From: Paraglaciecola marina
Lineage (GTDB): Bacteria; Pseudomonadota; Gammaproteobacteria; Enterobacterales; Alteromonadaceae
Direction: 5' to 3'
DNA length: 64,000 bases
NCBI RefSeq assembly: GCF_004360155.1
Contig: NZ_ML178720.1
Location: forward strand, 29,078-93,077
The translations under genes were made by a program, and so were the position numbers. Positions 1 through 64,000 of this stretch are shown here, in pieces. Under the pieces are notes generated by a model. It was not told the origin of the DNA, made no database searches, and saw nothing but the letters and a program-made list of their open reading frames with translations. The stretch's first letter is position 1. Each line of letters begins with the position of its first letter.

Positions 1-254
1 AACTGTTTTTTCGTGATGGCCATATCAAGCGTTCACCTGTTTCTATCTTGTTGCACAGTAGACCTTTTTTACTGTAAAAACTTTCATTTTCTATTACCTA
101 TAGTTTTGGCAACCTAATTAATAATCATGATTAACTGCCCAAGGTAGCGGGCTGTAATACACACGTATAACCTGTGATTACGCCCTTACATTGACAGGTA
201 CTAAGCAAGTTGTTTATGGTTTCGAAACATAATCCAAAAACTGTAAGAATTTGT

Positions 255-1343
255 ATGTCCAACACACGACGCCGCTTTCTTGGTGCACTTAGCCTAGTCC
301 CATTAACCTTTGCCAAGTCTAACTTAGTATTTGGGCAAACAAGCCTGCCCAAGTGTGAAACCGAAAACTTAGAAAAAGGGGCGTGGCGTGCTAAGATCAC
401 CGCCCAAGATATTAGTATTACGCTCATCAATAGCCAAAATCACTTTAAGCCTGCTGAAGCGCTATCAATATATGCAGAGTATAAAGATAGCGAGTCCCCT
501 AGCAAACCTAGTTACTTAGATGTGTATGCTGATGACCAATTTGTAACAAGTGCATTTGGTTCAAAAAAAGCACCGCTAAACCCCGAAATAAAAATTACAA
601 TAAAAGATGGGCGACCCAATACAGACTTTGTGGTGAATGATATATTGCAAAATATCGATATACCTGGGAACACCATTAGATATGAGAGTAAAGAGCCAGG
701 GCAGAAAGGGCAGTATATTGTAAACGGTAGGTCAATAACCCAAAGCTCATTGGCTACTTTGCACCTTATGACAGATGGCGCATCACCGAATATCAATAAA
801 GTGGTTGACGCGGACATATCACAAAGCAAAATGAAGGTAAGCTTTGATTTTGATCCCTTGCTTCTTTCACAAAAGCTCATACTTGCTTATACCTTTGAAG
901 ACAGGCCTATGTATTATCTAGATATCCCATCCAAGGGATTGCTAGAGCTCATCAAAGAATCCTTATCACTGCATATCCCCTTAACTAAAAAACTAGCCCA
1001 AAACATGTGTGAATATGATGATTGTTTTGTTACCAGTGCAACATGTGGCCATATTGGTCTTACGGATGATTGCTGGGAGTTAACGCAATTAAGAGCTTTT
1101 CGAGATAATTATCTTTTGACATTGCCTAACGGCAAATCACTGGTCGATAAATATTACGACACTGCACCTAAATTACTGCAGGTTATCAATAACAAGGAGT
1201 ACAAATCCAATATACTCTTGAGTCTATATTTTAAAGATATTCTGCCGTCGGCAATTTTGGCAAGGTTCAAGTTAAATAAGCTCGCTCTTTGGCGCTATAA
1301 AGCCATGATGAAACGGTTAGAAGAGCAATATTTGAATGTATAG
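255..1343 (+). CDS. Tat-exported protein with C-terminal CFI-box-like cysteine motif, function unknown
   Basis: The ATG at 255 is preferred over upstream starts (TTG 210, ATG 216) because it puts a twin-arginine signal (TRRRFLG) within the first 12 residues, followed by a hydrophobic stretch; this gives 362 residues. The middle part is polar and looks beta-rich, without a domain I recognise. The C-terminal third carries a cysteine cluster (CEYDDCFVTSATCG, then DDCWELTQLRAFRDNYL), which resembles the CFI-box type C-terminal motif (C-F-x-T-x-A-C ... L-R-x-F-R-D) found on diverse secreted bacterial proteins. Export through Tat suggests folding, and perhaps disulfide or cofactor acquisition, before transport. 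No neighbour suggests a pathway. The function is unknown; the Tat signal and motif are read directly from the sequence. Confidence 0.7.
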   Translation: MSNTRRRFLGALSLVPLTFAKSNLVFGQTSLPKCETENLEKGAWRAKITAQDISITLINSQNHFKPAEALSIYAEYKDSESPSKPSYLDVYADDQFVTSAFGSKKAPLNPEIKITIKDGRPNTDFVVNDILQNIDIPGNTIRYESKEPGQKGQYIVNGRSITQSSLATLHLMTDGASPNINKVVDADISQSKMKVSFDFDPLLLSQKLILAYTFEDRPMYYLDIPSKGLLELIKESLSLHIPLTKKLAQNMCEYDDCFVTSATCGHIGLTDDCWELTQLRAFRDNYLLTLPNGKSLVDKYYDTAPKLLQVINNKEYKSNILLSLYFKDILPSAILARFKLNKLALWRYKAMMKRLEEQYLNV

Positions 1344-1498
1344 ACAATAGCCTTAAAAACCATAATAAACTGGGGGGTATTAAGTAAAGCTGTTGATCCG
1401 TTTATGGCATTTACTGGATTTTGCCCCCAAAGCCTCACTTATAAGGTAAGAGTAACCCGCCAATGTTTGCCAAAAGCAAACTTAGGTAATCACATTAT

Positions 1499-1507
1499 TG
1501 GTATAAT
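1499..1507 (+). promoter_or_regulatory. Possible extended -10 promoter element
   Basis: TGGTATAAT (TGn plus a perfect TATAAT) lies about 100 bp upstream of the sulfotransferase gene in an otherwise featureless gap (1344-1609). No good -35 is seen at the usual distance, which is tolerated by extended -10 promoters. A small hairpin (GTTTGC/GCAAAC) lies just upstream, near 1464-1480. Confidence 0.3.
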
Positions 1508-1609
1508 TTTTACCTAAAAAATAGGCCCACCTCAACAAATTAACTGGCTGATCCTACCTAACTGATACCACAAACCCTGTATACTAGTCGCCGAACTCAT
1601 ATTCTTGAT

Positions 1610-2365
1610 ATGGGAAAACTTATTCTTATACTCATGGTCATAGTAAAAAGTATATTGACACTCAGCACGGACACATCAGTGATAATTAGCCACAAACACA
1701 AATTTATATTCATCAAAACCATAAAAACAGCCGGTACCAGTATCGAGCATTACCTCTCGCAATTCTGTGGTGAAGAGGATGTACTAACGCCTCTTTTTCC
1801 TAGAGTGGAGCCCCACAAAGCGCAGCATCATAAAGGGTTGTGGAACCCATTACCTGAGCTAGGTAAAGTCCCCACAAAAGAGAAAGTGTCTATTATGTGG
1901 GATTTGATGAAAGCCAAAAAATTCCGTAATCATTCCTCTGCCATGAATGTTAAACACCGTATTCCAACTCGTATCTGGAATAGCTATTACAAATTTTGTG
2001 TTGACCGTAACCCATGGGACAAGTCTTTATCTCAATATCATATGAGACGAAAGCGCCAAGGTAACACCATGACATTCGACCAATATCTAGACTACGGTAA
2101 ACTTTGCCATAATGCTCCCAAATACCTAGATAACACAGGCGCTTTAATGGTGGACCGCGTTCTAAAATTTGAAGAGTTGGAACAGCACCTAGGTGAAGTA
2201 TTTAAAGAGCTTGCTATTCCCTTTGAAAATGGCCTAAACGTGAGGGCAAAAGGTGCTTACCGAGCCGACAAGCGGCCATATCAAGAAGTGTATACCCCTG
2301 CACAAAAAGATCATATTGCAAGGGCCTTTTCGCGAGAAATAGCTATGCACGGATATGAGTTTTAG
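1610..2365 (+). CDS. Sulfotransferase family protein
   Basis: This is a PAPS-dependent sulfotransferase-like protein. The 5'-phosphosulfate loop is visible as IKTAGTS near residues 43-49, after the beta strand HKHKFIFIKT. The 3'-phosphate-binding motif appears as DRNPWDKSLSQY near residue 140. It should transfer sulfate from PAPS to a carbohydrate or other hydroxyl acceptor; the acceptor cannot be read from the sequence. The N-terminus is uncertain. The first ATG (1610) adds about 23 hydrophobic residues not expected in the family, and a GTG at 1679 would begin just before the conserved strand. The gene stands alone, with no polysaccharide or capsule genes next to it, and its stop is 8 bp from the end of the convergent methylase gene. 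It may be an acquired accessory gene. Confidence 0.8.
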   Translation: MGKLILILMVIVKSILTLSTDTSVIISHKHKFIFIKTIKTAGTSIEHYLSQFCGEEDVLTPLFPRVEPHKAQHHKGLWNPLPELGKVPTKEKVSIMWDLMKAKKFRNHSSAMNVKHRIPTRIWNSYYKFCVDRNPWDKSLSQYHMRRKRQGNTMTFDQYLDYGKLCHNAPKYLDNTGALMVDRVLKFEELEQHLGEVFKELAIPFENGLNVRAKGAYRADKRPYQEVYTPAQKDHIARAFSREIAMHGYEF

Positions 2366-2373
2366 ACTCAGAG

Positions 2374-3117
2374 TTAAACCGATAACTGATACACGCACAT
2401 GTTGACGGCACTTGCTAAATTCAGTGAATCTATAGTGCCATTGCCGGGTATGGTAAAAGCCTCAGCATCACATTGATTTAGTGCATCTTTTGGTACACCA
2501 CGGGCTTCGTTACCGAATAAGTAACAATCGTATTGGGAAAATTCAGCAGTATTGATAGGCTTACCTTGCATGTCTAGGTAAGCAAATTTTGTAAAGCGCT
2601 TTTGTAACGCGTCAAGCTCAACATCAAGCTCAATGGGCACATGAAAAATGGCCCCCATACTCGCCCTAACTACCTTAGGGTTGTATGGATCCACACTGTT
2701 GGCGCTTAGCAGTAGTTTAAAGTTCCCAAACCAGGCTAGGCTTCGTAGTATTGTTCCTAAATTCCCGGGGTCTTGCACCTCATGTAGATAAATACAAAGC
2801 TCTTCCTTTGAGGTACTTTGCTCACTTTCTGCTGCTTTTGGTAAAGGCACACAAGCAATAATACCTTGGGGTGACTTAGTATTACTTAACTGCGCCATTT
2901 GCTTGGTAGTCACTACCACCAGCGTAAAATCAAACTGCAGCGACCCAGTCCAGTCTTGGTAGTCCTCGGTAACATATAAGGTGATATTGTTAAGGTCTTT
3001 TTGAGACAGTGCTGCTTTTTGTAACTCAAGTATTAGGTGTTCACCTTCTACTAGGTAATAACCAAGTTGCGAACGGTATTTCTTTTGGTGCAGCTTTTTT
3101 ACGTCGTCTAATTTCAT
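2374..3117 (-). CDS. TrmH-family (SPOUT) RNA 2'-O-methyltransferase
   Basis: The C-terminal half carries the three SPOUT/TrmH motifs: an N-terminal catalytic-type segment (EVQDPGNLGTILRSLAWFG), the motif FGNEARGVP, and IPGNGTIDSLNLASAVNMCVY, which forms the trefoil knot and binds AdoMet. The N-terminal about 90 residues look like the small RNA substrate-binding domain of the RlmB/TsnR-type methylases. It probably methylates a ribose 2'-OH in rRNA or tRNA, but sequence alone does not pick the nucleotide. It is transcribed divergently from rlmE, another 2'-O-ribose methylase, across a 186-bp gap. That pairing is suggestive but not proof of a shared role. Confidence 0.85.
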   Translation of the reverse strand: MKLDDVKKLHQKKYRSQLGYYLVEGEHLILELQKAALSQKDLNNITLYVTEDYQDWTGSLQFDFTLVVVTTKQMAQLSNTKSPQGIIACVPLPKAAESEQSTSKEELCIYLHEVQDPGNLGTILRSLAWFGNFKLLLSANSVDPYNPKVVRASMGAIFHVPIELDVELDALQKRFTKFAYLDMQGKPINTAEFSQYDCYLFGNEARGVPKDALNQCDAEAFTIPGNGTIDSLNLASAVNMCVYQLSV

Positions 3118-3303
3118 ATCACCTTGCCTAACTACCCTGATAGGGGTTTCAATTGGCTGAATTATAACTGTTTGCTCAATTCAAGTCAGGCTAAAACCTT
3201 AATTGCAAATAAAGGGGTGATTTGTCAGCCCAATGAATTGGAAAATACCCGCTGCGGGCTTACAATATGCATCGTTTTAGCGTGAGCAATAGGTGAATAA
3301 AAA

Positions 3304-3924
3304 ATGGCCCAATCAGCAAGCAGTAAAAAATGGATGGACGAACACGTCAGTGATCCTTATGTAAAAAAAGCCCAAGCTGATGGCTATCGCTCTCGCGCAA
3401 GTTATAAACTCATTGAAATAAACAACAAAGACAAGCTCTTCAAAAGTGGCGACTCTGTGATGGATTTAGGTGCCGCTCCCGGCGGTTGGTCACAAGTCAT
3501 AGCCCCTGTGATCGGAGATTCAGGGCAGCTAATTTCTTCTGATATTTTGCCTATGGACAGCATTATAGGTGCACACTTTATTCAAGGTGACTTCACCGAA
3601 GAATCTGTGTACCACCAAATATTAGAAGCCCTAGATAACAAAAAAGTGGATGTGGTGGTCTCAGACATGGCCCCAAATTTAAGCGGCGTAAAAACCACAG
3701 ACCAATACTCTTCAATTTATTTAGTTGAGCTTGCTTTAGATATGGCCCGTAATGTCCTTAAATCTAATGGCAGCTTTTGCGCTAAGGTGTTTCAAGGGGT
3801 GGGTTACGAAGCTTATGTTAAAGATGTACGTGCATCTTTTAATAAAGTAGTTATCCGCAAACCCGAGGCATCACGCCCCCGCTCACGTGAAGTTTACGTA
3901 GTCGCTAAAGGCTTTAAAGGTTAA
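3304..3924 (+). CDS. rlmE: 23S rRNA (uridine-2552-2'-O)-methyltransferase RlmE (FtsJ/RrmJ)
   Basis: At 206 residues this is the usual length. The N-terminus RSRASYKLIEI (catalytic Lys near 35), the AdoMet motif DLGAAPGGWSQV, the catalytic Asp in VVSDMAPNLSG (near 121), the Lys in CAKVFQG and the Glu in REVYVVAKG make up the K-D-K-E tetrad of the family. RlmE methylates the ribose of U2552 in the A-loop of 23S rRNA during late 50S assembly. The gene is often followed by ftsH in enterobacteria. Here it is followed by a terminator hairpin and an unrelated flavoprotein gene, so the usual rlmE-ftsH pair is broken or located elsewhere. Confidence 0.97.
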   Translation: MAQSASSKKWMDEHVSDPYVKKAQADGYRSRASYKLIEINNKDKLFKSGDSVMDLGAAPGGWSQVIAPVIGDSGQLISSDILPMDSIIGAHFIQGDFTEESVYHQILEALDNKKVDVVVSDMAPNLSGVKTTDQYSSIYLVELALDMARNVLKSNGSFCAKVFQGVGYEAYVKDVRASFNKVVIRKPEASRPRSREVYVVAKGFKG

Positions 3925-3995
3925 TACTTTTAGCCTTAACGCCCAAACCCTAGGTTAAACATCTATCTATCACAGCGCGGCTGATTTAAAATAAC

Positions 3996-4027
3996 AACGC
4001 CCTGACAGAGAGGCTGTCCGGCGTTTT
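3996..4027 (+). terminator. Rho-independent terminator after rlmE
   Basis: AACGCC and GGCGTT form the outer stem and GACAG/CTGTC the inner stem around an AGAGG loop. The right arm runs into TTTT. It lies 71 bp after the rlmE stop and ends 16 bp before the next start codon, so it isolates rlmE from the downstream gene unless read through. Confidence 0.65.
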
Positions 4028-4043
4028 CAAGAGTAAGTCTACT

Positions 4044-5681
4044 ATGCTGCGTTTAACTGATATCAAATTACCCCTAAACCATGACGAACAAGCCATTGAG
4101 CTTGCCATTTTAAGCAAACTTAACATTACTCAAAATGAGCTTGTGTCTTTTGATATGTTCAAACGTGGTTACGATGCCCGTAATAACAAAAATATTCAGC
4201 TCATCTACACCTTAGACGTTGAAGTAACGAACCAAGACGCCCTACTCGCCCAATTTGAAAAAGACCAGCATGTACGCTTAACCCCAGACATGGACTATAA
4301 GTTTGTTACCCAAGCACCTAAAGACTTAGAGGAACGCCCTGTAGTAGTCGGTCTTGGGCCTTGCGGTTTACTTGCGGCTCTTACCCTTGCGCAAATGGGC
4401 TTTAAACCTATTATTTTAGAGCGCGGTAAAGTAGTACGGGAACGCACCAAAGATACCTTTGGTTTTTGGCGTAAAAAGAATGATCTCAACCCAGAGTCAA
4501 ATGTGCAATTTGGAGAAGGCGGTGCTGGTACATTTTCTGATGGCAAGCTTTACAGCCAAATAAAAGATCCTAAACACTATGGTCGCAAGGTACTAAAAGA
4601 GTTTGTGAAAGCCGGTGCCCCAGAAGAAATCATGTACGTTAGCAAACCTCATATCGGCACCTATAAACTCATCAATATGATGGAGGCCATGCGTAAAACC
4701 ATTATTGAGCTAGGGGGAGAGTTTCGCTTTAGTACCCGAGTTGAAAAGCTTGATTTTGAAGGCCAAGATGACGCTGACAAGGACACTCGTAAAATCAAAG
4801 GATTATTCCTGTCTGGCAACCAGTACCTCAGCTGTAAGCACGTTATTTTAGCCATAGGCCACAGTGCTCGCGATACCTTTGAAGCCCTTTATAAACAAGG
4901 CGTATACATAGAAGCTAAGCCTTTTTCTGTAGGCTTTAGGATTGAGCACAGGCAAACCATGATAGACAGCTGTCGCTTTGGCGATAACGTCGGCCATCCA
5001 ATTTTAGGAACAGCCGACTACAAACTAGTACATCACTGCAAGAATGGACGTTCTGTTTATAGTTTTTGTATGTGCCCAGGAGGAACAGTGGTAGCTGCGG
5101 CCTCTGAGCCAAACCGCGTGGTTACCAATGGCATGAGCCAATATACAAGGCACGAAAGCAACGCGAATAGTGCTATTGTTGTGGGCATCACCCCTGAAAA
5201 AGACTATCCAGATCACCCCTTAGCTGGCATAGAGTTACAACGTAACTTAGAGTCATTAGCCTTTAAGGTTGGCGGTGAAAACTACCACGCTCCCGCCCAA
5301 TACATAGGTGACTTTTTAGCGAATCAATCAAGTGCAACCACAGCAGAAGGCGAAATAAAGCCTTCGTACACTCCTGGTATAACACTTACCGATTTAAGCA
5401 AAGTAGTACCTGACTTTGTTACTGAGGCTATTCGTGAAGCCATACCCGCCTTTGATAAAAAGATAAAAGGTTTTGCTCGCGCAGACGGGCTATTAACTGG
5501 AGTGGAAACCCGCACCTCATCACCTATTTGTATTAAACGAGACAAAAGCTTTCAAAGTGTCAACGTACAAGGTTTATACCCAGCAGGAGAAGGTGCAGGT
5601 TACGCAGGCGGAATTTGGTCTGCAGGCATAGACGGTATCCGTATAGCTGAAGCCGTAGCTTTAGATATAGTCAAAGACTAG
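4044..5681 (+). CDS. COG2509-type FAD-dependent dehydrogenase
   Basis: This 545-residue flavoprotein has an N-terminal about 95-residue alpha/beta domain ahead of a dinucleotide-binding fold (VVVGLGPCGLLAALTLAQMG, with GxGxxG-like spacing, ending in the acidic ILERG). The second FAD contact is near the C-terminus (GLYPAGEGAGYAGGIWSAG). An insert carries FGEGGAGTFSDGKLYS, typical of the uncharacterised COG2509 family. It is probably cytosolic and binds FAD; the electron donor and substrate are unknown. The ATG follows a rho-independent hairpin by 16 bp, so its promoter probably overlaps that region. It converges on the next gene with only 14 bp between them. Confidence 0.85.
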   Translation: MLRLTDIKLPLNHDEQAIELAILSKLNITQNELVSFDMFKRGYDARNNKNIQLIYTLDVEVTNQDALLAQFEKDQHVRLTPDMDYKFVTQAPKDLEERPVVVGLGPCGLLAALTLAQMGFKPIILERGKVVRERTKDTFGFWRKKNDLNPESNVQFGEGGAGTFSDGKLYSQIKDPKHYGRKVLKEFVKAGAPEEIMYVSKPHIGTYKLINMMEAMRKTIIELGGEFRFSTRVEKLDFEGQDDADKDTRKIKGLFLSGNQYLSCKHVILAIGHSARDTFEALYKQGVYIEAKPFSVGFRIEHRQTMIDSCRFGDNVGHPILGTADYKLVHHCKNGRSVYSFCMCPGGTVVAAASEPNRVVTNGMSQYTRHESNANSAIVVGITPEKDYPDHPLAGIELQRNLESLAFKVGGENYHAPAQYIGDFLANQSSATTAEGEIKPSYTPGITLTDLSKVVPDFVTEAIREAIPAFDKKIKGFARADGLLTGVETRTSSPICIKRDKSFQSVNVQGLYPAGEGAGYAGGIWSAGIDGIRIAEAVALDIVKD

Positions 5682-5695
5682 TTTACTCTCAAAAG

Positions 5696-6217
5696 CTAAT
5701 AGGATTCGCCTACAGACAACTGAGTGTAATGGCCTCTTAAGGTGCCTAAAAATTCTGGAACCTCTTTACTTGTGCCTTGGGGCATTAACCAAAATTTTGC
5801 TTTGTGGGTGATGATCCTCTCGGTGATAACGCTGTAATCAATATCAAAAACACTTGGACTCTCGCCTTTTGGGGGCGTCACCGTGACATCTACTTGCCAG
5901 TAATTATGGGAGTCTGGTTCAACTACTTGAGTGATTTTTTGTTGCCAAACCTTAGCCCCAGAATTTTGTGAGTGAACATTCACATTCTTTATAACGTAAT
6001 CATGAAGGTTACCTATAGTAGGCGCTGTGCTAAGTGCCGCACCTAACCGGTTATTGGGTAGCCGCAAAGTTAACAGGACTGAGTCTGGTAATACATTCAC
6101 CTCGACTTGCGAGGATGACATGGGATGCCCATGACTCACTTGGGTAAAAAATAGTAGGCAAAACGCCACATAGCATAAGCATGCTATGGACGTTTTGTTA
6201 TTAATGTAGCTTTTCAT
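5696..6217 (-). CDS. Periplasmic HupE/UreJ-type N-terminal domain protein lacking the membrane half
   Basis: A signal peptide (hydrophobic residues about 8-28, ending VSHG) is followed by HPMSSSQVEVNV, an LRLPNNRLGAAL segment and FDIDYSVIT..HKAKFWL. This is the pattern I associate with the secreted N-terminal half of HupE/UreJ-2 family proteins, in which five to seven membrane segments normally follow. Here the protein ends at residue 173 with no membrane segment, and the next gene begins 14 bp away, so the membrane half is absent. It follows the DUF3500 lipoprotein gene by 16 bp and is probably co-transcribed with it. Metal-related handling is a guess from the family. The family assignment is by remembered pattern only. 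Confidence 0.6.
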   Translation of the reverse strand: MKSYINNKTSIACLCYVAFCLLFFTQVSHGHPMSSSQVEVNVLPDSVLLTLRLPNNRLGAALSTAPTIGNLHDYVIKNVNVHSQNSGAKVWQQKITQVVEPDSHNYWQVDVTVTPPKGESPSVFDIDYSVITERIITHKAKFWLMPQGTSKEVPEFLGTLRGHYTQLSVGESY

Positions 6218-6233
6218 TTAAGGGGTAAACCTA

Positions 6234-7340
6234 TTAAAGATCGAAGTTTCCGCCGTAATCTAGCTCTTTATCACGCCAGATACTATGGTAATGATTGTCA
6301 CTAAACACCACACCACCTTGAACAGTAAACTCAATCCAAATATTTGGACCGTCAATTCTTGCGTAAGAGTCTTGAGTGGTTATATCTGGGTATGAACCAT
6401 AAGCAATGTAAGTTAAGTCTAACTGCTCATCACTTGTGTAATTAGCAAACTGGCCAGTTCCGTTTGCATCGCCAGCGTAAGCTTCTATTACAGCAATCAC
6501 TAGATCTTTTTGTGCATCGCTTAGCTCTGCAACACTTAAACCTTCTTGCTCTTCAGGGTAATTACCATCGTCTTGAGGGCCAACTAATACGTCGTCATAT
6601 ACATCTGGTAATAAAGCTGTTACTAACTGCCCAGAATCAAGGCTGTCAAATAAAGCAACTAAGGCTTCTTGATGCTGTGCCATTGGTGAGTATGTTTCGC
6701 CGCCATCAGTCCACGTTACCGGCTCTACCGCAACAAAGTTAGGGGTTAAGCTAACTGGCTCTGCATTGTAGCTTGCGAAAAATGTGTAATGGTGGCCAGC
6801 AAATTCAACAATCCAAGCTTCGTCTGTTGAAGGTGTACCTAAAAAGGCGACTGCGTAGTTATCTTCACCGTAAACATTGCCATCAAATGTGCTTAGATAT
6901 TCGTCTGCTAAACGAATTTCTTCCATGGTTTGATTACCTTGGTCACTTAAGGCGGCATCTAGTAATGCTTCTGCCGCTTCTTGCGCTTCATCGCTCAGGT
7001 CGTCAATTAGGATACCGTTATAGTCGAATGAACCTGCAGGTAAGTTAGACCAAGATTCAGTGGCATTGGTCTCAGTTAAATCGTTCAGCATAGTATCGAC
7101 TTGTGTAGTAGTCAGAGTCGAAAGTAGGTTTTCGGCCAAACATGTCATTAGCTCAACTTGCACAGTTAGCTCGCTACAGTCTGCGTAGGTATAAGCGCTT
7201 TCTGTCTCTTCGGTTTCTGAATCGACTGGATCAACTATGGTGTCTGTGGAGTCTGAGCTACCGCAACTCGTCATGAGCACAAGCAGTGAAGTATTAATAA
7301 GCAAACTTGTTTTTGAGAATAAAGGTTTTAGTTTAAACAT
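6234..7340 (-). CDS. DUF3500 family lipoprotein
   Basis: The ATG at 7340 is preferred to a GTG at 7352 because the GTG overlaps the GGAG ribosome-binding site. The protein begins with a lipoprotein signal (lipobox LMTSC, Cys about 26) and then an acidic Ser/Thr/Glu linker. The rest matches the DUF3500 pattern: an ETYSPMAQHQEALVALFDSL-type segment, then SYARIDGPNIWIEF and a closing YHSIWRD. The family is uncharacterised. Members are often encoded beside HupE/UreJ-like proteins, and the downstream gene here is the secreted half of such a protein. The predicted location is the outer-membrane or periplasmic face. Confidence 0.7.
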   Translation of the reverse strand: MFKLKPLFSKTSLLINTSLLVLMTSCGSSDSTDTIVDPVDSETEETESAYTYADCSELTVQVELMTCLAENLLSTLTTTQVDTMLNDLTETNATESWSNLPAGSFDYNGILIDDLSDEAQEAAEALLDAALSDQGNQTMEEIRLADEYLSTFDGNVYGEDNYAVAFLGTPSTDEAWIVEFAGHHYTFFASYNAEPVSLTPNFVAVEPVTWTDGGETYSPMAQHQEALVALFDSLDSGQLVTALLPDVYDDVLVGPQDDGNYPEEQEGLSVAELSDAQKDLVIAVIEAYAGDANGTGQFANYTSDEQLDLTYIAYGSYPDITTQDSYARIDGPNIWIEFTVQGGVVFSDNHYHSIWRDKELDYGGNFDL

Positions 7341-7452
7341 GCCAGAAGGCACTCCTATAGTTTAAATAAAATGTAAAAGTAAAATCCGTGCTCAAACTTA
7401 AGGGCATTGAACCCGGTGTATTTTGTTGGTTAATTTAAGGCTAATCCTCAGC

Positions 7453-8001
7453 CTACAAACTTAAGGTCGTCCAAATTTGAAAAGGGGCGGCTTGGTCACT
7501 GCAAACTTGCAAAGAAAGAGAGCGCATTACATGAACAGGCCTTCCACCGCGGCCTTCTTTTTTATGGTTCATGTTAGCTGTCACACAAAGTTCAGGATTG
7601 GCAACTAGCACTAGATGCCCATCTTGCTGTAACGAAAATTCTTGATTGCTGGCGCCATTACATTTAGCCAGCTCAATTGCTGCACTAGCTTGCAACGATG
7701 AGGCCTGCATACACACATCAAAATAAGGAAGTTTGAACATGTTTTCCTTGATAAGGGCAGGATCAAAACTTTGGTCCTCTAACAAACGACCTTTGTAGTC
7801 ATAACAAGTATGGGCTTGTAAACCTTTATTAAGCGGTGCGCGGGTGCCTTGTCCTCCGGCTACATCAAGGCAATAACCTCTAGCCTCATCAATATCATCC
7901 ACAAGCCTTACTTCTACTAACTTCTCACTGCTCTGAACAGCAGCAGATAAACATAGCAAGCATGTTAAAAGGAACATGCCAATGGATTGATGTTTTTTCA
8001 T
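7453..8001 (-). CDS. Secreted ricin-type beta-trefoil lectin-like protein
   Basis: The ATG at 8001 is chosen because an AAGG sits 8 nt upstream; it gives 182 residues beginning MKKHQ with a signal peptide ending near VQSS. The mature part has the repeated pattern of R-type lectins: a GYCLDVAGG-type first repeat, then C-x(n)-NQEFSLQQDG, and a closing APFQIWTTL, which carries the Q-x-W-like motif. Paired cysteines in each repeat support a disulfide-stabilised trefoil. A sugar ligand is likely but unknown. It is divergent from a membrane-anchored AraC-type regulator that might control it. Confidence 0.65.
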   Translation of the reverse strand: MKKHQSIGMFLLTCLLCLSAAVQSSEKLVEVRLVDDIDEARGYCLDVAGGQGTRAPLNKGLQAHTCYDYKGRLLEDQSFDPALIKENMFKLPYFDVCMQASSLQASAAIELAKCNGASNQEFSLQQDGHLVLVANPELCVTANMNHKKEGRGGRPVHVMRSLSLQVCSDQAAPFQIWTTLSL

Positions 8002-8052
8002 AATCATTACCTTGGTTAAAATTTTTTTAAACAGGCCCAGTGTCATCTTTAA

Positions 8053-8068
8053 GGTTAATTACTTAACC
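8053..8068. promoter_or_regulatory. Inverted repeat in the divergent lectin / AraC-regulator intergenic region
   Basis: GGTTAA-TTAC-TTAACC lies between the two divergent genes. Its size and position would suit an operator, but AraC proteins usually bind direct repeats, so ownership is unclear. Confidence 0.3.
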
Positions 8069-8216
8069 ATGAATAACTTGCACATTATTTACACTTTATA
8101 TGGCCGTTTAAGCAGGCACCTGCTGTTAACTAATTGTGACTTTAGGGGTAAAATTTACGGTGTAAAGGTAGGTAAGTCGTCCAAATGGCGTTATTTGGAC
8201 TTTTATTTTGTAGTAG

Positions 8217-9479
8217 ATGTTTGTCTTTATAAATTATGGCAGCAGTAGGGGTTTAGGTTTGTTTGAAATAGAAAGTATTACCTGGGAAATGAGTATTATT
8301 GGGTTGTCGCTTACCTTGTTCACCGTATTCAATATTACTGCTAAGTCTTACGTTCATAAAACAGATATTCTTTTATGTGGTTGGTTATTCGTCCTAAACA
8401 CCCCGCTACTACATACTTTATTAACCCATTTTGATGTGCACTCTGCGCCTTTTAATATGTTAACCAACCCAATGCTTAATCTGTTACATGGGCCTATTTT
8501 ATATTTTTATGTACGAACCTTAATAAGTGACAAGTCACTTAGCTCAAAGTCAGATTTATTGCATTTATTGCCATTTGCCATTATGTATCCACTCTTTATG
8601 TTGATGGCACATCCAAAGCCTATGGTGCCTCTTCCGAACAGTGCTGATAACAAAGTCGGTCCTATAGGAGAGCATGGAATTACCAGTCTATTTGAACCAG
8701 TTTTTGTGCATTTTGGGCTTATTAATGGGCTTATATTTGTGATTTATTCTATTTTGACCATCAGCCTTTTGATAACCCATCAAAGAAAAATTTCTGAATT
8801 ATTTTCACAAAATGACAGCAGAATTAGCTTAAGTTGGGTATACGCATTACCTGGAACCTTTGCACTTATGGTCATCATTAATGTCATAAATGAAGAAGTG
8901 TTAAACCCAGCTTCTCAAGCTTCAGCCCATACCCTTCACATGCTCTCTTTTTTAATAATTAGCACAGTGCTGTGTTTCTTTGGTGTAAAACAAAAACCCG
9001 TATTTTACTTTAGGGGACTGTCAGCAACCAAAGAAGATACCCTACAAAAAGCTGCGCCAGTTGATTTGCCACAACAAGATAACTGTAAAGAAGATAATAG
9101 CCCTCTGAGTAAAGAAGCAATTCAAGATATCATTAATAAAATGAATACCTACATGCAGACCCAAAAGCCCTTCCTAGAGCCAGAATTTACAGTTTATGCT
9201 CTGGCTGATGAATTAAATATCCCAAGGCGGATGCTATCTCTTGTGCTAAGTAGTGGCTTATCTACAAACTTCTATCAGTATGTTAATGAGTTTAGAGTAA
9301 GCGAGGTAAAAGCCTTGCTAGAATCCCAAAACGGTCCTCAAACGACTATTTTAGATCTGGCGTTTCAGGCGGGCTTTAAATCTAAATCTAGCTTCAATAG
9401 CCTATTCAAACAACACTGCAACCAAACGCCTACTCAATACCGTAAAATGCTAATAACAAAGGCAGCCAGCCAAGCCTAG
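8217..9479 (+). CDS. AraC-type transcriptional regulator with N-terminal multi-pass membrane domain
   Basis: The first about 260 residues contain roughly seven hydrophobic segments (for example SIIGLSLTLFTVFNIT, LLHLLPFAIMYPLFMLM and MLSFLIISTVLCFFGV). The last about 110 residues are an AraC/XylS helix-turn-helix pair: YALADELNIPRRMLSLVLS, then ILDLAFQAGFKSKSSFNSLFKQ ending TPTQYRK. It is a membrane-bound one-component regulator of a type common in marine Gammaproteobacteria and Bacteroidetes, sensing an unknown signal in or near the membrane. The start is uncertain: ATG 8217 has no good ribosome-binding site, TTG 8259 has AGGGG 7 nt upstream, and ATG 8289 begins right at the first membrane segment. 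It is divergent from the lectin gene. Confidence 0.85.
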   Translation: MFVFINYGSSRGLGLFEIESITWEMSIIGLSLTLFTVFNITAKSYVHKTDILLCGWLFVLNTPLLHTLLTHFDVHSAPFNMLTNPMLNLLHGPILYFYVRTLISDKSLSSKSDLLHLLPFAIMYPLFMLMAHPKPMVPLPNSADNKVGPIGEHGITSLFEPVFVHFGLINGLIFVIYSILTISLLITHQRKISELFSQNDSRISLSWVYALPGTFALMVIINVINEEVLNPASQASAHTLHMLSFLIISTVLCFFGVKQKPVFYFRGLSATKEDTLQKAAPVDLPQQDNCKEDNSPLSKEAIQDIINKMNTYMQTQKPFLEPEFTVYALADELNIPRRMLSLVLSSGLSTNFYQYVNEFRVSEVKALLESQNGPQTTILDLAFQAGFKSKSSFNSLFKQHCNQTPTQYRKMLITKAASQA

Positions 9480-9503
9480 TATTCAAAGATATAAACTTGG
9501 ATT

Positions 9504-9872
9504 TTACACTTCAGCTTCTAGATCATTACTATCGTACTCTTCTGCATCATTATCTAATAATTTAGATTTTGATGCTGAGCTATATAAGGTAAAAAAGGTT
9601 CGTTTAGTTCTTGATAAACGTACGTATTTGATCCACGTTTTTTCAAGCTTTGAATCAGCTTCAAGTTTACCTGTCACCGCTTGTACAAAATGAATTTCGG
9701 CGTCAGTCTCGGGGGTCACATCCCCCATTTCTAAGGCTAAAAGGGTATGGCCATAGGTACTTAAGATTTCTGATTCAGTAATACTAAAGTCACCGGATTT
9801 TCTAAAGCCATATTTGAAATTTAGCGGGTCAAGGTAGGTTTTACTGCCAGGTCGAACGTTAAAAGTATCCAC
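9504..9872 (-). CDS. maoP: MaoP family (DUF413) macrodomain Ori organisation protein
   Basis: The GTG start at 9872 is supported by AGGAG with 8-nt spacing. The core YLDPLNFKYGFRKSGDFSI..E...L..YG..L.ALE.G matches the small MaoP/YifE (DUF413) proteins, followed by EKTWIKYVRLSRTKRTFFTL and an acidic tail, as in Escherichia coli MaoP (about 112 residues; here 122). In E. coli, MaoP acts with a short maoS site beside its gene to organise the Ori macrodomain. The neighbouring gene differs from the enterobacterial hdfR context. Family assignment is confident by pattern; conservation of the macrodomain role here is inference. Confidence 0.82.
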   Translation of the reverse strand: MDTFNVRPGSKTYLDPLNFKYGFRKSGDFSITESEILSTYGHTLLALEMGDVTPETDAEIHFVQAVTGKLEADSKLEKTWIKYVRLSRTKRTFFTLYSSASKSKLLDNDAEEYDSNDLEAEV

Positions 9873-10025
9873 TTTATTTGCTCCTAGAGATCTACAGCTT
9901 TGTTGGTTGTTAAAACAGCACCGTTTTAAACAAAAATGTACAGGAAGAAAAACAAATAATTTTTACTATGACGACAAGTTTTTTAACTTAATAAATTTAG
10001 GATTTAATGCACGATATGAAGCACA

Positions 10026-10056
10026 AAAGATATGTCGATGACATCGACATATCTTT
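10026..10056 (-). terminator. 31-bp perfect palindrome, probable terminator of the ABC permease operon
   Basis: AAAGATATGTCGATG is followed, after one base, by its exact reverse complement. On the minus strand it lies 27 bp after the permease stop, and the right arm ends CTTTT, so a 14-bp hairpin with a 3-nt loop plus a short U-run would form. A protein-binding site is an alternative, because a perfect DNA palindrome this long is more than a terminator needs. Confidence 0.6.
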
Positions 10057-10082
10057 AATGGGATTGAACGGCAGTTAGCGCC

Positions 10083-11318
10083 TTAGCGCCCAGATAACTG
10101 GGTGTGAATAGCGTTTTTGTATGCTTCTAAGCCAGGTATTAAGGCCGTAATAACTGTGGCAGCAGTAATAACAGCAGACAACTTGAGTAAGTCCATAGAG
10201 AATACATTGTTACTTAAAAATAAGCCGTACTCTGCAGTTAACCAACTGTCTAGTAAGGTGAGTAATAAGGTCACAAACCCTATTGAAAACACCAATGCCA
10301 ATAAGCTGATGATGAGCGCCTCTAAAATAATTAGCGAAACAATTAGTTTAGGTGATGCCCCGAGAATACGAAACACAGCAATTTCTCTTTGCCTTTCGTT
10401 CATGGTGGCTAACAACATAGTGGCTAAGCCAAATAGCGATGCCAATAAAACTAAATAACCAATAACCTGCAATAGGTTTTCAACATTCGCCATCAATTGC
10501 CACAGCTGAGCCATCGCCACCCCGGGCAGCACGGCCATCAACCTATCTTTTTTGTAATTATTGATTTGCCTCTGTAGTGTAAACGTGGCGAACTTGTTGT
10601 TTAACCCCAACATCATAGCGGTAATGCTTTTAGGTGATGCTAGCTGCGTATCAGGGTTATCTACCAATTTTTTTAATTGGCTAGGGGGTAAATGAATAGC
10701 ATCGATAGCTGCCAAACTCACATGCACGGTTTTATCTACTGGTGTGCCCGTTGCGGCCAAAATACCACTTACAGTAAATGGCGCTTGGTCATGATTCACA
10801 AAGCTAGTACTACCAATGCCGTGGGCTATTACTATTTTATCACCTTGCTTGTATCCTAACTCTTTGGCTACGTCGGCACCTAGTACAGTTTCGAATGGAC
10901 TGGCGAATTCTTTACCCGCGGCCATAGTGAGGGGCTTATCACTACCGTATTTAAAATATTTAAAATAATCAGTATTGGTACCCATCACGCGAAAACCACG
11001 ATGGGAGTCACCCAAAGAGACTGGAATAGCCCAAGCCACAGATTTATTGGCCTTTAACATAGTAAAACTATTGTAATCGATATTATTAGTAGGGCTCCCC
11101 ATTCTAAATACCGAGTACAAAAGTAAGTTTAATTCACCACTAGGTGCACCTACTATTAAATCCACACCGGATATGGTTCGGTTGAAACTTTCTTTTGCTT
11201 GCAAGCGTATATGCTCAACGCTTATCAAGACACTAATACTCACCACTAAAGATAAGAACGTTAGAAATACAGTCTTTCTTCGGCTAACTAAACTGCTCCA
11301 CGCGATTGAAGTAAGCAT
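10083..11318 (-). CDS. ABC transporter permease, MacB/FtsX-like, of the zinc-starvation island
   Basis: This 411-residue membrane protein has one N-terminal membrane segment (about residues 15-35), a long periplasmic domain of the MacB core type, and three C-terminal segments (VIGYLVLLASLFGLATML..., LIILEALIISLLALVFSIG, and a third near residue 375), with the ERQREIAVFRILGAS coupling helix typical of FtsX-type permeases. Its start overlaps the stop of the ATPase gene by one base (TAATG), so the two are translationally coupled and form one transporter. The setting, a Zur-like box shared with DUF3299 genes and close to zrgA, matches the ABC part of the Zrg zinc-uptake locus described in Vibrio cholerae. 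Function as zinc importer, or as a lipoprotein or periplasmic-chaperone mover, is inferred. Confidence 0.85.
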   Translation of the reverse strand: MLTSIAWSSLVSRRKTVFLTFLSLVVSISVLISVEHIRLQAKESFNRTISGVDLIVGAPSGELNLLLYSVFRMGSPTNNIDYNSFTMLKANKSVAWAIPVSLGDSHRGFRVMGTNTDYFKYFKYGSDKPLTMAAGKEFASPFETVLGADVAKELGYKQGDKIVIAHGIGSTSFVNHDQAPFTVSGILAATGTPVDKTVHVSLAAIDAIHLPPSQLKKLVDNPDTQLASPKSITAMMLGLNNKFATFTLQRQINNYKKDRLMAVLPGVAMAQLWQLMANVENLLQVIGYLVLLASLFGLATMLLATMNERQREIAVFRILGASPKLIVSLIILEALIISLLALVFSIGFVTLLLTLLDSWLTAEYGLFLSNNVFSMDLLKLSAVITAATVITALIPGLEAYKNAIHTQLSGR

Positions 11319-12055
11319 TAACCAACCACCTCATCACTGATGCCATTGCAAAATGATGTAATTGGCGTACGTAACGAAAAAAATGGCTCTAGACCAGTAT
11401 CATGACTCACAAAAATCATGGTGGTGTTGTGAGCCTGACACATTTCTAATAGCAAGGTCATAAATCCATGTTTAGCAGAGTTATCAAGTGCTGAGGTTGG
11501 CTCATCAATTAAGAGTAATTTAGGCGCATTAATAAAGGCTCGCATAATCGCCACCCTTTGCTGTTGCCCCACACTTAAACTTGAAACCGGCGTATGTAAA
11601 ATACTACTAGGTAACTTCAGTGCAGCCATCAGCTGTTGTAAAGATTCAACTAATTGCTGTTTTGAGGATTTAGCCAAGTACACAGCCAACTCAATGTTTT
11701 TTGCAACACTTAAGTAAGGGATCAAATTAAACTGCTGAAACACCACGCCTATATTTTCAGCTCGAAAGCGGTCTCGCCCACTGTTAGACAAGTCGCTCAT
11801 TTCAGTTCCAAATAGCTTAATGCTACCCAGCTGAGGGGCCAAAATTCCTGACAGTAAATTAAGCAAGGTTGATTTGCCCGAGCCTGAGTCGCCATACAGA
11901 AATACCTGTTGGCCTATCTCAACTTTCCACTGGCTAAAGTGTAATGATTTGCTATTTGCCTGTTGCTTACCATAAGTATGCACCACATTTTGCAACTCAA
12001 TGGCTGCAACTTGGTTAATTATTTTATCGTTTGAGATATTTTCTTTTAAGGTCAT
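11318..12055 (-). CDS. ABC transporter ATPase partner of the MacB-like permease
   Basis: All ABC ATPase motifs are intact: Walker A GDSGSGKST (near residue 56), Q-loop in VVFQQFNLIPYLS, signature LSVGQQQR, Walker B LLLIDEPTSALD and the H-loop FVSHD. Sequence style is that of LolD/MacB ATPases. It is the first gene of the leftward operon and starts 30 bp from a Zur-like palindrome at 12086-12100, implying induction in zinc shortage. It drives the permease whose gene overlaps its stop codon. The transported substrate is inferred from context, not from the ATPase. Confidence 0.9.
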   Translation of the reverse strand: MTLKENISNDKIINQVAAIELQNVVHTYGKQQANSKSLHFSQWKVEIGQQVFLYGDSGSGKSTLLNLLSGILAPQLGSIKLFGTEMSDLSNSGRDRFRAENIGVVFQQFNLIPYLSVAKNIELAVYLAKSSKQQLVESLQQLMAALKLPSSILHTPVSSLSVGQQQRVAIMRAFINAPKLLLIDEPTSALDNSAKHGFMTLLLEMCQAHNTTMIFVSHDTGLEPFFSLRTPITSFCNGISDEVVG

Positions 12056-12085
12056 AAATAAGATGGAGCTAGCGCTTATTATTAT

Positions 12086-12100
12086 TGATATGATATAACA
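12086..12100. promoter_or_regulatory. Zur-box-like palindrome (divergent promoter of ABC and DUF3299 operons)
   Basis: TGATATGATATAACA differs at two positions from the gammaproteobacterial Zur core TGTTATAwTATAACA. It lies between the divergent ABC ATPase (start 12055) and DUF3299 gene (start 12138), where one repressor dimer pair could close both promoters when zinc is sufficient. Confidence 0.7.
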
Positions 12101-12137
12101 TTATTCATAGTATTACTGGTCACCCTGACAATCAATC

Positions 12138-12722
12138 ATGAACACTAAAAAAATATGTCATTTGCAGTACCTTAGTATTGTTCTTATAGCAACACTTTGG
12201 TTCGCCAATGTAAATGTCAAAGCAGCTGAAACACAAAATTATCAAGAGGTTGAATGGATTCAGTTGATGCCACAAGATGATTTAGAAGCCTTACTCAATC
12301 CGCCAGACTATCTAGCTGATATTCAAGATGGCAGTGAGCAGGACTCGGTTGATGCTTTCTCTGGTATAACAAGTGAAGATGCAACAACCCAGCGCTTTCA
12401 ACAGGCATTAACCTCCGTTAGAGTTATGACAGAATTTGATAACAAGCCCGTTAGAATTCCTGGGTTTGTCGTCCCCTTAAAGTCTGATGAGCAACAGCGA
12501 GTCACAGAGTTTTTTATTGTGCCCTACTTTGGCGCCTGCTTGCATATGCCACCTCCACCGCCTAATCAAATGATATACGGTAAGGTAGAAACCGGCTTTG
12601 AATTAGCCCAGCTGACTGAACCTTTTTGGTTTGAAGGTGTGCTGCAGATAGAAACCATAAGCAATACCACAGGTACATCTGCTTATGGTATGTCCTTGGA
12701 CAATATTAAAGCTTACGAATAG
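12138..12722 (+). CDS. Secreted DUF3299 protein (first copy)
   Basis: This 194-residue protein has an N-terminal signal or anchor segment (YLSIVLIATLWFANVNVKA). The C-terminal DUF3299 domain carries the hallmark VPYFGACLHMPPPPPNQMIY (about residues 133-152), with one conserved Cys and His, then TGTSAYGMSL. DUF3299 proteins occur in the Zur-regulated zrg zinc-uptake locus of Vibrio cholerae and in lipoprotein-like ABC clusters. They may bind zinc or pass it to the ABC partner, but this is not shown. It is the first gene of a three-gene operon from the promoter at 12086-12100. Confidence 0.85.
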   Translation: MNTKKICHLQYLSIVLIATLWFANVNVKAAETQNYQEVEWIQLMPQDDLEALLNPPDYLADIQDGSEQDSVDAFSGITSEDATTQRFQQALTSVRVMTEFDNKPVRIPGFVVPLKSDEQQRVTEFFIVPYFGACLHMPPPPPNQMIYGKVETGFELAQLTEPFWFEGVLQIETISNTTGTSAYGMSLDNIKAYE

Positions 12723-12733
12723 AGAGTCGTTCA

Positions 12734-13180
12734 ATGAAACTTAAACTGGTTAACTTACTATTATTGATACCTAGCACTTTGCAGGCTTTTGCTTGTGAAT
12801 TTCACGGCGGTGGTTTTGGAATGGGCTCTTTTGGGCAATTTCATCCTCTTGCACAACAGCATATGAATAACTCTGCCCCAGTCGAGTTAAAAGTAACTCA
12901 CGATAACCGAGTAAAAGTAACCGCAGCCACAGATGCTAAACTACAGTTACGTTACGTGGTACCTGACGACTATACCAATGCCGAAGTCATTCTAACCCCG
13001 AGCAAAAATTTGATACTGGCTGATTCATCACCTCTTAGTTTATCTAAAGATAAAGGCTTGATAGATGTCACCTTCCAAGCCACGGGGCCAGGTGAACACT
13101 TTATTATGGTTAGAATAGACGCCACACAAAGCTACAGACCCTATTCAAAAATTCAACGAGTGAGTGTAACCGCTATCTAG
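12734..13180 (+). CDS. Small secreted protein between two DUF3299 genes, function unknown
   Basis: This 148-residue protein has a clear signal peptide (KLVNLLLLIPSTLQAFA). The mature N-terminus is rich in Gly, His and Phe (CEFHGGGFGMGSFGQFHP) and begins with a Cys. The rest reads as a small beta-sandwich (alternating strands such as VELKVTHDNRVKVTA, KGLIDVTFQATGPGEHFIMVRI), like the YtfJ or cupredoxin-like periplasmic domains, but I do not recognise a family. The gene starts 11 bp after the first DUF3299 stop and is followed 20 bp later by the second, so all three should be made together under zinc shortage. A periplasmic metal-binding or chaperone role is plausible from context only. Confidence 0.7.
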   Translation: MKLKLVNLLLLIPSTLQAFACEFHGGGFGMGSFGQFHPLAQQHMNNSAPVELKVTHDNRVKVTAATDAKLQLRYVVPDDYTNAEVILTPSKNLILADSSPLSLSKDKGLIDVTFQATGPGEHFIMVRIDATQSYRPYSKIQRVSVTAI

Positions 13181-13200
13181 TTAGGCTGTATTTTCCTACA

Positions 13201-13881
13201 ATGGGGTCACAACTAAAAAGTAAACTTAAAATCATCTTAACCTTTGTACTATGCATTGGCTTAGGTGTGTGGATTGGGCGTTTAGCCTTAGACAATTGGG
13301 CAAGCATCAAACAAGCTGTATTCCATAAAAAAACTCTGTATGCAACGTCAGATCCTGCGCTGCAATCTTTAGCCAACCAAGCTCAGCCCTTTGTCTTAAA
13401 ATGGGCTTCACTGTTACCTAGAGAAGAGTATGAAGTGATTGCTCGCTATCAAACTACACAGCCTCAAAACTTAGAAGAAATGACAGCACAAGTGATGCGC
13501 TCTATCAACGCGTCTACAGACCAGAATTATCAAGATGCCTTAATCTCTACCAAAACCATGACTGAGTTTGAAAATAAAATGGTGAGTATTTCCGGGTTTA
13601 TTGTTCCCATCGATTTTTATGATGATAAAAGCGTGAAAAGCTTCTTTCTTGTACCTTACTTTGGGGCTTGCATCCACTTACCCGCTCCACCGCCAAATCA
13701 AATGATATACGTTGAACTAGAGAAAAGTTTTAAAGATGTGGACATCACTAATACCTATACCTTAATGGGCAAACTCAACATAGAATTGTTTGAAGATTTA
13801 ATGGGGACCTCAGCCTACACTCTAGACTTGGTTTCTATTATGCCTTTTTACGGCCAACCTGATGATTTTCGGACACACTAA
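13201..13881 (+). CDS. Membrane-anchored DUF3299 protein (second copy)
   Basis: This 226-residue protein has one N-terminal membrane anchor (IILTFVLCIGLGVWIGRLAL, about residues 12-31), a linker of about 110 residues, and a DUF3299 domain with VPYFGACIHLPAPPPNQMIY and LMGTSAYTLDL. Compared with the first copy it has a longer spacer, so the domain is held further from the membrane. The pair of DUF3299 proteins in one operon matches the zrg-type locus. It converges on the DUF1826 gene with 27 bp between stops. Confidence 0.85.
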   Translation: MGSQLKSKLKIILTFVLCIGLGVWIGRLALDNWASIKQAVFHKKTLYATSDPALQSLANQAQPFVLKWASLLPREEYEVIARYQTTQPQNLEEMTAQVMRSINASTDQNYQDALISTKTMTEFENKMVSISGFIVPIDFYDDKSVKSFFLVPYFGACIHLPAPPPNQMIYVELEKSFKDVDITNTYTLMGKLNIELFEDLMGTSAYTLDLVSIMPFYGQPDDFRTH

Positions 13882-13908
13882 CCATTGTTCCAAAGAAACA
13901 TTTAAGTC

Positions 13909-14583
13909 CTAAGACAAAAAATCTAAGGTAAGTAATAAACGTTTATCACCTTCACGATATGGTGGCGATCTATGCACTACAGCAGTCTCTTCATTACCTA
14001 TCCAAGCAGACCCCTTAAGTAAGGCGACGTCTCCAGTAGTCATACTTTTTATATTTGCATCCGATATATACAGCCCAGACTCGCTATCATCTAAGCCTTT
14101 ACTACCGTGACCTAACTTACTTCTATCAATATGATTGCCGCTTAACCACTGTGTACCTTGCCCGAAAAACGTAGTTACTAAACGGCAAGGTACGCGGTCT
14201 ATATGAAATCGTGGGCACATGGGAGAGTCAAGTAAACGAATGCGGAAGCCCACTTGGTCTAAATCAAACAAAGTGCAAAACATATCTATAACTTCACTGG
14301 CGTTACTAATAAAAGCATTGCCTAAAGTAGTGTATTTTAATTCATCACGGAGATCGTCTTCAATATGCTGCATTCTGATAAAAGCCGAACGCTCCAAATG
14401 TGATGCTGTATTAATAAAGCGTGTGACATCCGCCTTAATCTCATTGGATAAATCACGTTGCCAAATGGCTAAATTAACCGACTCATCATAAATGCCAGTA
14501 AGAATACTTGGTTCATCAAAACAGCTGGAACGTCTAATGACACTATTAGTTGTTTGGTCTTTTAAAACAGCTTGCGACGGCAT
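13909..14583 (-). CDS. DUF1826 protein with an Fe(II)/2-oxoglutarate oxygenase-like triad
   Basis: This 224-residue cytosolic protein matches the DUF1826 pattern (RFHIDRVPCRLVTTFFGQGTQW). His127-x-Asp129, a distal His204 (VVHRSPP) and Arg215 before a closing strand (RLLLTLDF) have the order and spacing of the metal triad and 2-oxoglutarate-binding Arg of double-stranded beta-helix oxygenases, so an Fe(II)-dependent oxygenase is a reasonable proposal. DUF1826 genes recur beside COG0523 GTPases in zinc-limitation clusters. Here it is the last gene of the zrgA-merC-DUF1826 operon. The substrate is unknown. The start with MPSQ is plausible; a Ser/Arg-rich N-terminus precedes the domain. Confidence 0.75.
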   Translation of the reverse strand: MPSQAVLKDQTTNSVIRRSSCFDEPSILTGIYDESVNLAIWQRDLSNEIKADVTRFINTASHLERSAFIRMQHIEDDLRDELKYTTLGNAFISNASEVIDMFCTLFDLDQVGFRIRLLDSPMCPRFHIDRVPCRLVTTFFGQGTQWLSGNHIDRSKLGHGSKGLDDSESGLYISDANIKSMTTGDVALLKGSAWIGNEETAVVHRSPPYREGDKRLLLTLDFLS

Positions 14584-14610
14584 ACTCCACTCCGATTTGA
14601 TTTTAAAATG

Positions 14611-15033
14611 TTAACTGGTACTTCTAGCAGCAACTGGATGACACTGACTTAACTGTCTGCGGGCTTTAAAATTTATGATATGGCCGTAAGCCACCAAGAT
14701 AGAACCTATTACTGAAGCAAATACCTCACCCTGCTCACCAAAGACATCGTGCCCAAAAATAGCCACAGTCACTAAAACTCCCATGCCCATTGATGTAATC
14801 AATACCACTAACCAGCTGCGATGATGGAAATACCCTAGAACCACGGCAAAAGCACTAATCGGCAGTACCGCATACAGTAACCAAGTATGAAAGCGCTCAT
14901 CGCTAAAGAAGGTCAAGGTCGTTAAAGTAGGCAATAGAATTAAAATAAGCGGCAACACTAAACAGTGGATCATACAAAGTGTTGATAGAAATATAGCTGA
15001 ACGATCAGCAAGGTTCATAAGCCTCTTAAACAT
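14611..15033 (-). CDS. MerC-family small membrane protein
   Basis: This 140-residue protein has about four hydrophobic segments and the MerC signature C20-x-x-H23-C24 (LCMIHCLVLP) at the end of the first helix, followed by LPLILILLPTL. MerC proteins move Hg(II) in mer operons, but there are no other mer genes here. Its place 84 bp after zrgA and before DUF1826 argues for zinc transport or sensing in the inner membrane instead. This is a context inference. The tail (QLSQCHPVA) has one further Cys-His. Confidence 0.82.
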   Translation of the reverse strand: MFKRLMNLADRSAIFLSTLCMIHCLVLPLILILLPTLTTLTFFSDERFHTWLLYAVLPISAFAVVLGYFHHRSWLVVLITSMGMGVLVTVAIFGHDVFGEQGEVFASVIGSILVAYGHIINFKARRQLSQCHPVAARSTS

Positions 15034-15117
15034 AATAACCCTTTGCTAATAACGCCTTTAAAAAAGCTAAGTTAGACTGCAGTTTTTGTTTAGGCATATT
15101 TAAGCCAATACTCACCA

Positions 15118-15759
15118 TTAATTAAATTCCATATTTGTAACACTGTTTGTAAGAGTCGCCGACCCTTGCCCAGACGCTATACTCCATTGCACCTCAAGTG
15201 TTTGTAGACTATGCATCTTGTCGAATATGGCGAAAGACAAGCCTTTTATTTGGTTTGTACATTGCAGTGTATAAGACACTTCAATATTCTGATGATGAAC
15301 TTTGTGCTCTTCATCATGGCCATCGTGATCCTCATGGTGCCCGTCATGTTCGTCATGCTCGTCATGCTCGTCATGCTCGTCATGCTCGTCATGCTCGTCA
15401 TGATGATGCTCTTTTTCCTCTTCATGATGGTCGCCATGTTTGTGTTCTGCGCTTTCTTGACCTTCAAATACATCTAAATTATGAGAATAATCGAGCTGTT
15501 TACATTTGCCATCTAGTTGCACAAGGTTCTCTATCTTTTCCAAGGTATGACCAAGATTTGCAAGACTATCTCTTTGTTTTTTATCTTCAGGAGCATGCTC
15601 AAAACCCAATGCATCTGCGGCCGACAGCACATATTGCATTTGCCAATGAGCACCATCTTGAATGACAAAAACAGTGCCAGCACCATGCACATGCTCTTGC
15701 GCTTTAGCTATTCCGCCAAAACAAAGACTTAAGCATATTAATTGTTTTGTAAATTTCAT
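15118..15759 (-). CDS. zrgA: ZrgA-type periplasmic zinc-binding protein (DUF2796)
   Basis: The ATG at 15759 is chosen because a GGAGAG ribosome-binding site precedes it; it gives 213 residues. There is a signal peptide ending AKAQ, then the DUF2796 start HVHGAGTVFVIQDGAHW. A central block of about 50 residues (about 106-156) is made of His, Asp and Glu, including six or seven copies of the tripeptide HDE, and is followed by a beta-rich C-terminal part. In Vibrio cholerae the DUF2796 protein ZrgA is the periplasmic zinc-binding component of the Zur-controlled ZrgABCDE uptake system. It heads the leftward operon with merC and DUF1826 and shares a 149-bp divergent promoter region, with two Zur-like boxes, with the TonB receptor. 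Confidence 0.88.
   Translation of the reverse strand: MKFTKQLICLSLCFGGIAKAQEHVHGAGTVFVIQDGAHWQMQYVLSAADALGFEHAPEDKKQRDSLANLGHTLEKIENLVQLDGKCKQLDYSHNLDVFEGQESAEHKHGDHHEEEKEHHHDEHDEHDEHDEHDEHDEHDGHHEDHDGHDEEHKVHHQNIEVSYTLQCTNQIKGLSFAIFDKMHSLQTLEVQWSIASGQGSATLTNSVTNMEFN
15342..15404 (-). repeat. Seven-copy 9-bp tandem repeat coding for His-Asp-Glu in zrgA
   Basis: Seven near-identical 9-bp units (cgtcatgct on the + strand) lie in a row inside zrgA. As the unit is a multiple of three, gain or loss of copies changes the length of the zinc-binding stretch without breaking the frame. Confidence 0.9.
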
Positions 15760-15847
15760 TTTTCTCTCCACCTAATTCAATACTATTCACCTACAGACAT
15801 TACCAAACCTAAGTTCACGATAGCTAGAAAATGATTGAAAGCCGATT

Positions 15848-15862
15848 TGTTACAATATAACA
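15848..15862. promoter_or_regulatory. Zur-box-like palindrome 1 (zrgA / TonB receptor)
   Basis: TGTTACAATATAACA matches the Zur core TGTTATAwTATAACA with a single difference. It lies in the divergent region between zrgA (start 15759) and the TonB receptor (start 15908). Confidence 0.82.
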
Positions 15863-15875
15863 TAACCATTAGCAT

Positions 15876-15890
15876 TGTTACAATATAACA
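15876..15890. promoter_or_regulatory. Zur-box-like palindrome 2 (zrgA / TonB receptor)
   Basis: This is an exact copy of box 1 (TGTTACAATATAACA), 28 bp further on, and it ends 17 bp before the receptor ATG. The centre-to-centre distance of 28 bp would place two repressor sites on nearly the same face of the helix, suited to cooperative binding. Confidence 0.82.
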
Positions 15891-15907
15891 TAATAAAAAG
15901 GAATAGA

Positions 15908-18340
15908 ATGTATAACTTATCTCGCATTGCAGCGCTCATGGGGCTGCTTTTACCCACAAGTGTTTTAGCTGCACAATCTTTAGAAGGGCTAGTTGAAAAC
16001 AGTAGCGGTAAAGCTGTATCTGGCGCATTAGTTCGTGTTGAAGGTACTAACCTAAATGCAGTAACGGGAAAAGATGGCCGCTTTGTCATTGATGATTTAA
16101 GTATCGGAAATAACGAGTTCCACATATCGGTTTCAGGTTATGCACACTTGCATAAAGATATAGTTTTTTCTGAAGATGAATCAAAAACCTTAACACTTAC
16201 TCTAACTCGCTCACCAATAGAAGTCATTGATGTAGTAGCTACACCTATTCATATGTCTGTCATGGAATCTGCTGCGCCCGTTAGTGTGCTTGCCGGTGAG
16301 GCATTACGTCGTCAACAGGCAGCCACATTAGGAGATAGCTTAGAAAAACTCCCTGGTGTGCAAAGTAACTTTCATGGCAATGTTGCCAGTACACCTATTA
16401 TTCGAGGTTTAAGTGGACCTAGAGTATTAATCGCGCAAAATGGATTAGACGTAAGCGATGTATCTAGAGTGGGGCCAGATCACTCAGTTGCTGCTGAAGC
16501 ATCAACTTCGCAACAAATCGAAGTATTAAGGGGCCCTGCCACCTTATTTTATGGAAGTGGCGCGATTGGCGGCGTAGTAAATGTAGCCGATGGCCGCGTA
16601 CCTACAGATAGCACTACCCGTGGCGAATGGTTACTTGAAAACAGCTCAGTAAACGACCAAAAACTAGCTTCTTTTAATGCTACCACTGGGACAGAATCAT
16701 TTGGGTTTTATGCCGATGGTTATTGGCGTAAATCAAACGACTATGAAGTCCCAGTAGACCCTGATTCAGATCACGATGAAGATGACGAAGATCATGAAGA
16801 ACACGACTTTGTAGTAGAAAACAGTGCCGAAGAATCAAACGGTATAACACTCGGCGCTAGTTATCTTTTTGATAAAGGTTTTTTTGGGGTAGCTGTAGAG
16901 CAGTTTAATCGTGAATACGGCATTCCTGGTCACACCCATGGCGATGAAGAAGAGCACGATCATGATGAAGAGGAGGAAGAAGAAAGCGTCTTTGCAGACC
17001 TAGAGCAAACTCGAGTGCAATTACTTGGTGAGTTTAATGCCGATGGCGAGTGGATCAAAAAGATCAATTTTCGCGGGGGCTTTACTGACTACGAACATGC
17101 TGAAGTTGAAAATAGCGAAGTTGGAACTCTGTTTGAAAACCAAACCTCCGAAATAAAACTAGATTTCATTCATAGCACCTTTGCAGACTGGAATGGCGGT
17201 ATAAGCTTCCATTTTAAAAACAGCGATGTCGCTGCCCAGGGCGAGGAAGCCTTTACGCCACCATCTAAAGCACAAACCTTTGCACTAGCCATAATGGAAG
17301 AAAAGCATATTGGTGAAGTTTTAGTGCAGTTTGGTGGTCGTATAGAGCAAGTAACTTTGGAAGCGGACAACGTATTACTTCCTACGCTAGAAACCCACCA
17401 TGAAGACGAGGAAGAAGATGACCACGACCATGATCACGACGACGAAACCAGCATCACCCGAGTATTCGCAGTAGATCATGAGTTTACCCCAGTCAGCTTG
17501 TCAGTTGGGTTAGTCTGGGACTTTACCGAAGGGTACAACTTTGGCCTTTCTGTATCACGCTCACAACGTGCTCCATCAGCTGCTGAGCTTTTATCTTTTG
17601 GACCGCATATTGGTACCGGTAATTATGAGGTGGGCGCTTTGTTTGCCTTATATGAAACGGAACACGAAGCTTATATTGGTTTGTCTGATGAAGAAATTGA
17701 TCTAGAAACAGCAAACAACATTGACCTAACCTTCCGAAAAACTGAAGGGGACATAGCTTTTGTATTTAATGCCTTCTATAACCAAGTAGATAACTACTAC
17801 TATCAGACGTCTACTGGGCTATCAGCTGAAAGTGGTCATGACCATGATCACGGTGATGAAGAAACCGAAGAAGAAAGTAGCGAAGAACTACTGCCTGTTT
17901 ATATTTTCGAAACCGATGATGTAATTTTACATGGTTTTGAAGTGCAAGTAGCGTGGCAAGTTACCAATGCATTTAAGGCGACCTTCTTCTCTGATTACGT
18001 GCGTGCCCGACTCAAAGATGGCGGTAACTTACCTCGTACCCCTCCCCTTCGATTAGGAACTCAGTTCAGCTATGAAAATGAAAGTATTAGTGCTCATTTA
18101 GATATTACTCGTTATGACACTCAAGACCGGATTACATCTGATGAAACCGTTACTGACGGTTACACCTTAGTTGATGCTAGCGTGTCCTATGACATTCCTG
18201 TTTTTAATCAAGATATCGCTCTTTACCTCAAAGGCAGCAACCTAACCAACACCGAAGCCCGAGTGCATAGCTCGTTTATTAAAGATGTTGCCCCACGTCC
18301 GGGACGAAACATAGCAGTGGGCGTTAGAGGCTACTTCTAA
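15908..18340 (+). CDS. ZnuD-like TonB-dependent outer-membrane zinc receptor
   Basis: The ATG at 15908 follows AAGGAA. An in-frame ATG at 15875 would overlap Zur box 2 and is rejected. The 810 residues comprise a signal peptide (ending VLAA), a carboxypeptidase-regulatory-like domain (about 20-105), a plug (about 115-230, with VEVLRGPATLFYGSGAIGG-like motif) and a beta-barrel ending in Phe. Four His/Asp/Glu-rich inserts (about residues 284-302, 341-359, 497-514 and 643-655) are likely extracellular loops that gather metal, as in the Neisseria zinc receptor ZnuD. It is the first gene of the five-gene rightward operon, tightly linked to two Zur boxes. Zinc as substrate is strongly suggested; a zincophore-metal complex is possible. 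Confidence 0.9.
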   Translation: MYNLSRIAALMGLLLPTSVLAAQSLEGLVENSSGKAVSGALVRVEGTNLNAVTGKDGRFVIDDLSIGNNEFHISVSGYAHLHKDIVFSEDESKTLTLTLTRSPIEVIDVVATPIHMSVMESAAPVSVLAGEALRRQQAATLGDSLEKLPGVQSNFHGNVASTPIIRGLSGPRVLIAQNGLDVSDVSRVGPDHSVAAEASTSQQIEVLRGPATLFYGSGAIGGVVNVADGRVPTDSTTRGEWLLENSSVNDQKLASFNATTGTESFGFYADGYWRKSNDYEVPVDPDSDHDEDDEDHEEHDFVVENSAEESNGITLGASYLFDKGFFGVAVEQFNREYGIPGHTHGDEEEHDHDEEEEEESVFADLEQTRVQLLGEFNADGEWIKKINFRGGFTDYEHAEVENSEVGTLFENQTSEIKLDFIHSTFADWNGGISFHFKNSDVAAQGEEAFTPPSKAQTFALAIMEEKHIGEVLVQFGGRIEQVTLEADNVLLPTLETHHEDEEEDDHDHDHDDETSITRVFAVDHEFTPVSLSVGLVWDFTEGYNFGLSVSRSQRAPSAAELLSFGPHIGTGNYEVGALFALYETEHEAYIGLSDEEIDLETANNIDLTFRKTEGDIAFVFNAFYNQVDNYYYQTSTGLSAESGHDHDHGDEETEEESSEELLPVYIFETDDVILHGFEVQVAWQVTNAFKATFFSDYVRARLKDGGNLPRTPPLRLGTQFSYENESISAHLDITRYDTQDRITSDETVTDGYTLVDASVSYDIPVFNQDIALYLKGSNLTNTEARVHSSFIKDVAPRPGRNIAVGVRGYF

Positions 18341-18377
18341 CCCCCGATATAACTTTTAAATACTTAAGGAAGATATA

Positions 18378-19757
18378 ATGAGCAAATTACCAAAATTAAA
18401 CATACTGGCAATGGCCATCGCTAGTTTAATGCTATATGGCTGTGGTGACGCAACAACAAACATCATCGAAAAAGAGTCTATCGTTGAGGAAGAAGACGAG
18501 CATGATCATGACGAAGATGATGATGAATATACCATAGAGTCAATGGGGCGACTTGCCGTGTTGTCAGCTGAAAGCAACGAAGCCACTATCTTTGATTTAG
18601 ACGACAATGAATTGTTGGATACGTTTACGTTAATTCACGATACAAACACACTTACCGCCTCTGCTGACTATCGATTTGCAGTGGTCACCAGTCGAAGTAA
18701 TGACTATGTGGGCTTTATTGATGGAGGAATGTGGCGAGAAGATCATGTGGAGCATTTACATGACTATGAGCAGACTCCGGCTATGAGTGACTTTGAACTC
18801 GAAGGAAGTCGTCCAACACATGTCATTAAATATGACGGTCAAACTGCTGTATTTTTTGATGGTGACGCAGAAACAAGTTTAGCCGCATCAGTACAAGTTG
18901 TATCAGATACAGACATCAGCAGTAACACCACTGAAGTTGCCACCCTAGAATACGCTGTAAACATGCATGGTGTGGCAGAGCCAAATAGTGACCATTTACT
19001 ATCAACCATTCATCGTGACGATGCAGAAACCACTTCAGCGACCACTATATTACCGGACCAAGTTGGTGTTTATCACCTTCATGATGGTGAATATGAGCAA
19101 GAACAAGTTTTAGAAGCTACCTGTCCTGACTTACATGGTGCCGCCCAAAATGAAGAATATACCGTTTTCGGTTGTAGTGATGGTGTATTAGTGGCTTATC
19201 AAGAGAGTGATGAAGAGTATCATGCAGAAAAAATACCTAACATTGATGCATTAAACGACGTGCGCATTGGCAGTATTTACTCCCATGAAGAAAATGACTC
19301 ATTCATTGGCGTTGCCTCTGCTTACGGAGTAGAGGGAGTTATTTTAGTCAACATAACCCCCGAAAGTGGCATGGAAGTTTTAGAGTGGCAACCTGAAACT
19401 GATGCGGCTCCCATCTCTTATGGATTTGCTTATGAAGGCGAACATTTTCTTATTTTAGATGAGCTAGGGTTTCTCAATGTACTTAGTGGTCATGACCACG
19501 ATGGCGAAATTGAGTGGGAATTAGAGACCAGTATAGATATCTCTGATGAAGATCTTTCTAACATGCCAGAGGGCATGTCATTTAGTTTTGCTGCGGCTCA
19601 AAATGGTCACTATGTATACGTATCTGATCCGATTGCACAGCATATATTGCAAATTGACCTTGAAAGCATGACTATTACTGATGATATAGAAGTAGACTTC
19701 TCACCCGCTTCTCTAACTTGGTTAGGAATTGCAGAAGAGGAGCATGACCACGACTAG
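18378..19757 (+). CDS. AztD-like zinc metallochaperone, lipoprotein form
   Basis: This 459-residue lipoprotein (lipobox LYGC, Cys22) carries an acidic His stretch right after the anchor (DEHDHDEDDDE) and another at the C-terminus (EEEHDHD). The body reads as a beta-propeller (repeats such as RLAVLSAESNEATIFDL, YRFAVVTSRSNDYVGFIDG). It contains the DHVEHLHDYE and GSRPTHVI segments that recall AztD, the periplasmic zinc chaperone of alphaproteobacteria that loads the substrate-binding protein AztC. No aztABC genes are present. Here the partner is more likely the outer-membrane receptor encoded 37 bp upstream, or ZrgA. Lipid anchoring would hold it close to the barrel exit. The AztD match is by remembered motif pattern and should be tested. 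Confidence 0.7.
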   Translation: MSKLPKLNILAMAIASLMLYGCGDATTNIIEKESIVEEEDEHDHDEDDDEYTIESMGRLAVLSAESNEATIFDLDDNELLDTFTLIHDTNTLTASADYRFAVVTSRSNDYVGFIDGGMWREDHVEHLHDYEQTPAMSDFELEGSRPTHVIKYDGQTAVFFDGDAETSLAASVQVVSDTDISSNTTEVATLEYAVNMHGVAEPNSDHLLSTIHRDDAETTSATTILPDQVGVYHLHDGEYEQEQVLEATCPDLHGAAQNEEYTVFGCSDGVLVAYQESDEEYHAEKIPNIDALNDVRIGSIYSHEENDSFIGVASAYGVEGVILVNITPESGMEVLEWQPETDAAPISYGFAYEGEHFLILDELGFLNVLSGHDHDGEIEWELETSIDISDEDLSNMPEGMSFSFAAAQNGHYVYVSDPIAQHILQIDLESMTITDDIEVDFSPASLTWLGIAEEEHDHD

Positions 19758-19767
19758 ATCTGGATGG

Positions 19768-19798
19768 GTTATGGACAAAATAAACCTTTGTTCATAAC
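19768..19798 (+). terminator. Intercistronic hairpin between aztD-like and phosphatase genes
   Basis: GTTATGGACAAA and TTTGTTCATAAC pair over 12 bp (one G-U) around a 7-nt loop. There is no U-run after it, so it is more likely an mRNA processing or stability element, or a weak attenuator, than a full terminator. Confidence 0.45.
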
Positions 19799-19832
19799 TC
19801 CCTCAGTATAGTTTTCAATTAGGTAATAAATA

Positions 19833-20645
19833 ATGAACAAAGTAGTACAACTAATAACACTGTGTTTCTGTGCAAGCATATTCGTAGGATGCACGGCTAA
19901 TCTAGTGGCAGAAGAGAGTAAAGAGAGCTGGGTAGAATATGAAAACAGCGCGAGCTTGACAGCACTGCCCCTTTCTAACTCGGTAAAATGGCACACTAAA
20001 AGTAAAGAATATCAACTTATTACCCAAGGTGTATATCAGCAAGCAGAACAACAATTACCAGTGGTTGCTTTACAAAATGAACCTTGGGTAGTGGTGATGG
20101 ATGTTGATGAAACGGTATTAGATAACAGCCAATATCAGGTGATGGTAGACCAAACAGATGGCCATTATACCTCTGAGAGTTGGGCTAGCTGGATAGTAGC
20201 CAAAAAAGCGACTCTTGTACCTGGTGCTGCAGAGTTTATGAAAAAGGTTTATTCATTGGGTGGAAAAGTCGCGCTGGTCACAAACCGAGAAAAAAGTCTT
20301 GATGCATATACCTGGGAAAATATTTCGGCATTAATCCCTGCAACCTTCGAAAACACTTGTTTACTGGGACGCACTCAAGCAGACAAAGACGCCATAAATG
20401 AAACAAGCATAATTAATGACAAAGACCTCCGTCGCCAGCAAATTACTAACGGTGAGGTTGTTTGTTTCTCTGAGCAAGGCGAACAAACAAGTTGGCAATC
20501 TGGACATACTATTGTCATGCAAATTGGCGACAATATCGAAGACGTCAATGGCATCACCCAAGAGAACGCCAATATAGAGGCTTTAGAGACGCGACTTTAT
20601 AAAGATATATTTATCTTACCCAATGCTATGTATGGGTCTTGGTAA
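19833..20645 (+). CDS. Class C acid phosphatase / lipoprotein e(P4)-type 5'-nucleotidase (HAD)
   Basis: This 270-residue lipoprotein (lipobox FVGC, Cys20) has the HAD nucleophile motif WVVVMDVDETVLDN (Asp90, Asp92), the spacer WASWIVAKKATLVPGA, the threonine motif VALVTNRE and the acidic motif QIGDNIEDVNG. This order is that of class C acid phosphatases such as Haemophilus e(P4), which use Mg2+ and release nucleosides or phosphate from nucleotides and NAD fragments at the outer membrane. It sits in the Zur-linked operon, 75 bp after the AztD-like gene and 22 bp before phoX. The family needs no zinc, which may be why it is here. Confidence 0.88.
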   Translation: MNKVVQLITLCFCASIFVGCTANLVAEESKESWVEYENSASLTALPLSNSVKWHTKSKEYQLITQGVYQQAEQQLPVVALQNEPWVVVMDVDETVLDNSQYQVMVDQTDGHYTSESWASWIVAKKATLVPGAAEFMKKVYSLGGKVALVTNREKSLDAYTWENISALIPATFENTCLLGRTQADKDAINETSIINDKDLRRQQITNGEVVCFSEQGEQTSWQSGHTIVMQIGDNIEDVNGITQENANIEALETRLYKDIFILPNAMYGSW

Positions 20646-20667
20646 ATTCAACTAAGGAATAAAATAC

Positions 20668-22035
20668 ATGTTTACCCGTAGGCAGTTTAATCAAGGTTTA
20701 GTGGCAGCGGCCCTAAGCGGTTTAGCCACTCATTTGAATGCATCAGCTGTTTTTAAAGACTCTGCTATCCCTGCAGGTAAAAATCCATTGCTGCCAGATG
20801 CCAATGAAATATTAGATTTACCTGCAGGTTTTAGCTACCAAGTGATCTCTAAGCTAGACGACAAAATGAACGATGGCCTTAAGGTTCCTGACCGAGCTGA
20901 TGGCATGGGTTGTATTCCCCTTGATGATAAACGCGTAGTTTTAGTGAGAAACCACGAAATACCTCTGTCTAAAACACCTCAAGCGTTACAAGACTCTATG
21001 CAACCTAGCCGTGTATTAAAAGCCTACGACACCTATAACTCAGGGCTGCCTCTAGCAGGGGGAACAAGTAGTATTGTTTACAACTTAGAAACCCGTCAGG
21101 TTGAGCACCAGTGCATGTCTATACTGGGCACAATTCGAAACTGCTCTGGCGGCGTCACCCCTTGGGGGAGCTGGCTAACCTGCGAAGAATCCGTTGCTAC
21201 CGCCTCGGATAGAATAGCGAAAGACCATGGCTATGTATTTGAAGTACCAGCCAAAGCCAGAGAGTTGGTCGAGCCCGTACCTATCAAGGAAATGGGCCGT
21301 TTTAACCACGAAGCAGCCTGCGTTGATCCCAAAACTGGAATTGTGTACTTAACCGAAGACAGACAAGATAGTTTGTTTTATCGCTACGTTCCCAATAAAC
21401 CCAACGACTTGCTAGCAGGCGGAAAGTTGCAAGCCTTAATGGTTTCGGGACAGCCCAAATTTGATACCCGAAACACCCAAGCCCCTTACATGGAAGAAAG
21501 CATAGATTATGCTTGTGAGTGGATTGATTTAGACAATGTGGATAGCCCAGAAGATGATTTACGTCACAGGGGCTATAACAAAGGTGCTGCATTGTTTGCC
21601 CGTGGTGAAGGCATACATTTTGGCGATAATGACATGTACTTTTGCTGTACCAGTGGTGGTAAAAAGGCATTAGGGCAGATTATGCGATATGTCCCTACTC
21701 CTTTGAGAGATGACCAAGAAAGCATTACTCAAACAGGCACATTAAGCCTATTTGTAGAAAGCCATAACAAAGCCACCTTTAATTTTGGTGACAACATAGC
21801 TGTAGCGCCAAATGGCCATTTAATGGTATGTGAAGATCAATACTCAGCCATAGTGGATAACCACCTTAGAGGGGTAACGCCAGAAGGCGAGGTTTATGAT
21901 TTTGCAAAGGTACGTTGGCAAACTGAACCCGCTGGCGCATGCTATTCACCAGACGGTGAAACACTGTTTGTGAATTTGTATTCTCCTACTCTTACCTTGG
22001 CTATTACAGGACCTTGGCAAAACCTGTATGGATAA
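20668..22035 (+). CDS. phoX: PhoX-family (DUF839) alkaline phosphatase, Tat-exported
   Basis: This 455-residue protein starts with a Tat signal (TRRQFNQGLVAAALSGLA) and has the PhoX propeller features: NCSGGVTPWGSWLTCEE (with the conserved Cys and Glu), GRFNHEAACVDPKTGIVYLTED and APNGHLMVCEDQ. PhoX enzymes use Ca2+ and Fe3+ instead of the zinc of PhoA, and release phosphate from phosphoesters in the periplasm. The family also includes members of unknown activity, so the enzyme assignment is likely rather than certain. The gene overlaps the COG0523 gene by 8 bp and belongs to the zinc-island operon rather than to a visible Pho cluster. Confidence 0.85.
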   Translation: MFTRRQFNQGLVAAALSGLATHLNASAVFKDSAIPAGKNPLLPDANEILDLPAGFSYQVISKLDDKMNDGLKVPDRADGMGCIPLDDKRVVLVRNHEIPLSKTPQALQDSMQPSRVLKAYDTYNSGLPLAGGTSSIVYNLETRQVEHQCMSILGTIRNCSGGVTPWGSWLTCEESVATASDRIAKDHGYVFEVPAKARELVEPVPIKEMGRFNHEAACVDPKTGIVYLTEDRQDSLFYRYVPNKPNDLLAGGKLQALMVSGQPKFDTRNTQAPYMEESIDYACEWIDLDNVDSPEDDLRHRGYNKGAALFARGEGIHFGDNDMYFCCTSGGKKALGQIMRYVPTPLRDDQESITQTGTLSLFVESHNKATFNFGDNIAVAPNGHLMVCEDQYSAIVDNHLRGVTPEGEVYDFAKVRWQTEPAGACYSPDGETLFVNLYSPTLTLAITGPWQNLYG

Positions 22036-23035
22036 AATTGCACAAGTCCCCACCAATATTATTACTGGTGCACTTGGGGTAGGTAAAACCACACTTATCC
22101 AAGCATTGTTAAAGGCCAAACCCAGTGATGAACGCTGGGCTGTGCTTGTAAACGAATTTGGCGAAATTGGCGTAGACGGAGCATTATTATCCTCACCTGA
22201 AGACAAAGGTGTATTTATTCGGGAGGTACCAGGGGGCTGTATGTGCTGTACCTCTGGGTTGCCCATGCAAATTGCCTTAAACATGCTACTCGCGAGAGCC
22301 AAACCACATCGATTACTAATTGAGCCAACTGGACTTGGACATCCCAAGGAGGTGCTGCAAACGTTAACCGCAGAGCATTATCAAGGTGTGTTAGATGTTG
22401 GCACAACACTTACTCTTATCGACCCGAGAAAATTGGCAAGCCAGCGCTGGCGCGAACATCAAACTTTTCAAGAACAGTTACAAGTAGCAGATCATATCGT
22501 TGCGACTAAATCTGATTTGTATGAGCAAGACTTGCTCCCAGAGCTAAAAGCTTACTTAAACAAACTAGAGATTACTGACACGCCTATTAGTTTGGCAGAG
22601 CAAGGTGAAATTGATATAAACATATTGTTTGGGCAGTCTAAATATCAACAGACAGTAAACGAAAATAGCCATTCTCATTCACATTCTGCGATTGAACACA
22701 GCCACAATATTAAAGCTCCCGCTGTTGGATCCATAAAAGTTGCCAATAATGGTGAAGGCCATTATTCCTTTGGTTGGATATGCTCACCGACACTAATATT
22801 CAATTATAAGCTTGTGATGGATACATTATTCACTGTAGCTGTTGATCGTTTAAAAGCGGTAATCATTACCGAGCAAGGAGTACTTGCCTGCAACATCAGC
22901 GATGAGTGCGTATCTATAAATATAGTAGCTCATGAAGCAGCTGATTCGAGAATTGAGTTTATCACTGAAAATGAACAACTTGCTCTGCAAACGTCTGAAA
23001 AAATTGAAACAGTTTTTGGCTTAGCCTCTGAGTAG
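22028..23035 (+). CDS. COG0523/CobW-family zinc metallochaperone GTPase
   Basis: The 335 residues carry Walker A GALGVGKT (14-21), the metal motif C71-M-C73-C74 in PGGCMCCTSG, EPTGLGHP, and the guanine-specificity motif TKSD near residue 160. A His-rich linker (HSHSHSAIEHSHN, about 215-228) precedes the C-terminal CobW domain. COG0523 proteins of the ZigA/ZagA type hand zinc to essential enzymes during zinc starvation, using GTP. The start codon lies inside the end of phoX (8-bp overlap), which couples translation. It is the last gene of the operon. The client protein is unknown; no zinc-independent paralogue (folE2, dksA2) is seen nearby. Confidence 0.92.
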   Translation: MDKIAQVPTNIITGALGVGKTTLIQALLKAKPSDERWAVLVNEFGEIGVDGALLSSPEDKGVFIREVPGGCMCCTSGLPMQIALNMLLARAKPHRLLIEPTGLGHPKEVLQTLTAEHYQGVLDVGTTLTLIDPRKLASQRWREHQTFQEQLQVADHIVATKSDLYEQDLLPELKAYLNKLEITDTPISLAEQGEIDINILFGQSKYQQTVNENSHSHSHSAIEHSHNIKAPAVGSIKVANNGEGHYSFGWICSPTLIFNYKLVMDTLFTVAVDRLKAVIITEQGVLACNISDECVSINIVAHEAADSRIEFITENEQLALQTSEKIETVFGLASE

Positions 23036-23104
23036 AAACGGATAAACTTTGATGAACACTTTGCAGTGAATTGACGGAGTTTATATTCTAAAGGTCTATA
23101 GTCC

Positions 23105-23121
23105 TTAAGTATTTGACTTAA
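23105..23121 (+). terminator. Weak AT-rich hairpin after the COG0523 gene
   Basis: TTAAGT-ATTTG-ACTTAA is followed by an A/T run ending in six T. The stem is short and AT-only, so it is a weak candidate for the end of the zinc operon. Confidence 0.3.
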
Positions 23122-23210
23122 AATAAAATTTTTTGAAATAAAAACTCCAACCTACATTTCTTAACATAAAGCCCCTTATTTTCCCCCCAAAATTACAACA
23201 GGAATGAAAC

Positions 23211-23738
23211 ATGATTAGTTTATATGAAATGACCATAACTAACTTTATACGCACCTTAGATGCAACAGTTGATGTGATGAAAACAGGCGAAGTATATTTT
23301 AAAGAGAACAAGATCAATACAGACGAAATCGTTACTATGCGATTTGCAGAAGATATGTTGCCCTTTAGTGCTCAAGTTAATATAGCAGCCCACAATGCAG
23401 CTGGGGCTATTCAGTCTTTATTTGATGGTGAATTTAAGCCACCTCAAGTATCTTTAGACGGGCTAAGCTACAGTGAGCTTATCGCTTACTTTGAAAAAAC
23501 AGTGGAGACCTTAAAAGCGTTTGCTGAAAACGAAGTGAATGCTCTTTACGGCAAGCCATTACAGTTTAAAGTGGGCGGTCATGAGCTACCTTTCACTACA
23601 GAAAATTTCATGATGTCATTTGCCATCCCTAATGTGTATTTTCATACAACAACCATTTATGACATGTTAAGAATTAAAGGTGTGCCACTTGGTAAGAAAG
23701 ATTATTTAGGCGAGATGGCAGTAAGCGCCCCAGTTTAA
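23211..23738 (+). CDS. DUF1993 family protein
   Basis: This 175-residue, probably helical and cytosolic protein matches DUF1993: start MISLYEMTITNFIRTLDATVDVM, middle FAEDMLPFSAQVNIAAHNA, and end NFMMSFAIPNVYFHTTTIYDMLRIKGVPLGK. The family is thought to share the DinB-like four-helix bundle; its conserved His residues (in AAHNA and YFHTT) could bind metal. An AGGA ribosome-binding site is 8 nt before the ATG. It has its own short upstream region and is not clearly part of the zinc operon. The function is unknown. Confidence 0.82.
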   Translation: MISLYEMTITNFIRTLDATVDVMKTGEVYFKENKINTDEIVTMRFAEDMLPFSAQVNIAAHNAAGAIQSLFDGEFKPPQVSLDGLSYSELIAYFEKTVETLKAFAENEVNALYGKPLQFKVGGHELPFTTENFMMSFAIPNVYFHTTTIYDMLRIKGVPLGKKDYLGEMAVSAPV

Positions 23739-24024
23739 ACAATAAACTATTTCAATTTTAGGCTTGTTAAATTTTCTATTCTTCCAAAGCAGCCAGTTTC
23801 AAAATTTGTCACTTACAATAGCTGGGTAGAAATTATAACCGCTGCATTTTTAAACGAATACGCGTTTGCAAAAGTAATTCTCAAAAATTTTAAAAAAGCT
23901 ACTTTCTACCAATCAAAACGTGGTATTTTTTCATCAAATATCACTATTTTATTTGCAGTTAGTACTTTTTACAGGTCAGTGACAAAATAATCGTTTAAGA
24001 AGTACATAAATAATAAAGGTTAGT

Positions 24025-25278
24025 ATGAAGTATCTTCTTTGGCTTGGATGCACTGCACTATATTTATCATCGAGTTTAGTATCAGCCACTAAAGCTAATT
24101 TTAGTGGCTTTGCGACCATTGGCGCTACGTATTCAGATAACCAAAATCTTGAGCTTACCACCGACTTCTTAAATAAAAGTTATAGTGGCTTTACTTTTTT
24201 AAACGAATCTAAAATTGGTTTTCAAACTAACCTAACGCTAGCAGATAAATGGGATGCAGTAGGCCAAGTTGTGTTTCAGGATCGAAACAGTAAAACTCTC
24301 AATGATTTCATTGAACTAGCTTTTATTCGCTACCGCCCTAACAGAAACTGGTCATTACGAGCAGGAAGGGTAAATAGTGACTTGTATCTTTTATCTGATT
24401 ACCCCTATGTTGGGTACGCCTACCTTTGGAGCAGGCCACCCAATGAGTTCTATTCTATTGCTTCACCCGCCAACAACTTTGATGGGGTAGATCTCGAATA
24501 TAAAAATCATATAGCTAATGGTTTCTTAAGGTTTCGATTAGGGTACGGACAAACCAGTCCTGAACTACATGGAGTGGGCAATCGGTTTGGCTTTACATCC
24601 AAAGACTTGATTCTAATTAGTGCTTCTTACCAGCTCAATAATTGGTTAATACGTTTAACCCATAGCCAATCAAACTTTGACGATTTAAGAGCCCCTGAAC
24701 TTTCTGAAGCTCAACTTATTTTGGAGCAAGCTCCTGACGATATATGGCCAGCAAAGGTTGAGCTATTAGACAAGTTTGATATTTCTGGTAAATCTTCATC
24801 CTATGATGCGTTAGGTATTTCTTATGAAAGTCAGTCATGGTTATTCTATTCTGAGGGAGGGATATCAAAAAATGACTGGCTACCTTTTAGCTCTTCTACT
24901 TCCGGTTATGCCACTTTGGGGTACATCCAAGAGCAGACCACCTATTTTATCAGCCTATCTACCATTAAAAATTCAGATAGAATACCAACGTATTCATCCC
25001 CGGTATTTGATGCGAACACTCCTGCAGAGTTAGCTGCCTACCTCTACGCGGTTAGTGATGCCGTCACAACCATACTAGACTCCATAACAGCGAGACAAAC
25101 AACAATAAGCGCTGGTGCAAAACTTGACTTACCATCAAGTATGAATATAAAACTACAACTGGACCATACCAATATTAGTCCTAAGGGATATGGCCTTTGG
25201 AACACAAAAGCACCTGAAATATTAACTACAAGAGACAAAGTAAATACACTTAGTCTCAGTTTTAATGTGTTGTTCTAA
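24025..25278 (+). CDS. Outer-membrane porin-like beta-barrel protein
   Basis: The 417 residues begin with a signal peptide (ending LVSA) and are followed by alternating strands typical of a barrel (FSGFATIGATYSDNQN, SLRAGRVNSDLYLLSD, YFISLSTIKNSDR) and a C-terminal aromatic residue (LSFNVLF). The segment WSLRAGRVNSD resembles the general porin pattern in Alteromonadales. It is the first gene of a three-gene operon with a small phosphate-binding-like protein and a diguanylate cyclase; its stop shares a base with the next start (TAATG). The solute is unknown. Confidence 0.75.
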   Translation: MKYLLWLGCTALYLSSSLVSATKANFSGFATIGATYSDNQNLELTTDFLNKSYSGFTFLNESKIGFQTNLTLADKWDAVGQVVFQDRNSKTLNDFIELAFIRYRPNRNWSLRAGRVNSDLYLLSDYPYVGYAYLWSRPPNEFYSIASPANNFDGVDLEYKNHIANGFLRFRLGYGQTSPELHGVGNRFGFTSKDLILISASYQLNNWLIRLTHSQSNFDDLRAPELSEAQLILEQAPDDIWPAKVELLDKFDISGKSSSYDALGISYESQSWLFYSEGGISKNDWLPFSSSTSGYATLGYIQEQTTYFISLSTIKNSDRIPTYSSPVFDANTPAELAAYLYAVSDAVTTILDSITARQTTISAGAKLDLPSSMNIKLQLDHTNISPKGYGLWNTKAPEILTTRDKVNTLSLSFNVLF

Positions 25279-25700
25279 TGAAATTAAAACAACTTTACAT
25301 AATGCTTTTTTTCATATGTTCAACACAAGTTCATGGGCTCGTTATTGTCGTTAATGAAAATAATCAAATTAATAGTCTGACTAAGCGACAAGTAATAGAT
25401 ATCTATATGGGTAGATTCAACACATTCCCTGACGGTCAAAAAGCGACTCCAATTGATTTCCCTGCACAATCAGCGATAAAAAGTCAGTTTTATATGCAGC
25501 TAGTGCAGCAAAATGAAAGAAAGGTAAGTACATATTGGGCTCGTTTACTTTTTTCAGGAAATGCGACTCCTCCCACAACAATAGAGTCTGTCAAAGACAT
25601 TATTAATACAGTACGTGCAAATGAGGACATGATTGCATATATCCCAGAGTCAGAGGTAACAGAAGGCGTAAAAGTGGTATTTAAAGTTGCTTCAAATTAG
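25278..25700 (+). CDS. Small periplasmic PstS-like substrate-binding domain protein
   Basis: This 140-residue protein has a signal peptide (ending VHG). The mature part, VIVVNENNQINSLTKRQVIDIYMGR..FPDGQKATPIDFP and a closing EDMIAYIPESEV, resembles one lobe of phosphate ABC substrate-binding proteins. It is too short to be a whole two-lobe binding protein. No pst transporter is nearby. It overlaps the porin stop by one base and the diguanylate cyclase start by 14 bp. It may therefore act as a periplasmic signal input for that cyclase. This role is inference from gene order. Confidence 0.75.
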   Translation: MKLKQLYIMLFFICSTQVHGLVIVVNENNQINSLTKRQVIDIYMGRFNTFPDGQKATPIDFPAQSAIKSQFYMQLVQQNERKVSTYWARLLFSGNATPPTTIESVKDIINTVRANEDMIAYIPESEVTEGVKVVFKVASN

Positions 25701-27291
25701 TCAAAAACTGTATGTAAAAGTTGCACTTACTATTGCTTTCATAGCAATAATTATTTCTTTACTTGCATCTGCACTTTCTTATTATTTGGGCTTAGAAGCT
25801 CGGAGTCAATCCAGTCATATATTAGCAGAGCAATTATCTAAGACAGTTGAAAAAACTGCCGTTGTTGCAGCCTACATAAACGATGCTGATCTTGCTCAGG
25901 AAATAGTAGATGGGCTAGTTATTAATGATTTAATAAAAGGTGTAAAGCTAAGTAATGACGTTGGTTTAGAGGCTATATCCGGAAATCTAAATGGTCAAAA
26001 TAAGCAAATTTCAACCTTCTTGAATCACCCTTTCTTACATGAAGAAAAAGTAGGCACCTTAGACGTTTACTTAGATCAAAAATATATTGAGCTACAAACT
26101 AAAAGAGAAATTGTAAAAGAAACGCTTATTAAGCTATTTTTATCATTAATATTAGCTTTTTTTGTCTCTTTAGTTGTTCACCGAAAATTAACTAAGCCAA
26201 TTCAAAAGTTAGTTGATAACTTCGAACACATAGACCCACACCGCCCAGAAACAATGCAAGTTTTACCTCACAAAAATAAAGATGAAATAGGTAAACTTAT
26301 TCAGGGTATTAATGCGTTAATACAAGGATTGCACCATTCATTTAGTGTCGAAAAAAATTTACGGATCAAGACTCAAAATCTAGAAAACCAATTCAGGCTT
26401 ATATTCGAGCAAGCCAGCGCTGGGATTTGCTTAGTTGATCAAAACAACAATATTTCGGCCTTTAACCCTGCGTTCTCCAGATATTTTACTCCTTTTAATA
26501 ATGAGGCACTCAACCTCAAGCACTTTCCTAGTCTATTTGTAAATCCGAATAGCTTAGAACAGATTCTCAATTCGATGCGTAATGACCCTTTATTGGATCA
26601 AGTAGCTTTAGACCTTGATTACTCAGCTGGTAAGCAAAAGAAGTGGATGCATTGCTTATTTGCTAAAGTCACAGAGCAACGTATGGAACGTAAAAAAGAT
26701 ACTGGCTCTATTATCGAAGTTATTTTATATGATATTACCGAGCGCACAGAACGGGAACATCAAACCCGCTTCGAGGCCGATCATGATCCACTCACACATA
26801 TACTTAACAGACGAGCGGGTGAAGAAAAACTGAATAGTATGTTAGATCTTAGCGTTGAAACTCAACAGCCATTGATGTTAATGATGATTGACCTAGACAA
26901 ATTTAAGCCAATTAATGACACCTACGGCCACAAAGCTGGCGATAGAGTACTTCAAGAAACTACGAAAAGAATTACAAACAAATATAAGTCACAGAATGAT
27001 GTATGCATCCGCTGGGGAGGTGATGAGTTTGTTGTCGCAAGTAACGCCTCGAATAGCCAACAAACCTTCGTAGAACAAGCCGAAGAGTTACTTCTGTCAA
27101 TACAACAACCTATTGAAGTACATCCTAGCGTAACCTGCAGTATTGGCGCGAGTATTGGTTTAGTTATCGCTCCAATTCACGGACATGACTTACATCAACT
27201 ATTGATGCGTGCAGATAGCACTATGTACCAAGCCAAAGAACAAGGACTTTGTCGTGTGGAATTGTATTCCGCTGTAAAAAACACAGAATAA
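25687..27291 (+). CDS. Membrane diguanylate cyclase with HAMP, PAS and GGDEF domains
   Basis: This 534-residue protein has two membrane segments (about 10-30 and 142-162) around a periplasmic domain of about 110 residues, a HAMP linker (LTKPIQKLVDNFEHI), a PAS domain (FRLIFEQASAGICLVDQNNNISAFN) and a GGDEF domain with the intact catalytic motif RWGGDEF (about 444-448). The product-inhibition I-site (RxxD) is not present: the position reads SQND. Synthesis of cyclic di-GMP without this feedback is expected. The start is a TTG within the previous gene; no ATG is available in this frame after the upstream stop. The periplasmic domain probably listens to the upstream binding-like protein. Confidence 0.87.
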   Translation: MLQISQKLYVKVALTIAFIAIIISLLASALSYYLGLEARSQSSHILAEQLSKTVEKTAVVAAYINDADLAQEIVDGLVINDLIKGVKLSNDVGLEAISGNLNGQNKQISTFLNHPFLHEEKVGTLDVYLDQKYIELQTKREIVKETLIKLFLSLILAFFVSLVVHRKLTKPIQKLVDNFEHIDPHRPETMQVLPHKNKDEIGKLIQGINALIQGLHHSFSVEKNLRIKTQNLENQFRLIFEQASAGICLVDQNNNISAFNPAFSRYFTPFNNEALNLKHFPSLFVNPNSLEQILNSMRNDPLLDQVALDLDYSAGKQKKWMHCLFAKVTEQRMERKKDTGSIIEVILYDITERTEREHQTRFEADHDPLTHILNRRAGEEKLNSMLDLSVETQQPLMLMMIDLDKFKPINDTYGHKAGDRVLQETTKRITNKYKSQNDVCIRWGGDEFVVASNASNSQQTFVEQAEELLLSIQQPIEVHPSVTCSIGASIGLVIAPIHGHDLHQLLMRADSTMYQAKEQGLCRVELYSAVKNTE

Positions 27292-27342
27292 AAATAAAGT
27301 TAAAGGCCATTTAAAACCTATCAAATGACCTAACAATCACAT

Positions 27343-27603
27343 TTAAGTTTGAGCTGAACTAGATGTGGGAGCTTCTTCAGTAAGATCAACTTGCTCTTCA
27401 ATATACTGGATAGCTTTATGTAAACTACCAAAAGCATTAATTAAGTTTTGACGGCCTTTGTTCATTATTTCCGGGTTGTTAGTGTCTGACATCATCCATA
27501 CCCAAGTACGAATTAATGATTCAGGTGGAGCATTTTTCATATAGCAATTGTTCTTAAAAATTAGTGAATCCTCACTAATTATATCCTGTAGAATAGACCA
27601 CAT
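27343..27603 (-). CDS. Hypothetical small protein, 86 residues
   Basis: The start ATG at 27603 is supported by AAGGG 5 nt upstream. The protein is soluble and mostly helical (SLIRTWVWMMSDTNNPEIMNKGRQNLINAFGSLHKAIQYIEEQ), with a Ser/Thr-rich tail. I do not recognise a family. It is divergent from yjjX, with about 100 bp between the start codons. Confidence 0.6.
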   Translation of the reverse strand: MWSILQDIISEDSLIFKNNCYMKNAPPESLIRTWVWMMSDTNNPEIMNKGRQNLINAFGSLHKAIQYIEEQVDLTEEAPTSSSAQT

Positions 27604-27704
27604 TGAAGCCCTTTTTTGTAACAATATCACACACAATATGTTGCAATATCAATTTGCTTAATTTTAATAGCCTAGGGGCACACACAAGGGAAAATACTAT
27701 ACCT

Positions 27705-28238
27705 ATGATAAAAATTGCAGTGGGCTCTACTAACCCCATCAAAGTTAATGCGGTAAAAAAAGCGACCTCAGAGGTTTGGCCAAATCAAGATATTCAGTGC
27801 TTCTCAATGAAAGCACCATCCGCAGTATCTGAGCAACCTATGACAAGCGATGAAACCCTAAAAGGTGCTGTAAATAGAGTTAAATTCTGCCAGCAACAAA
27901 CTAAAGCGGATTTCTATGTAGCAATTGAGGGTGGTGTAGACAACTTTGAATACGGTCCTGCCACATTTGCTTATGTGGTTATTGCCGATCACGAAAGAAG
28001 CTCAGTAGGTCGCAGCAGTAACTTGCCGCTGCCGCCTCTGGTATATCAGGCCCTCAAGAATGGTGAAGAACTAGGTCACGTAATGGACAACTTGTTTAAA
28101 ACAGATAATGTGAAACAAAAAGAAGGGGCTATTGGTTTATTAACCAATAATCTAGCTACCAGAGAAAGCGTTTATACATTGGCTACAACACTTGCTTTAG
28201 CACCCTTTATCAATCCTGACTTATACAAAGGCCTTTAG
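27705..28238 (+). CDS. yjjX: Inosine/xanthosine triphosphatase YjjX
   Basis: The ATG at 27705 gives 177 residues, close to the E. coli protein. The N-terminus IAVGSTNPIKVNAVKKA and the segment VAIEGGVDNF are the ITPase-like NTP-binding and catalytic motifs; NLATRESVYTLATTLALAPF closes the fold. YjjX hydrolyses ITP and XTP to keep damaged purines out of nucleic acids. An upstream in-frame start at 27603 would add 34 residues without similarity and is rejected. Its stop overlaps the convergent CBS gene by 4 bp. Confidence 0.92.
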   Translation: MIKIAVGSTNPIKVNAVKKATSEVWPNQDIQCFSMKAPSAVSEQPMTSDETLKGAVNRVKFCQQQTKADFYVAIEGGVDNFEYGPATFAYVVIADHERSSVGRSSNLPLPPLVYQALKNGEELGHVMDNLFKTDNVKQKEGAIGLLTNNLATRESVYTLATTLALAPFINPDLYKGL

Positions 28239-28642
28239 GCCATCTCATTTAGCTTTTTGTCTAACATCTTGAGAATATCTCGACGAGTTAACACCCCAAC
28301 CACTTTATTACCACCATCAACGACTGGGTATGTAGTGGCCCCACCAGCCAACATTTTTTGAGCTACATCAAGGGGCTCACTATTTAATGAAAGAGTGAGT
28401 ACATCTGTTTGCATTACATCTGCCACAGTTGCTACTCGGGTATTGTGGTAAACAACTTGAAGGGTGCAATGCAAACATTCCTGGTCTGAAATCCAGCCAA
28501 TAAGTAAGCCTTTACTATCAAGAACGGGGCCTCCTAGTAATGATTTCTTAATTAGAATAGCAGAAGCTTCTGCAACAGGCATATCTGGCTTAAGGATTGC
28601 GAAATCTTTAGTCATACATTCTGCGATACTAGCTAAAATCAT
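28235..28642 (-). CDS. CBS-domain pair protein
   Basis: The 135 residues consist of two CBS motifs: the first MTKDFAILKPDMPVAEASAIL..GPVLDSKGLLIGWISD, the second MQTDVLTLSLNSEPLDVAQKML..YPVVDGGNKVVGVLTRRDIL. Such stand-alone pairs bind adenine nucleotides and regulate partner enzymes or channels. The partner here is unknown. The first module has an insert with two Cys (ECLHCTL). It is the only gene on its short transcript. Confidence 0.9.
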   Translation of the reverse strand: MILASIAECMTKDFAILKPDMPVAEASAILIKKSLLGGPVLDSKGLLIGWISDQECLHCTLQVVYHNTRVATVADVMQTDVLTLSLNSEPLDVAQKMLAGGATTYPVVDGGNKVVGVLTRRDILKMLDKKLNEMA

Positions 28643-28742
28643 TTGAATTTCCTTATTATTTAGGTTGCCGTCTACTTGAGTGTCCCTTTGTTTAACATTG
28701 AAGTCCAGTGTATTTATTTAACCTTTAAATTATGCCATTAAA

Positions 28743-30896
28743 TTAGCGACTAAAGACTAGGCTAACAACAACACCTGAATCACCTTTAAGGTTATTTATA
28801 TTGAGTACCCCTTCATGGTATTCAGCAATGATTTTTGCAATATACAAGCCTAATCCTAAATGGGGCTGGGTTGAGTTTTGTACCTTGCGAACAGAGACCA
28901 TAGAGTCGAGTAATTGATCTTGCATGTTTTCTGGTAACAAACAGCCTAGGTTTTCAACACTTAAAACACTGCCTTGATCATGATTTTTTAAACTCACCGT
29001 AATCACTGAATTTTTCTCACTAAACTCCACTGCATTAGCAATGATTTTGTCTAACATTTGTGCAAACAATTCAGGGGAGCCAGTAACGGTCACATTTGTG
29101 TGAGAAATATTTAAATCAAACACTCTGCTGCCATATGCTAATTCGTACCCGGCGACACAACCTTGCAGTAAATCACCGAGCTCAAACTCCTCCCGATCAT
29201 TACTTTGCATCGCCTGCTCAAGACGGGTCGCCTCACTCATATTAGACAAAATTTTGCTGAGCCGAGTAATACCTTGCTTAGCTCTATCAAGATATTGTTT
29301 GTTATCTTCGCTTTGCTCTTCTAATAATAAGTTGTCTAATGAGGAATTAACGATAGCCACTGGGGTCCGCAGCTCATGAGATAATCGAGAAGCCATATTC
29401 TCTAAATATGCATTGTATTGACTTAGTTTACTCAAGACACTGGTGAAGGTACGAGATAAGTCACCGATCTCATCTCTGGTGTGGGATGGTACTATGTCAC
29501 CTATGATTTTACCTTGTTGATCTATGGCACTTTCAGTTTCGTTGCGTAATTTGCGAATACGCCAAGACAACCTTGATGCAATCGAAAACAAGGCAATAGT
29601 ACTAATTAGAATCACCAGCAAAATATAATGGAATTGACGTTCTAAGGCTTTATTTCTTAAAGTACGAATACCATGGGTAGTTTGTTCAACAACAACCGCT
29701 CCCATTACAGTATCGTCGATATAAATAGGATGTGCAGCAGACATAATTACCGCTTTATTGTCAGGACTTAATCGCCATAAAGCACTTGGCTTACCCGTTA
29801 AGGCTTCAATAATATCTCGCCCTCGCAAAGAATAAGCATCTCGCAAATCATCAACAAAGTCTGCAGGGGGCTTAGTTAATATTTGATAGTACAAAGGCAG
29901 TAACCAGTTAGTCTCTACATATTTCCACCAACTTTGTGAAGCATCAGACTTAACATTACTGTTTACCCCCTGGGCTTTGCTTATATCACCCGAACGCGCT
30001 AATACCCGCATGTGTTTGTCTACCACCCACACCCTAGCGTTCGAATATTTTAAACCTTTTAATATCTTTTCGATTTCTGGAGAAGGCACCAAAACCGTAC
30101 CTAAGGAGTCCACCTTTGAAGGATTTGCGGTTCCCATTATGTTCTCTACTTCCCGTGTAACTGGGTTGTCTACATCAACAATTGCAAAGGCAATATTGCT
30201 CGACATCATAGCTAATGGAAACCGCAACTCTAACTGATAGCCATTATCCGTGTTGCGCCACTGTCCTTGAATTTGTTTCTCTAACCTATCTGGTTGCAGT
30301 GACCCTAAATCATCTTTCAGTAAATAAGCATTAACCCAACCTTCTTCTGTGGGTGCCACAATATACCGTTGAAAGACCCCTATGGAGTCAGTCATTGCAA
30401 TTTGTAAATGATCATTCTTGTCGATACGCAAGCTATTTTTTGGCCGCAACAATACTGTATTGTCTGTGACATTAAACATGGCGTAGAGATAACGGTCATA
30501 CTGTCCAACCATATGCCGAAAGTGCAAACTACTAGCCTCATAATCGCTAACTTGGTCAATTAAGTTTTGTTGGGCGTATTCTATGGTCAATTGTTTATAA
30601 TCTTGCCAATCATCTAGTCTGCCATCAAGCCGAATAGGGTAAGCAATCTTATAGGCATACAAATCTGTGCCAGGTGTAACATCTTTTAAGTAAGCCGACT
30701 GATTATCAAATAAAGCAGGTCTCTCATGCAGCGCAGTAGCAACGGCTCGAGCTGTACCCACCATAGTTTGCTCTTGTCCAATACGTAAATAGGTTTCCAT
30801 TTCCCATACATATTGATACCCCAACCAAGGGATAGTCAGTAAAAAGGAGGAGAAAAATAGTAGTTTAGCTCTTAATCCAAACCTTACTCGGCTCAT
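28743..30896 (-). CDS. pdsS: Dedicated sortase system histidine kinase PdsS
   Basis: This 717-residue kinase has one membrane segment near residues 9-25 and a large periplasmic domain of about 390 residues. A second membrane segment (HYILLVILISTIALFSIA) is followed by a HAMP-type linker, a HisKA box with His507 (RLSHELRTP) and an HATPase domain ending LGLGLYIAKIIAEYHEG. The periplasmic domain starts with YPIRLDGRLDDWQDYKQL, the pattern of CBM9/DOMON-like beta-sandwiches. Its gene order with pdsR, pdsO, a VIT/VWA target and a class GN sortase identifies it as the kinase of the proteobacterial dedicated sortase system. It is 50 bp after pdsR and probably co-transcribed. Confidence 0.9.
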   Translation of the reverse strand: MSRVRFGLRAKLLFFSSFLLTIPWLGYQYVWEMETYLRIGQEQTMVGTARAVATALHERPALFDNQSAYLKDVTPGTDLYAYKIAYPIRLDGRLDDWQDYKQLTIEYAQQNLIDQVSDYEASSLHFRHMVGQYDRYLYAMFNVTDNTVLLRPKNSLRIDKNDHLQIAMTDSIGVFQRYIVAPTEEGWVNAYLLKDDLGSLQPDRLEKQIQGQWRNTDNGYQLELRFPLAMMSSNIAFAIVDVDNPVTREVENIMGTANPSKVDSLGTVLVPSPEIEKILKGLKYSNARVWVVDKHMRVLARSGDISKAQGVNSNVKSDASQSWWKYVETNWLLPLYYQILTKPPADFVDDLRDAYSLRGRDIIEALTGKPSALWRLSPDNKAVIMSAAHPIYIDDTVMGAVVVEQTTHGIRTLRNKALERQFHYILLVILISTIALFSIASRLSWRIRKLRNETESAIDQQGKIIGDIVPSHTRDEIGDLSRTFTSVLSKLSQYNAYLENMASRLSHELRTPVAIVNSSLDNLLLEEQSEDNKQYLDRAKQGITRLSKILSNMSEATRLEQAMQSNDREEFELGDLLQGCVAGYELAYGSRVFDLNISHTNVTVTGSPELFAQMLDKIIANAVEFSEKNSVITVSLKNHDQGSVLSVENLGCLLPENMQDQLLDSMVSVRKVQNSTQPHLGLGLYIAKIIAEYHEGVLNINNLKGDSGVVVSLVFSR

Positions 30897-30946
30897 TGCC
30901 TAAAAGCCCTTAATAGACTGAAATTTAAAAGTTTTTATATTCATGA

Positions 30947-31639
30947 CTAATTATTCTTCCACCTATAACCCATGCCATAAACGGTTTCAATGCAGTTAAA
31001 CTCATCATCTAGTTGTACAAACTTTTTGCGAATACGCTTTATGTGCGAAGTAATAGTGGTGTCGTCTACCACCATTTTTGATTCGTCCATTAACTGTTGA
31101 CGGCTTTTCACATGACCGGAATATTTTGCAATGGCGTGTAACATCCAAAACTCTGTAACTGTTAATTCAATACTTTGGCCTTTCCAGCTTACCGTCATAC
31201 GTTTACTGTCTACCGTTAAATCCCCAGTTTGAATAATATCACTGGGGAGTTGAGGCATGGCTAACAGTTCAGTTCTTCGAAAAAGTGCAGCAATACGGGC
31301 CAACAAATGGGGTAGGCTAATATCTTTGGTGAGGTAATCATCAGCTCCCATACGCAAGCCGCAAATGGTGTCGTAATCATTATCTCTGGCGGTAAAAAAA
31401 ATAATGGGTAAGGTTTTAGACAAACTTCGCAATTGTTGACAAACAGCAAAGCCGCCGTCAATTTCGTCTTCAAGACCAATATCGATAATCGCTAGGTCAG
31501 GTAAACGCTGTAAGAATGTTTGTTCTGCAGCCATACGATTACCATAAGCTTGTACCTCGTAGCCTTGTTTAGTTAAGGCCGCAATGTAGTTTTCTCTGAG
31601 GGCTAGGTCATCTTCTACTAAGGCAATACGTTTAGACAT
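30947..31639 (-). CDS. pdsR: Dedicated sortase system response regulator PdsR
   Basis: The 230 residues comprise a receiver domain (ALVEDDLALRENY, phosphorylated Asp in LAIIDIGLED, Lys in DDYLTKDIS) and an OmpR/PhoB winged helix (ELTVTEFWMLHAIAKYSGHVKSRQQLMDESK...VYGMGYRWKNN). It is divergent from pdsO-target-sortase across 191 bp and first in the operon with pdsS, so it probably controls both arms. Targets cannot be read directly; no clear direct repeats were found in the intergenic region. Confidence 0.93.
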   Translation of the reverse strand: MSKRIALVEDDLALRENYIAALTKQGYEVQAYGNRMAAEQTFLQRLPDLAIIDIGLEDEIDGGFAVCQQLRSLSKTLPIIFFTARDNDYDTICGLRMGADDYLTKDISLPHLLARIAALFRRTELLAMPQLPSDIIQTGDLTVDSKRMTVSWKGQSIELTVTEFWMLHAIAKYSGHVKSRQQLMDESKMVVDDTTITSHIKRIRKKFVQLDDEFNCIETVYGMGYRWKNN

Positions 31640-31830
31640 AGTTTCACTCTATAATAATATATTTGCACTATATCGTAAAAAGTTAACTAGGTGAGGCCTT
31701 ATAACGAAGGCCAATGCAATTTCCATTTTTTCGCCACAATTGTCCTCTACATTGCCATTTTTTCTCCCTGAATCAGCCACACAAACTTTGTTTACTAGAG
31801 AGGAATCAAACAACACTCTTGGAGAAAACA

Positions 31831-32559
31831 ATGAAATTTACAAAAATCACCACTGCCTTCACCTTTACTACTTGTTTATTGTCCGCTAGCACATTTGCAC
31901 AAGCTGCTACTAAAGAAGAAAAAACCAACGAAATTATTGCTGTTAGCTCTGGGGCCATAATTGGAACAGTTTTAGCAGGCCCTGTAGGAGGCTTTGTTGC
32001 TGCTGTATTTGGCGGCATGATTGCCGAAGATGTGAACTCTGATAAACGCCTGTTTCTGGCTGAACAGTCATTGGCAGATAAAGACCAACAACTGCTCACC
32101 TTGCAGCAAAATTTTCAACAAGCCAAAGAGCGTGCCACGATACAAATAGCTGCAATGGATCAAGCATTGGAACAGAGTATTTCTGAAATAGAAAGCAACA
32201 TTCAGTTCAAAACTGGCTCATATGCCCTTGAAGAGCACTACCAGTCTCAATTAGATTTAATTGCTAACACTCTAATAAAAAACCCCAAGTTAAGTATCAG
32301 TTTATCTGGCTTTGCTGACCAGCGAGGAGACAGCACCTTAAACCAAGCATTATCAGAACAACGTACTATCACAGTAAAAAACTACCTAGAAAATAAAGGC
32401 GTAAAAAATAAGCAAGTGATTACTAACTCATATGGTGAGTCATTATTAGTTAATACTGAAAGTAATTATGAGGGAGACTTTTTTGACCGCCGGGTAATGT
32501 TAAAGATATCCAATGAACACCCAGAAATGGCAACAGCTGCTACCCATTCAGATCATTAA
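31831..32559 (+). CDS. pdsO: PdsO, OmpA-family protein of the dedicated sortase system
   Basis: The ATG at 31831 with GGAG upstream gives 242 residues. There is a signal peptide (ending TFAQA), then a glycine-zipper hydrophobic hairpin (SSGAIIGTVLAGPVGGFVAA) likely to enter a membrane, a short coiled coil, and a C-terminal OmpA peptidoglycan-binding domain (IQFKTGSYALEEHY...LSGFADQRGDSTLNQALSEQR...DFFDRRVMLKI). This domain should bind diaminopimelate of the cell wall and could hold the sortase product near the peptidoglycan. It is the first gene of the rightward arm, 14 bp before the target gene. Confidence 0.9.
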   Translation: MKFTKITTAFTFTTCLLSASTFAQAATKEEKTNEIIAVSSGAIIGTVLAGPVGGFVAAVFGGMIAEDVNSDKRLFLAEQSLADKDQQLLTLQQNFQQAKERATIQIAAMDQALEQSISEIESNIQFKTGSYALEEHYQSQLDLIANTLIKNPKLSISLSGFADQRGDSTLNQALSEQRTITVKNYLENKGVKNKQVITNSYGESLLVNTESNYEGDFFDRRVMLKISNEHPEMATAATHSDH

Positions 32560-32573
32560 TTTAGGACCAAATT

Positions 32574-34745
32574 ATGCTATCACTACCTAAACTTGCTCTT
32601 GTTAGTTTAGTGGTTATTGCCATAGGGGCGCTGCAGCAAGCAGTGCCCGCTTTTACAGGCGAACAATCCAAACTAAGCAACTCTCAACCTTCAAACTCAC
32701 CACCACTAGCAAACTTAACAGTGCTTTCTAATCAGGCTGTCACATCTTATCAAGATACAGAAAACGGAACTTTATATTTAATAACAAACGAAGTTATTGA
32801 AGATGTTGAAGGAAACAAAGCCACATCCAAAACATCTATTAGTCCGCTGCTAAATACAAAAGTAGATATAAAAGTAAATGGTATAGTGGCCCGAACTAAG
32901 CTCACTCAATCCTTTAAAAATGCTAGTGAGAATTGGGTTAACGGTATGTATGTATTTCCTTTACCTGAAAATGCCGCAGTGGATCATTTAATGATGACTA
33001 TCGGCGATAGGAAAATCGAAGGGCAAATAAAAGAAAAATCACAAGCTAAAAAGCTATTTGCCCAAGCCAAGTCAGAGGGCAAAAAAGTGAGTTTAGTGGC
33101 GCAACATCGCCCTAATGTATTTAGTAATCAAATCGCGAATATTGGACCAAATGAAACCATAGAAATCAGTATCGAGTATCAACAAATCTTAAATTTACAA
33201 GAACAAGAATATAGCCTGCGTTTCCCCATGACAGTGGCGCCTCGATACACCCCAGCTAATTCAAACGAAATCGTTGATACACCAATCCCCATGTCTAAAA
33301 TCAGTCCAGACCAAAATATCCAGTTATCAGTTAATTTACAGGCGGGTTTTGAGCTAAACAATATAGAAAGTGAGTTCCACCCAATAACTCAAAGCCGCTT
33401 ACCTGATGGCAGCTATAAAATAACCTTAAATAAAGACTCTCAAGTCAATCGAGACTTTGTATTGCATTGGCAACCAGAGTTGGGAGCAGATCCTAAAATT
33501 GCCCACCTAACTCAGCAGATTAATGGAGATGAGTATGGACTAATTATGATCAATGCCCCTAACAGTAAAGAATTTGTTTCGGCTTTGCCAAGGGAGGTTA
33601 TCTTTGTATTAGATACATCGGGGTCAATGGAGGGTGAGTCAATCATACAGGCCAAACAAGCTCTATTATTAGCCATTGACCAACTTAACGAACAAGATAG
33701 CTTTAATCTCATCGAGTTTAATAGCAGAGCCCAAAATTTGTGGCGAGTTCCTAAAAAAGTAACAGCCACAACCAAAAAGCAAGCGGCTGATTTTGTAAAC
33801 AGCTTAAAAGCCAACGGCGGAACCGAAATACACAGAGCTCTTAACTTGGCTTTCTCACTTAGCGCAAATCAAACAACTGAATCAAATATGAGCCAAGTCA
33901 TATTTATAACAGATGGCAGTGTAGCGAATGAAGAGTCATTGATGCAGCTAATAAAAAGCAAGATTGGCTATTCTCGATTATTTACAGTGGGTATCGGCAG
34001 TGCTCCTAATACTTACTTTATGAGTGAAGCAGCCGAAATGGGAAGAGGCACCTTTACCTATATTGGCTCTACCAGCCAAGTACAACAAAAAATGGCTGGC
34101 CTACTTACTAAGTTGAAGCACCCCACCCTTACAGATATAGAGTTATTACTAAGCTCATCTATTAAAAATCCAAAACAGAAAATAGAAATCTACCCAAAGA
34201 AGATTAGTGACCTATATCTGGGGGAGCCATTAATTGTAAGTTATAAAGTATCTCAACCCCCAATAGAAACTGAAGACTCATTTGGTAAAATCACCTTAAT
34301 TGGCCGTTACAGGGATCAAGATTGGCAACAACAATTACCTAAAACCGTTACCTCAAGGGAGGCTGGACTCAATGTGTTATGGGCAAGAAAGAAAATAAAA
34401 CAGCTCTCTCAAGATAAAAGACGAGCACAAATGCAGCCAACAAATTCAGCAGATCTACAAAGCGAATATCAAAGTCAGATCACCAATACCGCTCTCGAGC
34501 ATCATATAGTCAGTCAATATACCAGCTTGATTGCTATAGACGTAACGCCCACAAAGCCTATGGCGGAACATCAACACACACAAAAGCAGGCTGACTTATT
34601 AGCTAAAGCTAAACAAAATAGAACAGCAAAAATGGTGGGGAGCCTACCCCAAACTGCTACACCCGCAGAATTAAAAATGATTATGGGTTTATTTATAATA
34701 GGATTAGCAATATGTATGCACTTACTTACAAAAAGAAAAGTTTAG
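32574..34745 (+). CDS. Sortase target protein with VIT and von Willebrand A domains
   Basis: This 723-residue secreted protein has an N-terminal membrane segment or signal, a VIT domain (about 85-220, with NGMYVFPLPENAAVDHLMM) and a VWA domain with an intact MIDAS start (VLDTSGSMEG, about 345-355). A C-terminal sorting signal reads LPQTA (691-695), a hydrophobic helix and a KRK end. LPxTA is the motif expected for the partner class GN sortase. As in inter-alpha-trypsin inhibitor-like proteins, VIT/VWA pairs bind other proteins through a metal ion. It probably ends up on a surface or released after cleavage. Its 3' end overlaps the sortase gene by 34 bp. Confidence 0.95.
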   Translation: MLSLPKLALVSLVVIAIGALQQAVPAFTGEQSKLSNSQPSNSPPLANLTVLSNQAVTSYQDTENGTLYLITNEVIEDVEGNKATSKTSISPLLNTKVDIKVNGIVARTKLTQSFKNASENWVNGMYVFPLPENAAVDHLMMTIGDRKIEGQIKEKSQAKKLFAQAKSEGKKVSLVAQHRPNVFSNQIANIGPNETIEISIEYQQILNLQEQEYSLRFPMTVAPRYTPANSNEIVDTPIPMSKISPDQNIQLSVNLQAGFELNNIESEFHPITQSRLPDGSYKITLNKDSQVNRDFVLHWQPELGADPKIAHLTQQINGDEYGLIMINAPNSKEFVSALPREVIFVLDTSGSMEGESIIQAKQALLLAIDQLNEQDSFNLIEFNSRAQNLWRVPKKVTATTKKQAADFVNSLKANGGTEIHRALNLAFSLSANQTTESNMSQVIFITDGSVANEESLMQLIKSKIGYSRLFTVGIGSAPNTYFMSEAAEMGRGTFTYIGSTSQVQQKMAGLLTKLKHPTLTDIELLLSSSIKNPKQKIEIYPKKISDLYLGEPLIVSYKVSQPPIETEDSFGKITLIGRYRDQDWQQQLPKTVTSREAGLNVLWARKKIKQLSQDKRRAQMQPTNSADLQSEYQSQITNTALEHHIVSQYTSLIAIDVTPTKPMAEHQHTQKQADLLAKAKQNRTAKMVGSLPQTATPAELKMIMGLFIIGLAICMHLLTKRKV

Positions 34746-35341
34746 GCCGTAGACTTACCACCTTTATATATAAATATAAATGGATAACATTGGTTTTACT
34801 ATTAGGGGCTTATCAATTTTCAAGTGGTATCTATATATTTGCTAAAGCAGAATTAGCACAACGATTAATTGCTAGGGCCTGGCACAAAAGTCTTGATTTC
34901 AATGAGCCTGTTAAACCATGGCCGTGGGCAGACACGTACCCCATTGCAGAGCTACGTATTAAAAATAAAAATTGGTTTATTTTAGCGGGAGCAAGTGGAC
35001 GCAACCTCGCCTTTGCCCCGAGCCACATCAGCGCCACGCCAAAACCTGGAGAACAGGGCAACAGCGTGATCGTAGGACACAGAGATACCCAATTTAATCG
35101 CTTAAAAAATTTACAAACCGGTGACATTATTAGTGTCAACACTGGCGATAACACCCATAATTTTAAAATCACACAATTACGGATAGCCCATGAGTCGCAG
35201 CTAGAGTATATGGAAAACCATGAAAGCATTAATGGCATAAATCTAGATGAACCAAGCTTAACCTTAATTACATGCTATCCCTTTGATAGTGTGTTGCCCA
35301 ACCCCACCCATAGGTATATTGTAAGGGCAGTGGCTATTTAG
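34712..35341 (+). CDS. Class GN sortase
   Basis: The 209 residues include an N-terminal membrane anchor (about 24-43) and the sortase beta-barrel with catalytic His123 (VIVGHRDTQF), Cys188 (TLITCYPFD) and Arg201 (THRYIVRA). It should cut the neighbouring target between Thr and Ala of LPQTA and link it to an unknown nucleophile or release it. Class GN sortases occur in Gram-negative marine bacteria with exactly one target next to them. The start ATG lies inside the target gene, so expression of enzyme and substrate is coupled. Confidence 0.95.
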   Translation: MYALTYKKKSLGRRLTTFIYKYKWITLVLLLGAYQFSSGIYIFAKAELAQRLIARAWHKSLDFNEPVKPWPWADTYPIAELRIKNKNWFILAGASGRNLAFAPSHISATPKPGEQGNSVIVGHRDTQFNRLKNLQTGDIISVNTGDNTHNFKITQLRIAHESQLEYMENHESINGINLDEPSLTLITCYPFDSVLPNPTHRYIVRAVAI

Positions 35342-35502
35342 GTGCACAAAATAACAGACACCTTTTCCACATAAAAGTAAAAAATATGCTTCATAAATTA
35401 TAAAATCCAACAAAATCAAACGGTTGAAAAACTGGAATGAAAAACGCTATAGGGTCTGTTAGCGTTAATTTTAACTCACAAGTATAAATAGGGATTACAT
35501 CA

Positions 35503-35922
35503 ATGAATATATCTAAAACTTCACTTGCTATGGCATTAGCTGCATTAAGCATTGGCATGAGTGCATGTACTGAAAGCCAAAAAGAATCAACAGAGGCGGT
35601 AAAAGAAGATGCCACTAGCATGATGGAAAAAGCCAAAGAAAAATCTGTCACTTTATATGAAAAAACCAAAGAAGAAACCTCAGAACTAGCTGACGACGCA
35701 GCAGATATGGCAGACGATGCAAAACAAAGTGCATCTGAAACCTATGATGAAGTAAAAGAAAAAGCGAGCGATGCTTACGATGCGACTGCTGAAAAAACCG
35801 CTGAGGTTATGGATGCAACTAAAGAAAAAGCATCTGAATTGAAAGCTGACGCTGCTGAAAAACTAAAAGAAGCCTGCATTGCAGCAAATGAAAAAATGGA
35901 TAAAGACACTTCAGATTGTTAA
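35503..35922 (+). CDS. Helical Ala/Lys/Glu-rich lipoprotein
   Basis: The 139-residue protein starts with a lipoprotein signal (lipobox MSAC, Cys22). The rest is a low-complexity amphipathic helix of 11-residue-like repeats (SASETYDEVKEKASDAYD, ATAEKTAEVMDATKEKA), similar to LEA or apolipophorin-type proteins, closing with two Cys. Such proteins are linked to envelope stress or desiccation, but no function can be claimed. A strong terminator hairpin follows it. Confidence 0.72.
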   Translation: MNISKTSLAMALAALSIGMSACTESQKESTEAVKEDATSMMEKAKEKSVTLYEKTKEETSELADDAADMADDAKQSASETYDEVKEKASDAYDATAEKTAEVMDATKEKASELKADAAEKLKEACIAANEKMDKDTSDC

Positions 35923-35957
35923 TCATGTTTTCTTAATGACGACATAGAAGCGTCTGT

Positions 35958-35997
35958 TATTAGCAACAAAAAGAGAGTTTTCTTTTTGTTGCTAATA
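35958..35997 (+). terminator. Strong terminator hairpin after the helical lipoprotein
   Basis: TATTAGCAACAAAAAG pairs perfectly with CTTTTTGTTGCTAATA over 16 bp around an 8-nt loop and is followed by TTTCTATTT. It ends the lipoprotein transcript before the DUF1428 gene. Confidence 0.8.
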
Positions 35998-36082
35998 TTT
36001 CTATTTAAGTATTTCAAAATACAAGCTAACGTTAAACTACACAAACCTACCTTTTCAAACCTAAACATTAAAGGTGACCTAG

Positions 36083-36436
36083 ATGTCATATGTAGATGGA
36101 TTTGTAGCCGCAGTACCCACCGAAAACAAAGATCAATATATCAATCACGCCCAAATTGCAGCCATTGTATTTAAAGAGCATGGCGCTCTTAACATAGTTG
36201 AAAATTGGGAAGATGATGTACCTGAAGGTAAAATCACGTCTTTTCCCTTGGCAGTCAAAAAGCAAGCCGATGAAGCGGTGGTATTTTCTTGGATAGTATG
36301 GCCATCAAAAGAAGTACGTGACACAGCTTGGCAAAAAGTAATGGAAGACCCAAGAATGGACCCAAATGAAAACCCTATGCCTTTTGACGGCAAAAGGCTT
36401 ATTTACGGGGGCTTCAATACAGTTCTTGACGTATAA
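36083..36436 (+). CDS. ybaA: DUF1428 (YbaA-like) protein
   Basis: The 117 residues match DUF1428: start YVDGFVAAVPTENKDQYINHAQ, middle FPLAVKKQADEAVVFSWIVWPS and end MPFDGKRLIYGGFNTVLD. The family adopts a dimeric ferredoxin-like alpha/beta barrel fold; its role is unknown. An AGGTG ribosome-binding site precedes the ATG. It stands alone after a terminator and converges on the transporter gene. Confidence 0.88.
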   Translation: MSYVDGFVAAVPTENKDQYINHAQIAAIVFKEHGALNIVENWEDDVPEGKITSFPLAVKKQADEAVVFSWIVWPSKEVRDTAWQKVMEDPRMDPNENPMPFDGKRLIYGGFNTVLDV

Positions 36437-36501
36437 GGGTTTTCGTAGAATTAACAATATTAGGGCAGAGGTTGTAATTAAACAGCTCTGCCATTGCTGT
36501 A

Positions 36502-38010
36502 TCAATGCCTAAAATCAGATAGTAATGCAGGGATACCAGGTAGCATACCCACCATAGCCATGACTGAGGTTAATATAATGAACATAATAAGTGGTATAAC
36601 CCAACGGCTCATATGACTTAGCTCTGCACTTCTATCTTTACAACCAATAAGCCCTAAATTGTCTAACAACATAGTTAACGACCAACCAAAAGCAGGGTTT
36701 ACCAATGTTGACGCAAACACCACAATAGCAGCTGATTGAGTGGTTTTACCTTCTCGAGTCATTTCCATTCCCGCTTCAAGAAGTGGAATAAACACCCCTA
36801 CAATTAGCGCCACACATAACACGGGTTGCCACACAGCCAAATCCATTGGGTAACCCCATATGCCTGCAATTACACAAAATAGCGCAGTCAAAATAGCGCC
36901 CGCCGGTATGGGTCGTTTAGCTATTGCTGCCGGAACTATGTAAGTGCCCCAAGAAGAGGTGAAATTAGCGCCGCCAAAAATAGATCCAAATATTTGTCTA
37001 ATTGATGCACTAAGCATAGTGTCGTCTATGTTCATTTGTACTTTCTCAGTACGTTTGGGATAGCTTATTTTTTGAAATACCTGATGCCCTAAAAAATCTG
37101 GTGACCACATAGCTACGGCTAAGATTGCAAAGGGAAGAACCACTATAAAGCTCTCTAAGGTAGGTAAACCAAGCATCCAGCCGCTATTTTCACCCCACCA
37201 ATACATAGGGTTCATATTGGGTAAACCTGGTGCAGTCTTGAAGGAAAAAGGAGCGCCTAACGAAAACGCAATGCCACCACCAATTAAGCAACTTAATGGC
37301 ACAGCTAACCATCTCTTTTTAAAATGCTCTAAAAATGCATATAGCAATATAGTGGCAAGGATAACAATAAACGCGATATGGGTTTTATCTATACCGTCAG
37401 CCCAAACAAAGAGTTTTTTGACTTGAGAAATTGTCCCAATAAATCCTAAGTAAAGCAGCAAGCCTCCACACACACCTTTACTGGTAAGCCGAGCAAGTAA
37501 ACTGCCGCCTTTACTAAAAGCCAAAATAAGTCCAAAAGCACCAATCAATAAACCAAACGCCATAGGGTGACCACCCGCGGCAACAACTATTGGAATTAAA
37601 GGTATTAATGGCCCGTGAGTACCTGCTAAATTAGCAGTGGGCAAAATGAAGCCTGAAAATAAAATGATGAAAACGGAAACAATCAGCAACTCATAACGTA
37701 CGTTTTCTAAAACGAAACCATCACCTAAACCTAAAGCGCTAGCAAATGTTGAGGCAATTGCGGCAACCATAACCACTTTACCAATAGTGGCAGCCATGGC
37801 GGGAATGGTGTCTTCAAATTCAAACCGATAATCCTTAAAAGGTACATTTGGCCGCCAACGTTTGGGCTGCATGATTTGTAATTCATGCTCTAGGTATTCA
37901 TCTCTATTATTAAATTCAGAGCTAATTTTATGAAGCTCTTCATAGCTGCCAGATACTGCCTTAGCATTTAATGCATCAGTGCCAGCTTCATTTTGATTTG
38001 TGTTATTCAT
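36502..38010 (-). CDS. DUF3360 membrane protein, probable anion or nucleobase-type transporter
   Basis: This 502-residue protein has a soluble N-terminal region of about 65 residues and about 12 hydrophobic segments. Conserved stretches (FILPTANLAGTHGPLIPLIP, FGGANFTSSWGTYIVPAA) resemble the UraA/SulP-type inverted-repeat transporter fold, in line with the DUF3360 family of Vibrio and Alteromonadales. The substrate is not known. It is the only gene on its transcript, with a 338-bp region upstream of its start. Confidence 0.75.
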   Translation of the reverse strand: MNNTNQNEAGTDALNAKAVSGSYEELHKISSEFNNRDEYLEHELQIMQPKRWRPNVPFKDYRFEFEDTIPAMAATIGKVVMVAAIASTFASALGLGDGFVLENVRYELLIVSVFIILFSGFILPTANLAGTHGPLIPLIPIVVAAGGHPMAFGLLIGAFGLILAFSKGGSLLARLTSKGVCGGLLLYLGFIGTISQVKKLFVWADGIDKTHIAFIVILATILLYAFLEHFKKRWLAVPLSCLIGGGIAFSLGAPFSFKTAPGLPNMNPMYWWGENSGWMLGLPTLESFIVVLPFAILAVAMWSPDFLGHQVFQKISYPKRTEKVQMNIDDTMLSASIRQIFGSIFGGANFTSSWGTYIVPAAIAKRPIPAGAILTALFCVIAGIWGYPMDLAVWQPVLCVALIVGVFIPLLEAGMEMTREGKTTQSAAIVVFASTLVNPAFGWSLTMLLDNLGLIGCKDRSAELSHMSRWVIPLIMFIILTSVMAMVGMLPGIPALLSDFRH

Positions 38011-38348
38011 TAAGAACCCTTAATAACCTACTTAGCAGAAGCTATGTGACTGTAAGGGGCGCAGGGTAGGTAATTATCGATAAACAGCATATAAGCAATA
38101 GGTCGTATACGGTAGAATAGGTGAGTGAGATGGAGATTAAGACTTGAGTAACGAATCAAGCTAACTATTGGACGAACTAGGGTTTGCACTTAGATAGGAG
38201 AAATCTTAACTTGAAATGACGTAAACAGACGCAATATTATTAGCGCTGAGTAAATCAAGCTCTCACTTCAAATAACGTTCTTTTAGCAAGTTTTAGCCGC
38301 TAGAGTTCACTTTACAATTTCGATTTAACACATTAGCTGGCAGTTTAT
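38011..38348. other. 338-bp divergent intergenic region
   Basis: This lies between the divergent DUF3360 and yadG genes. I see no open reading frame with a ribosome-binding site and no strong palindrome. Possible weak -35/-10 elements toward yadG (TTGAAA near 38212, then AATATT 17 bp on) are poor matches. Confidence 0.5.
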
Positions 38349-39314
38349 ATGAACGCACTTAACATTAAAGGTTTGACCAAAACTTATAAAGGCGGCACAA
38401 AAGCCTTACAAGGCGTCGACCTAGAAGTAAAACAAGGGGATTTTTTCGCATTACTAGGCCCAAATGGTGCGGGTAAATCCACTACCATAGGTATCATTAG
38501 TTCTCTGGTCAATAAGACTGATGGCACAGTAGATGTATTTGAATACTCCTTATCTGAGCAGCCGGTACAAGCTAAATCTTGTATTGGCTTAGTCCCTCAA
38601 GAGTTTAACTTCAATCAATTTGAAACCCTTACGCAAATTCTTCTAAATCAAGCAGGTTACTATGGGGTGCCAAGACACCTAGCTAAGCCTAGAGCCGAAA
38701 AATATCTGAAGCAGTTAGACCTATGGGAAAAACGCAACTCACCTTCAAGACAGTTATCAGGAGGCATGAAACGACGCCTGATGATAGCTAGAGCATTAAT
38801 GCACGAACCAAGAATGCTCATTCTAGACGAACCGACTGCTGGGGTAGACATAGAAATAAGACGCTCCATGTGGGCCTTCTTAAAAGAAATTAACGAACAA
38901 GGAGTGACGATTATTCTCACTACCCATTACCTTGAAGAAGCAGAAATGTTATGCCGAAATATTGCCATAATAGATAAAGGTAAAATCGTACAAAACACTA
39001 GCATGAAGGCTTTGCTTGCTACCCTAAATATTGAAACCTTTGTATTAGACTTATCTAAGAATGTTAGTTCTTTAAGTATTGAAGGCTTTCAAAGTCGTTT
39101 AACCGCAGAGCGCACTTTAGAGGTGGATGTACCTAAAGAAACCAGCTTGAACAATGTATTTGAACAATTAACCAATCAAGATATTGAAGTCTTGAGTATG
39201 CGTAACAAGTCTAATCGTTTAGAAGAGTTATTTGTAAGGTTAGTAGAATCAGGCCGAGCGGAGCAAAAAAGTATCGACCAAGTGGATGCCACTACCCAAG
39301 GAGCAAATTCATGA
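38349..39314 (+). CDS. yadG: ABC transporter ATPase YadG
   Basis: The 321 residues carry Walker A GPNGAGKST, Q-loop VPQEFNFNQFE, signature LSGGMKRR, Walker B MLILDEPTAGVD and H-loop TTHYLEEAE, followed by a C-terminal regulatory part as in E. coli YadG (308). Its stop overlaps the permease start (ATGA). It lies near panP/panC/panB and folK-pcnB-dksA, as yadG does in E. coli, which supports orthology. It is an ABC-2 type exporter ATPase; the exported substrate is unknown. Confidence 0.92.
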   Translation: MNALNIKGLTKTYKGGTKALQGVDLEVKQGDFFALLGPNGAGKSTTIGIISSLVNKTDGTVDVFEYSLSEQPVQAKSCIGLVPQEFNFNQFETLTQILLNQAGYYGVPRHLAKPRAEKYLKQLDLWEKRNSPSRQLSGGMKRRLMIARALMHEPRMLILDEPTAGVDIEIRRSMWAFLKEINEQGVTIILTTHYLEEAEMLCRNIAIIDKGKIVQNTSMKALLATLNIETFVLDLSKNVSSLSIEGFQSRLTAERTLEVDVPKETSLNNVFEQLTNQDIEVLSMRNKSNRLEELFVRLVESGRAEQKSIDQVDATTQGANS

Positions 39315-40081
39315 ACTCATTAAGTATGGTGGCGTTAAGAACAATTTGGATCAAAGAGTGCACGCGATTTTTGAGGATTTGGGTCCAAACCCTGTTACCA
39401 CCAGCCATTACTATGTCTTTGTATTTTGTGATTTTTGGTAACCTGATCGGCAGTCGCATTGGCGACATGGGCGGCTTTAGCTATATGGAATTTATAGTAC
39501 CAGGGCTAATTATGATGTCGGTGATCACCAATGCTTACGCCAATGTGTCATCTTCTTTTTATAGTGCCAAATATCAGCGTAATGTTGAAGAGTTACTAGT
39601 AGCCCCTGTGTCTAACTGGATTATTATTGCCGGTTATGTGGGTGGTGGTGTTGCGAGAGGCATGTTAGTAGGGGTGATTGTAACTTTAGTCTCACTCATT
39701 TTTGTTGATGTGCACATTCATAGTTTAACGCTTATTCTAGTGACCTTATTTTTAACTGCGGTTTTGTTTTCTACAGCTGGACTCATTAATGGAATTTATG
39801 CCAATACCTTTGATGACGTCAGTATAGTCCCTACTTTTATTTTAACTCCGCTAACCTACCTAGGCGGTGTGTTTTATTCTTTGTCTTTATTACCTGAGTT
39901 TTGGCAATGGGTAAGTAAAATAAACCCTATTGTGTATATGGTTAACGGCTTTAGATATGGTTTTTTAGGGGTGTCTGATATGAGTCACTATATCTCTTTA
40001 GGGATATTAGTGATTTTTAATATTGTATTGCTTGGCTTTGCTTATAGCTTGATTAAACGTGGCGTAGGTATCCGTAGTTAA
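39311..40081 (+). CDS. yadH: ABC-2 type transporter permease YadH
   Basis: The 256 residues equal the length of E. coli YadH. Six hydrophobic segments and the ABC-2 signature (YSAKYQRNVEELLVAPVSNW; LTPLTYLGGVFYSLSLLPEFW..INPIVYMVNGFRYG) are present. It forms the transporter with YadG, to which it is coupled by a 4-bp overlap. The substrate is unknown. Confidence 0.92.
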   Translation: MNSLSMVALRTIWIKECTRFLRIWVQTLLPPAITMSLYFVIFGNLIGSRIGDMGGFSYMEFIVPGLIMMSVITNAYANVSSSFYSAKYQRNVEELLVAPVSNWIIIAGYVGGGVARGMLVGVIVTLVSLIFVDVHIHSLTLILVTLFLTAVLFSTAGLINGIYANTFDDVSIVPTFILTPLTYLGGVFYSLSLLPEFWQWVSKINPIVYMVNGFRYGFLGVSDMSHYISLGILVIFNIVLLGFAYSLIKRGVGIRS

Positions 40082-40103
40082 TTACGGCTGAAATAGACTT
40101 AAT

Positions 40104-40769
40104 ATGAAAAACTCAGCTCGTTCCATCACAACCAACCAAGTTGGCATACATCAAAATCTAGAGAAGGTGGTACAACGCCATCTCAACTCCAGCAGTCAAA
40201 AGCCTTTATCAAACCATACTAAAGATGCTTTTATAGAAGTCTTGGAGTGGCTAGGTGATTGGCAAGGCCCACTTATTTTAGACTCTTGTTGTGGAGTTGG
40301 AGAAAGTACCGCAAATATTGCGCTAGCTCATCCAGAAACCAAAGTAATTGGTGTTGATAAATCCGCTCTGCGGACTCAAAAGCATCACGTATATTCTGCT
40401 AAGACAGACAACTACCTTGTAGTGCGAGCTGACTTACAAGACTTTTTAAGATTACTTGTTCTTGAAGAAAAGCAGCTATATAAACATTATCTTTTATATC
40501 CAAACCCCTACCCTAAGTCTGCCCACTTGCAACGCAGGTGGTATGCCTCATCTACCTTTACGGACATAATAAAGTTAGGGGGTATATTTGAGGTAAGAAG
40601 TAATTGGAAGTTATATATCGAAGAATTTGTTCAAGCTTTGCTGATTGCAAATATTCAAAGTAACGTCACTCAAGTTGAAAAAATCACCCCTATGACACCC
40701 TTTGAGCGTAAGTATTGGGAAAGCGGCCAAGACAGCTGGAAGCTAATCTCAACTCTTGCCGCCAACTAA
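40104..40769 (+). CDS. TrmB-like SAM-dependent methyltransferase
   Basis: This 221-residue protein has AdoMet motif I (LILDSCCGVGESTANIA), motif II (VIGVDKSALRTQKH) and the segment LLYPNPYPKSAHLQRRWY, which parallels the PDPWPKxRHxKRR motif of tRNA (guanine-46-N7) methyltransferase TrmB. The acidic end (TPMTPFERKYWESGQ) is also TrmB-like (F-E). It is divergent enough that a second N7-methylase or other RNA target is possible; a canonical trmB may lie elsewhere. It follows yadH by 22 bp. Confidence 0.75.
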   Translation: MKNSARSITTNQVGIHQNLEKVVQRHLNSSSQKPLSNHTKDAFIEVLEWLGDWQGPLILDSCCGVGESTANIALAHPETKVIGVDKSALRTQKHHVYSAKTDNYLVVRADLQDFLRLLVLEEKQLYKHYLLYPNPYPKSAHLQRRWYASSTFTDIIKLGGIFEVRSNWKLYIEEFVQALLIANIQSNVTQVEKITPMTPFERKYWESGQDSWKLISTLAAN

Positions 40770-40788
40770 AGCCAATAAATCTCTGCTA

Positions 40789-41502
40789 TCAATCGGTATT
40801 CGCTTTAGGTTGGCTAAAGTAAAACCCTTGGGCATATTTTAGGCCTAAGTCTTTTACTTTTATTAGGGTTTCTTTTTGTTCTATATGCTCAGCTATGAGA
40901 ATCACGCCATTCTTTTTCGAAGCTCTGATTAGTGACTCAATAAGCTCAACATTAGCAGTATCGCTCCCTTCGGACTCAAATAAACTCCCTGGTACCTTAA
41001 TTGCGGCCACAGGCAGGCTTAGCACCTTTTCAACATTTTCTTTAGTCAAATCAAAGTGGTCGATAATGATTTTTACACCATAATCTGCGCACATTTCAGC
41101 AAAACACAAAAAGCTTTGCAGTTCTGCTAAGGCATTCTGCGCGGTAATCTCAATAGACACCCTGTTAGGGTTAGGATAATCAGCCAACTGGGAACGGAAA
41201 AACTGGTAGATCTCAGAATCTGTCATGTCTGAAAGGCTGACATTAATATTCCACGCCATATTAATGTCCCTAAAGTAGCTAGCACTGCGCTTGAAAATAG
41301 TCTCTGTTAGCTGAGCTACAGAGTGTTGTCTTTCAACCAAAAACAAGAACTGGCTAGGTAGGTAGGTGTTGTCATGCAAGTTAACTAAGCGTGCTAAACA
41401 CTCGTAACTCCATACAGTATTATTTTCTAAATCCATGATTGGCTGAAAAAAGGGTACAACGCTTTCTAGGCTAAAACTATCTGTAACTTCCGTGACTTGC
41501 AT
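40789..41502 (-). CDS. EAL-domain protein with altered catalytic motif
   Basis: This is a stand-alone EAL domain of 237 residues. Glu34 (ECLARL for EAL), Asn87, Glu118, Lys169, Glu205 and Gln225 remain. The key DDFG motif reads DHFD (His149 for the second metal-binding Asp), and the KxD motif reads KVPG. This suggests loss of cyclic di-GMP hydrolysis and a role as receptor or protein-binding domain, as known for other degenerate EAL proteins. It is convergent with the TrmB-like gene. Confidence 0.85.
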   Translation of the reverse strand: MQVTEVTDSFSLESVVPFFQPIMDLENNTVWSYECLARLVNLHDNTYLPSQFLFLVERQHSVAQLTETIFKRSASYFRDINMAWNINVSLSDMTDSEIYQFFRSQLADYPNPNRVSIEITAQNALAELQSFLCFAEMCADYGVKIIIDHFDLTKENVEKVLSLPVAAIKVPGSLFESEGSDTANVELIESLIRASKKNGVILIAEHIEQKETLIKVKDLGLKYAQGFYFSQPKANTD

Positions 41503-41776
41503 ATTTATGATTAATTATTTTAGTTAAACTCCATTCAATATAACAATTTGTTAACAAAGATAAAATAGCAAGATAAAAAGCTGGTTTAATCTTTATAATT
41601 CGTCACTCACTTAAACAATTGATTTTGATATAAACCCCGCTGAAAAAGCCATTATATTGATTAAAATTAGTACCACAAAACTAATCAGCCCCTAATAGTC
41701 TTGATACTACCTATTGGTCTATAAGCCGATTTAATGTAAAGTTCGCGACTTATCCGATTTCATATAAGGTAACAGC

Positions 41777-43396
41777 GTGAGTGGAGCTGAGGTTAGTCTA
41801 GATCATTTGTTCAAGGTATTTACTATGCCTGAAGGCAAAGATTCTAAGCTTGCACAAATTGAACAACATCTTTCAGACAACTTATCAGATTTTTTATCTC
41901 AACACGTTGTGACTAAAGTTAAATCTCTGGAACAAATCGAAAAGCACTTTTCAAAAAGTAGCGTTCCAGAAGAGCCAGAGTTTGTTTCAAAACATGCCGA
42001 AGACTTGCTAGACAAGCTTGTGGCTAATTCTGTTAATACCTATTCGCCTACCTTTATAGGCCATATGACGTCGGCATTACCTTATTTTCATTTACCTTTA
42101 GCTAAGTTGTTAGTGGGTTTAAATCAAAATTTGGTAAAGATTGAGACATCAAAAGCCTTTACCCCACTAGAACGCCAAGTTTTGGGGATGATGCATGAAT
42201 TAGTCTATAAACAGTCAGATGACTTTTACAACACCTATCTGCACAGTGCCAACCATGCTTTAGGAGCGTTTTGCTCTGGTGGTACCCTAGCTAACATTAC
42301 TGCGCTATGGGTTGCCAGAAACAAAGCATTACCCGCAACCACACAGTTCAAAGGAGTGGCGCAAGAAGGTCTAGCCGCTGGTATGATGCATTATGGCTAT
42401 AAAAAAATGGGTATCATTTCTTCTAAGAGAGGCCATTATTCACTTTCTAAAGCTGTTGACATACTTGGATTGGGTAGACAGCAAATGCTTACTATCGACT
42501 CTCCATCACAACGCTTATCTCCCGAAAAAGCATTAGAAGTCGGGCGTCAATACCAACAAGCCGGTAATAAAGTATTAGCCATAGTGGGAATTGCAGGTAC
42601 TACTGAAACGGGGCACATAGACCCACTTGATGAGTTGGCTGATGTAGCTAAAGAGCTAGGTTGTCACTTTCATGTAGATGCAGCTTGGGGCGGAGCAACA
42701 TTATTTTCCAATGAGCACAGCCAGTTATTAAAAGGTATTGCTAGAGCTGACTCTGTAACCTTAGATGCCCACAAACAAATGTACGTGCCTATGGGCGCGG
42801 GTATGGTGTTATTTAAAGATCCTAACGATAGTAATACTGTACGTCACCATGCTCAGTATATTCTAAGAGCTGGCTCAAAAGACTTAGGGGCTACTACGAT
42901 CGAAGGGTCCCGTAACGGCATGGCAATGATGGTTTACGCCTCATTACATATATTCGGCCGCCAAGGTTATGAACTGTTAATCAATCAAAGCATTGAAAAA
43001 ACCAAAACCTTTGCGAGAATGATCCAGTCTCACCCTGACTTTGAACTAGTAACTCCCCCTACTTTGTCATTATTAACTTACCGAGTTAATCCTGAAGAAG
43101 TTCAGCTGAAAACCAAAGCCCAACCACAAATTGGTCATGCTATTAACATGGAGTTAGATAAATTAACTGTGTCTGTGCAGAAACAGCAAAGGGAAGCTGG
43201 AAAATCTTTTGTATCTCGTACTCGGTTACAAACAGAAAAATATCCAGATCAAGCCATTACTGTCTTTAGGGTGGTATTAGCGAACCCTTTAACCACAGAA
43301 ACCGATTTACAAAATATTTTGGACGAACAAATTGCTATAGCAAGCAAAACCAAAATTTGGAAAAAGCTTTGTTTTAAACACAAAAAAGCGAGCTGA
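41777..43396 (+). CDS. panP: PLP-dependent aspartate 1-decarboxylase PanP
   Basis: The 539 residues start at a GTG giving SLDHLFKVFTMPEGKDSKLAQIEQ, which matches the N-terminus of PanP proteins. The group II decarboxylase fold is shown by FCSGGTLANITALW, HVDAAWGGATL and the PLP lysine Lys333 in DAHKQMYVPMG. PanP makes beta-alanine from aspartate for pantothenate synthesis and replaces the pyruvoyl enzyme PanD in marine gammaproteobacteria such as Vibrio. It faces panC-panB, its pathway partners, with a shared bidirectional terminator. Confidence 0.93.
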   Translation: MSGAEVSLDHLFKVFTMPEGKDSKLAQIEQHLSDNLSDFLSQHVVTKVKSLEQIEKHFSKSSVPEEPEFVSKHAEDLLDKLVANSVNTYSPTFIGHMTSALPYFHLPLAKLLVGLNQNLVKIETSKAFTPLERQVLGMMHELVYKQSDDFYNTYLHSANHALGAFCSGGTLANITALWVARNKALPATTQFKGVAQEGLAAGMMHYGYKKMGIISSKRGHYSLSKAVDILGLGRQQMLTIDSPSQRLSPEKALEVGRQYQQAGNKVLAIVGIAGTTETGHIDPLDELADVAKELGCHFHVDAAWGGATLFSNEHSQLLKGIARADSVTLDAHKQMYVPMGAGMVLFKDPNDSNTVRHHAQYILRAGSKDLGATTIEGSRNGMAMMVYASLHIFGRQGYELLINQSIEKTKTFARMIQSHPDFELVTPPTLSLLTYRVNPEEVQLKTKAQPQIGHAINMELDKLTVSVQKQQREAGKSFVSRTRLQTEKYPDQAITVFRVVLANPLTTETDLQNILDEQIAIASKTKIWKKLCFKHKKAS

Positions 43397-43409
43397 TTAG
43401 CTCGCTTTT
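43384..43409. terminator. Bidirectional terminator between panP and panC
   Basis: AAAAGCGAGCT and AGCTCGCTTTT form an 11-bp stem with a GATT loop and end in T-runs on both strands. The panP stop codon starts at the end of the left arm and runs into the loop. Confidence 0.88.
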
Positions 43410-43425
43410 CGAGGTACAGTAACCG

Positions 43426-44274
43426 CTATAAACTAAACTGAATATTGTCGATCAATCTTGTTTTTCCTAAAAACGCCGCTGCCAATAACACTAAGCCTTT
43501 ATCTTCATGACCAGGCTGTAGCAAAGTTTCATCATTACGAATCTCTAAATAATCAGGGCTAAAGCCTAGCTCAGCTAACTGAATTTTATACTCCTCTGTT
43601 AGCCTGTTGAAATCTCGTCGACCGTCTATGATTTCATTCACCATAGACTGCATTTTCACATATAAAGTAGGCGCTAACTTACGCTCTTCCTCTATTAAAT
43701 ACTGGTTTCTAGAACTCATAGCTAAACCATCGTCTTCACGAGCAGTCGGCACACCAAATACTTTTAAATTCATAGATAAATCAGTCACCATGGCCTTTAT
43801 AACCTGTAGTTGCTGAAAATCTTTCTCACCAAAAAATGCTAAATTAGGCTGTACCATATTAAATAACTTACACACTATGGTGGCCACGCCTCTAAAGTGC
43901 CCTGGTCGACTTGCTCCACATATCATGTAAGAAATGCCAGGGACTTCAACAAAGGTTTGTTGCTCTAAGCCCCTAGCGTAAATATCGCTAGCTTGCGGTA
44001 AAAACAAAGCTTCAACGGCTAGCTCTTCCAATAAGCGTTTATCGTTTTCAATGGTTTTTGGATAAGCATCTAAGTCTTCGTCAGGCCCAAATTGCATTGG
44101 GTTAACAAAGATAGAAACCACTACAATATCGGCATGCTTTTTAGCTTCTCTAACTAAGTTCAAGTGACCTTGGTGTAGATTTCCCATGGTAGGAACAAAA
44201 GCGATGACTTTGCCACTATTTTGCCAAGTACGCCTTACTTCACGAAGATCTGAGATCTCACTAATAACTCGCAT
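43426..44274 (-). CDS. panC: Pantothenate synthetase PanC
   Basis: The 282 residues carry the nucleotidyltransferase motif [31 protein letters not shown] and the KMSKS-like AMSSRNQYL. It joins pantoate and beta-alanine with ATP. It follows panB by 23 bp in one operon; the beta-alanine source PanP is encoded convergently next to it. Confidence 0.97.
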
Positions 44275-44297
44275 AAATCTAATTTACCTTACTAGCT

Positions 44298-45092
44298 TTA
44301 ATTAAAGCTATGTTCATCAGAAGGAAAGCTTCCTTCCTGTACTTCTTGAATATAAAGTCTGACTGCTTCACGCATATCGGTACTGTGCTGTAAGTAATTT
44401 TTCGAAAACTTAGGCATATAGTTAGCACTGATCCCAAACATGTCATGCATTACTAAAATCTGACCGTCAGTTTGTGCTCCTGCCCCTATACCGATGACAG
44501 GGATAGATAAACGCTCGGATATTTTAGCGGCTAAGTCTGTTGGAATACATTCCAGTACCAACATCTGAATACCAGCTTGCTCTAACTGAATAGCTTGTTC
44601 AAGAATACGCTCAGCTTGTAAATCGTTACGACCTTGAACTTTAAAACCGCCAAACACATGCACTGATTGTGGTGTTAAACCTAAGTGGCCACACACAGGC
44701 ACACTTCTTTCTTGTAATCCTTTGATGGTCTCTAATAACCATTCGCCACCTTCTAGCTTCACCATACTGGCACCAGCACGCATTAATGTAGCAGCATTTA
44801 AGTAACTTTCTTCAGGTGTGGAATAAGACATAAACGGCATATCAGCGACAACAAAGGCTCTGTCTACTCCAGCTCTTACTGAGCGTGTGTGATAAGCAAT
44901 ATGCTCTATGGTGACACTTAGTGTGTCTTCGTCACCTTTTAATACCATACCTAAGGAATCGCCAATCAGTAAAACGTCTACCCCTTGTTCATCAAACAGT
45001 TTGGCAAAGCTTGCATCGTATGCGGTTAGAGCGGTGATTTTTGTATTGTCTTGCTTCATTTTTAGCAAGCTTGAAGTCGTCACTTTCTTCAT
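44298..45092 (-). CDS. panB: 3-methyl-2-oxobutanoate hydroxymethyltransferase PanB
   Basis: The 264 residues have [40 protein letters not shown] and [22 protein letters not shown], which define PanB. It transfers a hydroxymethyl group from methylene-tetrahydrofolate to 2-oxoisovalerate, the first step to pantoate. First gene of panB-panC; folK ends 98 bp upstream. Confidence 0.97.
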
Positions 45093-45190
45093 TTGAGATA
45101 CCTCAATATTTATTTGATCAACTTAGTTGTAGACCAACGATATTAGCGGTCAACTAGGTATGCGCACTATACGGATTTTTTTCTGAAATT

Positions 45191-45688
45191 CTAGGGATCA
45201 GTATTGAGCAGAATTTGTTGTAACCCATTTTTGGGTGTACGACTAACTAACTCACTCAATATTTTACCATCAGGTAATACGAGATCTGGTGTTATTTCAT
45301 ATAATGGATACAACACAAACTCTCTTTGCTGCATGCCATAGTGGGGAACGGTTAGGGTTTTAGTTGAAATAACTTGTTGCCCATATAGAAGAATGTCTAG
45401 GTCTAAGGTTCTTGGTCCCCAGCGCTCACCTGTTCTTCGTCTACCCTGTTCATTTTCAATAGCTTGAGTATGTTCTAACAACACTTCAGGTAACAATTGA
45501 GTTTCTATTAAGGCGACACTATTAACGTAGTCAGGCTGATCTTGAGGGCCCATTGGCTGACTGCCATAGAAACTGGACACACACACCAAACTAGAATCAG
45601 GTAAAGTACCTAAAGCGGAAATGGCTGATTGCAGTTGTTGTAATGGCTCAGCTAAATTACTACCCAAGCCAATATAAACTTGGGTCAT
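45191..45688 (-). CDS. folK: 6-hydroxymethyl-dihydropterin pyrophosphokinase FolK
   Basis: The 165 residues show the HPPK signature: IGLGSNLAEPLQQL, YGSQPMGPQDQPDYVNSV, and RWGPRTLDLDILLYG. It adds pyrophosphate to the pterin in folate synthesis. Its start overlaps the pcnB stop by 4 bp (ATGA), an arrangement shared with E. coli. Confidence 0.96.
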   Translation of the reverse strand: MTQVYIGLGSNLAEPLQQLQSAISALGTLPDSSLVCVSSFYGSQPMGPQDQPDYVNSVALIETQLLPEVLLEHTQAIENEQGRRRTGERWGPRTLDLDILLYGQQVISTKTLTVPHYGMQQREFVLYPLYEITPDLVLPDGKILSELVSRTPKNGLQQILLNTDP

Positions 45689-47061
45689 GCTTGAGGTTTT
45701 GGCTTACGTCTTTTTCTTGGGCGACGTGTTGGCCCGCCCTCTTTTTCACGTAATACTTGAAGCATATTTTTACGGCCGCCTTCGTCAGCCTCTTGAAAAT
45801 CTGTCCACCAGTCTGCCAACTCAAGCAACTGTCCACCTTCAATTTGACCACGCATTAACAAAAAGTCATAAGCAGCTCTAAATTTAGGGTGTTCAAGCAT
45901 TTGATAGGCTCTACGCCCGTAACGTTTTGGTAAACGATTTTGTAGTTGCCAAATATCGCGTACAGGTATGCTAAACCGCTTAGGGATCATAATTCGTTGA
46001 ATTTGGCGGTGCATCACATCATTTAAAGCTAGGTTAAAGGCATCAAAATGATTTAAGCCCCCCTCAGCCATTAATTGTTGGCAACGCTCTTCTAATGGGT
46101 ACCACATAAAGGCTGCAAATATAAACGCTGGAGTGACACGCTGACCTGTATTAATACGGTTATCAGTATTAGTAAGTACCAACTCAACAAAATTAGATTC
46201 TTTACCTTCTGGGTGTACTAACAAGGGTGCTAATTGCGGGAACAAAGGTTCAAATAAATGAAACTGACTCAATAATTTGTAAGTCTCTAACCCTTGACCT
46301 GACAGCATTAACTTGAGTACTTCCTCAAATAACCGGGCAGGTGGAATATTTGCCATCAGAGGCGCCATAGCTTTTATAGGCTCGGCACTTTCTTTACTAA
46401 TTTTCATATTGAGCTTGGCAGCAAACCTAACCGCGCGCAACATTCTAACGGGATCTTCACGGTAACGAGTTTCTGGGTCACCTATTAAGGCAATTTTTCT
46501 ATCTTTTATCGCTTGCATACCTCCAGCAAAGTCGCTGATTGAATAGTCTGCAATATTGTAATACATAGCATTGATAGTGAAATCTCGTCGCTGTGCGTCT
46601 TCTTCAATGGTGCCAAAAACGTTGTCCCTTAGTAATTGCCCATGGTCACTTTGTTTACTTAATTTAGACTCATCGTCATCGTTATTTTGATGATGCCCTC
46701 TGAAGGTAGCGACTTCTATAATTTCGCGGCCAAATACAATATGAGCTAATCGAAAGCGACGGCCTATTAATCTACAGTTTCTGAATAAGCCTTTAATCTG
46801 CTCCGGCGTGGCATCGGTGGTGACATCAAAATCTTTTGGCTCTTTGCCTAATAAAATATCTCTAACACAACCACCTACTAAATAAGCTTGGTAACCACTA
46901 TTATGCAAGCGATAGAGTACTTTTAACGCGTTATCACTGATCGCATCCCTTGAGACTGGGTGTTCACTTCTAGGAATAATGGTGGCGACAAGGGGGGCTG
47001 GACTTGAACCAGGATTACCGCGAAATGCGCCTTTCATTTTGTCGATTACACGAGAAATAAT
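45685..47061 (-). CDS. pcnB: Poly(A) polymerase I PcnB, probable ATT start
   Basis: The nucleotidyltransferase core is visible: YLVGGCVRDILLGKEPKDFDVTT, GRRFRLAHIVFG and EEDAQRRDFTINAMYY, with an Arg/Lys-rich tail. The first ATG (47037) has no ribosome-binding site. Upstream, an ATT at 47061 lies 9 nt after GGAG and would give MISRVIDK, aligning with E. coli PcnB MFTRVANF, which is itself known to start at AUU. I therefore place the start at 47061 (458 residues); the ATG at 47037 (450) is the fallback. The enzyme adds poly(A) tails that promote RNA decay. It is followed by folK. Confidence 0.93.
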   Translation of the reverse strand: MISRVIDKMKGAFRGNPGSSPAPLVATIIPRSEHPVSRDAISDNALKVLYRLHNSGYQAYLVGGCVRDILLGKEPKDFDVTTDATPEQIKGLFRNCRLIGRRFRLAHIVFGREIIEVATFRGHHQNNDDDESKLSKQSDHGQLLRDNVFGTIEEDAQRRDFTINAMYYNIADYSISDFAGGMQAIKDRKIALIGDPETRYREDPVRMLRAVRFAAKLNMKISKESAEPIKAMAPLMANIPPARLFEEVLKLMLSGQGLETYKLLSQFHLFEPLFPQLAPLLVHPEGKESNFVELVLTNTDNRINTGQRVTPAFIFAAFMWYPLEERCQQLMAEGGLNHFDAFNLALNDVMHRQIQRIMIPKRFSIPVRDIWQLQNRLPKRYGRRAYQMLEHPKFRAAYDFLLMRGQIEGGQLLELADWWTDFQEADEGGRKNMLQVLREKEGGPTRRPRKRRKPKPQA

Positions 47062-47070
47062 AGTGCTTTA

Positions 47071-47074
47071 CTCC
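47071..47074 (-). promoter_or_regulatory. pcnB: Ribosome-binding site for the ATT start of pcnB
   Basis: GGAG lies on the minus strand, 9 nt before ATT 47061. An in-frame TAA at 47068-47070 excludes any start further upstream, and no ATG lies between it and the ATG at 47037. Confidence 0.6.
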
Positions 47075-47118
47075 ATAATTACGGATGGCTGAAAATGTGC
47101 CGAAAAATTCGGCGCTTA

Positions 47119-48015
47119 TCATATACTGTCTAGGCCACCAATTCTATTGTCAATACGTGCCGTTTTGGCTGTTATTTGCCTTAAATCCCAGAGCTCTATA
47201 GCCCAAGCAATAATATTTTGTGGTGTTTCAGTTCGGCAACTCTTGGGGACTGTCATTCCCAAAAACTCTAGGGCATCACACAAGTTGTGATTTGCTTGCT
47301 TTACATCAATAGCCTTGGCATGATTTTGCTTGCTCAATTTCTTACCACTTGGGGTAACAACCACAGGAAAGTGCATAAAAGAAGGAGCTGAAACTTGAAG
47401 TACCTTATACAAAGCTAACTGAAGTACGGTGGCGTCTAGTAGGTCTGCACCTCTTGCCACTTCTGTAATGCCTTGCTGAATATCATCTACGACAACGGCC
47501 AATTGATACGCATATAACCCATCTCTTCTTTTTAAAGAAAACTGAGCCGGTATAGCACTTTTATCGAACTTTTGCGTACCCAATAACCTATCTTGAAATT
47601 CTAATATAGGATCAAGGTGTTTAAATTTAATAGCAGAGTGTTGTGTTAATAAGGGGGATTCTGCACAGCCACACAAGTTACCATTTGGTAGCTCAGACAG
47701 CTCTGCGCGAGTACATTGACAAGCATAGGTATGACCTTGTTCCATCAAGCCGTGTAATGTTTGTTCGTATATAGCACTTCGAGTACTCTGGTAAGTTACG
47801 TCTTCATCCCAAAAAAGATGATGGGCTTCTAGACACCTTAATATGTTTTTAGATGCGCCTTTTATTTCACGTGGAGGGTCGATATCTTCTATTCTTAGCA
47901 ACCAACGCCCTTGCTGTGATTTAGCTTGCAAATAACTCGCTAATGCGGTGACTAAAGAGCCAAAATGTAGCGGCCCGGATGGGGAAGGTGCAAAACGCCC
48001 AACGTATTGAGACAT
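47119..48015 (-). CDS. gluQ: Glutamyl-queuosine tRNA(Asp) synthetase GluQ
   Basis: It is a truncated GluRS-like enzyme: YVGRFAPSPSGPLHFGSL (HIGH-like), RIEDIDPPRE, a zinc-type Cys cluster (ACQCTRAEL...LCGCAES) and KLSKQNHAKA (KMSKS-like). It charges queuosine in the wobble position of tRNA(Asp) with glutamate. The ATG at 48015 fits the family; an upstream ATG at 48060 would add 15 unmatched residues. It follows dksA, separated by a long hairpin, as in enterobacteria. Confidence 0.94.
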   Translation of the reverse strand: MSQYVGRFAPSPSGPLHFGSLVTALASYLQAKSQQGRWLLRIEDIDPPREIKGASKNILRCLEAHHLFWDEDVTYQSTRSAIYEQTLHGLMEQGHTYACQCTRAELSELPNGNLCGCAESPLLTQHSAIKFKHLDPILEFQDRLLGTQKFDKSAIPAQFSLKRRDGLYAYQLAVVVDDIQQGITEVARGADLLDATVLQLALYKVLQVSAPSFMHFPVVVTPSGKKLSKQNHAKAIDVKQANHNLCDALEFLGMTVPKSCRTETPQNIIAWAIELWDLRQITAKTARIDNRIGGLDSI

Positions 48016-48084
48016 ATCTGAGGGAGAGTCGATTAAAATATATTCATTAAATATTCTCATACTCGCTTTGAACGAGTATCAGCC

Positions 48085-48130
48085 TAATCCCAAGTAGTAC
48101 CTATTCGAAAATATATACTACTTAGGATTA
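48085..48130 (-). terminator. Long hairpin between dksA and gluQ
   Basis: On the minus strand, 15-nt arms (48116-48130 and 48085-48099) pair with a single G-U around a 16-nt loop, starting 10 bp after the dksA stop. No U-run follows. In Shigella a terminator between dksA and gluQ limits gluQ expression; this hairpin may do the same job or stabilise the dksA mRNA. Confidence 0.55.
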
Positions 48131-48139
48131 TTATTACTG

Positions 48140-48589
48140 TTAACCTTGCAGTTGTTTCTCTTTTATCTCTGCCATGGTCTTACAATCGATGCACATATCT
48201 GCTGTAGGTCTTGCTTCAAGGCGTTTTACACCTATCTCAATTCCACAAGCATCACAAAAACCAAAGTCATCATCTTCAATTTTTTTCAATGTCTTTTCAA
48301 TCTTCTTAATCAACTTACGCTCTCTATCACGAGTTCGTAATTCCAAGCTAAACTCTTCTTCTTGAGCTGCTCTGTCAACTGGGTCAGGAAAATTAGCTGC
48401 TTCATCTTGCATATGATGCACGGTACGGTCAACTTCTTGACGAAGCTGATCGCGCCATGCTGAAAGTAACAAACGAAAATGCTCTAATTGAGCGTCGTTC
48501 ATGTACTCTTCGCCTTTTTTCTCTTCGTAAGGCGCTAAACCGGCTAAGGCTAATAATCCAAGTGTTTTATTTGTTTTTGCTGTTGGCAT
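48140..48589 (-). CDS. dksA: RNA polymerase-binding transcription factor DksA
   Basis: The 149 residues include the coiled coil with the [11 protein letters not shown] tip (the acidic tip Asp residues are present) and a complete four-Cys zinc finger ([25 protein letters not shown]). It binds the secondary channel of RNA polymerase and, with ppGpp, controls rRNA and amino-acid promoters. It is the zinc-dependent form; no zinc-free DksA2 is in this window. sfsA lies 161 bp upstream in the same direction. Confidence 0.97.
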
Positions 48590-48750
48590 CTGCCAAATCT
48601 CCTAAACGACGGCACTAGCTGCATGTGCAGGCGGCTATGTATACCAGAAAGCCACTTAACAGGCAATTTTTTGCTCGTTAGTATTAAGTAAAAAAGAAAA
48701 CAATTTTGAGCCAAAGATATTGGGACGATGCTTAATAAATCAACTTATTC

Positions 48751-49455
48751 TTAACTATTAAACTTTAGTGCTTGGTTTATATAGATTTTTTCAGAATTAA
48801 TAGCACTTCCGTAACATATAACCTCGACGCCATTTTCAATGGCTACCATGAGTTCTTTGGCATAAGCAGGATCAATATGTTCTGCAACTTTTATGTTTCT
48901 TATACCTGTATGCTGCACACAAAATAACAAAACGGCTCGCTTACCCTGACTAATAACTTGCTGTAATTCTCGCAAATGTTTTAGCCCTCGTGTTGTTTTT
49001 GCATCTGGAAAGTAGCCTACATTATTATCTAATAGAGTGACGGACTTTACTTCAACATAACAATCTTGTTTATTTGGATCGGATAACAAAAAATCTATTC
49101 GGCTATTTTCAGTGCCGTATTTGACTTCAGCTTTAAGACTTTCGAAGCCCCGCAATTCGCTAATTACTCCATTTTCAATAGCTTCTTGCACCAGTCCGTT
49201 GGCCCTATGGGTATTAATGCCAATCCAATGATGTTGCTCAGTTAAAACCACCTCCCAAGTAAAAGCCAATTTACGCTTTGGATTGGTACTCGGTGATAAC
49301 CATACCTCCCAACCTGGTTCTGCACAACCAGTCATAGAGCCAGTATTTGGACAGTGAGCAATTACTATCTCACCACCTTCTAATTCAACATCAGCTAAGA
49401 AACGTTTATATCGTTTTAGCAATTTCCCTTTAATAAGAGGTAACGGGAATTCCAT
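48751..49455 (-). CDS. sfsA: DNA/RNA nuclease-like SfsA
   Basis: The 234 residues match SfsA: LLKRYKRFLADVELEGGE, the signature AHCPNTGSMTGCAEPG, and the nuclease-like core SRIDFLL..CYVEVKSVTL. SfsA was named for sugar fermentation stimulation in E. coli; the fold has an OB-like N-terminus and a restriction-endonuclease-type core. It precedes dksA as in E. coli. Confidence 0.95.
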   Translation of the reverse strand: MEFPLPLIKGKLLKRYKRFLADVELEGGEIVIAHCPNTGSMTGCAEPGWEVWLSPSTNPKRKLAFTWEVVLTEQHHWIGINTHRANGLVQEAIENGVISELRGFESLKAEVKYGTENSRIDFLLSDPNKQDCYVEVKSVTLLDNNVGYFPDAKTTRGLKHLRELQQVISQGKRAVLLFCVQHTGIRNIKVAEHIDPAYAKELMVAIENGVEVICYGSAINSEKIYINQALKFNS

Positions 49456-49565
49456 AAATAACTACTTTTTAGATGCTCGACTATCAGAGCATGGTATTGT
49501 ATATCTAATCTAGCTCATTCCCAAAGACTCTAAACTAGAGCTCACTTAAACCATTTGGAATTACT

Positions 49566-50849
49566 ATGCCTAACTTATCTGTTTTACTCTCAACTCAAGC
49601 CGCTGCAGACTTCTATGCACCAGGTACTGCTCTTTCAATTACGGCTCAAAGCGCAACCATTCATATCACAGACGCTTTGGGTGACCTACGCACAATCCAA
49701 AGAGCGGCTCGATGCCTTGATAGTGCTGGAGTGTTAAAAGTCGAACTTACAGGTGATTGGGAAATTGAACAACAATGGGCTTTTGCCAAGAGTTTCAGTT
49801 CTATTAAAAAGCAAAATACTATTACTTGGTGTAAAAACACCGACGCTGAAGAACTCGAAAATCGTTACCAAGCTATGATTTTTACACGTAACTTAGTTAA
49901 CGTTACGCCAGAAGACTTATCTCCCTCTGATTTGGCTGACAAATGTAGCCAATGGATTTCGTCTTTAGCTGATGATGCAGTGCAAGTTAAAAGGTGGACC
50001 GGTGAAGAGTTAAAGCAAGAAGGTTGGATGGGTATTTACCATGTTGGACGAGGCAGTACTCGACCACCAGTTTTACTTGAGCTTGATTACAATCCAACCG
50101 GTAGCCCTGATGCACCAGTTACCGCTAGCTTAGTGGGTAAAGGCATTACCTTCGATAGTGGTGGTTACAGCATCAAAAGTAGCGAAGGTATGCTAAGTAT
50201 GAAATGCGATATGGGCGGTGCAGCTACCGTAACAGGTGGACTAGGCCTAGCGATTCTAAGAGGCTTAAATAAGCGCGTAAAATTGTTTTTATGTTGTGCC
50301 GAAAACCTCATAAGTGGGCATGCTTATAAGCTAGGCGACGTTATCACTTATAAAAATGGCACCACGGTAGAGGTTGTAAATACCGATGCTGAAGGGCGAC
50401 TCGTGTTAGCAGACGGACTCATGGCGGCTACAAAGACTAATTCGCCGCTAATCATAGATGCAGCAACCCTAACAGGTGCCGCTCAAGTGGCGGTAGGCAC
50501 AGATTACAATGCCTTCTTTGCCTTAGATAAAGCCTTATGTTCACAGGTATTAGCTTATTCAGAACAAGAATTTGAACCTTCATGGAGTTTGCCATTAGAA
50601 ACATGGCACAAAGATGCTTGCCCATCTCCGTTTGCAGATACTGCCAATAGCCGCTCTCAAAAAGGCGGAGGCTCAGGTGGCGCGTCTAACGCAGCGGGGT
50701 TTTTGTCTAGATTTGTTGGAAACGAAGGTAAAGGGTGGCTACATATAGACCTTGCTGCTGCATATAACGCAAGCAGCAACGCCATATTGCCAGCAGGAGG
50801 AACAGCTCAAGGAATAAGAACCATCGCGCGGGCACTTCTAGAGCAATAA
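49566..50849 (+). CDS. M17 leucyl aminopeptidase family protein
   Basis: The 427 residues have an N-terminal macro-like domain and the M17 catalytic core: GKGITFDSGGYSIK, MKCDMGGAATVTG and the signature NTDAEGRLVLADGL, with metal-binding Lys, Asp and Glu intact. It removes N-terminal residues from peptides in the cytosol with two metal ions. It is shorter than PepA (about 500), closer to PepB size. The gene is divergent from sfsA and alone. Confidence 0.9.
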   Translation: MPNLSVLLSTQAAADFYAPGTALSITAQSATIHITDALGDLRTIQRAARCLDSAGVLKVELTGDWEIEQQWAFAKSFSSIKKQNTITWCKNTDAEELENRYQAMIFTRNLVNVTPEDLSPSDLADKCSQWISSLADDAVQVKRWTGEELKQEGWMGIYHVGRGSTRPPVLLELDYNPTGSPDAPVTASLVGKGITFDSGGYSIKSSEGMLSMKCDMGGAATVTGGLGLAILRGLNKRVKLFLCCAENLISGHAYKLGDVITYKNGTTVEVVNTDAEGRLVLADGLMAATKTNSPLIIDAATLTGAAQVAVGTDYNAFFALDKALCSQVLAYSEQEFEPSWSLPLETWHKDACPSPFADTANSRSQKGGGSGGASNAAGFLSRFVGNEGKGWLHIDLAAAYNASSNAILPAGGTAQGIRTIARALLEQ

Positions 50850-50900
50850 AAATTCTACCCTAGACACTAAATTAGTTAAGAAAGCATGCGGTTTATAAAA

Positions 50901-51083
50901 TTATAAGCCGCCTAAACGTTCAGCTAATACTTTATATTTTTCAACTGCAACTTTCTCAAATAATGGATTACCGTCAGCGTCTTTATCTGCCGAAGGCAAT
51001 AAACTCTCTCTTTCAAGCCTTTCAACTCTTACGTTTTGTACACCTAAAAACTCTGCCACTTGATCTACTGTCATCAAACTCAT
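50901..51083 (-). CDS. Small MerR/excisionase-like DNA-binding protein
   Basis: The 60 residues contain one winged-helix-like motif, MTVDQVAEFLGVQNVRVERLERESLLPSADKDADG, typical of HTH_17/excisionase-type proteins, and a basic C-terminal helix. No integrase or phage gene is near, so it is more likely a conserved small regulator of the host than a phage remnant. A ribosome-binding site (AGGAA) precedes the start. Confidence 0.7.
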   Translation of the reverse strand: MSLMTVDQVAEFLGVQNVRVERLERESLLPSADKDADGNPLFEKVAVEKYKVLAERLGGL

Positions 51084-51401
51084 TGCTTGTTCCTCTTAAA
51101 TTAGTCATTTATTTGATAATACATTCGCGCTGCAAGCTGTAAATATTACAAATGCAAATATTCATCAATCGTGTGTAAACTTATAAATAAAGATAAAATT
51201 AATTTACCCTATTAAATCATTAAGCCATTGAAATTAAAATTTTTTTTAGTATATAAAAATCGAATTTAGTTATATAAATGGATAACTAATATAAACTTAA
51301 GTATTAATAATCCTTAGCAGTAATTGTTTAACAGGCATTGCTCAATACTAGTTTATTAACGACAATAGTCGATTATTAGAAACTTTGAAATGAGGTCCTC
51401 T
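51084..51401. other. 318-bp AT-rich intergenic region
   Basis: This very AT-rich gap holds the promoters of the small DNA-binding protein and yhgN. A short hairpin (CGAC-AATA-GTCG, about 51360-51371) lies before yhgN. I see no gene here. Confidence 0.5.
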
Positions 51402-51992
51402 ATGGATACTTGGTCGGCAGCCGTTACCCTATTTTTGATTATGGACCCTCTTGGTAACCTGCCAGTATTCATGTCTGTACTTAAAAGTATAGAGCCAAAA
51501 AGAAGAAAGTTTATTCTCGCAAGAGAACTTTTATTTTCACTTATTATCATGATGACCTTTTTATTTAGCGGTCAAGCTGTACTGGACTTTTTAAACGTTA
51601 GACAAGAAAGCGTAAGTATTGCAGGTGGTATTATTTTATTTCTAATAGGTTTAAAAATGATATTTCCACAACCTGGAGGTTTAACAGGTTTGGCTTCAGG
51701 AGAGGAGCCTTTTATTGTACCCTTAGCCATCCCTATGATTGCGGGCCCTTCAGTTTTAGCAGCGTTAATTCTATTGGCCAACCAAGACAGTACTAGAATG
51801 CTAGATTGGTCTTTAGCATTGGGAGCGGCATGGTTAGTGTCAGCTGTTATATTAATGTTATCTGGAACATTTCATCGCTTGTTAGGTGAAAGAGGCTTAA
51901 CGGCAATAGAAAGATTGATGGGCATGATACTCATCATGATATCCATACAAATGTTATTAGACGGCATTGGACATTATTATTCATTAGGATAA
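51402..51992 (+). CDS. yhgN: MarC-family membrane protein YhgN
   Basis: The ATG at 51402 follows GAGG by 6 nt; it gives 196 residues, as in E. coli YhgN (197). Six hydrophobic segments and MarC-type motifs FLIMDPLGNLPVF and FIVPLAIPMIAGPSVLA are present. The family is annotated as possible amino-acid or small-solute transporters; the substrate is unknown. Confidence 0.88.
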   Translation: MDTWSAAVTLFLIMDPLGNLPVFMSVLKSIEPKRRKFILARELLFSLIIMMTFLFSGQAVLDFLNVRQESVSIAGGIILFLIGLKMIFPQPGGLTGLASGEEPFIVPLAIPMIAGPSVLAALILLANQDSTRMLDWSLALGAAWLVSAVILMLSGTFHRLLGERGLTAIERLMGMILIMISIQMLLDGIGHYYSLG

Positions 51993-52046
51993 ACAAAGAG
52001 TGACGAGTATACCCATACTCCTCTCAATATAGATTAAGAGATTAGA

Positions 52047-52628
52047 TTGAATACAAAATTAAATATATTCCAACAAGTGAGAGAGTTAGAGGGTTGGTAC
52101 GCCATTGCATTTTCAGCCACCCTTTTAGAAAGAATGCTACCTAACTATATTTTGTTCTGTGAAACTACAGAATTTGCAGATCCTACTCAATACAGAAATA
52201 GTTTAAATACAGTGTGGGAATGGTTAGCCACGCCTAAAGCAAAAATAAACTTTGCTGCTCAACTGGAAAAAATAGAGGAAGCGGTTCCAGATGCCAGCGA
52301 CTTTAATAATTATGGGGTTTACCCAGCAATAGATGTGGCCATGTCAATGTCGGCTACCATAATGTTGATACAGGGCGAGGATCCTCAAGGGGCAGTGGTA
52401 GTAAGTAAGCTATCTCAAGGCGGAGTAGAAGCCTTTATTGAAGCTAGCAGTGATGAAACAGTCACCGCTAGTGATATTAAACAGCATCCACTTATGTTGT
52501 GGGAAATTGAAACTCAAAAAGAATTATTGGCAATGTTAAGTAATTGCCCAAAAAATGCAGCAAGCTGTAAAAAGTTAAGAGCATTAGCCACCAGCGAAGG
52601 CATGAGCAATATAGGCCTAGAAATATAG
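52047..52628 (+). CDS. yjaG: DUF416 family protein (YjaG-like)
   Basis: The 193 residues start at a TTG with AAGAG upstream; the similarity to YjaG begins right there (VRELEGWYAIAFSATLLERMLPNYILFC). Further matches are KINFAAQLEKIEEAVPDASDFNNYGVYPAIDVAMS and a closing SNIGLEI. It is a helical cytosolic protein of unknown role. A 14-bp tandem duplication covers its stop codon. Confidence 0.88.
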   Translation: MNTKLNIFQQVRELEGWYAIAFSATLLERMLPNYILFCETTEFADPTQYRNSLNTVWEWLATPKAKINFAAQLEKIEEAVPDASDFNNYGVYPAIDVAMSMSATIMLIQGEDPQGAVVVSKLSQGGVEAFIEASSDETVTASDIKQHPLMLWEIETQKELLAMLSNCPKNAASCKKLRALATSEGMSNIGLEI

Positions 52629-52635
52629 GCCTAGA
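52609..52635. repeat. Tandem 14-bp direct repeat at the end of yjaG
   Basis: ATATAGGCCTAGAA occurs twice in a row (the second copy with the last base changed). Each copy contains the palindrome TAGGCCTA. The first copy codes for the last residues and the second supplies the TAG stop. Confidence 0.85.
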
Positions 52636-52647
52636 GTTTATTTTTAA

Positions 52648-53265
52648 TTAAGAAATCACTCGCTGATATAATCTCGATAAAATCTGCGGGCTTTGTTTTT
52701 CTTTTAACAGTTGCCAATCGAGAGGAATAGTATATCGCCCTGCACCAGGCTCGCATTCAATGTAGATTAAGCCTTCTATGCTCAATAAGTCTTGTTTAGC
52801 AATAAGGTCGATTACATTGGGAAGTAACTTTTGATTAAAAGGAGGATCAAGAAAAACCACATCATACCCATGAACTAATTGCCCTAACACAGTTAACGCA
52901 TTACCCTGCCTAATATCAACTTGCTCAGATGATAAAGAAAGTAAAGCTGCATTATCTGTTAATTTTCTAGCAGCAGCTTGATCTAATTCTATAAACGTAC
53001 AATGCTGCGCATATCTTGAAAGCGCCTCAAACCCTAAGCTTCCACTACCAGAAAACACATCCAAACACTTAGCACCTGTTACGTCTTGCATCAGCCAATT
53101 GAACAACATTTCTTTGTTTCTATCTGTTGTAGGTCGAAGGCCTTCAACATCAATAACGGGAAGTTTTCGGCCTCTGAATTGACCACTGATAATTCGCACT
53201 GAGCCTGAGGTTTTCAGCTGTTTTTTGCCCTTGTGCTTGTTTGGTTGTTTTACGCCTCGCTTCAT
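52648..53265 (-). CDS. rsmD: 16S rRNA (guanine-966-N2)-methyltransferase RsmD
   Basis: The 205 residues show RIISGQFRGRKLPV, the AdoMet motif CLDVFSGSGSLGFEALSR and the catalytic DPPF motif (VVFLDPPFNQ). It methylates G966 of 16S rRNA. It is divergent from ftsY over 74 bp, the usual gammaproteobacterial arrangement. Confidence 0.96.
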   Translation of the reverse strand: MKRGVKQPNKHKGKKQLKTSGSVRIISGQFRGRKLPVIDVEGLRPTTDRNKEMLFNWLMQDVTGAKCLDVFSGSGSLGFEALSRYAQHCTFIELDQAAARKLTDNAALLSLSSEQVDIRQGNALTVLGQLVHGYDVVFLDPPFNQKLLPNVIDLIAKQDLLSIEGLIYIECEPGAGRYTIPLDWQLLKEKQSPQILSRLYQRVIS

Positions 53266-53339
53266 GAAAGGTAGAAATGCTATTATTAGGAATAAGATGT
53301 AAATAGTGTACTCAATTAGTCCAAGGATTTCTCACCGGT

Positions 53340-54653
53340 ATGTCAAAGTTTTTTAAATGGCTTAAAAAAGATAAGCAGCAAAGCGAGCCAGAAGCTAACA
53401 ACGAAGAAGCACTTCAAATAGATAGTTCTCCTGAAATACTTGAAGAAGAATTAGAGAAGATAAATTCTGATAATGAAAAAGAAGTGTTACCCGAAGTACA
53501 GCCTGCGGCTGAGGGCAGCAGTGTCGCTGAAGTAGACGCTAAAAAAAGCCAACAAGAATCTCTAGGGCTAGTTAACGAGTTAGACGAGCCTATTGTCACA
53601 GATGATAGAGAGCCCCTTCATATAGAAGGTGAACTTGCGCCAGCCCTTGAGCCAGAGCCAATCATTATCGAAGAGTCAGCACCTTTAAGCGAGCCTGAAC
53701 CAGAAGAAACTAATGAAAAACAAAGCTTTTTTAGCCGCTTAAGAAAAGGACTTTCTCGCACTAAAGAAAGCATCGGCAGCGGTATTGTTAGCTTATTCAA
53801 AGGCAAAGCGATTGATGATGAGTTATTTGAAGAATTGGAAACCCAATTATTAATGGCTGATGTGGGTATGAACACCACAGTGAAGATCATCAAACAACTA
53901 ACAGAAAGCTCAAATCGCAATCAATTAAAAGATGGCGATGCACTTTATAAAGTCATGAAGACTCAAATGGCAGAAATTTTAGATGGTGTCGATGCCCCCC
54001 TTACTTTAAGCGCTCCTTCTGGTCCTTTTGTTATCTTAATGGTTGGCGTCAATGGTGTTGGTAAAACGACTACTATTGGTAAAATGGCCAAACAATTTCA
54101 ACAGCAAGGCAAAAAAGTCATGCTTGCTGCCGGTGATACCTTTAGAGCTGCAGCGGTTGAACAATTACAAGTATGGGGTGAGCGTAATGATATTCCTGTG
54201 GTTGCACAGCAAACCGGTTCTGACAGTGCCTCGGTAATATTTGATGCATTCCAATCTGCAAAAGCCAAAAATATTGATGTGTTAATTGCTGATACAGCGG
54301 GTCGTCTTCAAAACAAAGACCACCTAATGGAAGAGTTGAAAAAAGTCGTCAGGGTAATGAAAAAGATATCACCAGAAGCTCCCCACGAAATAATGCTGAC
54401 ATTAGATGCGAGTACAGGGCAAAATGCTATTAGCCAAACCAAACTGTTTCATGAAGCAGTAGGTTTAAACGGCATAACCTTAACCAAGCTAGACGGCACT
54501 GCTAAGGGTGGCGTTATTTTTGCCATTGCAGACCAATTTGATATCCCTATTCGCTATATAGGAGTTGGTGAAGGTATCGATGATTTACGACCCTTTAACA
54601 GCAAAGATTTTGTTAATGCGTTATTTGCAGAATCTGAAGATCAACCTAAATAG
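53340..54653 (+). CDS. ftsY: Signal recognition particle receptor FtsY
   Basis: The 437 residues have a long acidic N-terminal A domain (about 1-135), then the N domain and GTPase G domain: GVNGVGKTTTIGKMA, DTFRAAAVEQL, DTAGRLQNK, TKLDGTAKGG and GVGEGIDDLRPF. It binds the SRP at the inner membrane and hands ribosomes to SecYEG. First gene of ftsY-ftsE-ftsX. Confidence 0.98.
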   Translation: MSKFFKWLKKDKQQSEPEANNEEALQIDSSPEILEEELEKINSDNEKEVLPEVQPAAEGSSVAEVDAKKSQQESLGLVNELDEPIVTDDREPLHIEGELAPALEPEPIIIEESAPLSEPEPEETNEKQSFFSRLRKGLSRTKESIGSGIVSLFKGKAIDDELFEELETQLLMADVGMNTTVKIIKQLTESSNRNQLKDGDALYKVMKTQMAEILDGVDAPLTLSAPSGPFVILMVGVNGVGKTTTIGKMAKQFQQQGKKVMLAAGDTFRAAAVEQLQVWGERNDIPVVAQQTGSDSASVIFDAFQSAKAKNIDVLIADTAGRLQNKDHLMEELKKVVRVMKKISPEAPHEIMLTLDASTGQNAISQTKLFHEAVGLNGITLTKLDGTAKGGVIFAIADQFDIPIRYIGVGEGIDDLRPFNSKDFVNALFAESEDQPK

Positions 54654-54670
54654 ACCATTAAACTCATAAT

Positions 54671-55366
54671 ATGATTAAGTTTGAACAAGTTAGTAAAACA
54701 TATCCAGGCGGGCAACAAGCCCTCAGAAAGGTTAATTTTCATATTGAGCCGGGTGAGATGGCATTTCTTACCGGTCACTCTGGCGCTGGTAAAAGTACTT
54801 TATTAAAACTAATTTCTATTATGGAGCGGCCAACCGTTGGCAAGGTTTTCATTAATGGTCATGACTTAGGTAGTATTCAACGTAAACAAATTGCCTATAT
54901 TCGCCGTGACATTGGCATGATTTTTCAAAGCCATCAATTACTCATGGATAAAAGTGTTTTTGATAATGTTGCACTGCCTCTAGTAATTGAAGGTTATTCG
55001 CATAAAGAAATAGCCAAACGAGTTCATGCGGCACTTGAAATGGTAGGTCTTAGAGACAAAGTCAAAAGTTTACCTATGATGTTATCTGGAGGAGAGCAAC
55101 AAAGGGTGGGTATAGCTAGAGCGGTTGTGAACAAGCCTCCATTACTTTTAGCCGATGAACCAACGGGCAACTTAGACCCTAAGTTATCAATGGAAATTAT
55201 TCGTTTATTCGAGGACTTTAATCAAGCTGGGGTATCAGTTTTTATCGCCACACATGACCTTGGACTTATTGCTCGTATGAAGTATCGCACCCTCACCCTA
55301 AAACAAGGGCAAATGATTACTGATGGGCTAACTGAAGATTTCCAAAGTGATGAACTATATGATTAA
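54671..55366 (+). CDS. ftsE: Cell division ATP-binding protein FtsE
   Basis: The 231 residues carry Walker A GHSGAGKST, signature LSGGEQQR, Walker B LLLADEPTGNLD and H-loop ATHDLGL. With FtsX it forms the divisome ABC complex that activates peptidoglycan hydrolases through EnvC. It follows ftsY by 17 bp. Confidence 0.97.
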   Translation: MIKFEQVSKTYPGGQQALRKVNFHIEPGEMAFLTGHSGAGKSTLLKLISIMERPTVGKVFINGHDLGSIQRKQIAYIRRDIGMIFQSHQLLMDKSVFDNVALPLVIEGYSHKEIAKRVHAALEMVGLRDKVKSLPMMLSGGEQQRVGIARAVVNKPPLLLADEPTGNLDPKLSMEIIRLFEDFNQAGVSVFIATHDLGLIARMKYRTLTLKQGQMITDGLTEDFQSDELYD

Positions 55367-55417
55367 CAATATACCACAACAGTCACAATGCTCTTTATTT
55401 AATAAGAATACATCACT

Positions 55418-56398
55418 ATGAGTATTTTATTCAAAGGTCGCATGCAAGGGGCACAAGTATCAAACATTTCACTTTATCAAAGAGTCGTTATGTTTTTTGT
55501 GAGTCACCTTAGACAAGCTTTAAGTAGTTTAGGAGCCATGTGGCGCTCTAGAGCCGCATCACTAATGACAATAGGTGTATTAGGCTTGAGTATCACTCTC
55601 CCAACTACTTTGTACGTTATGGTTAAAAATGTTGAGAAGATTAGTTCTGGTTGGGAACAAGCTTCACAAATATCTCTATTTCTGAAACCAAATATTAGAC
55701 AAGGTGATATAGACCAGTTGTTAAAGCGCATTCAACTGTGGCCTGAAATTGATGCTATTAACTATATTTCTTCTGAACAAGCGTTGAATGAATTTAAAGA
55801 TATGTCAGGTTTTGGAGATGCCATTGCTTATTTAGACGACAACCCTTTGCCTAACGTGGTGTTAGTGACTCCCACTAGCAGGCATGCAAGCCCAGTTTCC
55901 GCTAGGCTATTACTTGATAGACTGCGAGATGAGCGAGAGGTCGACATTGGAAAGTTAGACATTGAATGGTTAGAAAGGCTGCATGGAATACTAAATGTAG
56001 TCAAAAACCTAGTATCCGTGGTTGCTATTTTACTGTTTTTAGCTGTAGTTCTTATTATTGGCAATACTATAAGACTAAATATTCTCAACAAAAAAGACGA
56101 AATCTTAGTAATGAAACTCGTGGGTGCAACCGATGCTTTTATTCAAAGACCTTTCATGTATACGGGTTTCTGGTACGGCTTTTTAGGGGGAGTACTAGCT
56201 TGGTTTGCGGTAATATTATTACTTTTGTGGATGAGTAATAGCGTGTCTGCAGTTAGTGCCCTGTACCAAAAAAACTTCGAGATCACTGGGGTAGATTTCA
56301 GTACATTTTTATGGGTTATAGGCATTTCGGTATTTTTAGGCTTGAGTGGTTCGTTATTATCAGTAAAACGCCATGTTAGAGAAATTGAACCTAAATAA
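55418..56398 (+). CDS. ftsX: Cell division protein FtsX
   Basis: The 326 residues have four membrane segments, an N-terminal cytoplasmic part, a periplasmic loop (about 70-190) and the C-terminal FtsX domain (NKKDEILVMKLVGATDAFIQRPF). Partner of FtsE. In E. coli rpoH follows; here the next gene is on the other strand. Confidence 0.97.
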   Translation: MSILFKGRMQGAQVSNISLYQRVVMFFVSHLRQALSSLGAMWRSRAASLMTIGVLGLSITLPTTLYVMVKNVEKISSGWEQASQISLFLKPNIRQGDIDQLLKRIQLWPEIDAINYISSEQALNEFKDMSGFGDAIAYLDDNPLPNVVLVTPTSRHASPVSARLLLDRLRDEREVDIGKLDIEWLERLHGILNVVKNLVSVVAILLFLAVVLIIGNTIRLNILNKKDEILVMKLVGATDAFIQRPFMYTGFWYGFLGGVLAWFAVILLLLWMSNSVSAVSALYQKNFEITGVDFSTFLWVIGISVFLGLSGSLLSVKRHVREIEPK

Positions 56399-56426
56399 AC
56401 CCACCATATAAACCATGTTTTAAAGA

Positions 56427-57674
56427 TTAATCACACTCTTTGGTCAACATATCCTCTACTTGCTTTAGCTTGCCATCATTGTTTGCTGGTACTAAATCGA
56501 GTATACAACTTAATATATTGTAAACGTCTACGTTATCAAAGGGCTTAACCCTAACTCCAGCTTTAAAAGCCTTTCCAGAAGCAATAAAGGTAGCCTGCAT
56601 CAAAGGATGTTTATTATCATAACCATGGGTAGCAATAGAACGCCCAGAACCCTTTAAGGGGGTGGGAGGTAATCTATTTTTACTCCCATACAAAGTCCAT
56701 CCCACGTCTGCTAACAACATTAAATCAGGCCCTCGATCAAGGTGATCGAAGTGATAGTCTTTCGGAAAGTTACCGCGGCGTAGCACTTTCATATTGGGGT
56801 GCTTATTTGTTAGCTTAACGAATGTTTTCTCTACCTCTACTTTGTCGCCATACAGATTCAAATAGGGTGCATACACTGTATCTTTGGTGCTGGACCAATC
56901 TGGAATAATAAAATGTGATAAATCAGCCCACTTATCTAGGTTGATTACTCTGTCGTCTGACAAATTAGCCATTCCATGGTCGGCTACTATCACTAAGTTC
57001 GTATCTTCGTACAGACCTAGCGCTATTAAACCTGTAATTAAGTCTCCAATGTGATCATCAACCTTTTTAATTGCAGCTAACTCTTCCGGAGAACCAACTC
57101 CAAAAGTATGAGCCGCGCTATCTACAGCAGAAAAATATAAAGTGACAAGTCGCGGTCTTTTTTCAATAGGTAAAGCTAACCACTGTAATACCTCATCAAC
57201 ACGCTCACCATAATCTTTACTTTGATTAAAGGGTTTCCAGTAGCTTGGCTTAATATTATCGACTGCAACTTCTGAGCCAACCCAAAAATAAGTTGCAGAG
57301 GTAACCCCTTGTTTTTCTGCAGTAATCCAAATAGGCTCACCACCCCACCAAGCAGGATCATCAGTATGATTAGTGCGATTAAAGGTTTCACCTAACCTTC
57401 TGTCATAAAAGTAATTTGAAACCATTCCATGATTCTTTGGGTGTAAACCAGTAGCTAAAGAATAAAAATTCACAAACGTTTTGGAGGGCATAGCGGGATA
57501 CATATTGGCTCTAATGCCTTTGTCTGCCAACAACTGAAGGTTTGGAGCTGAAGCTCTCTCTAATGAATCGGCTCTTAAGCCATCTATTCCAATCATTAAT
57601 ACCAGAGGCTGTGACTGATCAGCCACAGCAATATTACTAACGAGTATTAATACACTAAGTAAAGCCTTAAGCAT
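56427..57674 (-). CDS. Nucleotide pyrophosphatase/phosphodiesterase-type hydrolase (ENPP-like)
   Basis: This 415-residue protein has a signal peptide (ending AVA) and the alkaline-phosphatase superfamily core. Metal-binding LMIGIDGLRAD comes first, then the Thr nucleophile in PSKTFVNFYSLATGLHPKNHG, then DSAAHTFG, ADHGM and a closing ATHGYDN. It resembles ectonucleotide pyrophosphatases, which cleave nucleotides or phosphodiesters in the periplasm with two metal ions, usually zinc. The substrate is not certain. It lies 60 bp after parC in the same direction. Confidence 0.88.
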   Translation of the reverse strand: MLKALLSVLILVSNIAVADQSQPLVLMIGIDGLRADSLERASAPNLQLLADKGIRANMYPAMPSKTFVNFYSLATGLHPKNHGMVSNYFYDRRLGETFNRTNHTDDPAWWGGEPIWITAEKQGVTSATYFWVGSEVAVDNIKPSYWKPFNQSKDYGERVDEVLQWLALPIEKRPRLVTLYFSAVDSAAHTFGVGSPEELAAIKKVDDHIGDLITGLIALGLYEDTNLVIVADHGMANLSDDRVINLDKWADLSHFIIPDWSSTKDTVYAPYLNLYGDKVEVEKTFVKLTNKHPNMKVLRRGNFPKDYHFDHLDRGPDLMLLADVGWTLYGSKNRLPPTPLKGSGRSIATHGYDNKHPLMQATFIASGKAFKAGVRVKPFDNVDVYNILSCILDLVPANNDGKLKQVEDMLTKECD

Positions 57675-57734
57675 GGCACTCTCAGCATTCTATTGAGGTA
57701 GAATCTAACAAAATTAGTATTAAATCCTTAAGGG

Positions 57735-60041
57735 TTAAGGTTTATTGTCGTTCTCTTGAGGACTCTCTGCTTCATTACCTGATTGGCTTGAAGTTTCTAC
57801 TTCAACGCCATCAACTCGCTGTAGACCTCTAGGTAATTTATTACCTCTGCGGCCTCTTTCACCTTGATAATGTGTTAAGTCTGCAGCTGAGAGTGTCATA
57901 CCTCGTTTACCAGCTAATACTTTGACATTGGCCCCTTCTGGCACTACTACTAGCTCTTTTACGTACTCTTCTCTTGATTGTGTTTTGGCCGAGGGAATAC
58001 TAATGAGCTTATTGCCTTTGCCCTTACCTAAACTAGGTAAATCACGAAGTGGAAACATTAACATGCGCCCTTCGTTAGAAATAACCAAACACCAATCACT
58101 TTTTAGATCATGCACCAATTGCGGTTTAAATACTTTGGCACTGGTAGAAAGTGAAAGGTAGGCTTTCCCCGCTTTATTCTTGCTGATCATATCGCTGAAC
58201 TTACCCACAAAGCCATAACCAGCATCTGACGCCATTAGGTATCGTTGCTCATCCAAGCCCATCACAACATGTTCGACATTTTCACCACCTACAATATTAA
58301 AGCGACCCGTTAATGGTTCACCTTGACTTCTGGCAGACGGTAACCCGTGAGCATCACAAGAAAATGCTCGGCCAGACGAGTCTAAAAATACAACTTGTTG
58401 GTTACTCCTTCCTTTGGCGCTAGCTTGATATGCATCTCCAGCTTTATAACTCAGTCCTTCTACATCAACTTCATGACCTTTAGCACAGCGGGCCCAACCT
58501 TTCTCGGATAACACTACTGTCACTGCTTCTGAGGGAATTAGCTCTTTCTCTGTTAAGGCTTTAGATTCGCCACGGGCGACAATTGGCGACCGCCGGTCGT
58601 CACCGTATAGCTCAGCTGCAGCGAGGATCTCTTTTTTCATTAAAGTTTTGAGACGACGATCTGACCCTAATAGTGTTTGTAATTCATCACGCTCTTTTGC
58701 CAACTCATCCTGCTCACCTTTGATTTTCATTTCTTCTAATTTAGCGAGGTGACGTAGTTTTAAATCGAGAATTGCTTCAGCTTGAATATCCGTTAAGGAG
58801 AACTGCGCTATCAATTCTTGCTTAGGTTTATCTTCATAGCGAATAATGCGTATCACTTCATCTAGGTTTAAAAATGCAATCATTAAACCTTCAAGAATAT
58901 GAAGTCTTGCTAGAACCTTATCTAAACGGAACTGCAGTCTGCGGGTAACGGTTTCTTTTCTGAAACTTAGCCATTCTGTTAAAATAGTGCGTAAGTCTTT
59001 TACTTGAGGGCGACCATCTAAGCCAATCATATTGATATTGACGCGATAACTCTTTTCTAGATCTGTGGTCGCAAACAAGTGCTGCATTAACTGCTCTGTA
59101 TCGACTCTGTTTGACCTTGGAGTAATGAGTAGCCTTGTGGGGTTCTCATGATCTGACTCATCTCTTAAGTCACTGACCATGGGTAACTTCTTAGCTTGCA
59201 TTTGTGACGCTATTTGCTCTAGCACTTTTCCGCCAGATGCCTGATGAGGCAATGCCGTAATCACGATATCACCGTTATCTTCAGTATAAACTGCACGCAT
59301 TTTTATCGAGCCACGACCCGTTTCATAAATTTTGGCTATATCTTTTTTAGGAGTAATGATTTCCCCATCTGTTGGGTAATCAGGACCTTCTACGAACTCT
59401 AATAATTCAGCCAACTCTGCTTTACTGTTATCTAACAGGTGCGCACAAGCATTAGCAACTTCTCTAACGTTATGGGGGGGAATATCGGTGGCCATACCTA
59501 CTGCAATACCTGTTATGCCATTCAATAAAATATGGGGCAGCCTAGCCGGTAAGACTTTAGGCTCATCTAGGGTGCCATCAAAATTGGGCTGCCAATCCAC
59601 TGTACCTTGCCCTAACTCAGAAAGTAACACCTCACTAAACTTAGAGAGTCTAGATTCGGTATAACGCATAGCAGCAAAAGACTTAGGATCATCTGGTGCC
59701 CCCCAGTTACCTTGACCATCGACCAGTGGGTAACGATATGAAAAAGGCTGCGCCATTAGCACCATTGCCTCATAGCAGGCAGAGTCACCATGGGGATGAA
59801 ATTTGCCTAACACATCCCCAACAGTGCGAGCGGACTTTTTATACTTAGCAGCATTATTAAGGCCTAACTCTGACATGGCATATACAATACGCCTTTGCAC
59901 TGGCTTCAGACCATCACCAATATGCGGCAGGGCTCTGTCCATAATGACGTACATTGAATAATTAAGGTAAGATTCTTCAGTAAAGCGATGCATCGATAGC
60001 TGTTCGATACCGTCTTTGTTAATGATTGTGTCTTGACTCAT
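57735..60041 (-). CDS. parC: DNA topoisomerase IV subunit A ParC
   Basis: The 768 residues have the breakage-reunion core with [14 protein letters not shown] (quinolone-determining region; Ser and Glu as in sensitive strains) and the catalytic Tyr in [10 protein letters not shown]. They continue with a coiled-coil gate and a C-terminal beta-pinwheel. With ParE it separates linked daughter chromosomes. parE is not in this window. Confidence 0.97.
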
Positions 60042-60243
60042 GGGGGGCTATTTTCACCGTTATTATTGTCGTTTTAATTGTTGTCAATGTGAGCTGACTA
60101 GCGCACAACTAGATTACATGATAAATGCCTTCAATTAAAATAGTTCAGCAAAAGCTTTATGTGAACTCCCGTTGTTAATTTGCCTTGTCACCTAAACGAG
60201 TGGTTTAATGTCCATACACAAATACAGCTATTGACTCAATTAA

Positions 60244-63200
60244 ATGCATCTGCGCTTTCTTAACCCTTTAGTATTCATTTTATTGCTATTACCCAATTTG
60301 GTATATGCGCAAAGTGATGTGCAACTCATTTCTACAGATGAAACAATTCAACTTTCATCAAAATTAAAAGTATTGAGGGAAGCAGATAATCAATTAAGTT
60401 TATACGACGTTAAAGAACAGAAAAGTCAATTTATTTGGCACCCTAAGCACAAACAAAACTATGGTTTTTCTCATTCTGGCGTGTGGCTATATACTAGTTT
60501 AAATAATGTTACAGACATCAATGAGTGGGTAATCGATCTTGGTTATGCGCAGTTAGATAAAGTTGATATTTACGTCATATCTGATGACAAGCTAATCGCT
60601 CAAACCAGTCAGGGAAAGTTACGAGCTAACGCCAAACACCGTTTTCCAACCTTACATGTATCTTTGCCTTACGCTCAACCTGTTGAGATATTTATACGTA
60701 TAGAAAGCCAACACTCTAGCCTTATTGCTCCTATCGATATTCAAACAGCGGAAAAGTACGCTAATCAACTATTTTTTGATAACCTTTTTTGGGGAGTATT
60801 TTATGGCGGCTTATTAATGCTAGCCTTATACAACCTTATGCTTTTTATATGGATTAAAGACACGAGTTTATTTGCATTCATAGGTTACACCTTTGCCATA
60901 GTAATATGGCAGTTTGTTTGGGGGGGGCATGTACATCAAGTTGTATCGCCTGGGATTTCAATTTGGATATGCGCCCATACGGATTTAATATTTGTAATAC
61001 TGGGGGTTGGCTCTGGACTTTTTACAGTAAATTTTTTAGAAGGGAGACACAACGCTCTCTTTTCATGTTTACTAATCCGCACCTTTTTAGGTGTCTTTAT
61101 TATTCTAGCCTTACTATCTATTTTTAATATTTTGGACCCCATTTGGCTAATGTTAGCCGTGTTGCTGACTTATGTGTCTTCAACTCTAATATACACTTAT
61201 GCTGGATTTGAAAGCAGAAGAAAGAACATTAAAGCTGCGGTCTATTTTATTGTGGCTTGGTTGCTCTTCGATGTTTGCATGTTGGTCGGTTTAGGTAGCT
61301 TACTCTCTCTGTATCCTTCAAATATCATTACTGCTTACGCTTTTCAGGTGGGGTTATTTTCACAAGCGGGGCTGTTTTCATTAGCCCTAGTGAGTAAAAG
61401 CCGACATAAACTAGAAGAAGAAATTGAAGAAGCAACTGATGATTTACGAAATAATATTGAATTAGTTGAAGAACAAAACGTAAGACTAGACATTGCTAGA
61501 AAAGATGCCATAGAAGCAAGTCATGTCAAATCTCAATTTTTGGCAAACATGAGTCACGAAATTCGTACCCCATTAAATGCCATTCTAGGCTTTAGTAAAG
61601 AGCTTCACTCAGAGTCATTACCACCAGAGAGACAAGAACAAGTTAGTATAATAAATGCGGCTGCAGACAACCTGCTCAGCATAGTTAATGATGTTCTCGA
61701 CTTTTCAAAGATTGAAGCTAAAAAGCTAAAAATTAATAACCATCCCTTCTCCCCAACCGCTGTTTTAGAGGACATGGTGAGCATTATGGCAAAATCGGCT
61801 CACCTAAAAAATCTAGAGTTTATTTATGATGCGGATCCCCTGCCCGAAAAACTCATAGGGGATAGTTACAGAATAAAACAAATTTTAAATAACTTACTTG
61901 GCAATGCACTTAAATTTACTGACCATGGGTATATAAAATTATCTGCAGTAGGCTCTGAAAAGGCTCATGGTATCTATGAGTTAGTCATACAGGTTGAAGA
62001 TTCTGGAATAGGTATAAGTCGTGAAGATCAAAGAAAGTTATTTGCGGCATTTTCACAGGTAGAAGACGCGCTAAATCGATCCTATCAGGGCACGGGCTTG
62101 GGGTTAGTAATATGCCAAGAGCTTGTTAATTTGATGCGTGGCGAACTCACTTTAAGCAGTGCTCCTGGAATAGGAAGTACGTTTACTGTGACGCTGCGAA
62201 CCAATCTACTTAACCGCAGTCTATCCCTCAATTCTAGTGGTGACTGGGAAGATAAAAATGTTTTATATTTTGATCCTTACCCCCAAGCGCGCCATGCCGC
62301 AGTTAAATTATTAAAAAATATGGGAGTCAAGGTAACTGGGGTTGAATCACTATTGTATTTACGTCAATTACAAACTCAATATGACTTTGTGTTTATAAGC
62401 GTTCCCAATAATAAAGAGAACATTTTACCAAGCATTCTCGAAGCCACTCGCCATTTAAACACATCAACAACTGTGATCTTGTACTCCGGTGAAGAATCCT
62501 TATCTAAAAGGGATGACTTGTCGCAATATTTCACTCACAAAATCCGTTTACCATTAACCCTGAGAAAACTTAATAGCCTACTGCATGTGCCAGAGGAAAG
62601 CCCAACAAATAAACTTCAACAAAGATTAGAAGCACTCCCAGCGGCAAAAGTCTTAGCCGTTGATGATATGGAAATAAACTTGCGGCTACTCACCACCTGG
62701 CTAAAGAATACTAACTTGCAACTTACCTTGGCATTTAGCGGCAATGATGCAGTAGAACAGTGCAAAGAAACTGAGTTTGACTTGATTTTGATGGATGTGC
62801 AAATGCCGAACATGGATGGCTTAGAAGCGACTAAATTAATAAGGCAAACCAAGTTAAATCTTGGCACCCCAATTATTGCGGTTACTGCCCATGCCTTCAA
62901 AGAAGAACAAGACAAATTGTTAGCATCGGGGATGGACGATTATTTACCTAAACCCATTAATTTATCCGACCTAATTGATTTGATTAAACGTTGGTGTCAG
63001 ATCACAGATTCTAATGATTCAGAGCAGATTAGTTTTGATTGGGAGCTGGCACTAAAGCGTACTAATCAAAATGAAGATGCAGCCAAGGATATATTGCAAA
63101 AATTTGTACAACAGTTACCAGAATTAACGGAATCTATTCTAATTTCCAGACAAGAACAAATGTACGAAGATATGTTAGCAAGAGTTCATCAATTACATGG

Positions 63201-63384
63201 CGCATGCTGCTATACCGGAGTTCCTGCGTTACATTCACTGTGCGAAGAGTTAGAAAGTGCGCTAAAAACGAAACATTATGAAGCCGCTTTTTACAAAGCT
63301 CCAGAGTTAAAAACAGAGTCCTTAAATATACTGCTTGCTGTGGAGCAAGCTAAGGTTTTAAAGGCTTCAGATACGGCTAATTAG
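60244..63384 (+). CDS. BarA-like hybrid histidine kinase with 7TMR-DISM sensor
   Basis: The 1046 residues comprise a signal peptide, a periplasmic 7TMR-DISM-type domain (about 25-180), seven membrane helices (about 185-395) and a coiled coil. A HisKA box follows (His438, ANMSHEIRTPLNAILGF), then HATPase, a degenerate receiver (about 680-780), a true receiver (phospho-Asp851, LILMDVQMPNMDG) and an Hpt domain (His982, RVHQLHGACCYTGVP). From the HisKA box to the Hpt it follows E. coli BarA closely, including the degenerate receiver, but the sensor part is different. It could feed UvrY/GacA and the Csr system; this is inference. Confidence 0.88.
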   Translation: MHLRFLNPLVFILLLLPNLVYAQSDVQLISTDETIQLSSKLKVLREADNQLSLYDVKEQKSQFIWHPKHKQNYGFSHSGVWLYTSLNNVTDINEWVIDLGYAQLDKVDIYVISDDKLIAQTSQGKLRANAKHRFPTLHVSLPYAQPVEIFIRIESQHSSLIAPIDIQTAEKYANQLFFDNLFWGVFYGGLLMLALYNLMLFIWIKDTSLFAFIGYTFAIVIWQFVWGGHVHQVVSPGISIWICAHTDLIFVILGVGSGLFTVNFLEGRHNALFSCLLIRTFLGVFIILALLSIFNILDPIWLMLAVLLTYVSSTLIYTYAGFESRRKNIKAAVYFIVAWLLFDVCMLVGLGSLLSLYPSNIITAYAFQVGLFSQAGLFSLALVSKSRHKLEEEIEEATDDLRNNIELVEEQNVRLDIARKDAIEASHVKSQFLANMSHEIRTPLNAILGFSKELHSESLPPERQEQVSIINAAADNLLSIVNDVLDFSKIEAKKLKINNHPFSPTAVLEDMVSIMAKSAHLKNLEFIYDADPLPEKLIGDSYRIKQILNNLLGNALKFTDHGYIKLSAVGSEKAHGIYELVIQVEDSGIGISREDQRKLFAAFSQVEDALNRSYQGTGLGLVICQELVNLMRGELTLSSAPGIGSTFTVTLRTNLLNRSLSLNSSGDWEDKNVLYFDPYPQARHAAVKLLKNMGVKVTGVESLLYLRQLQTQYDFVFISVPNNKENILPSILEATRHLNTSTTVILYSGEESLSKRDDLSQYFTHKIRLPLTLRKLNSLLHVPEESPTNKLQQRLEALPAAKVLAVDDMEINLRLLTTWLKNTNLQLTLAFSGNDAVEQCKETEFDLILMDVQMPNMDGLEATKLIRQTKLNLGTPIIAVTAHAFKEEQDKLLASGMDDYLPKPINLSDLIDLIKRWCQITDSNDSEQISFDWELALKRTNQNEDAAKDILQKFVQQLPELTESILISRQEQMYEDMLARVHQLHGACCYTGVPALHSLCEELESALKTKHYEAAFYKAPELKTESLNILLAVEQAKVLKASDTAN

Positions 63385-64000
63385 TTGGATATATTACCTG
63401 CTGCTGGCATTGCTTTAACAAGGTAACAAACTCATGTTCAGACCTGTCTAACTCTGACACAGGAATATATAAATCGTATCCTAGACGTTGCCGTAACTTG
63501 GTCATACGATTAGCAAACATGGCAGTGATACCTTTATAAATTTTACCCTGAGCATCTTTGTAAATATCATCTTCAAGCAATTCGTCACTATAACAGCTAC
63601 CAGAAGAACAATTTTCTGAATTCGCTGAGGGCATGTTATGAAATAGCAAAGGACGTTGTTCCATCAATATATTACTCATTAAACGGGGTGATATATTTTC
63701 TAATAAAGGAGCATAATCTTTGACCTTGATTGCAACCATATGCAGACTTTTTCTTTCAAGCCCTGAAGATACGTGAGGCACATCTACTCTTTGAATATTG
63801 TCCCAAGGTAGCACCCATTTGCCATTTTTATGTTGATAACAAATACTACTTTTTGACAATAGAAAACTAAATTGAGGCTCCCGGTATTTTACCCAAGCAA
63901 TTAAAAAAGCAATGATAGATGCACTGAGAAGAAATATACCAACTAAATAAATAGTCTTAGGCATCGTCACTAACATAATCACCGAGACACAGAGCAACAA
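63377..64000 (-). CDS. Membrane-anchored protein of unknown function, cut by the window edge
   Basis: The open frame reaches the right edge, so the N-terminus may be missing. Two hydrophobic segments at the start (LLCVSVIMLVTM; TIYLVGIFLLSASIIAFLIAW) are followed by a soluble domain with a PH-like opening (YQHKNGKWVLPWDNIQRVDVP) and a helical end (FANRMTKLRQRLGYDLYIPVSELD). It may belong to the DUF2982 family of Alteromonadales and Vibrio; I am not sure. Its 3' end overlaps the BarA-like gene by 8 bp in the convergent direction. Confidence 0.6.
   Translation of the reverse strand: MLLCVSVIMLVTMPKTIYLVGIFLLSASIIAFLIAWVKYREPQFSFLLSKSSICYQHKNGKWVLPWDNIQRVDVPHVSSGLERKSLHMVAIKVKDYAPLLENISPRLMSNILMEQRPLLFHNMPSANSENCSSGSCYSDELLEDDIYKDAQGKIYKGITAMFANRMTKLRQRLGYDLYIPVSELDRSEHEFVTLLKQCQQQVIYPTN

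Follow-up and report, generated by a model that had tools for sequence, protein, structure and literature searches.

The zrg operon of Vibrio parahaemolyticus is strongly induced under zinc limitation, and a section heading of the same paper states that a zrgA deletion mutant grows poorly without zinc (PMC9817125). For the related locus of Pseudomonas aeruginosa, another study argues that PA4064-PA4065 form a MacB-type exporter (PMC11481552). MerC is described as moving mercury inward in two reviews (PMC12193353, PMC12191737), and according to a title cited in PMC6416403 Arabidopsis accumulates more cadmium with bacterial MerC. Relatives of both systems lie side by side in a 64-kb stretch of the Paraglaciecola marina genome (the window), in a cluster of 13 genes named in a first-pass annotation. 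All 13 reading frames proved to be open, and Pfam and NCBIfam agree with the gene names except for a 148-aa secreted protein that belongs to no family of either collection. We read the locus as a Zur-repressed zinc-starvation cluster of recurring modules in which the MerC-like protein would stand in for ZnuABC, and give this explanation as a whole a probability of about 0.5.

Layout, Zur boxes and conservation of the cluster

The cluster comprises four transcription units served by three Zur boxes (12086, 15848 and 15876). On the minus strand lie a ZrgB/PA4065-like permease of the FtsX/MacB type (10083..11318; Pfam FtsX 56 bits, MacB_PCD 43 bits) and its MacB/LolD/DevA-like ABC ATPase partner (11318..12055; ABC_tran 114 bits), followed on the plus strand by a ZrgE/PA4066-like DUF3299 protein (12138..12722; PF11736 146 bits; PDB 4hsp, E 1e-25), the small secreted protein (12734..13180) and a second DUF3299 protein (13201..13881; PF11736 130 bits). 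A homologue of the secreted protein is also found between DUF3299 genes in an Alteromonadaceae MAG (L063, 37 bits). The minus strand then carries a DUF1826 protein (13909..14583; PF08856 193 bits), the MerC-like helical membrane protein, a candidate inner-membrane zinc permease (14611..15033), and ZrgA (15118..15771, likely start ATG 15759), and the plus strand a TonB receptor, an AztD-like lipoprotein, two phosphatases and a COG0523 GTPase (15908 to 23035).

The palindrome TGTTACAATATAACA occurs twice, at 15848-15862 (box 1) and 15876-15890 (box 2), as a near-perfect tandem pair (0-1 mismatch), and TGATATGATATAACA at 12086-12100, between the ABC genes and DUF3299, is a Zur-like palindrome with two mismatches. 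All three sit between divergent genes, at two junctions. Boxes with two or three mismatches were rejected as stand-alone evidence and prove nothing alone, because they do not exceed chance or a reversed control: at up to three mismatches the window holds 19 matches against 23.7 expected by chance, and at up to two the whole genome holds 26+29, fewer than the 68+67 of the reversed control. Five more two-mismatch sites in the genome (L018-L022) adjoin ORFs that by eye looked unrelated to zinc. With at most one mismatch there are six sites at four loci genome-wide, two of the sites being in the cluster, and the box at 15848 ranks among these six best. The weaker box at 12086 gains support from L058, L063, L114 and L145, which have boxes at the corresponding DUF3299/ABC junction; none was found at this junction in L065, L112 and L113. 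The TonB gene probably starts at ATG 15908 and not at TTG 15875, since from the latter the second Zur box would fall inside the gene. The genome encodes three Fur-family proteins, of which the most divergent (150 aa, contig C3) is the presumed Zur. The Zur linkage claimed for the cluster is supported, with boxes at its promoters where Zur would be expected to bind, and its zinc-starvation role is well supported.

The grouping is not unique to this genome, as a neighbourhood search suggested by the first-pass annotation made clear. In the closest relative seen, the locus of the Alteromonadaceae MAG, 11 of the 13 families are present; nine recur in each of a Paraglaciecola (L058) and an Aliiglaciecola (L069) and eight in a Teredinibacter (L065). 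That the genes are unrelated and grouped by chance is thus very improbable: in its favour, the exact 13-gene set was not found in 29 AztD-anchored stretches (about 10 kb each side), but 8 to 11 families lie together in these four loci with boxes in between. Chance grouping is refuted for the core and possible only for the acid phosphatase, which recurs at 1 of 89 loci (L157), with a 31-bit match also at L187. The cluster is modular, and its modules are met again in relatives, in some combined and in others separate. Eight other genomes of the order contain both ZrgA and an AztD-like gene; in seven these are on separate contigs of a draft assembly, and in one they are at least 1.6 Mb apart. The single integrated zinc pathway originally suggested is therefore supported only in part: the idea of one fixed pathway finds no support.

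Envelope proteins and phosphatases

The TonB receptor (15908..18340, plus strand; Pfam Plug and barrel) has His-rich loops and a carboxypeptidase-regulatory N-domain, and is ZnuD-like only, with 330.7 bits on the ZnuD model NF038289 (cut-off 950). ZrgA, a His-rich zinc-binding protein (PF10986 122.5 bits), matches the solved zinc-binding protein 8ezw (E 4e-6). The lipoprotein at 18378..19757 matches AztD in the PDB (E 1e-14) and scores 112.6 bits on NF038015, below the 400-bit cut-off. Its predicted fold, a beta-propeller, matches 6cmk at 1e-22 (TMt 0.80), and the top nine matches of the structure search were chains of 6cmk, 6n01 and 6ck1. Alignment with Citrobacter AztD shows the three histidines of zinc site 1 to be kept (H148, H197, H253), and the candidate ligand residues, these three among them, are invariant in 11 sequences; their match to the Paracoccus numbering (H124/H167/H218) was made by pattern. 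For site 2 (H99, H102 and D104 of AztD), H123 and H126 are kept and the Asp is replaced by H128. Judged from model and alignment, the lipoprotein is AztD-like in fold and in nearly all zinc ligands.

The class C acid phosphatase lipoprotein is e(P4)-like (19833..20645, plus strand; PF03767 116 bits; 3pct E 2e-17); it belongs to the wider Acid_phosphat_B family and has 116.1 bits on the e(P4) model TIGR01533, below the cut-off of 216. The PhoX-family phosphatase (20668..22035, plus strand; 4amf/3zwu PhoX, E 2e-10) passes the PF05787 gathering score of 24 with 267.6 bits, and its NCxxGxTPWGxxLTCEE stretch, the part compared for a putative Ca/Fe active site, aligns with PhoX. Neither phosphatase family is known to need zinc, and the two enzymes may be zinc-sparing. 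The COG0523 GTPase (22028..23035, plus strand; cobW 147 bits) shows a GCMCC motif and a His-rich insert in its translation.

MerC-like proteins and candidates for zinc entry at the inner membrane

The MerC-like protein passes the PF03203 gathering score of 27.6 with 102.9 bits. Its helix 1 motif is CMIHC and not the CxxC-F-P of the mercury type, a mark that rests on nine loci. C20, H23, C24, E103, H118 and N121 are near-invariant in 92 sequences compared with nine mercury-type ones, which have CxxCFP and mostly S, S and D where the zinc type has CxxHC, E, H and N. In trees the mercury clade (support 1.0) is separate from the group of zinc-type proteins, and a stand-alone merC clade of 31 members has a support of 0.977. 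The window's protein and its paralogue matched no NCBIfam family at E 0.001, mercury MerC models included; the MerC of control locus L201, which precedes a mercuric reductase (942 bits), reached 221 bits on the mercury model. At E 0.001 and 10, plasmid searches with both proteins retrieved 7 and 8 records, of which none carried an annotation as mercury MerC. The structure model is modest (pLDDT 76, pTM 0.66), and a structural search with it returned no match at E 0.001 and no solved relative. Among open-licence papers, a search for MerC, Zur and zinc found MerC and Zur mentioned only apart in the texts seen, the remainder being judged by title, and one for "MerC domain" with zinc found none.

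Both merC genes of the genome are Zur-linked, that of the window within a Zur-boxed unit and the second standing alone with a one-mismatch box (C25:7674). Across 72 family genomes, a Zur box of at most two mismatches lies within 350 bp upstream of 52 of 80 merC loci, with 0/80 in the control (38/60 against 0/60, plus 14/20 more against 0/20). All 30 loci of the stand-alone clade have a box, and none of nine mercury-type loci has one within this distance (eight without a box in the stretch, one, L208, with a box about 600 bp off). Beyond the family, 15 of 39 merC loci carry a direct box; of 29 loci of the CxxHC type, 13 lack a box throughout the stretch. ZnuA exceeds its cut-off in 17 of 147 family genomes and Pfam MerC is found in 140, the MerC type having been checked in the 72 and the rest assigned by Pfam only. 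Neither ZnuA nor ZIP was matched in 80, and Pfam MerC is present in 75 of these, an upper bound because mercury MerC proteins match the Pfam model too, one of them with 90 bits. MerC is a main Zur-boxed gene in a lineage mostly without ZnuA, a point not made in the first-pass annotation, which lists MerC. Order-wide, strong ABC-3 matches occur in 13/64 genomes with MerC versus 168/231 without (23/64 versus 192/231 with weak matches included), a contrast confounded by ancestry; inside the family, ZnuA and Pfam MerC show no significant mutual exclusion (Fisher p 0.19), with MerC present in 15 of the 17 genomes that have ZnuA. Five family genomes (G244, G343, G296, G309 and G381, the last 80% complete) gave no match to ZnuA, ZIP or MerC, MerC profile included, so another zinc route must exist there; the AztD neighbourhood of G244 holds no obvious permease by eye.

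In P. marina itself, ZnuA and ZIP gave no matches, and the only ABC-3 match is a FecCD permease (299 vs 25 bits), so that there is no true ABC-3 and the ZnuA plus ZnuB of a ZnuABC system are lacking. Frames of some 325-430 aa that gave ABC-3 matches of 20-30 bits were taken as FecCD-like, Pfam-tested for this genome only.

The first-pass annotation had the cluster cover every step, its ABC transporter included, which probably does not hold for the ABC pair. Against PDB sequences the permease is closest to LolE/LolF/YtrF (best E 8e-4), and DevA, FtsE and LolD are the best NCBIfam models of the ATPase, all below cut-offs. As this MacB/Lol-like class is now read as an exporter, the pair is a poor candidate for zinc import and, by analogy, the inner-membrane step is probably not located in it. 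The original Vibrio proposal, in which the Zrg-type pair imports zinc and ZrgA serves as binding protein, would fit the box found between the ABC and DUF3299 genes here and in four relatives and the induction and growth impairment reported in PMC9817125; given the FtsX/MacB/LolE-like permease, the exporter reading of PA4064-PA4065 in PMC11481552, and the presence of ZrgA in 9 but MerC in 23 of 24 family genomes of the order sample, we consider it quite unlikely. Somewhat unlikely, and the most serious competitor, is that the importer is a Zur-boxed ABC-2 operon on contig C16, with MerC secondary in low-affinity entry or sensing. Tandem boxes (C16:32482 and 32509) lie just before its ABC ATPase, which is followed by two permeases with DUF3526/ABC-2 domains and, by eye, a TonB-receptor-like ORF, and the L063 zinc cluster encodes a homologue of each permease (553 and 485 bits); ABC-2 permeases are, however, mostly exporters. 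By description the operon is similar in kind to znuGHI of Caulobacter, which is of ABC-2 type, Zur-repressed and adjacent to the TonB receptor gene znuK, though the paper terms it a putative uptake system (PMC4176598). It is also unlikely that the MerC-like protein is no permease but acts as a zinc chaperone of the membrane, as a sensor, or as an exporter that guards against rebound toxicity. The protein is small, its transport role is predicted, and 13 of 60 merC loci have a COG0523 gene no more than 3 kb away, as a delivery partner might be; but Zur repression, as judged by the box, suits import better than export, and the mercury relatives are named transporters, with inward movement described in the two reviews (PMC12193353, PMC12191737).

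The best explanation, on sequence grounds, appears to be that, in the absence of ZnuABC, proteins of the MerC-like family take zinc across the inner membrane, zinc as substrate and the inward direction being those we infer. We tentatively propose, at somewhat below even odds, that the CxxHC family, as a group separate from mercury MerC, imports zinc across the inner membrane under Zur repression and has replaced ZnuABC/ZIP in much of the Alteromonadaceae, being fed by an AztD/ZrgA relay in the periplasm without an ABC binding protein, in a regulon that also switches on phosphatases with no need of zinc. When zinc is absent, Zur would leave the three boxes and the four units would be made. The TonB receptor would draw zinc in across the outer membrane, ZrgA and the AztD-like lipoprotein would retain it in the periplasm, the MerC-like protein would pass it through the inner membrane, and the COG0523 GTPase would deliver it inside the cell, every hand-over between these proteins being a predicted one. 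The MacB-like pair and DUF3299 would probably form an exporter or mechanotransmission module.

Significance and comparison with known systems

Alteromonads are common marine heterotrophs. As no ZnuA-family match exceeds the cut-off in 130 of the 147 family genomes, zinc entry into their cytoplasm becomes a question, for which our analysis names one testable candidate family with likely ligands and likely regulation, and takes the Zrg ABC pair out of the import step. A relative of mercury transporters may bring zinc into bacteria that lack the usual zinc pumps.

With AztD of the AztABCD systems of Paracoccus and Citrobacter, the lipoprotein shares the beta-propeller, three His of site 1, two His of site 2 and a Cys pair; it differs in being, by sequence, a lipoprotein, in the Asp to His change of site 2, in a score below the NCBIfam AztD cut-off, and in a genome without a ZnuA/AztC-family match or true ABC-3 permease, to which no AztABCD system can be assigned. 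The Zur-linked clusters of pseudomonads share DUF1826 and COG0523, in P. aeruginosa together with dksA2 and amiA, and show no MerC or AztD in the rows compared (PMC2770081, PMC9431628). The Caulobacter Zur regulon (znuK, znuGHI, zrpW-zrpX) likewise combines TonB receptors, a COG0523 gene and a non-Znu inner-membrane candidate; a term search of the PMC4176598 text gave no MerC, and ZrpW is described there with six membrane domains. MerC of mercury-resistance operons has in common with the protein described here the Pfam family and Cys in helix 1, but the latter has CxxHC instead of CxxCFP, E103, H118 and N121 instead of mostly S, S and D, and has zinc genes and Zur boxes as neighbours instead of a mer operon. 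Our results point to a large set of chromosomal genes that are mislabelled as "mercury resistance protein". Finally, ZrgA, an ABC ATPase, a permease and DUF3299 are neighbours both in the cluster of P. marina and in the Zur-linked zrgABCDE locus of Vibrio and PA4063-PA4066 of P. aeruginosa. In P. marina these genes do not form a single operon but divergent units with boxes between, the ABC and ZrgA units being under different boxes; here there are two DUF3299 genes and the 148-aa secreted protein, and the whole is joined to the TonB/AztD/COG0523 unit and to merC/DUF1826.

Zur boxes and modules of the zinc cluster

The thirteen genes at 10083..23035 very probably constitute a Zur-linked zinc cluster. 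All open reading frames lie where the first-pass annotation had placed them, with family names upheld by family searches, and by orientation they form four units: an ABC ATPase and permease (minus strand), a secreted protein between two DUF3299 genes (plus strand), ZrgA-MerC-DUF1826 (minus strand), and TonB receptor-AztD-like protein-acid phosphatase-PhoX-COG0523 (plus strand). The Zur-like palindromes (boxes) proposed for two divergent junctions are present, one with two mismatches separating the ABC from the DUF3299 unit (12086-12100) and two copies of TGTTACAATATAACA (15848 and 15876) separating the ZrgA-MerC-DUF1826 from the TonB-receptor unit. With at most one mismatch, the whole genome holds six sites at four loci: two in this cluster, two on contig C16 upstream of an ABC-2 transporter operon, and one each on C11, upstream of a second ZnuD-like TonB receptor, and on C25, upstream of a second merC. 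Allowing two mismatches yields no excess over the reversed-pattern control (26+29 versus 68+67 sites), so that support for the 12086 box comes from the recurrence of its position in L058, L063, L114 and L145 (stretches fetched from relatives); this junction is boxless in L065, L112 and L113. The second receptor (C11:111903, L016) has a 1-mismatch box and, at 402 bits, stays under the cut-off of the ZnuD model. Passages of earlier studies place ZrgA and DUF3299 (PMC9817125) and COG0523 with DUF1826 (PMC2770081, PMC9431628) in Zur regulons or Zur-linked clusters, and TonB receptors in a Zur regulon (PMC4176598).

The grouping is not unique to Paraglaciecola marina: 8-11 of the 13 families occur together in an Alteromonadaceae MAG (L063, 11/13), Paraglaciecola algarum (L058, 9/13), Aliiglaciecola lipolytica (L069, 9/13) and Teredinibacter (L065, 8/13). 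The exact set found no second instance among 89 stretches (12 from named relatives of the AztD-like protein, 17 other AztD stretches and 60 merC stretches), in which some strains apparently appear twice (e.g., L041/L061, L042/L064, L059/L132). One stretch holds the AztD-like protein together with MerC in 12/89 cases and with ZrgA in 5/89. Among 295 genomes of the order (Enterobacterales sensu GTDB), 18 encode the AztD-like protein, 86 ZrgA (82 above cut-off) and nine both, P. marina included; in seven of the other eight, all drafts, the two are on separate contigs, and in G001 they share a chromosome at a distance of at least 1.6 Mb. A fixed island is therefore not supported, and a single integrated pathway only in part, as the modules recur combined or separate. 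The 148-aa secreted protein at 12734-13180, flanked by the DUF3299 genes, belongs to no family and has a distant homolog likewise placed in L063.

Neither phosphatase family (19833-22035) is known to require zinc, and the position of both genes in a Zur unit, with PhoX recurring at 7/89 loci from six strains, suggests zinc sparing; the acid phosphatase occurs at a single one of the 89, L157, where it comes after merC. The AztD-like protein has AztD as its best solved relatives by sequence (E 1e-14), and AztD chains are the first nine structural matches (E 1e-22 to 3e-18, TMt 0.79-0.82) to its predicted model (pLDDT 74, pTM 0.75). AztD binds zinc through three His at site 1 and His, His, Asp at site 2, as stated in part of its description (PMC6689063). 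By alignment to Citrobacter AztD, carried over to Paracoccus numbering by pattern, these correspond to H148, H197, H253 and to H123, H126, H128, an Asp-to-His change in site 2. The candidate ligand residues and the counterpart of the AztD Cys pair (C249/C266) are invariant in 11 sequences, and the protein probably works like AztD. AztC, the known acceptor of AztD, is however missing, as the ZnuA family gave 0 matches in the P. marina genome.

Inner-membrane import and the usual transporters

The cluster had been credited with every step from outer membrane to protein metallation, but inner-membrane import probably does not fall to its ABC pair. The permease of the pair is of the FtsX/MacB_PCD type, with LolE/LolF/YtrF as nearest solved sequences, and a section of PMC11481552 makes the case that PA4064-PA4065, its counterpart in P. 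aeruginosa, is no importer but an exporter of the MacB type; we therefore assign the pair no role in inner-membrane zinc import. Profile searches of the genome returned neither ZnuA nor ZIP. Its sole ABC-3 match was rejected as a true ABC-3 permease, being FecCD (299 versus 25 bits).

Across 147 genomes of the family (Alteromonadaceae), ZnuA exceeds its cut-off in 17 (any match, 18) and ZIP in 41 (any match, 53), while 80 have neither ZnuA above cut-off nor any ZIP match; Pfam MerC is found in 140/147, including 75 of these 80. Order-wide, strong ABC-3 matches (E <=1e-30) occur in 13/64 MerC-bearing versus 168/231 MerC-free genomes (Fisher p 4e-14), a cut-off that misses divergent members (G292 has ZnuA yet an ABC-3 match of only 1e-13), and with weak matches included in 23/64 versus 192/231 (p 1e-12), both p values being inflated by shared ancestry. 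Within the family the ZnuA/MerC contrast is not significant (15/17 ZnuA-bearing genomes have Pfam MerC, p 0.19). Six of the 72 genomes whose merC was read carry ZnuA (G356, G393, G316, G292, G375, G299), all with merC of the zinc type (motif CxxHC) and three with a direct box upstream, which indicates that MerC can accompany ZnuABC.

Zur boxes and sequence types of MerC

A direct box (<=2 mismatches, within 350 bp upstream) was found at 38/60 merC loci from 52 family genomes (highest-scoring Pfam matches, own genome left out; measured from the assumed start) and at 14/20 loci from 20 further genomes (the next 19 in the list plus G299, chosen for its ZnuA; measured from the Pfam match), with the reversed pattern at 0/60 and 0/20. 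The own second merC (C25:7674, L017), a stand-alone gene with a 1-mismatch box, falls into a clade of 31 (support 0.977) with a direct box at 30/30 fetched members. The other 30 of the 60 loci comprise eight with a direct box, 17 whose stretch has a box at another place, in many cases upstream of ZrgA or DUF1826 in the unit of merC, and five with none (L112, L113, L129, L132, L137). Altogether the 60 stretches (376,264 bases) contain 71 boxes versus 2 control matches. Outside the family but within the order, 39 merC stretches hold 26 boxes versus 3 control matches (direct box at 15 loci, any box at 18); 13/29 CxxHC-type loci there have no box anywhere in the stretch, and boxless merC beside COG0523, ZrgA or DUF1826 occurs in L179, L180, L181, L188, L194, L196, L197, L199, L209 and L211.

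CxxHC is read at 57/60 and 20/20 family loci, the remaining three having the motif cut off by the assumed start, and CxxCFP, the mercury type, at 0/60. The 39 outside loci include 29 CxxHC, nine CxxCFP and one with Gln replacing His (L198). The nine mercury-type proteins group in a single clade (support 1.0), and a box within 350 bp is absent from all nine loci; eight are boxless throughout the stretch and L208 has one ∼600 bp off. Conserved in 92 non-mercury sequences are (numbering of the window MerC, 14611..15033) C20 (89, 3 gaps), H23 (89), C24 (90), E103 (91), H118 (91) and N121 (86), whereas in the mercury type (n = 9) position 103 is S (7), T or R, position 118 is S (9) and position 121 is D (8). 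Zinc would be better served by this Cys-His-Glu-His set than by two thiols alone. Two mer loci on chromosomes (L201, L205), in which MerC is of the mercury type and mercuric reductase is present, provide a natural control; in L201, MerR-, MerT- and MerP-like frames (by eye) are followed by MerC, which reaches 221 bits against a cut-off of 170 for the NCBIfam mercury model, and then by mercuric reductase (942 bits). Neither the window MerC nor its paralog matched any NCBIfam family at E 0.001. The predicted model of the former is helical (pLDDT 76, pTM 0.66), and neither sequence nor structural search returned a solved relative.

Candidate zinc importers

Ordinary in appearance but rich, the Zur cluster points to a conclusion that is uncommon: judged from sequence, the MerC-like family fits most consistently among the Zur-linked inner-membrane candidates identified, in a lineage mostly without ZnuA. 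We put the probability that MerC itself imports zinc at about 0.5. Counting against it, five family genomes (G244, G343, G296, G309, near-complete, and G381, 80% complete) gave no match to MerC, even with a purpose-built profile, nor to ZnuA or ZIP. Among the papers listed in literature searches, mainly openly licensed ones, none was seen to tie MerC to Zur or zinc uptake. A second candidate importer of the same genome is the ABC-2 operon at C16:32482-38200 (L015, L178), in which an ABC ATPase and two DUF3526/ABC-2 permeases lie downstream of tandem Zur boxes, with a TonB-receptor-like frame after them. Together with this frame, the operon resembles znuK-znuGHI of Caulobacter as portrayed in part of PMC4176598.
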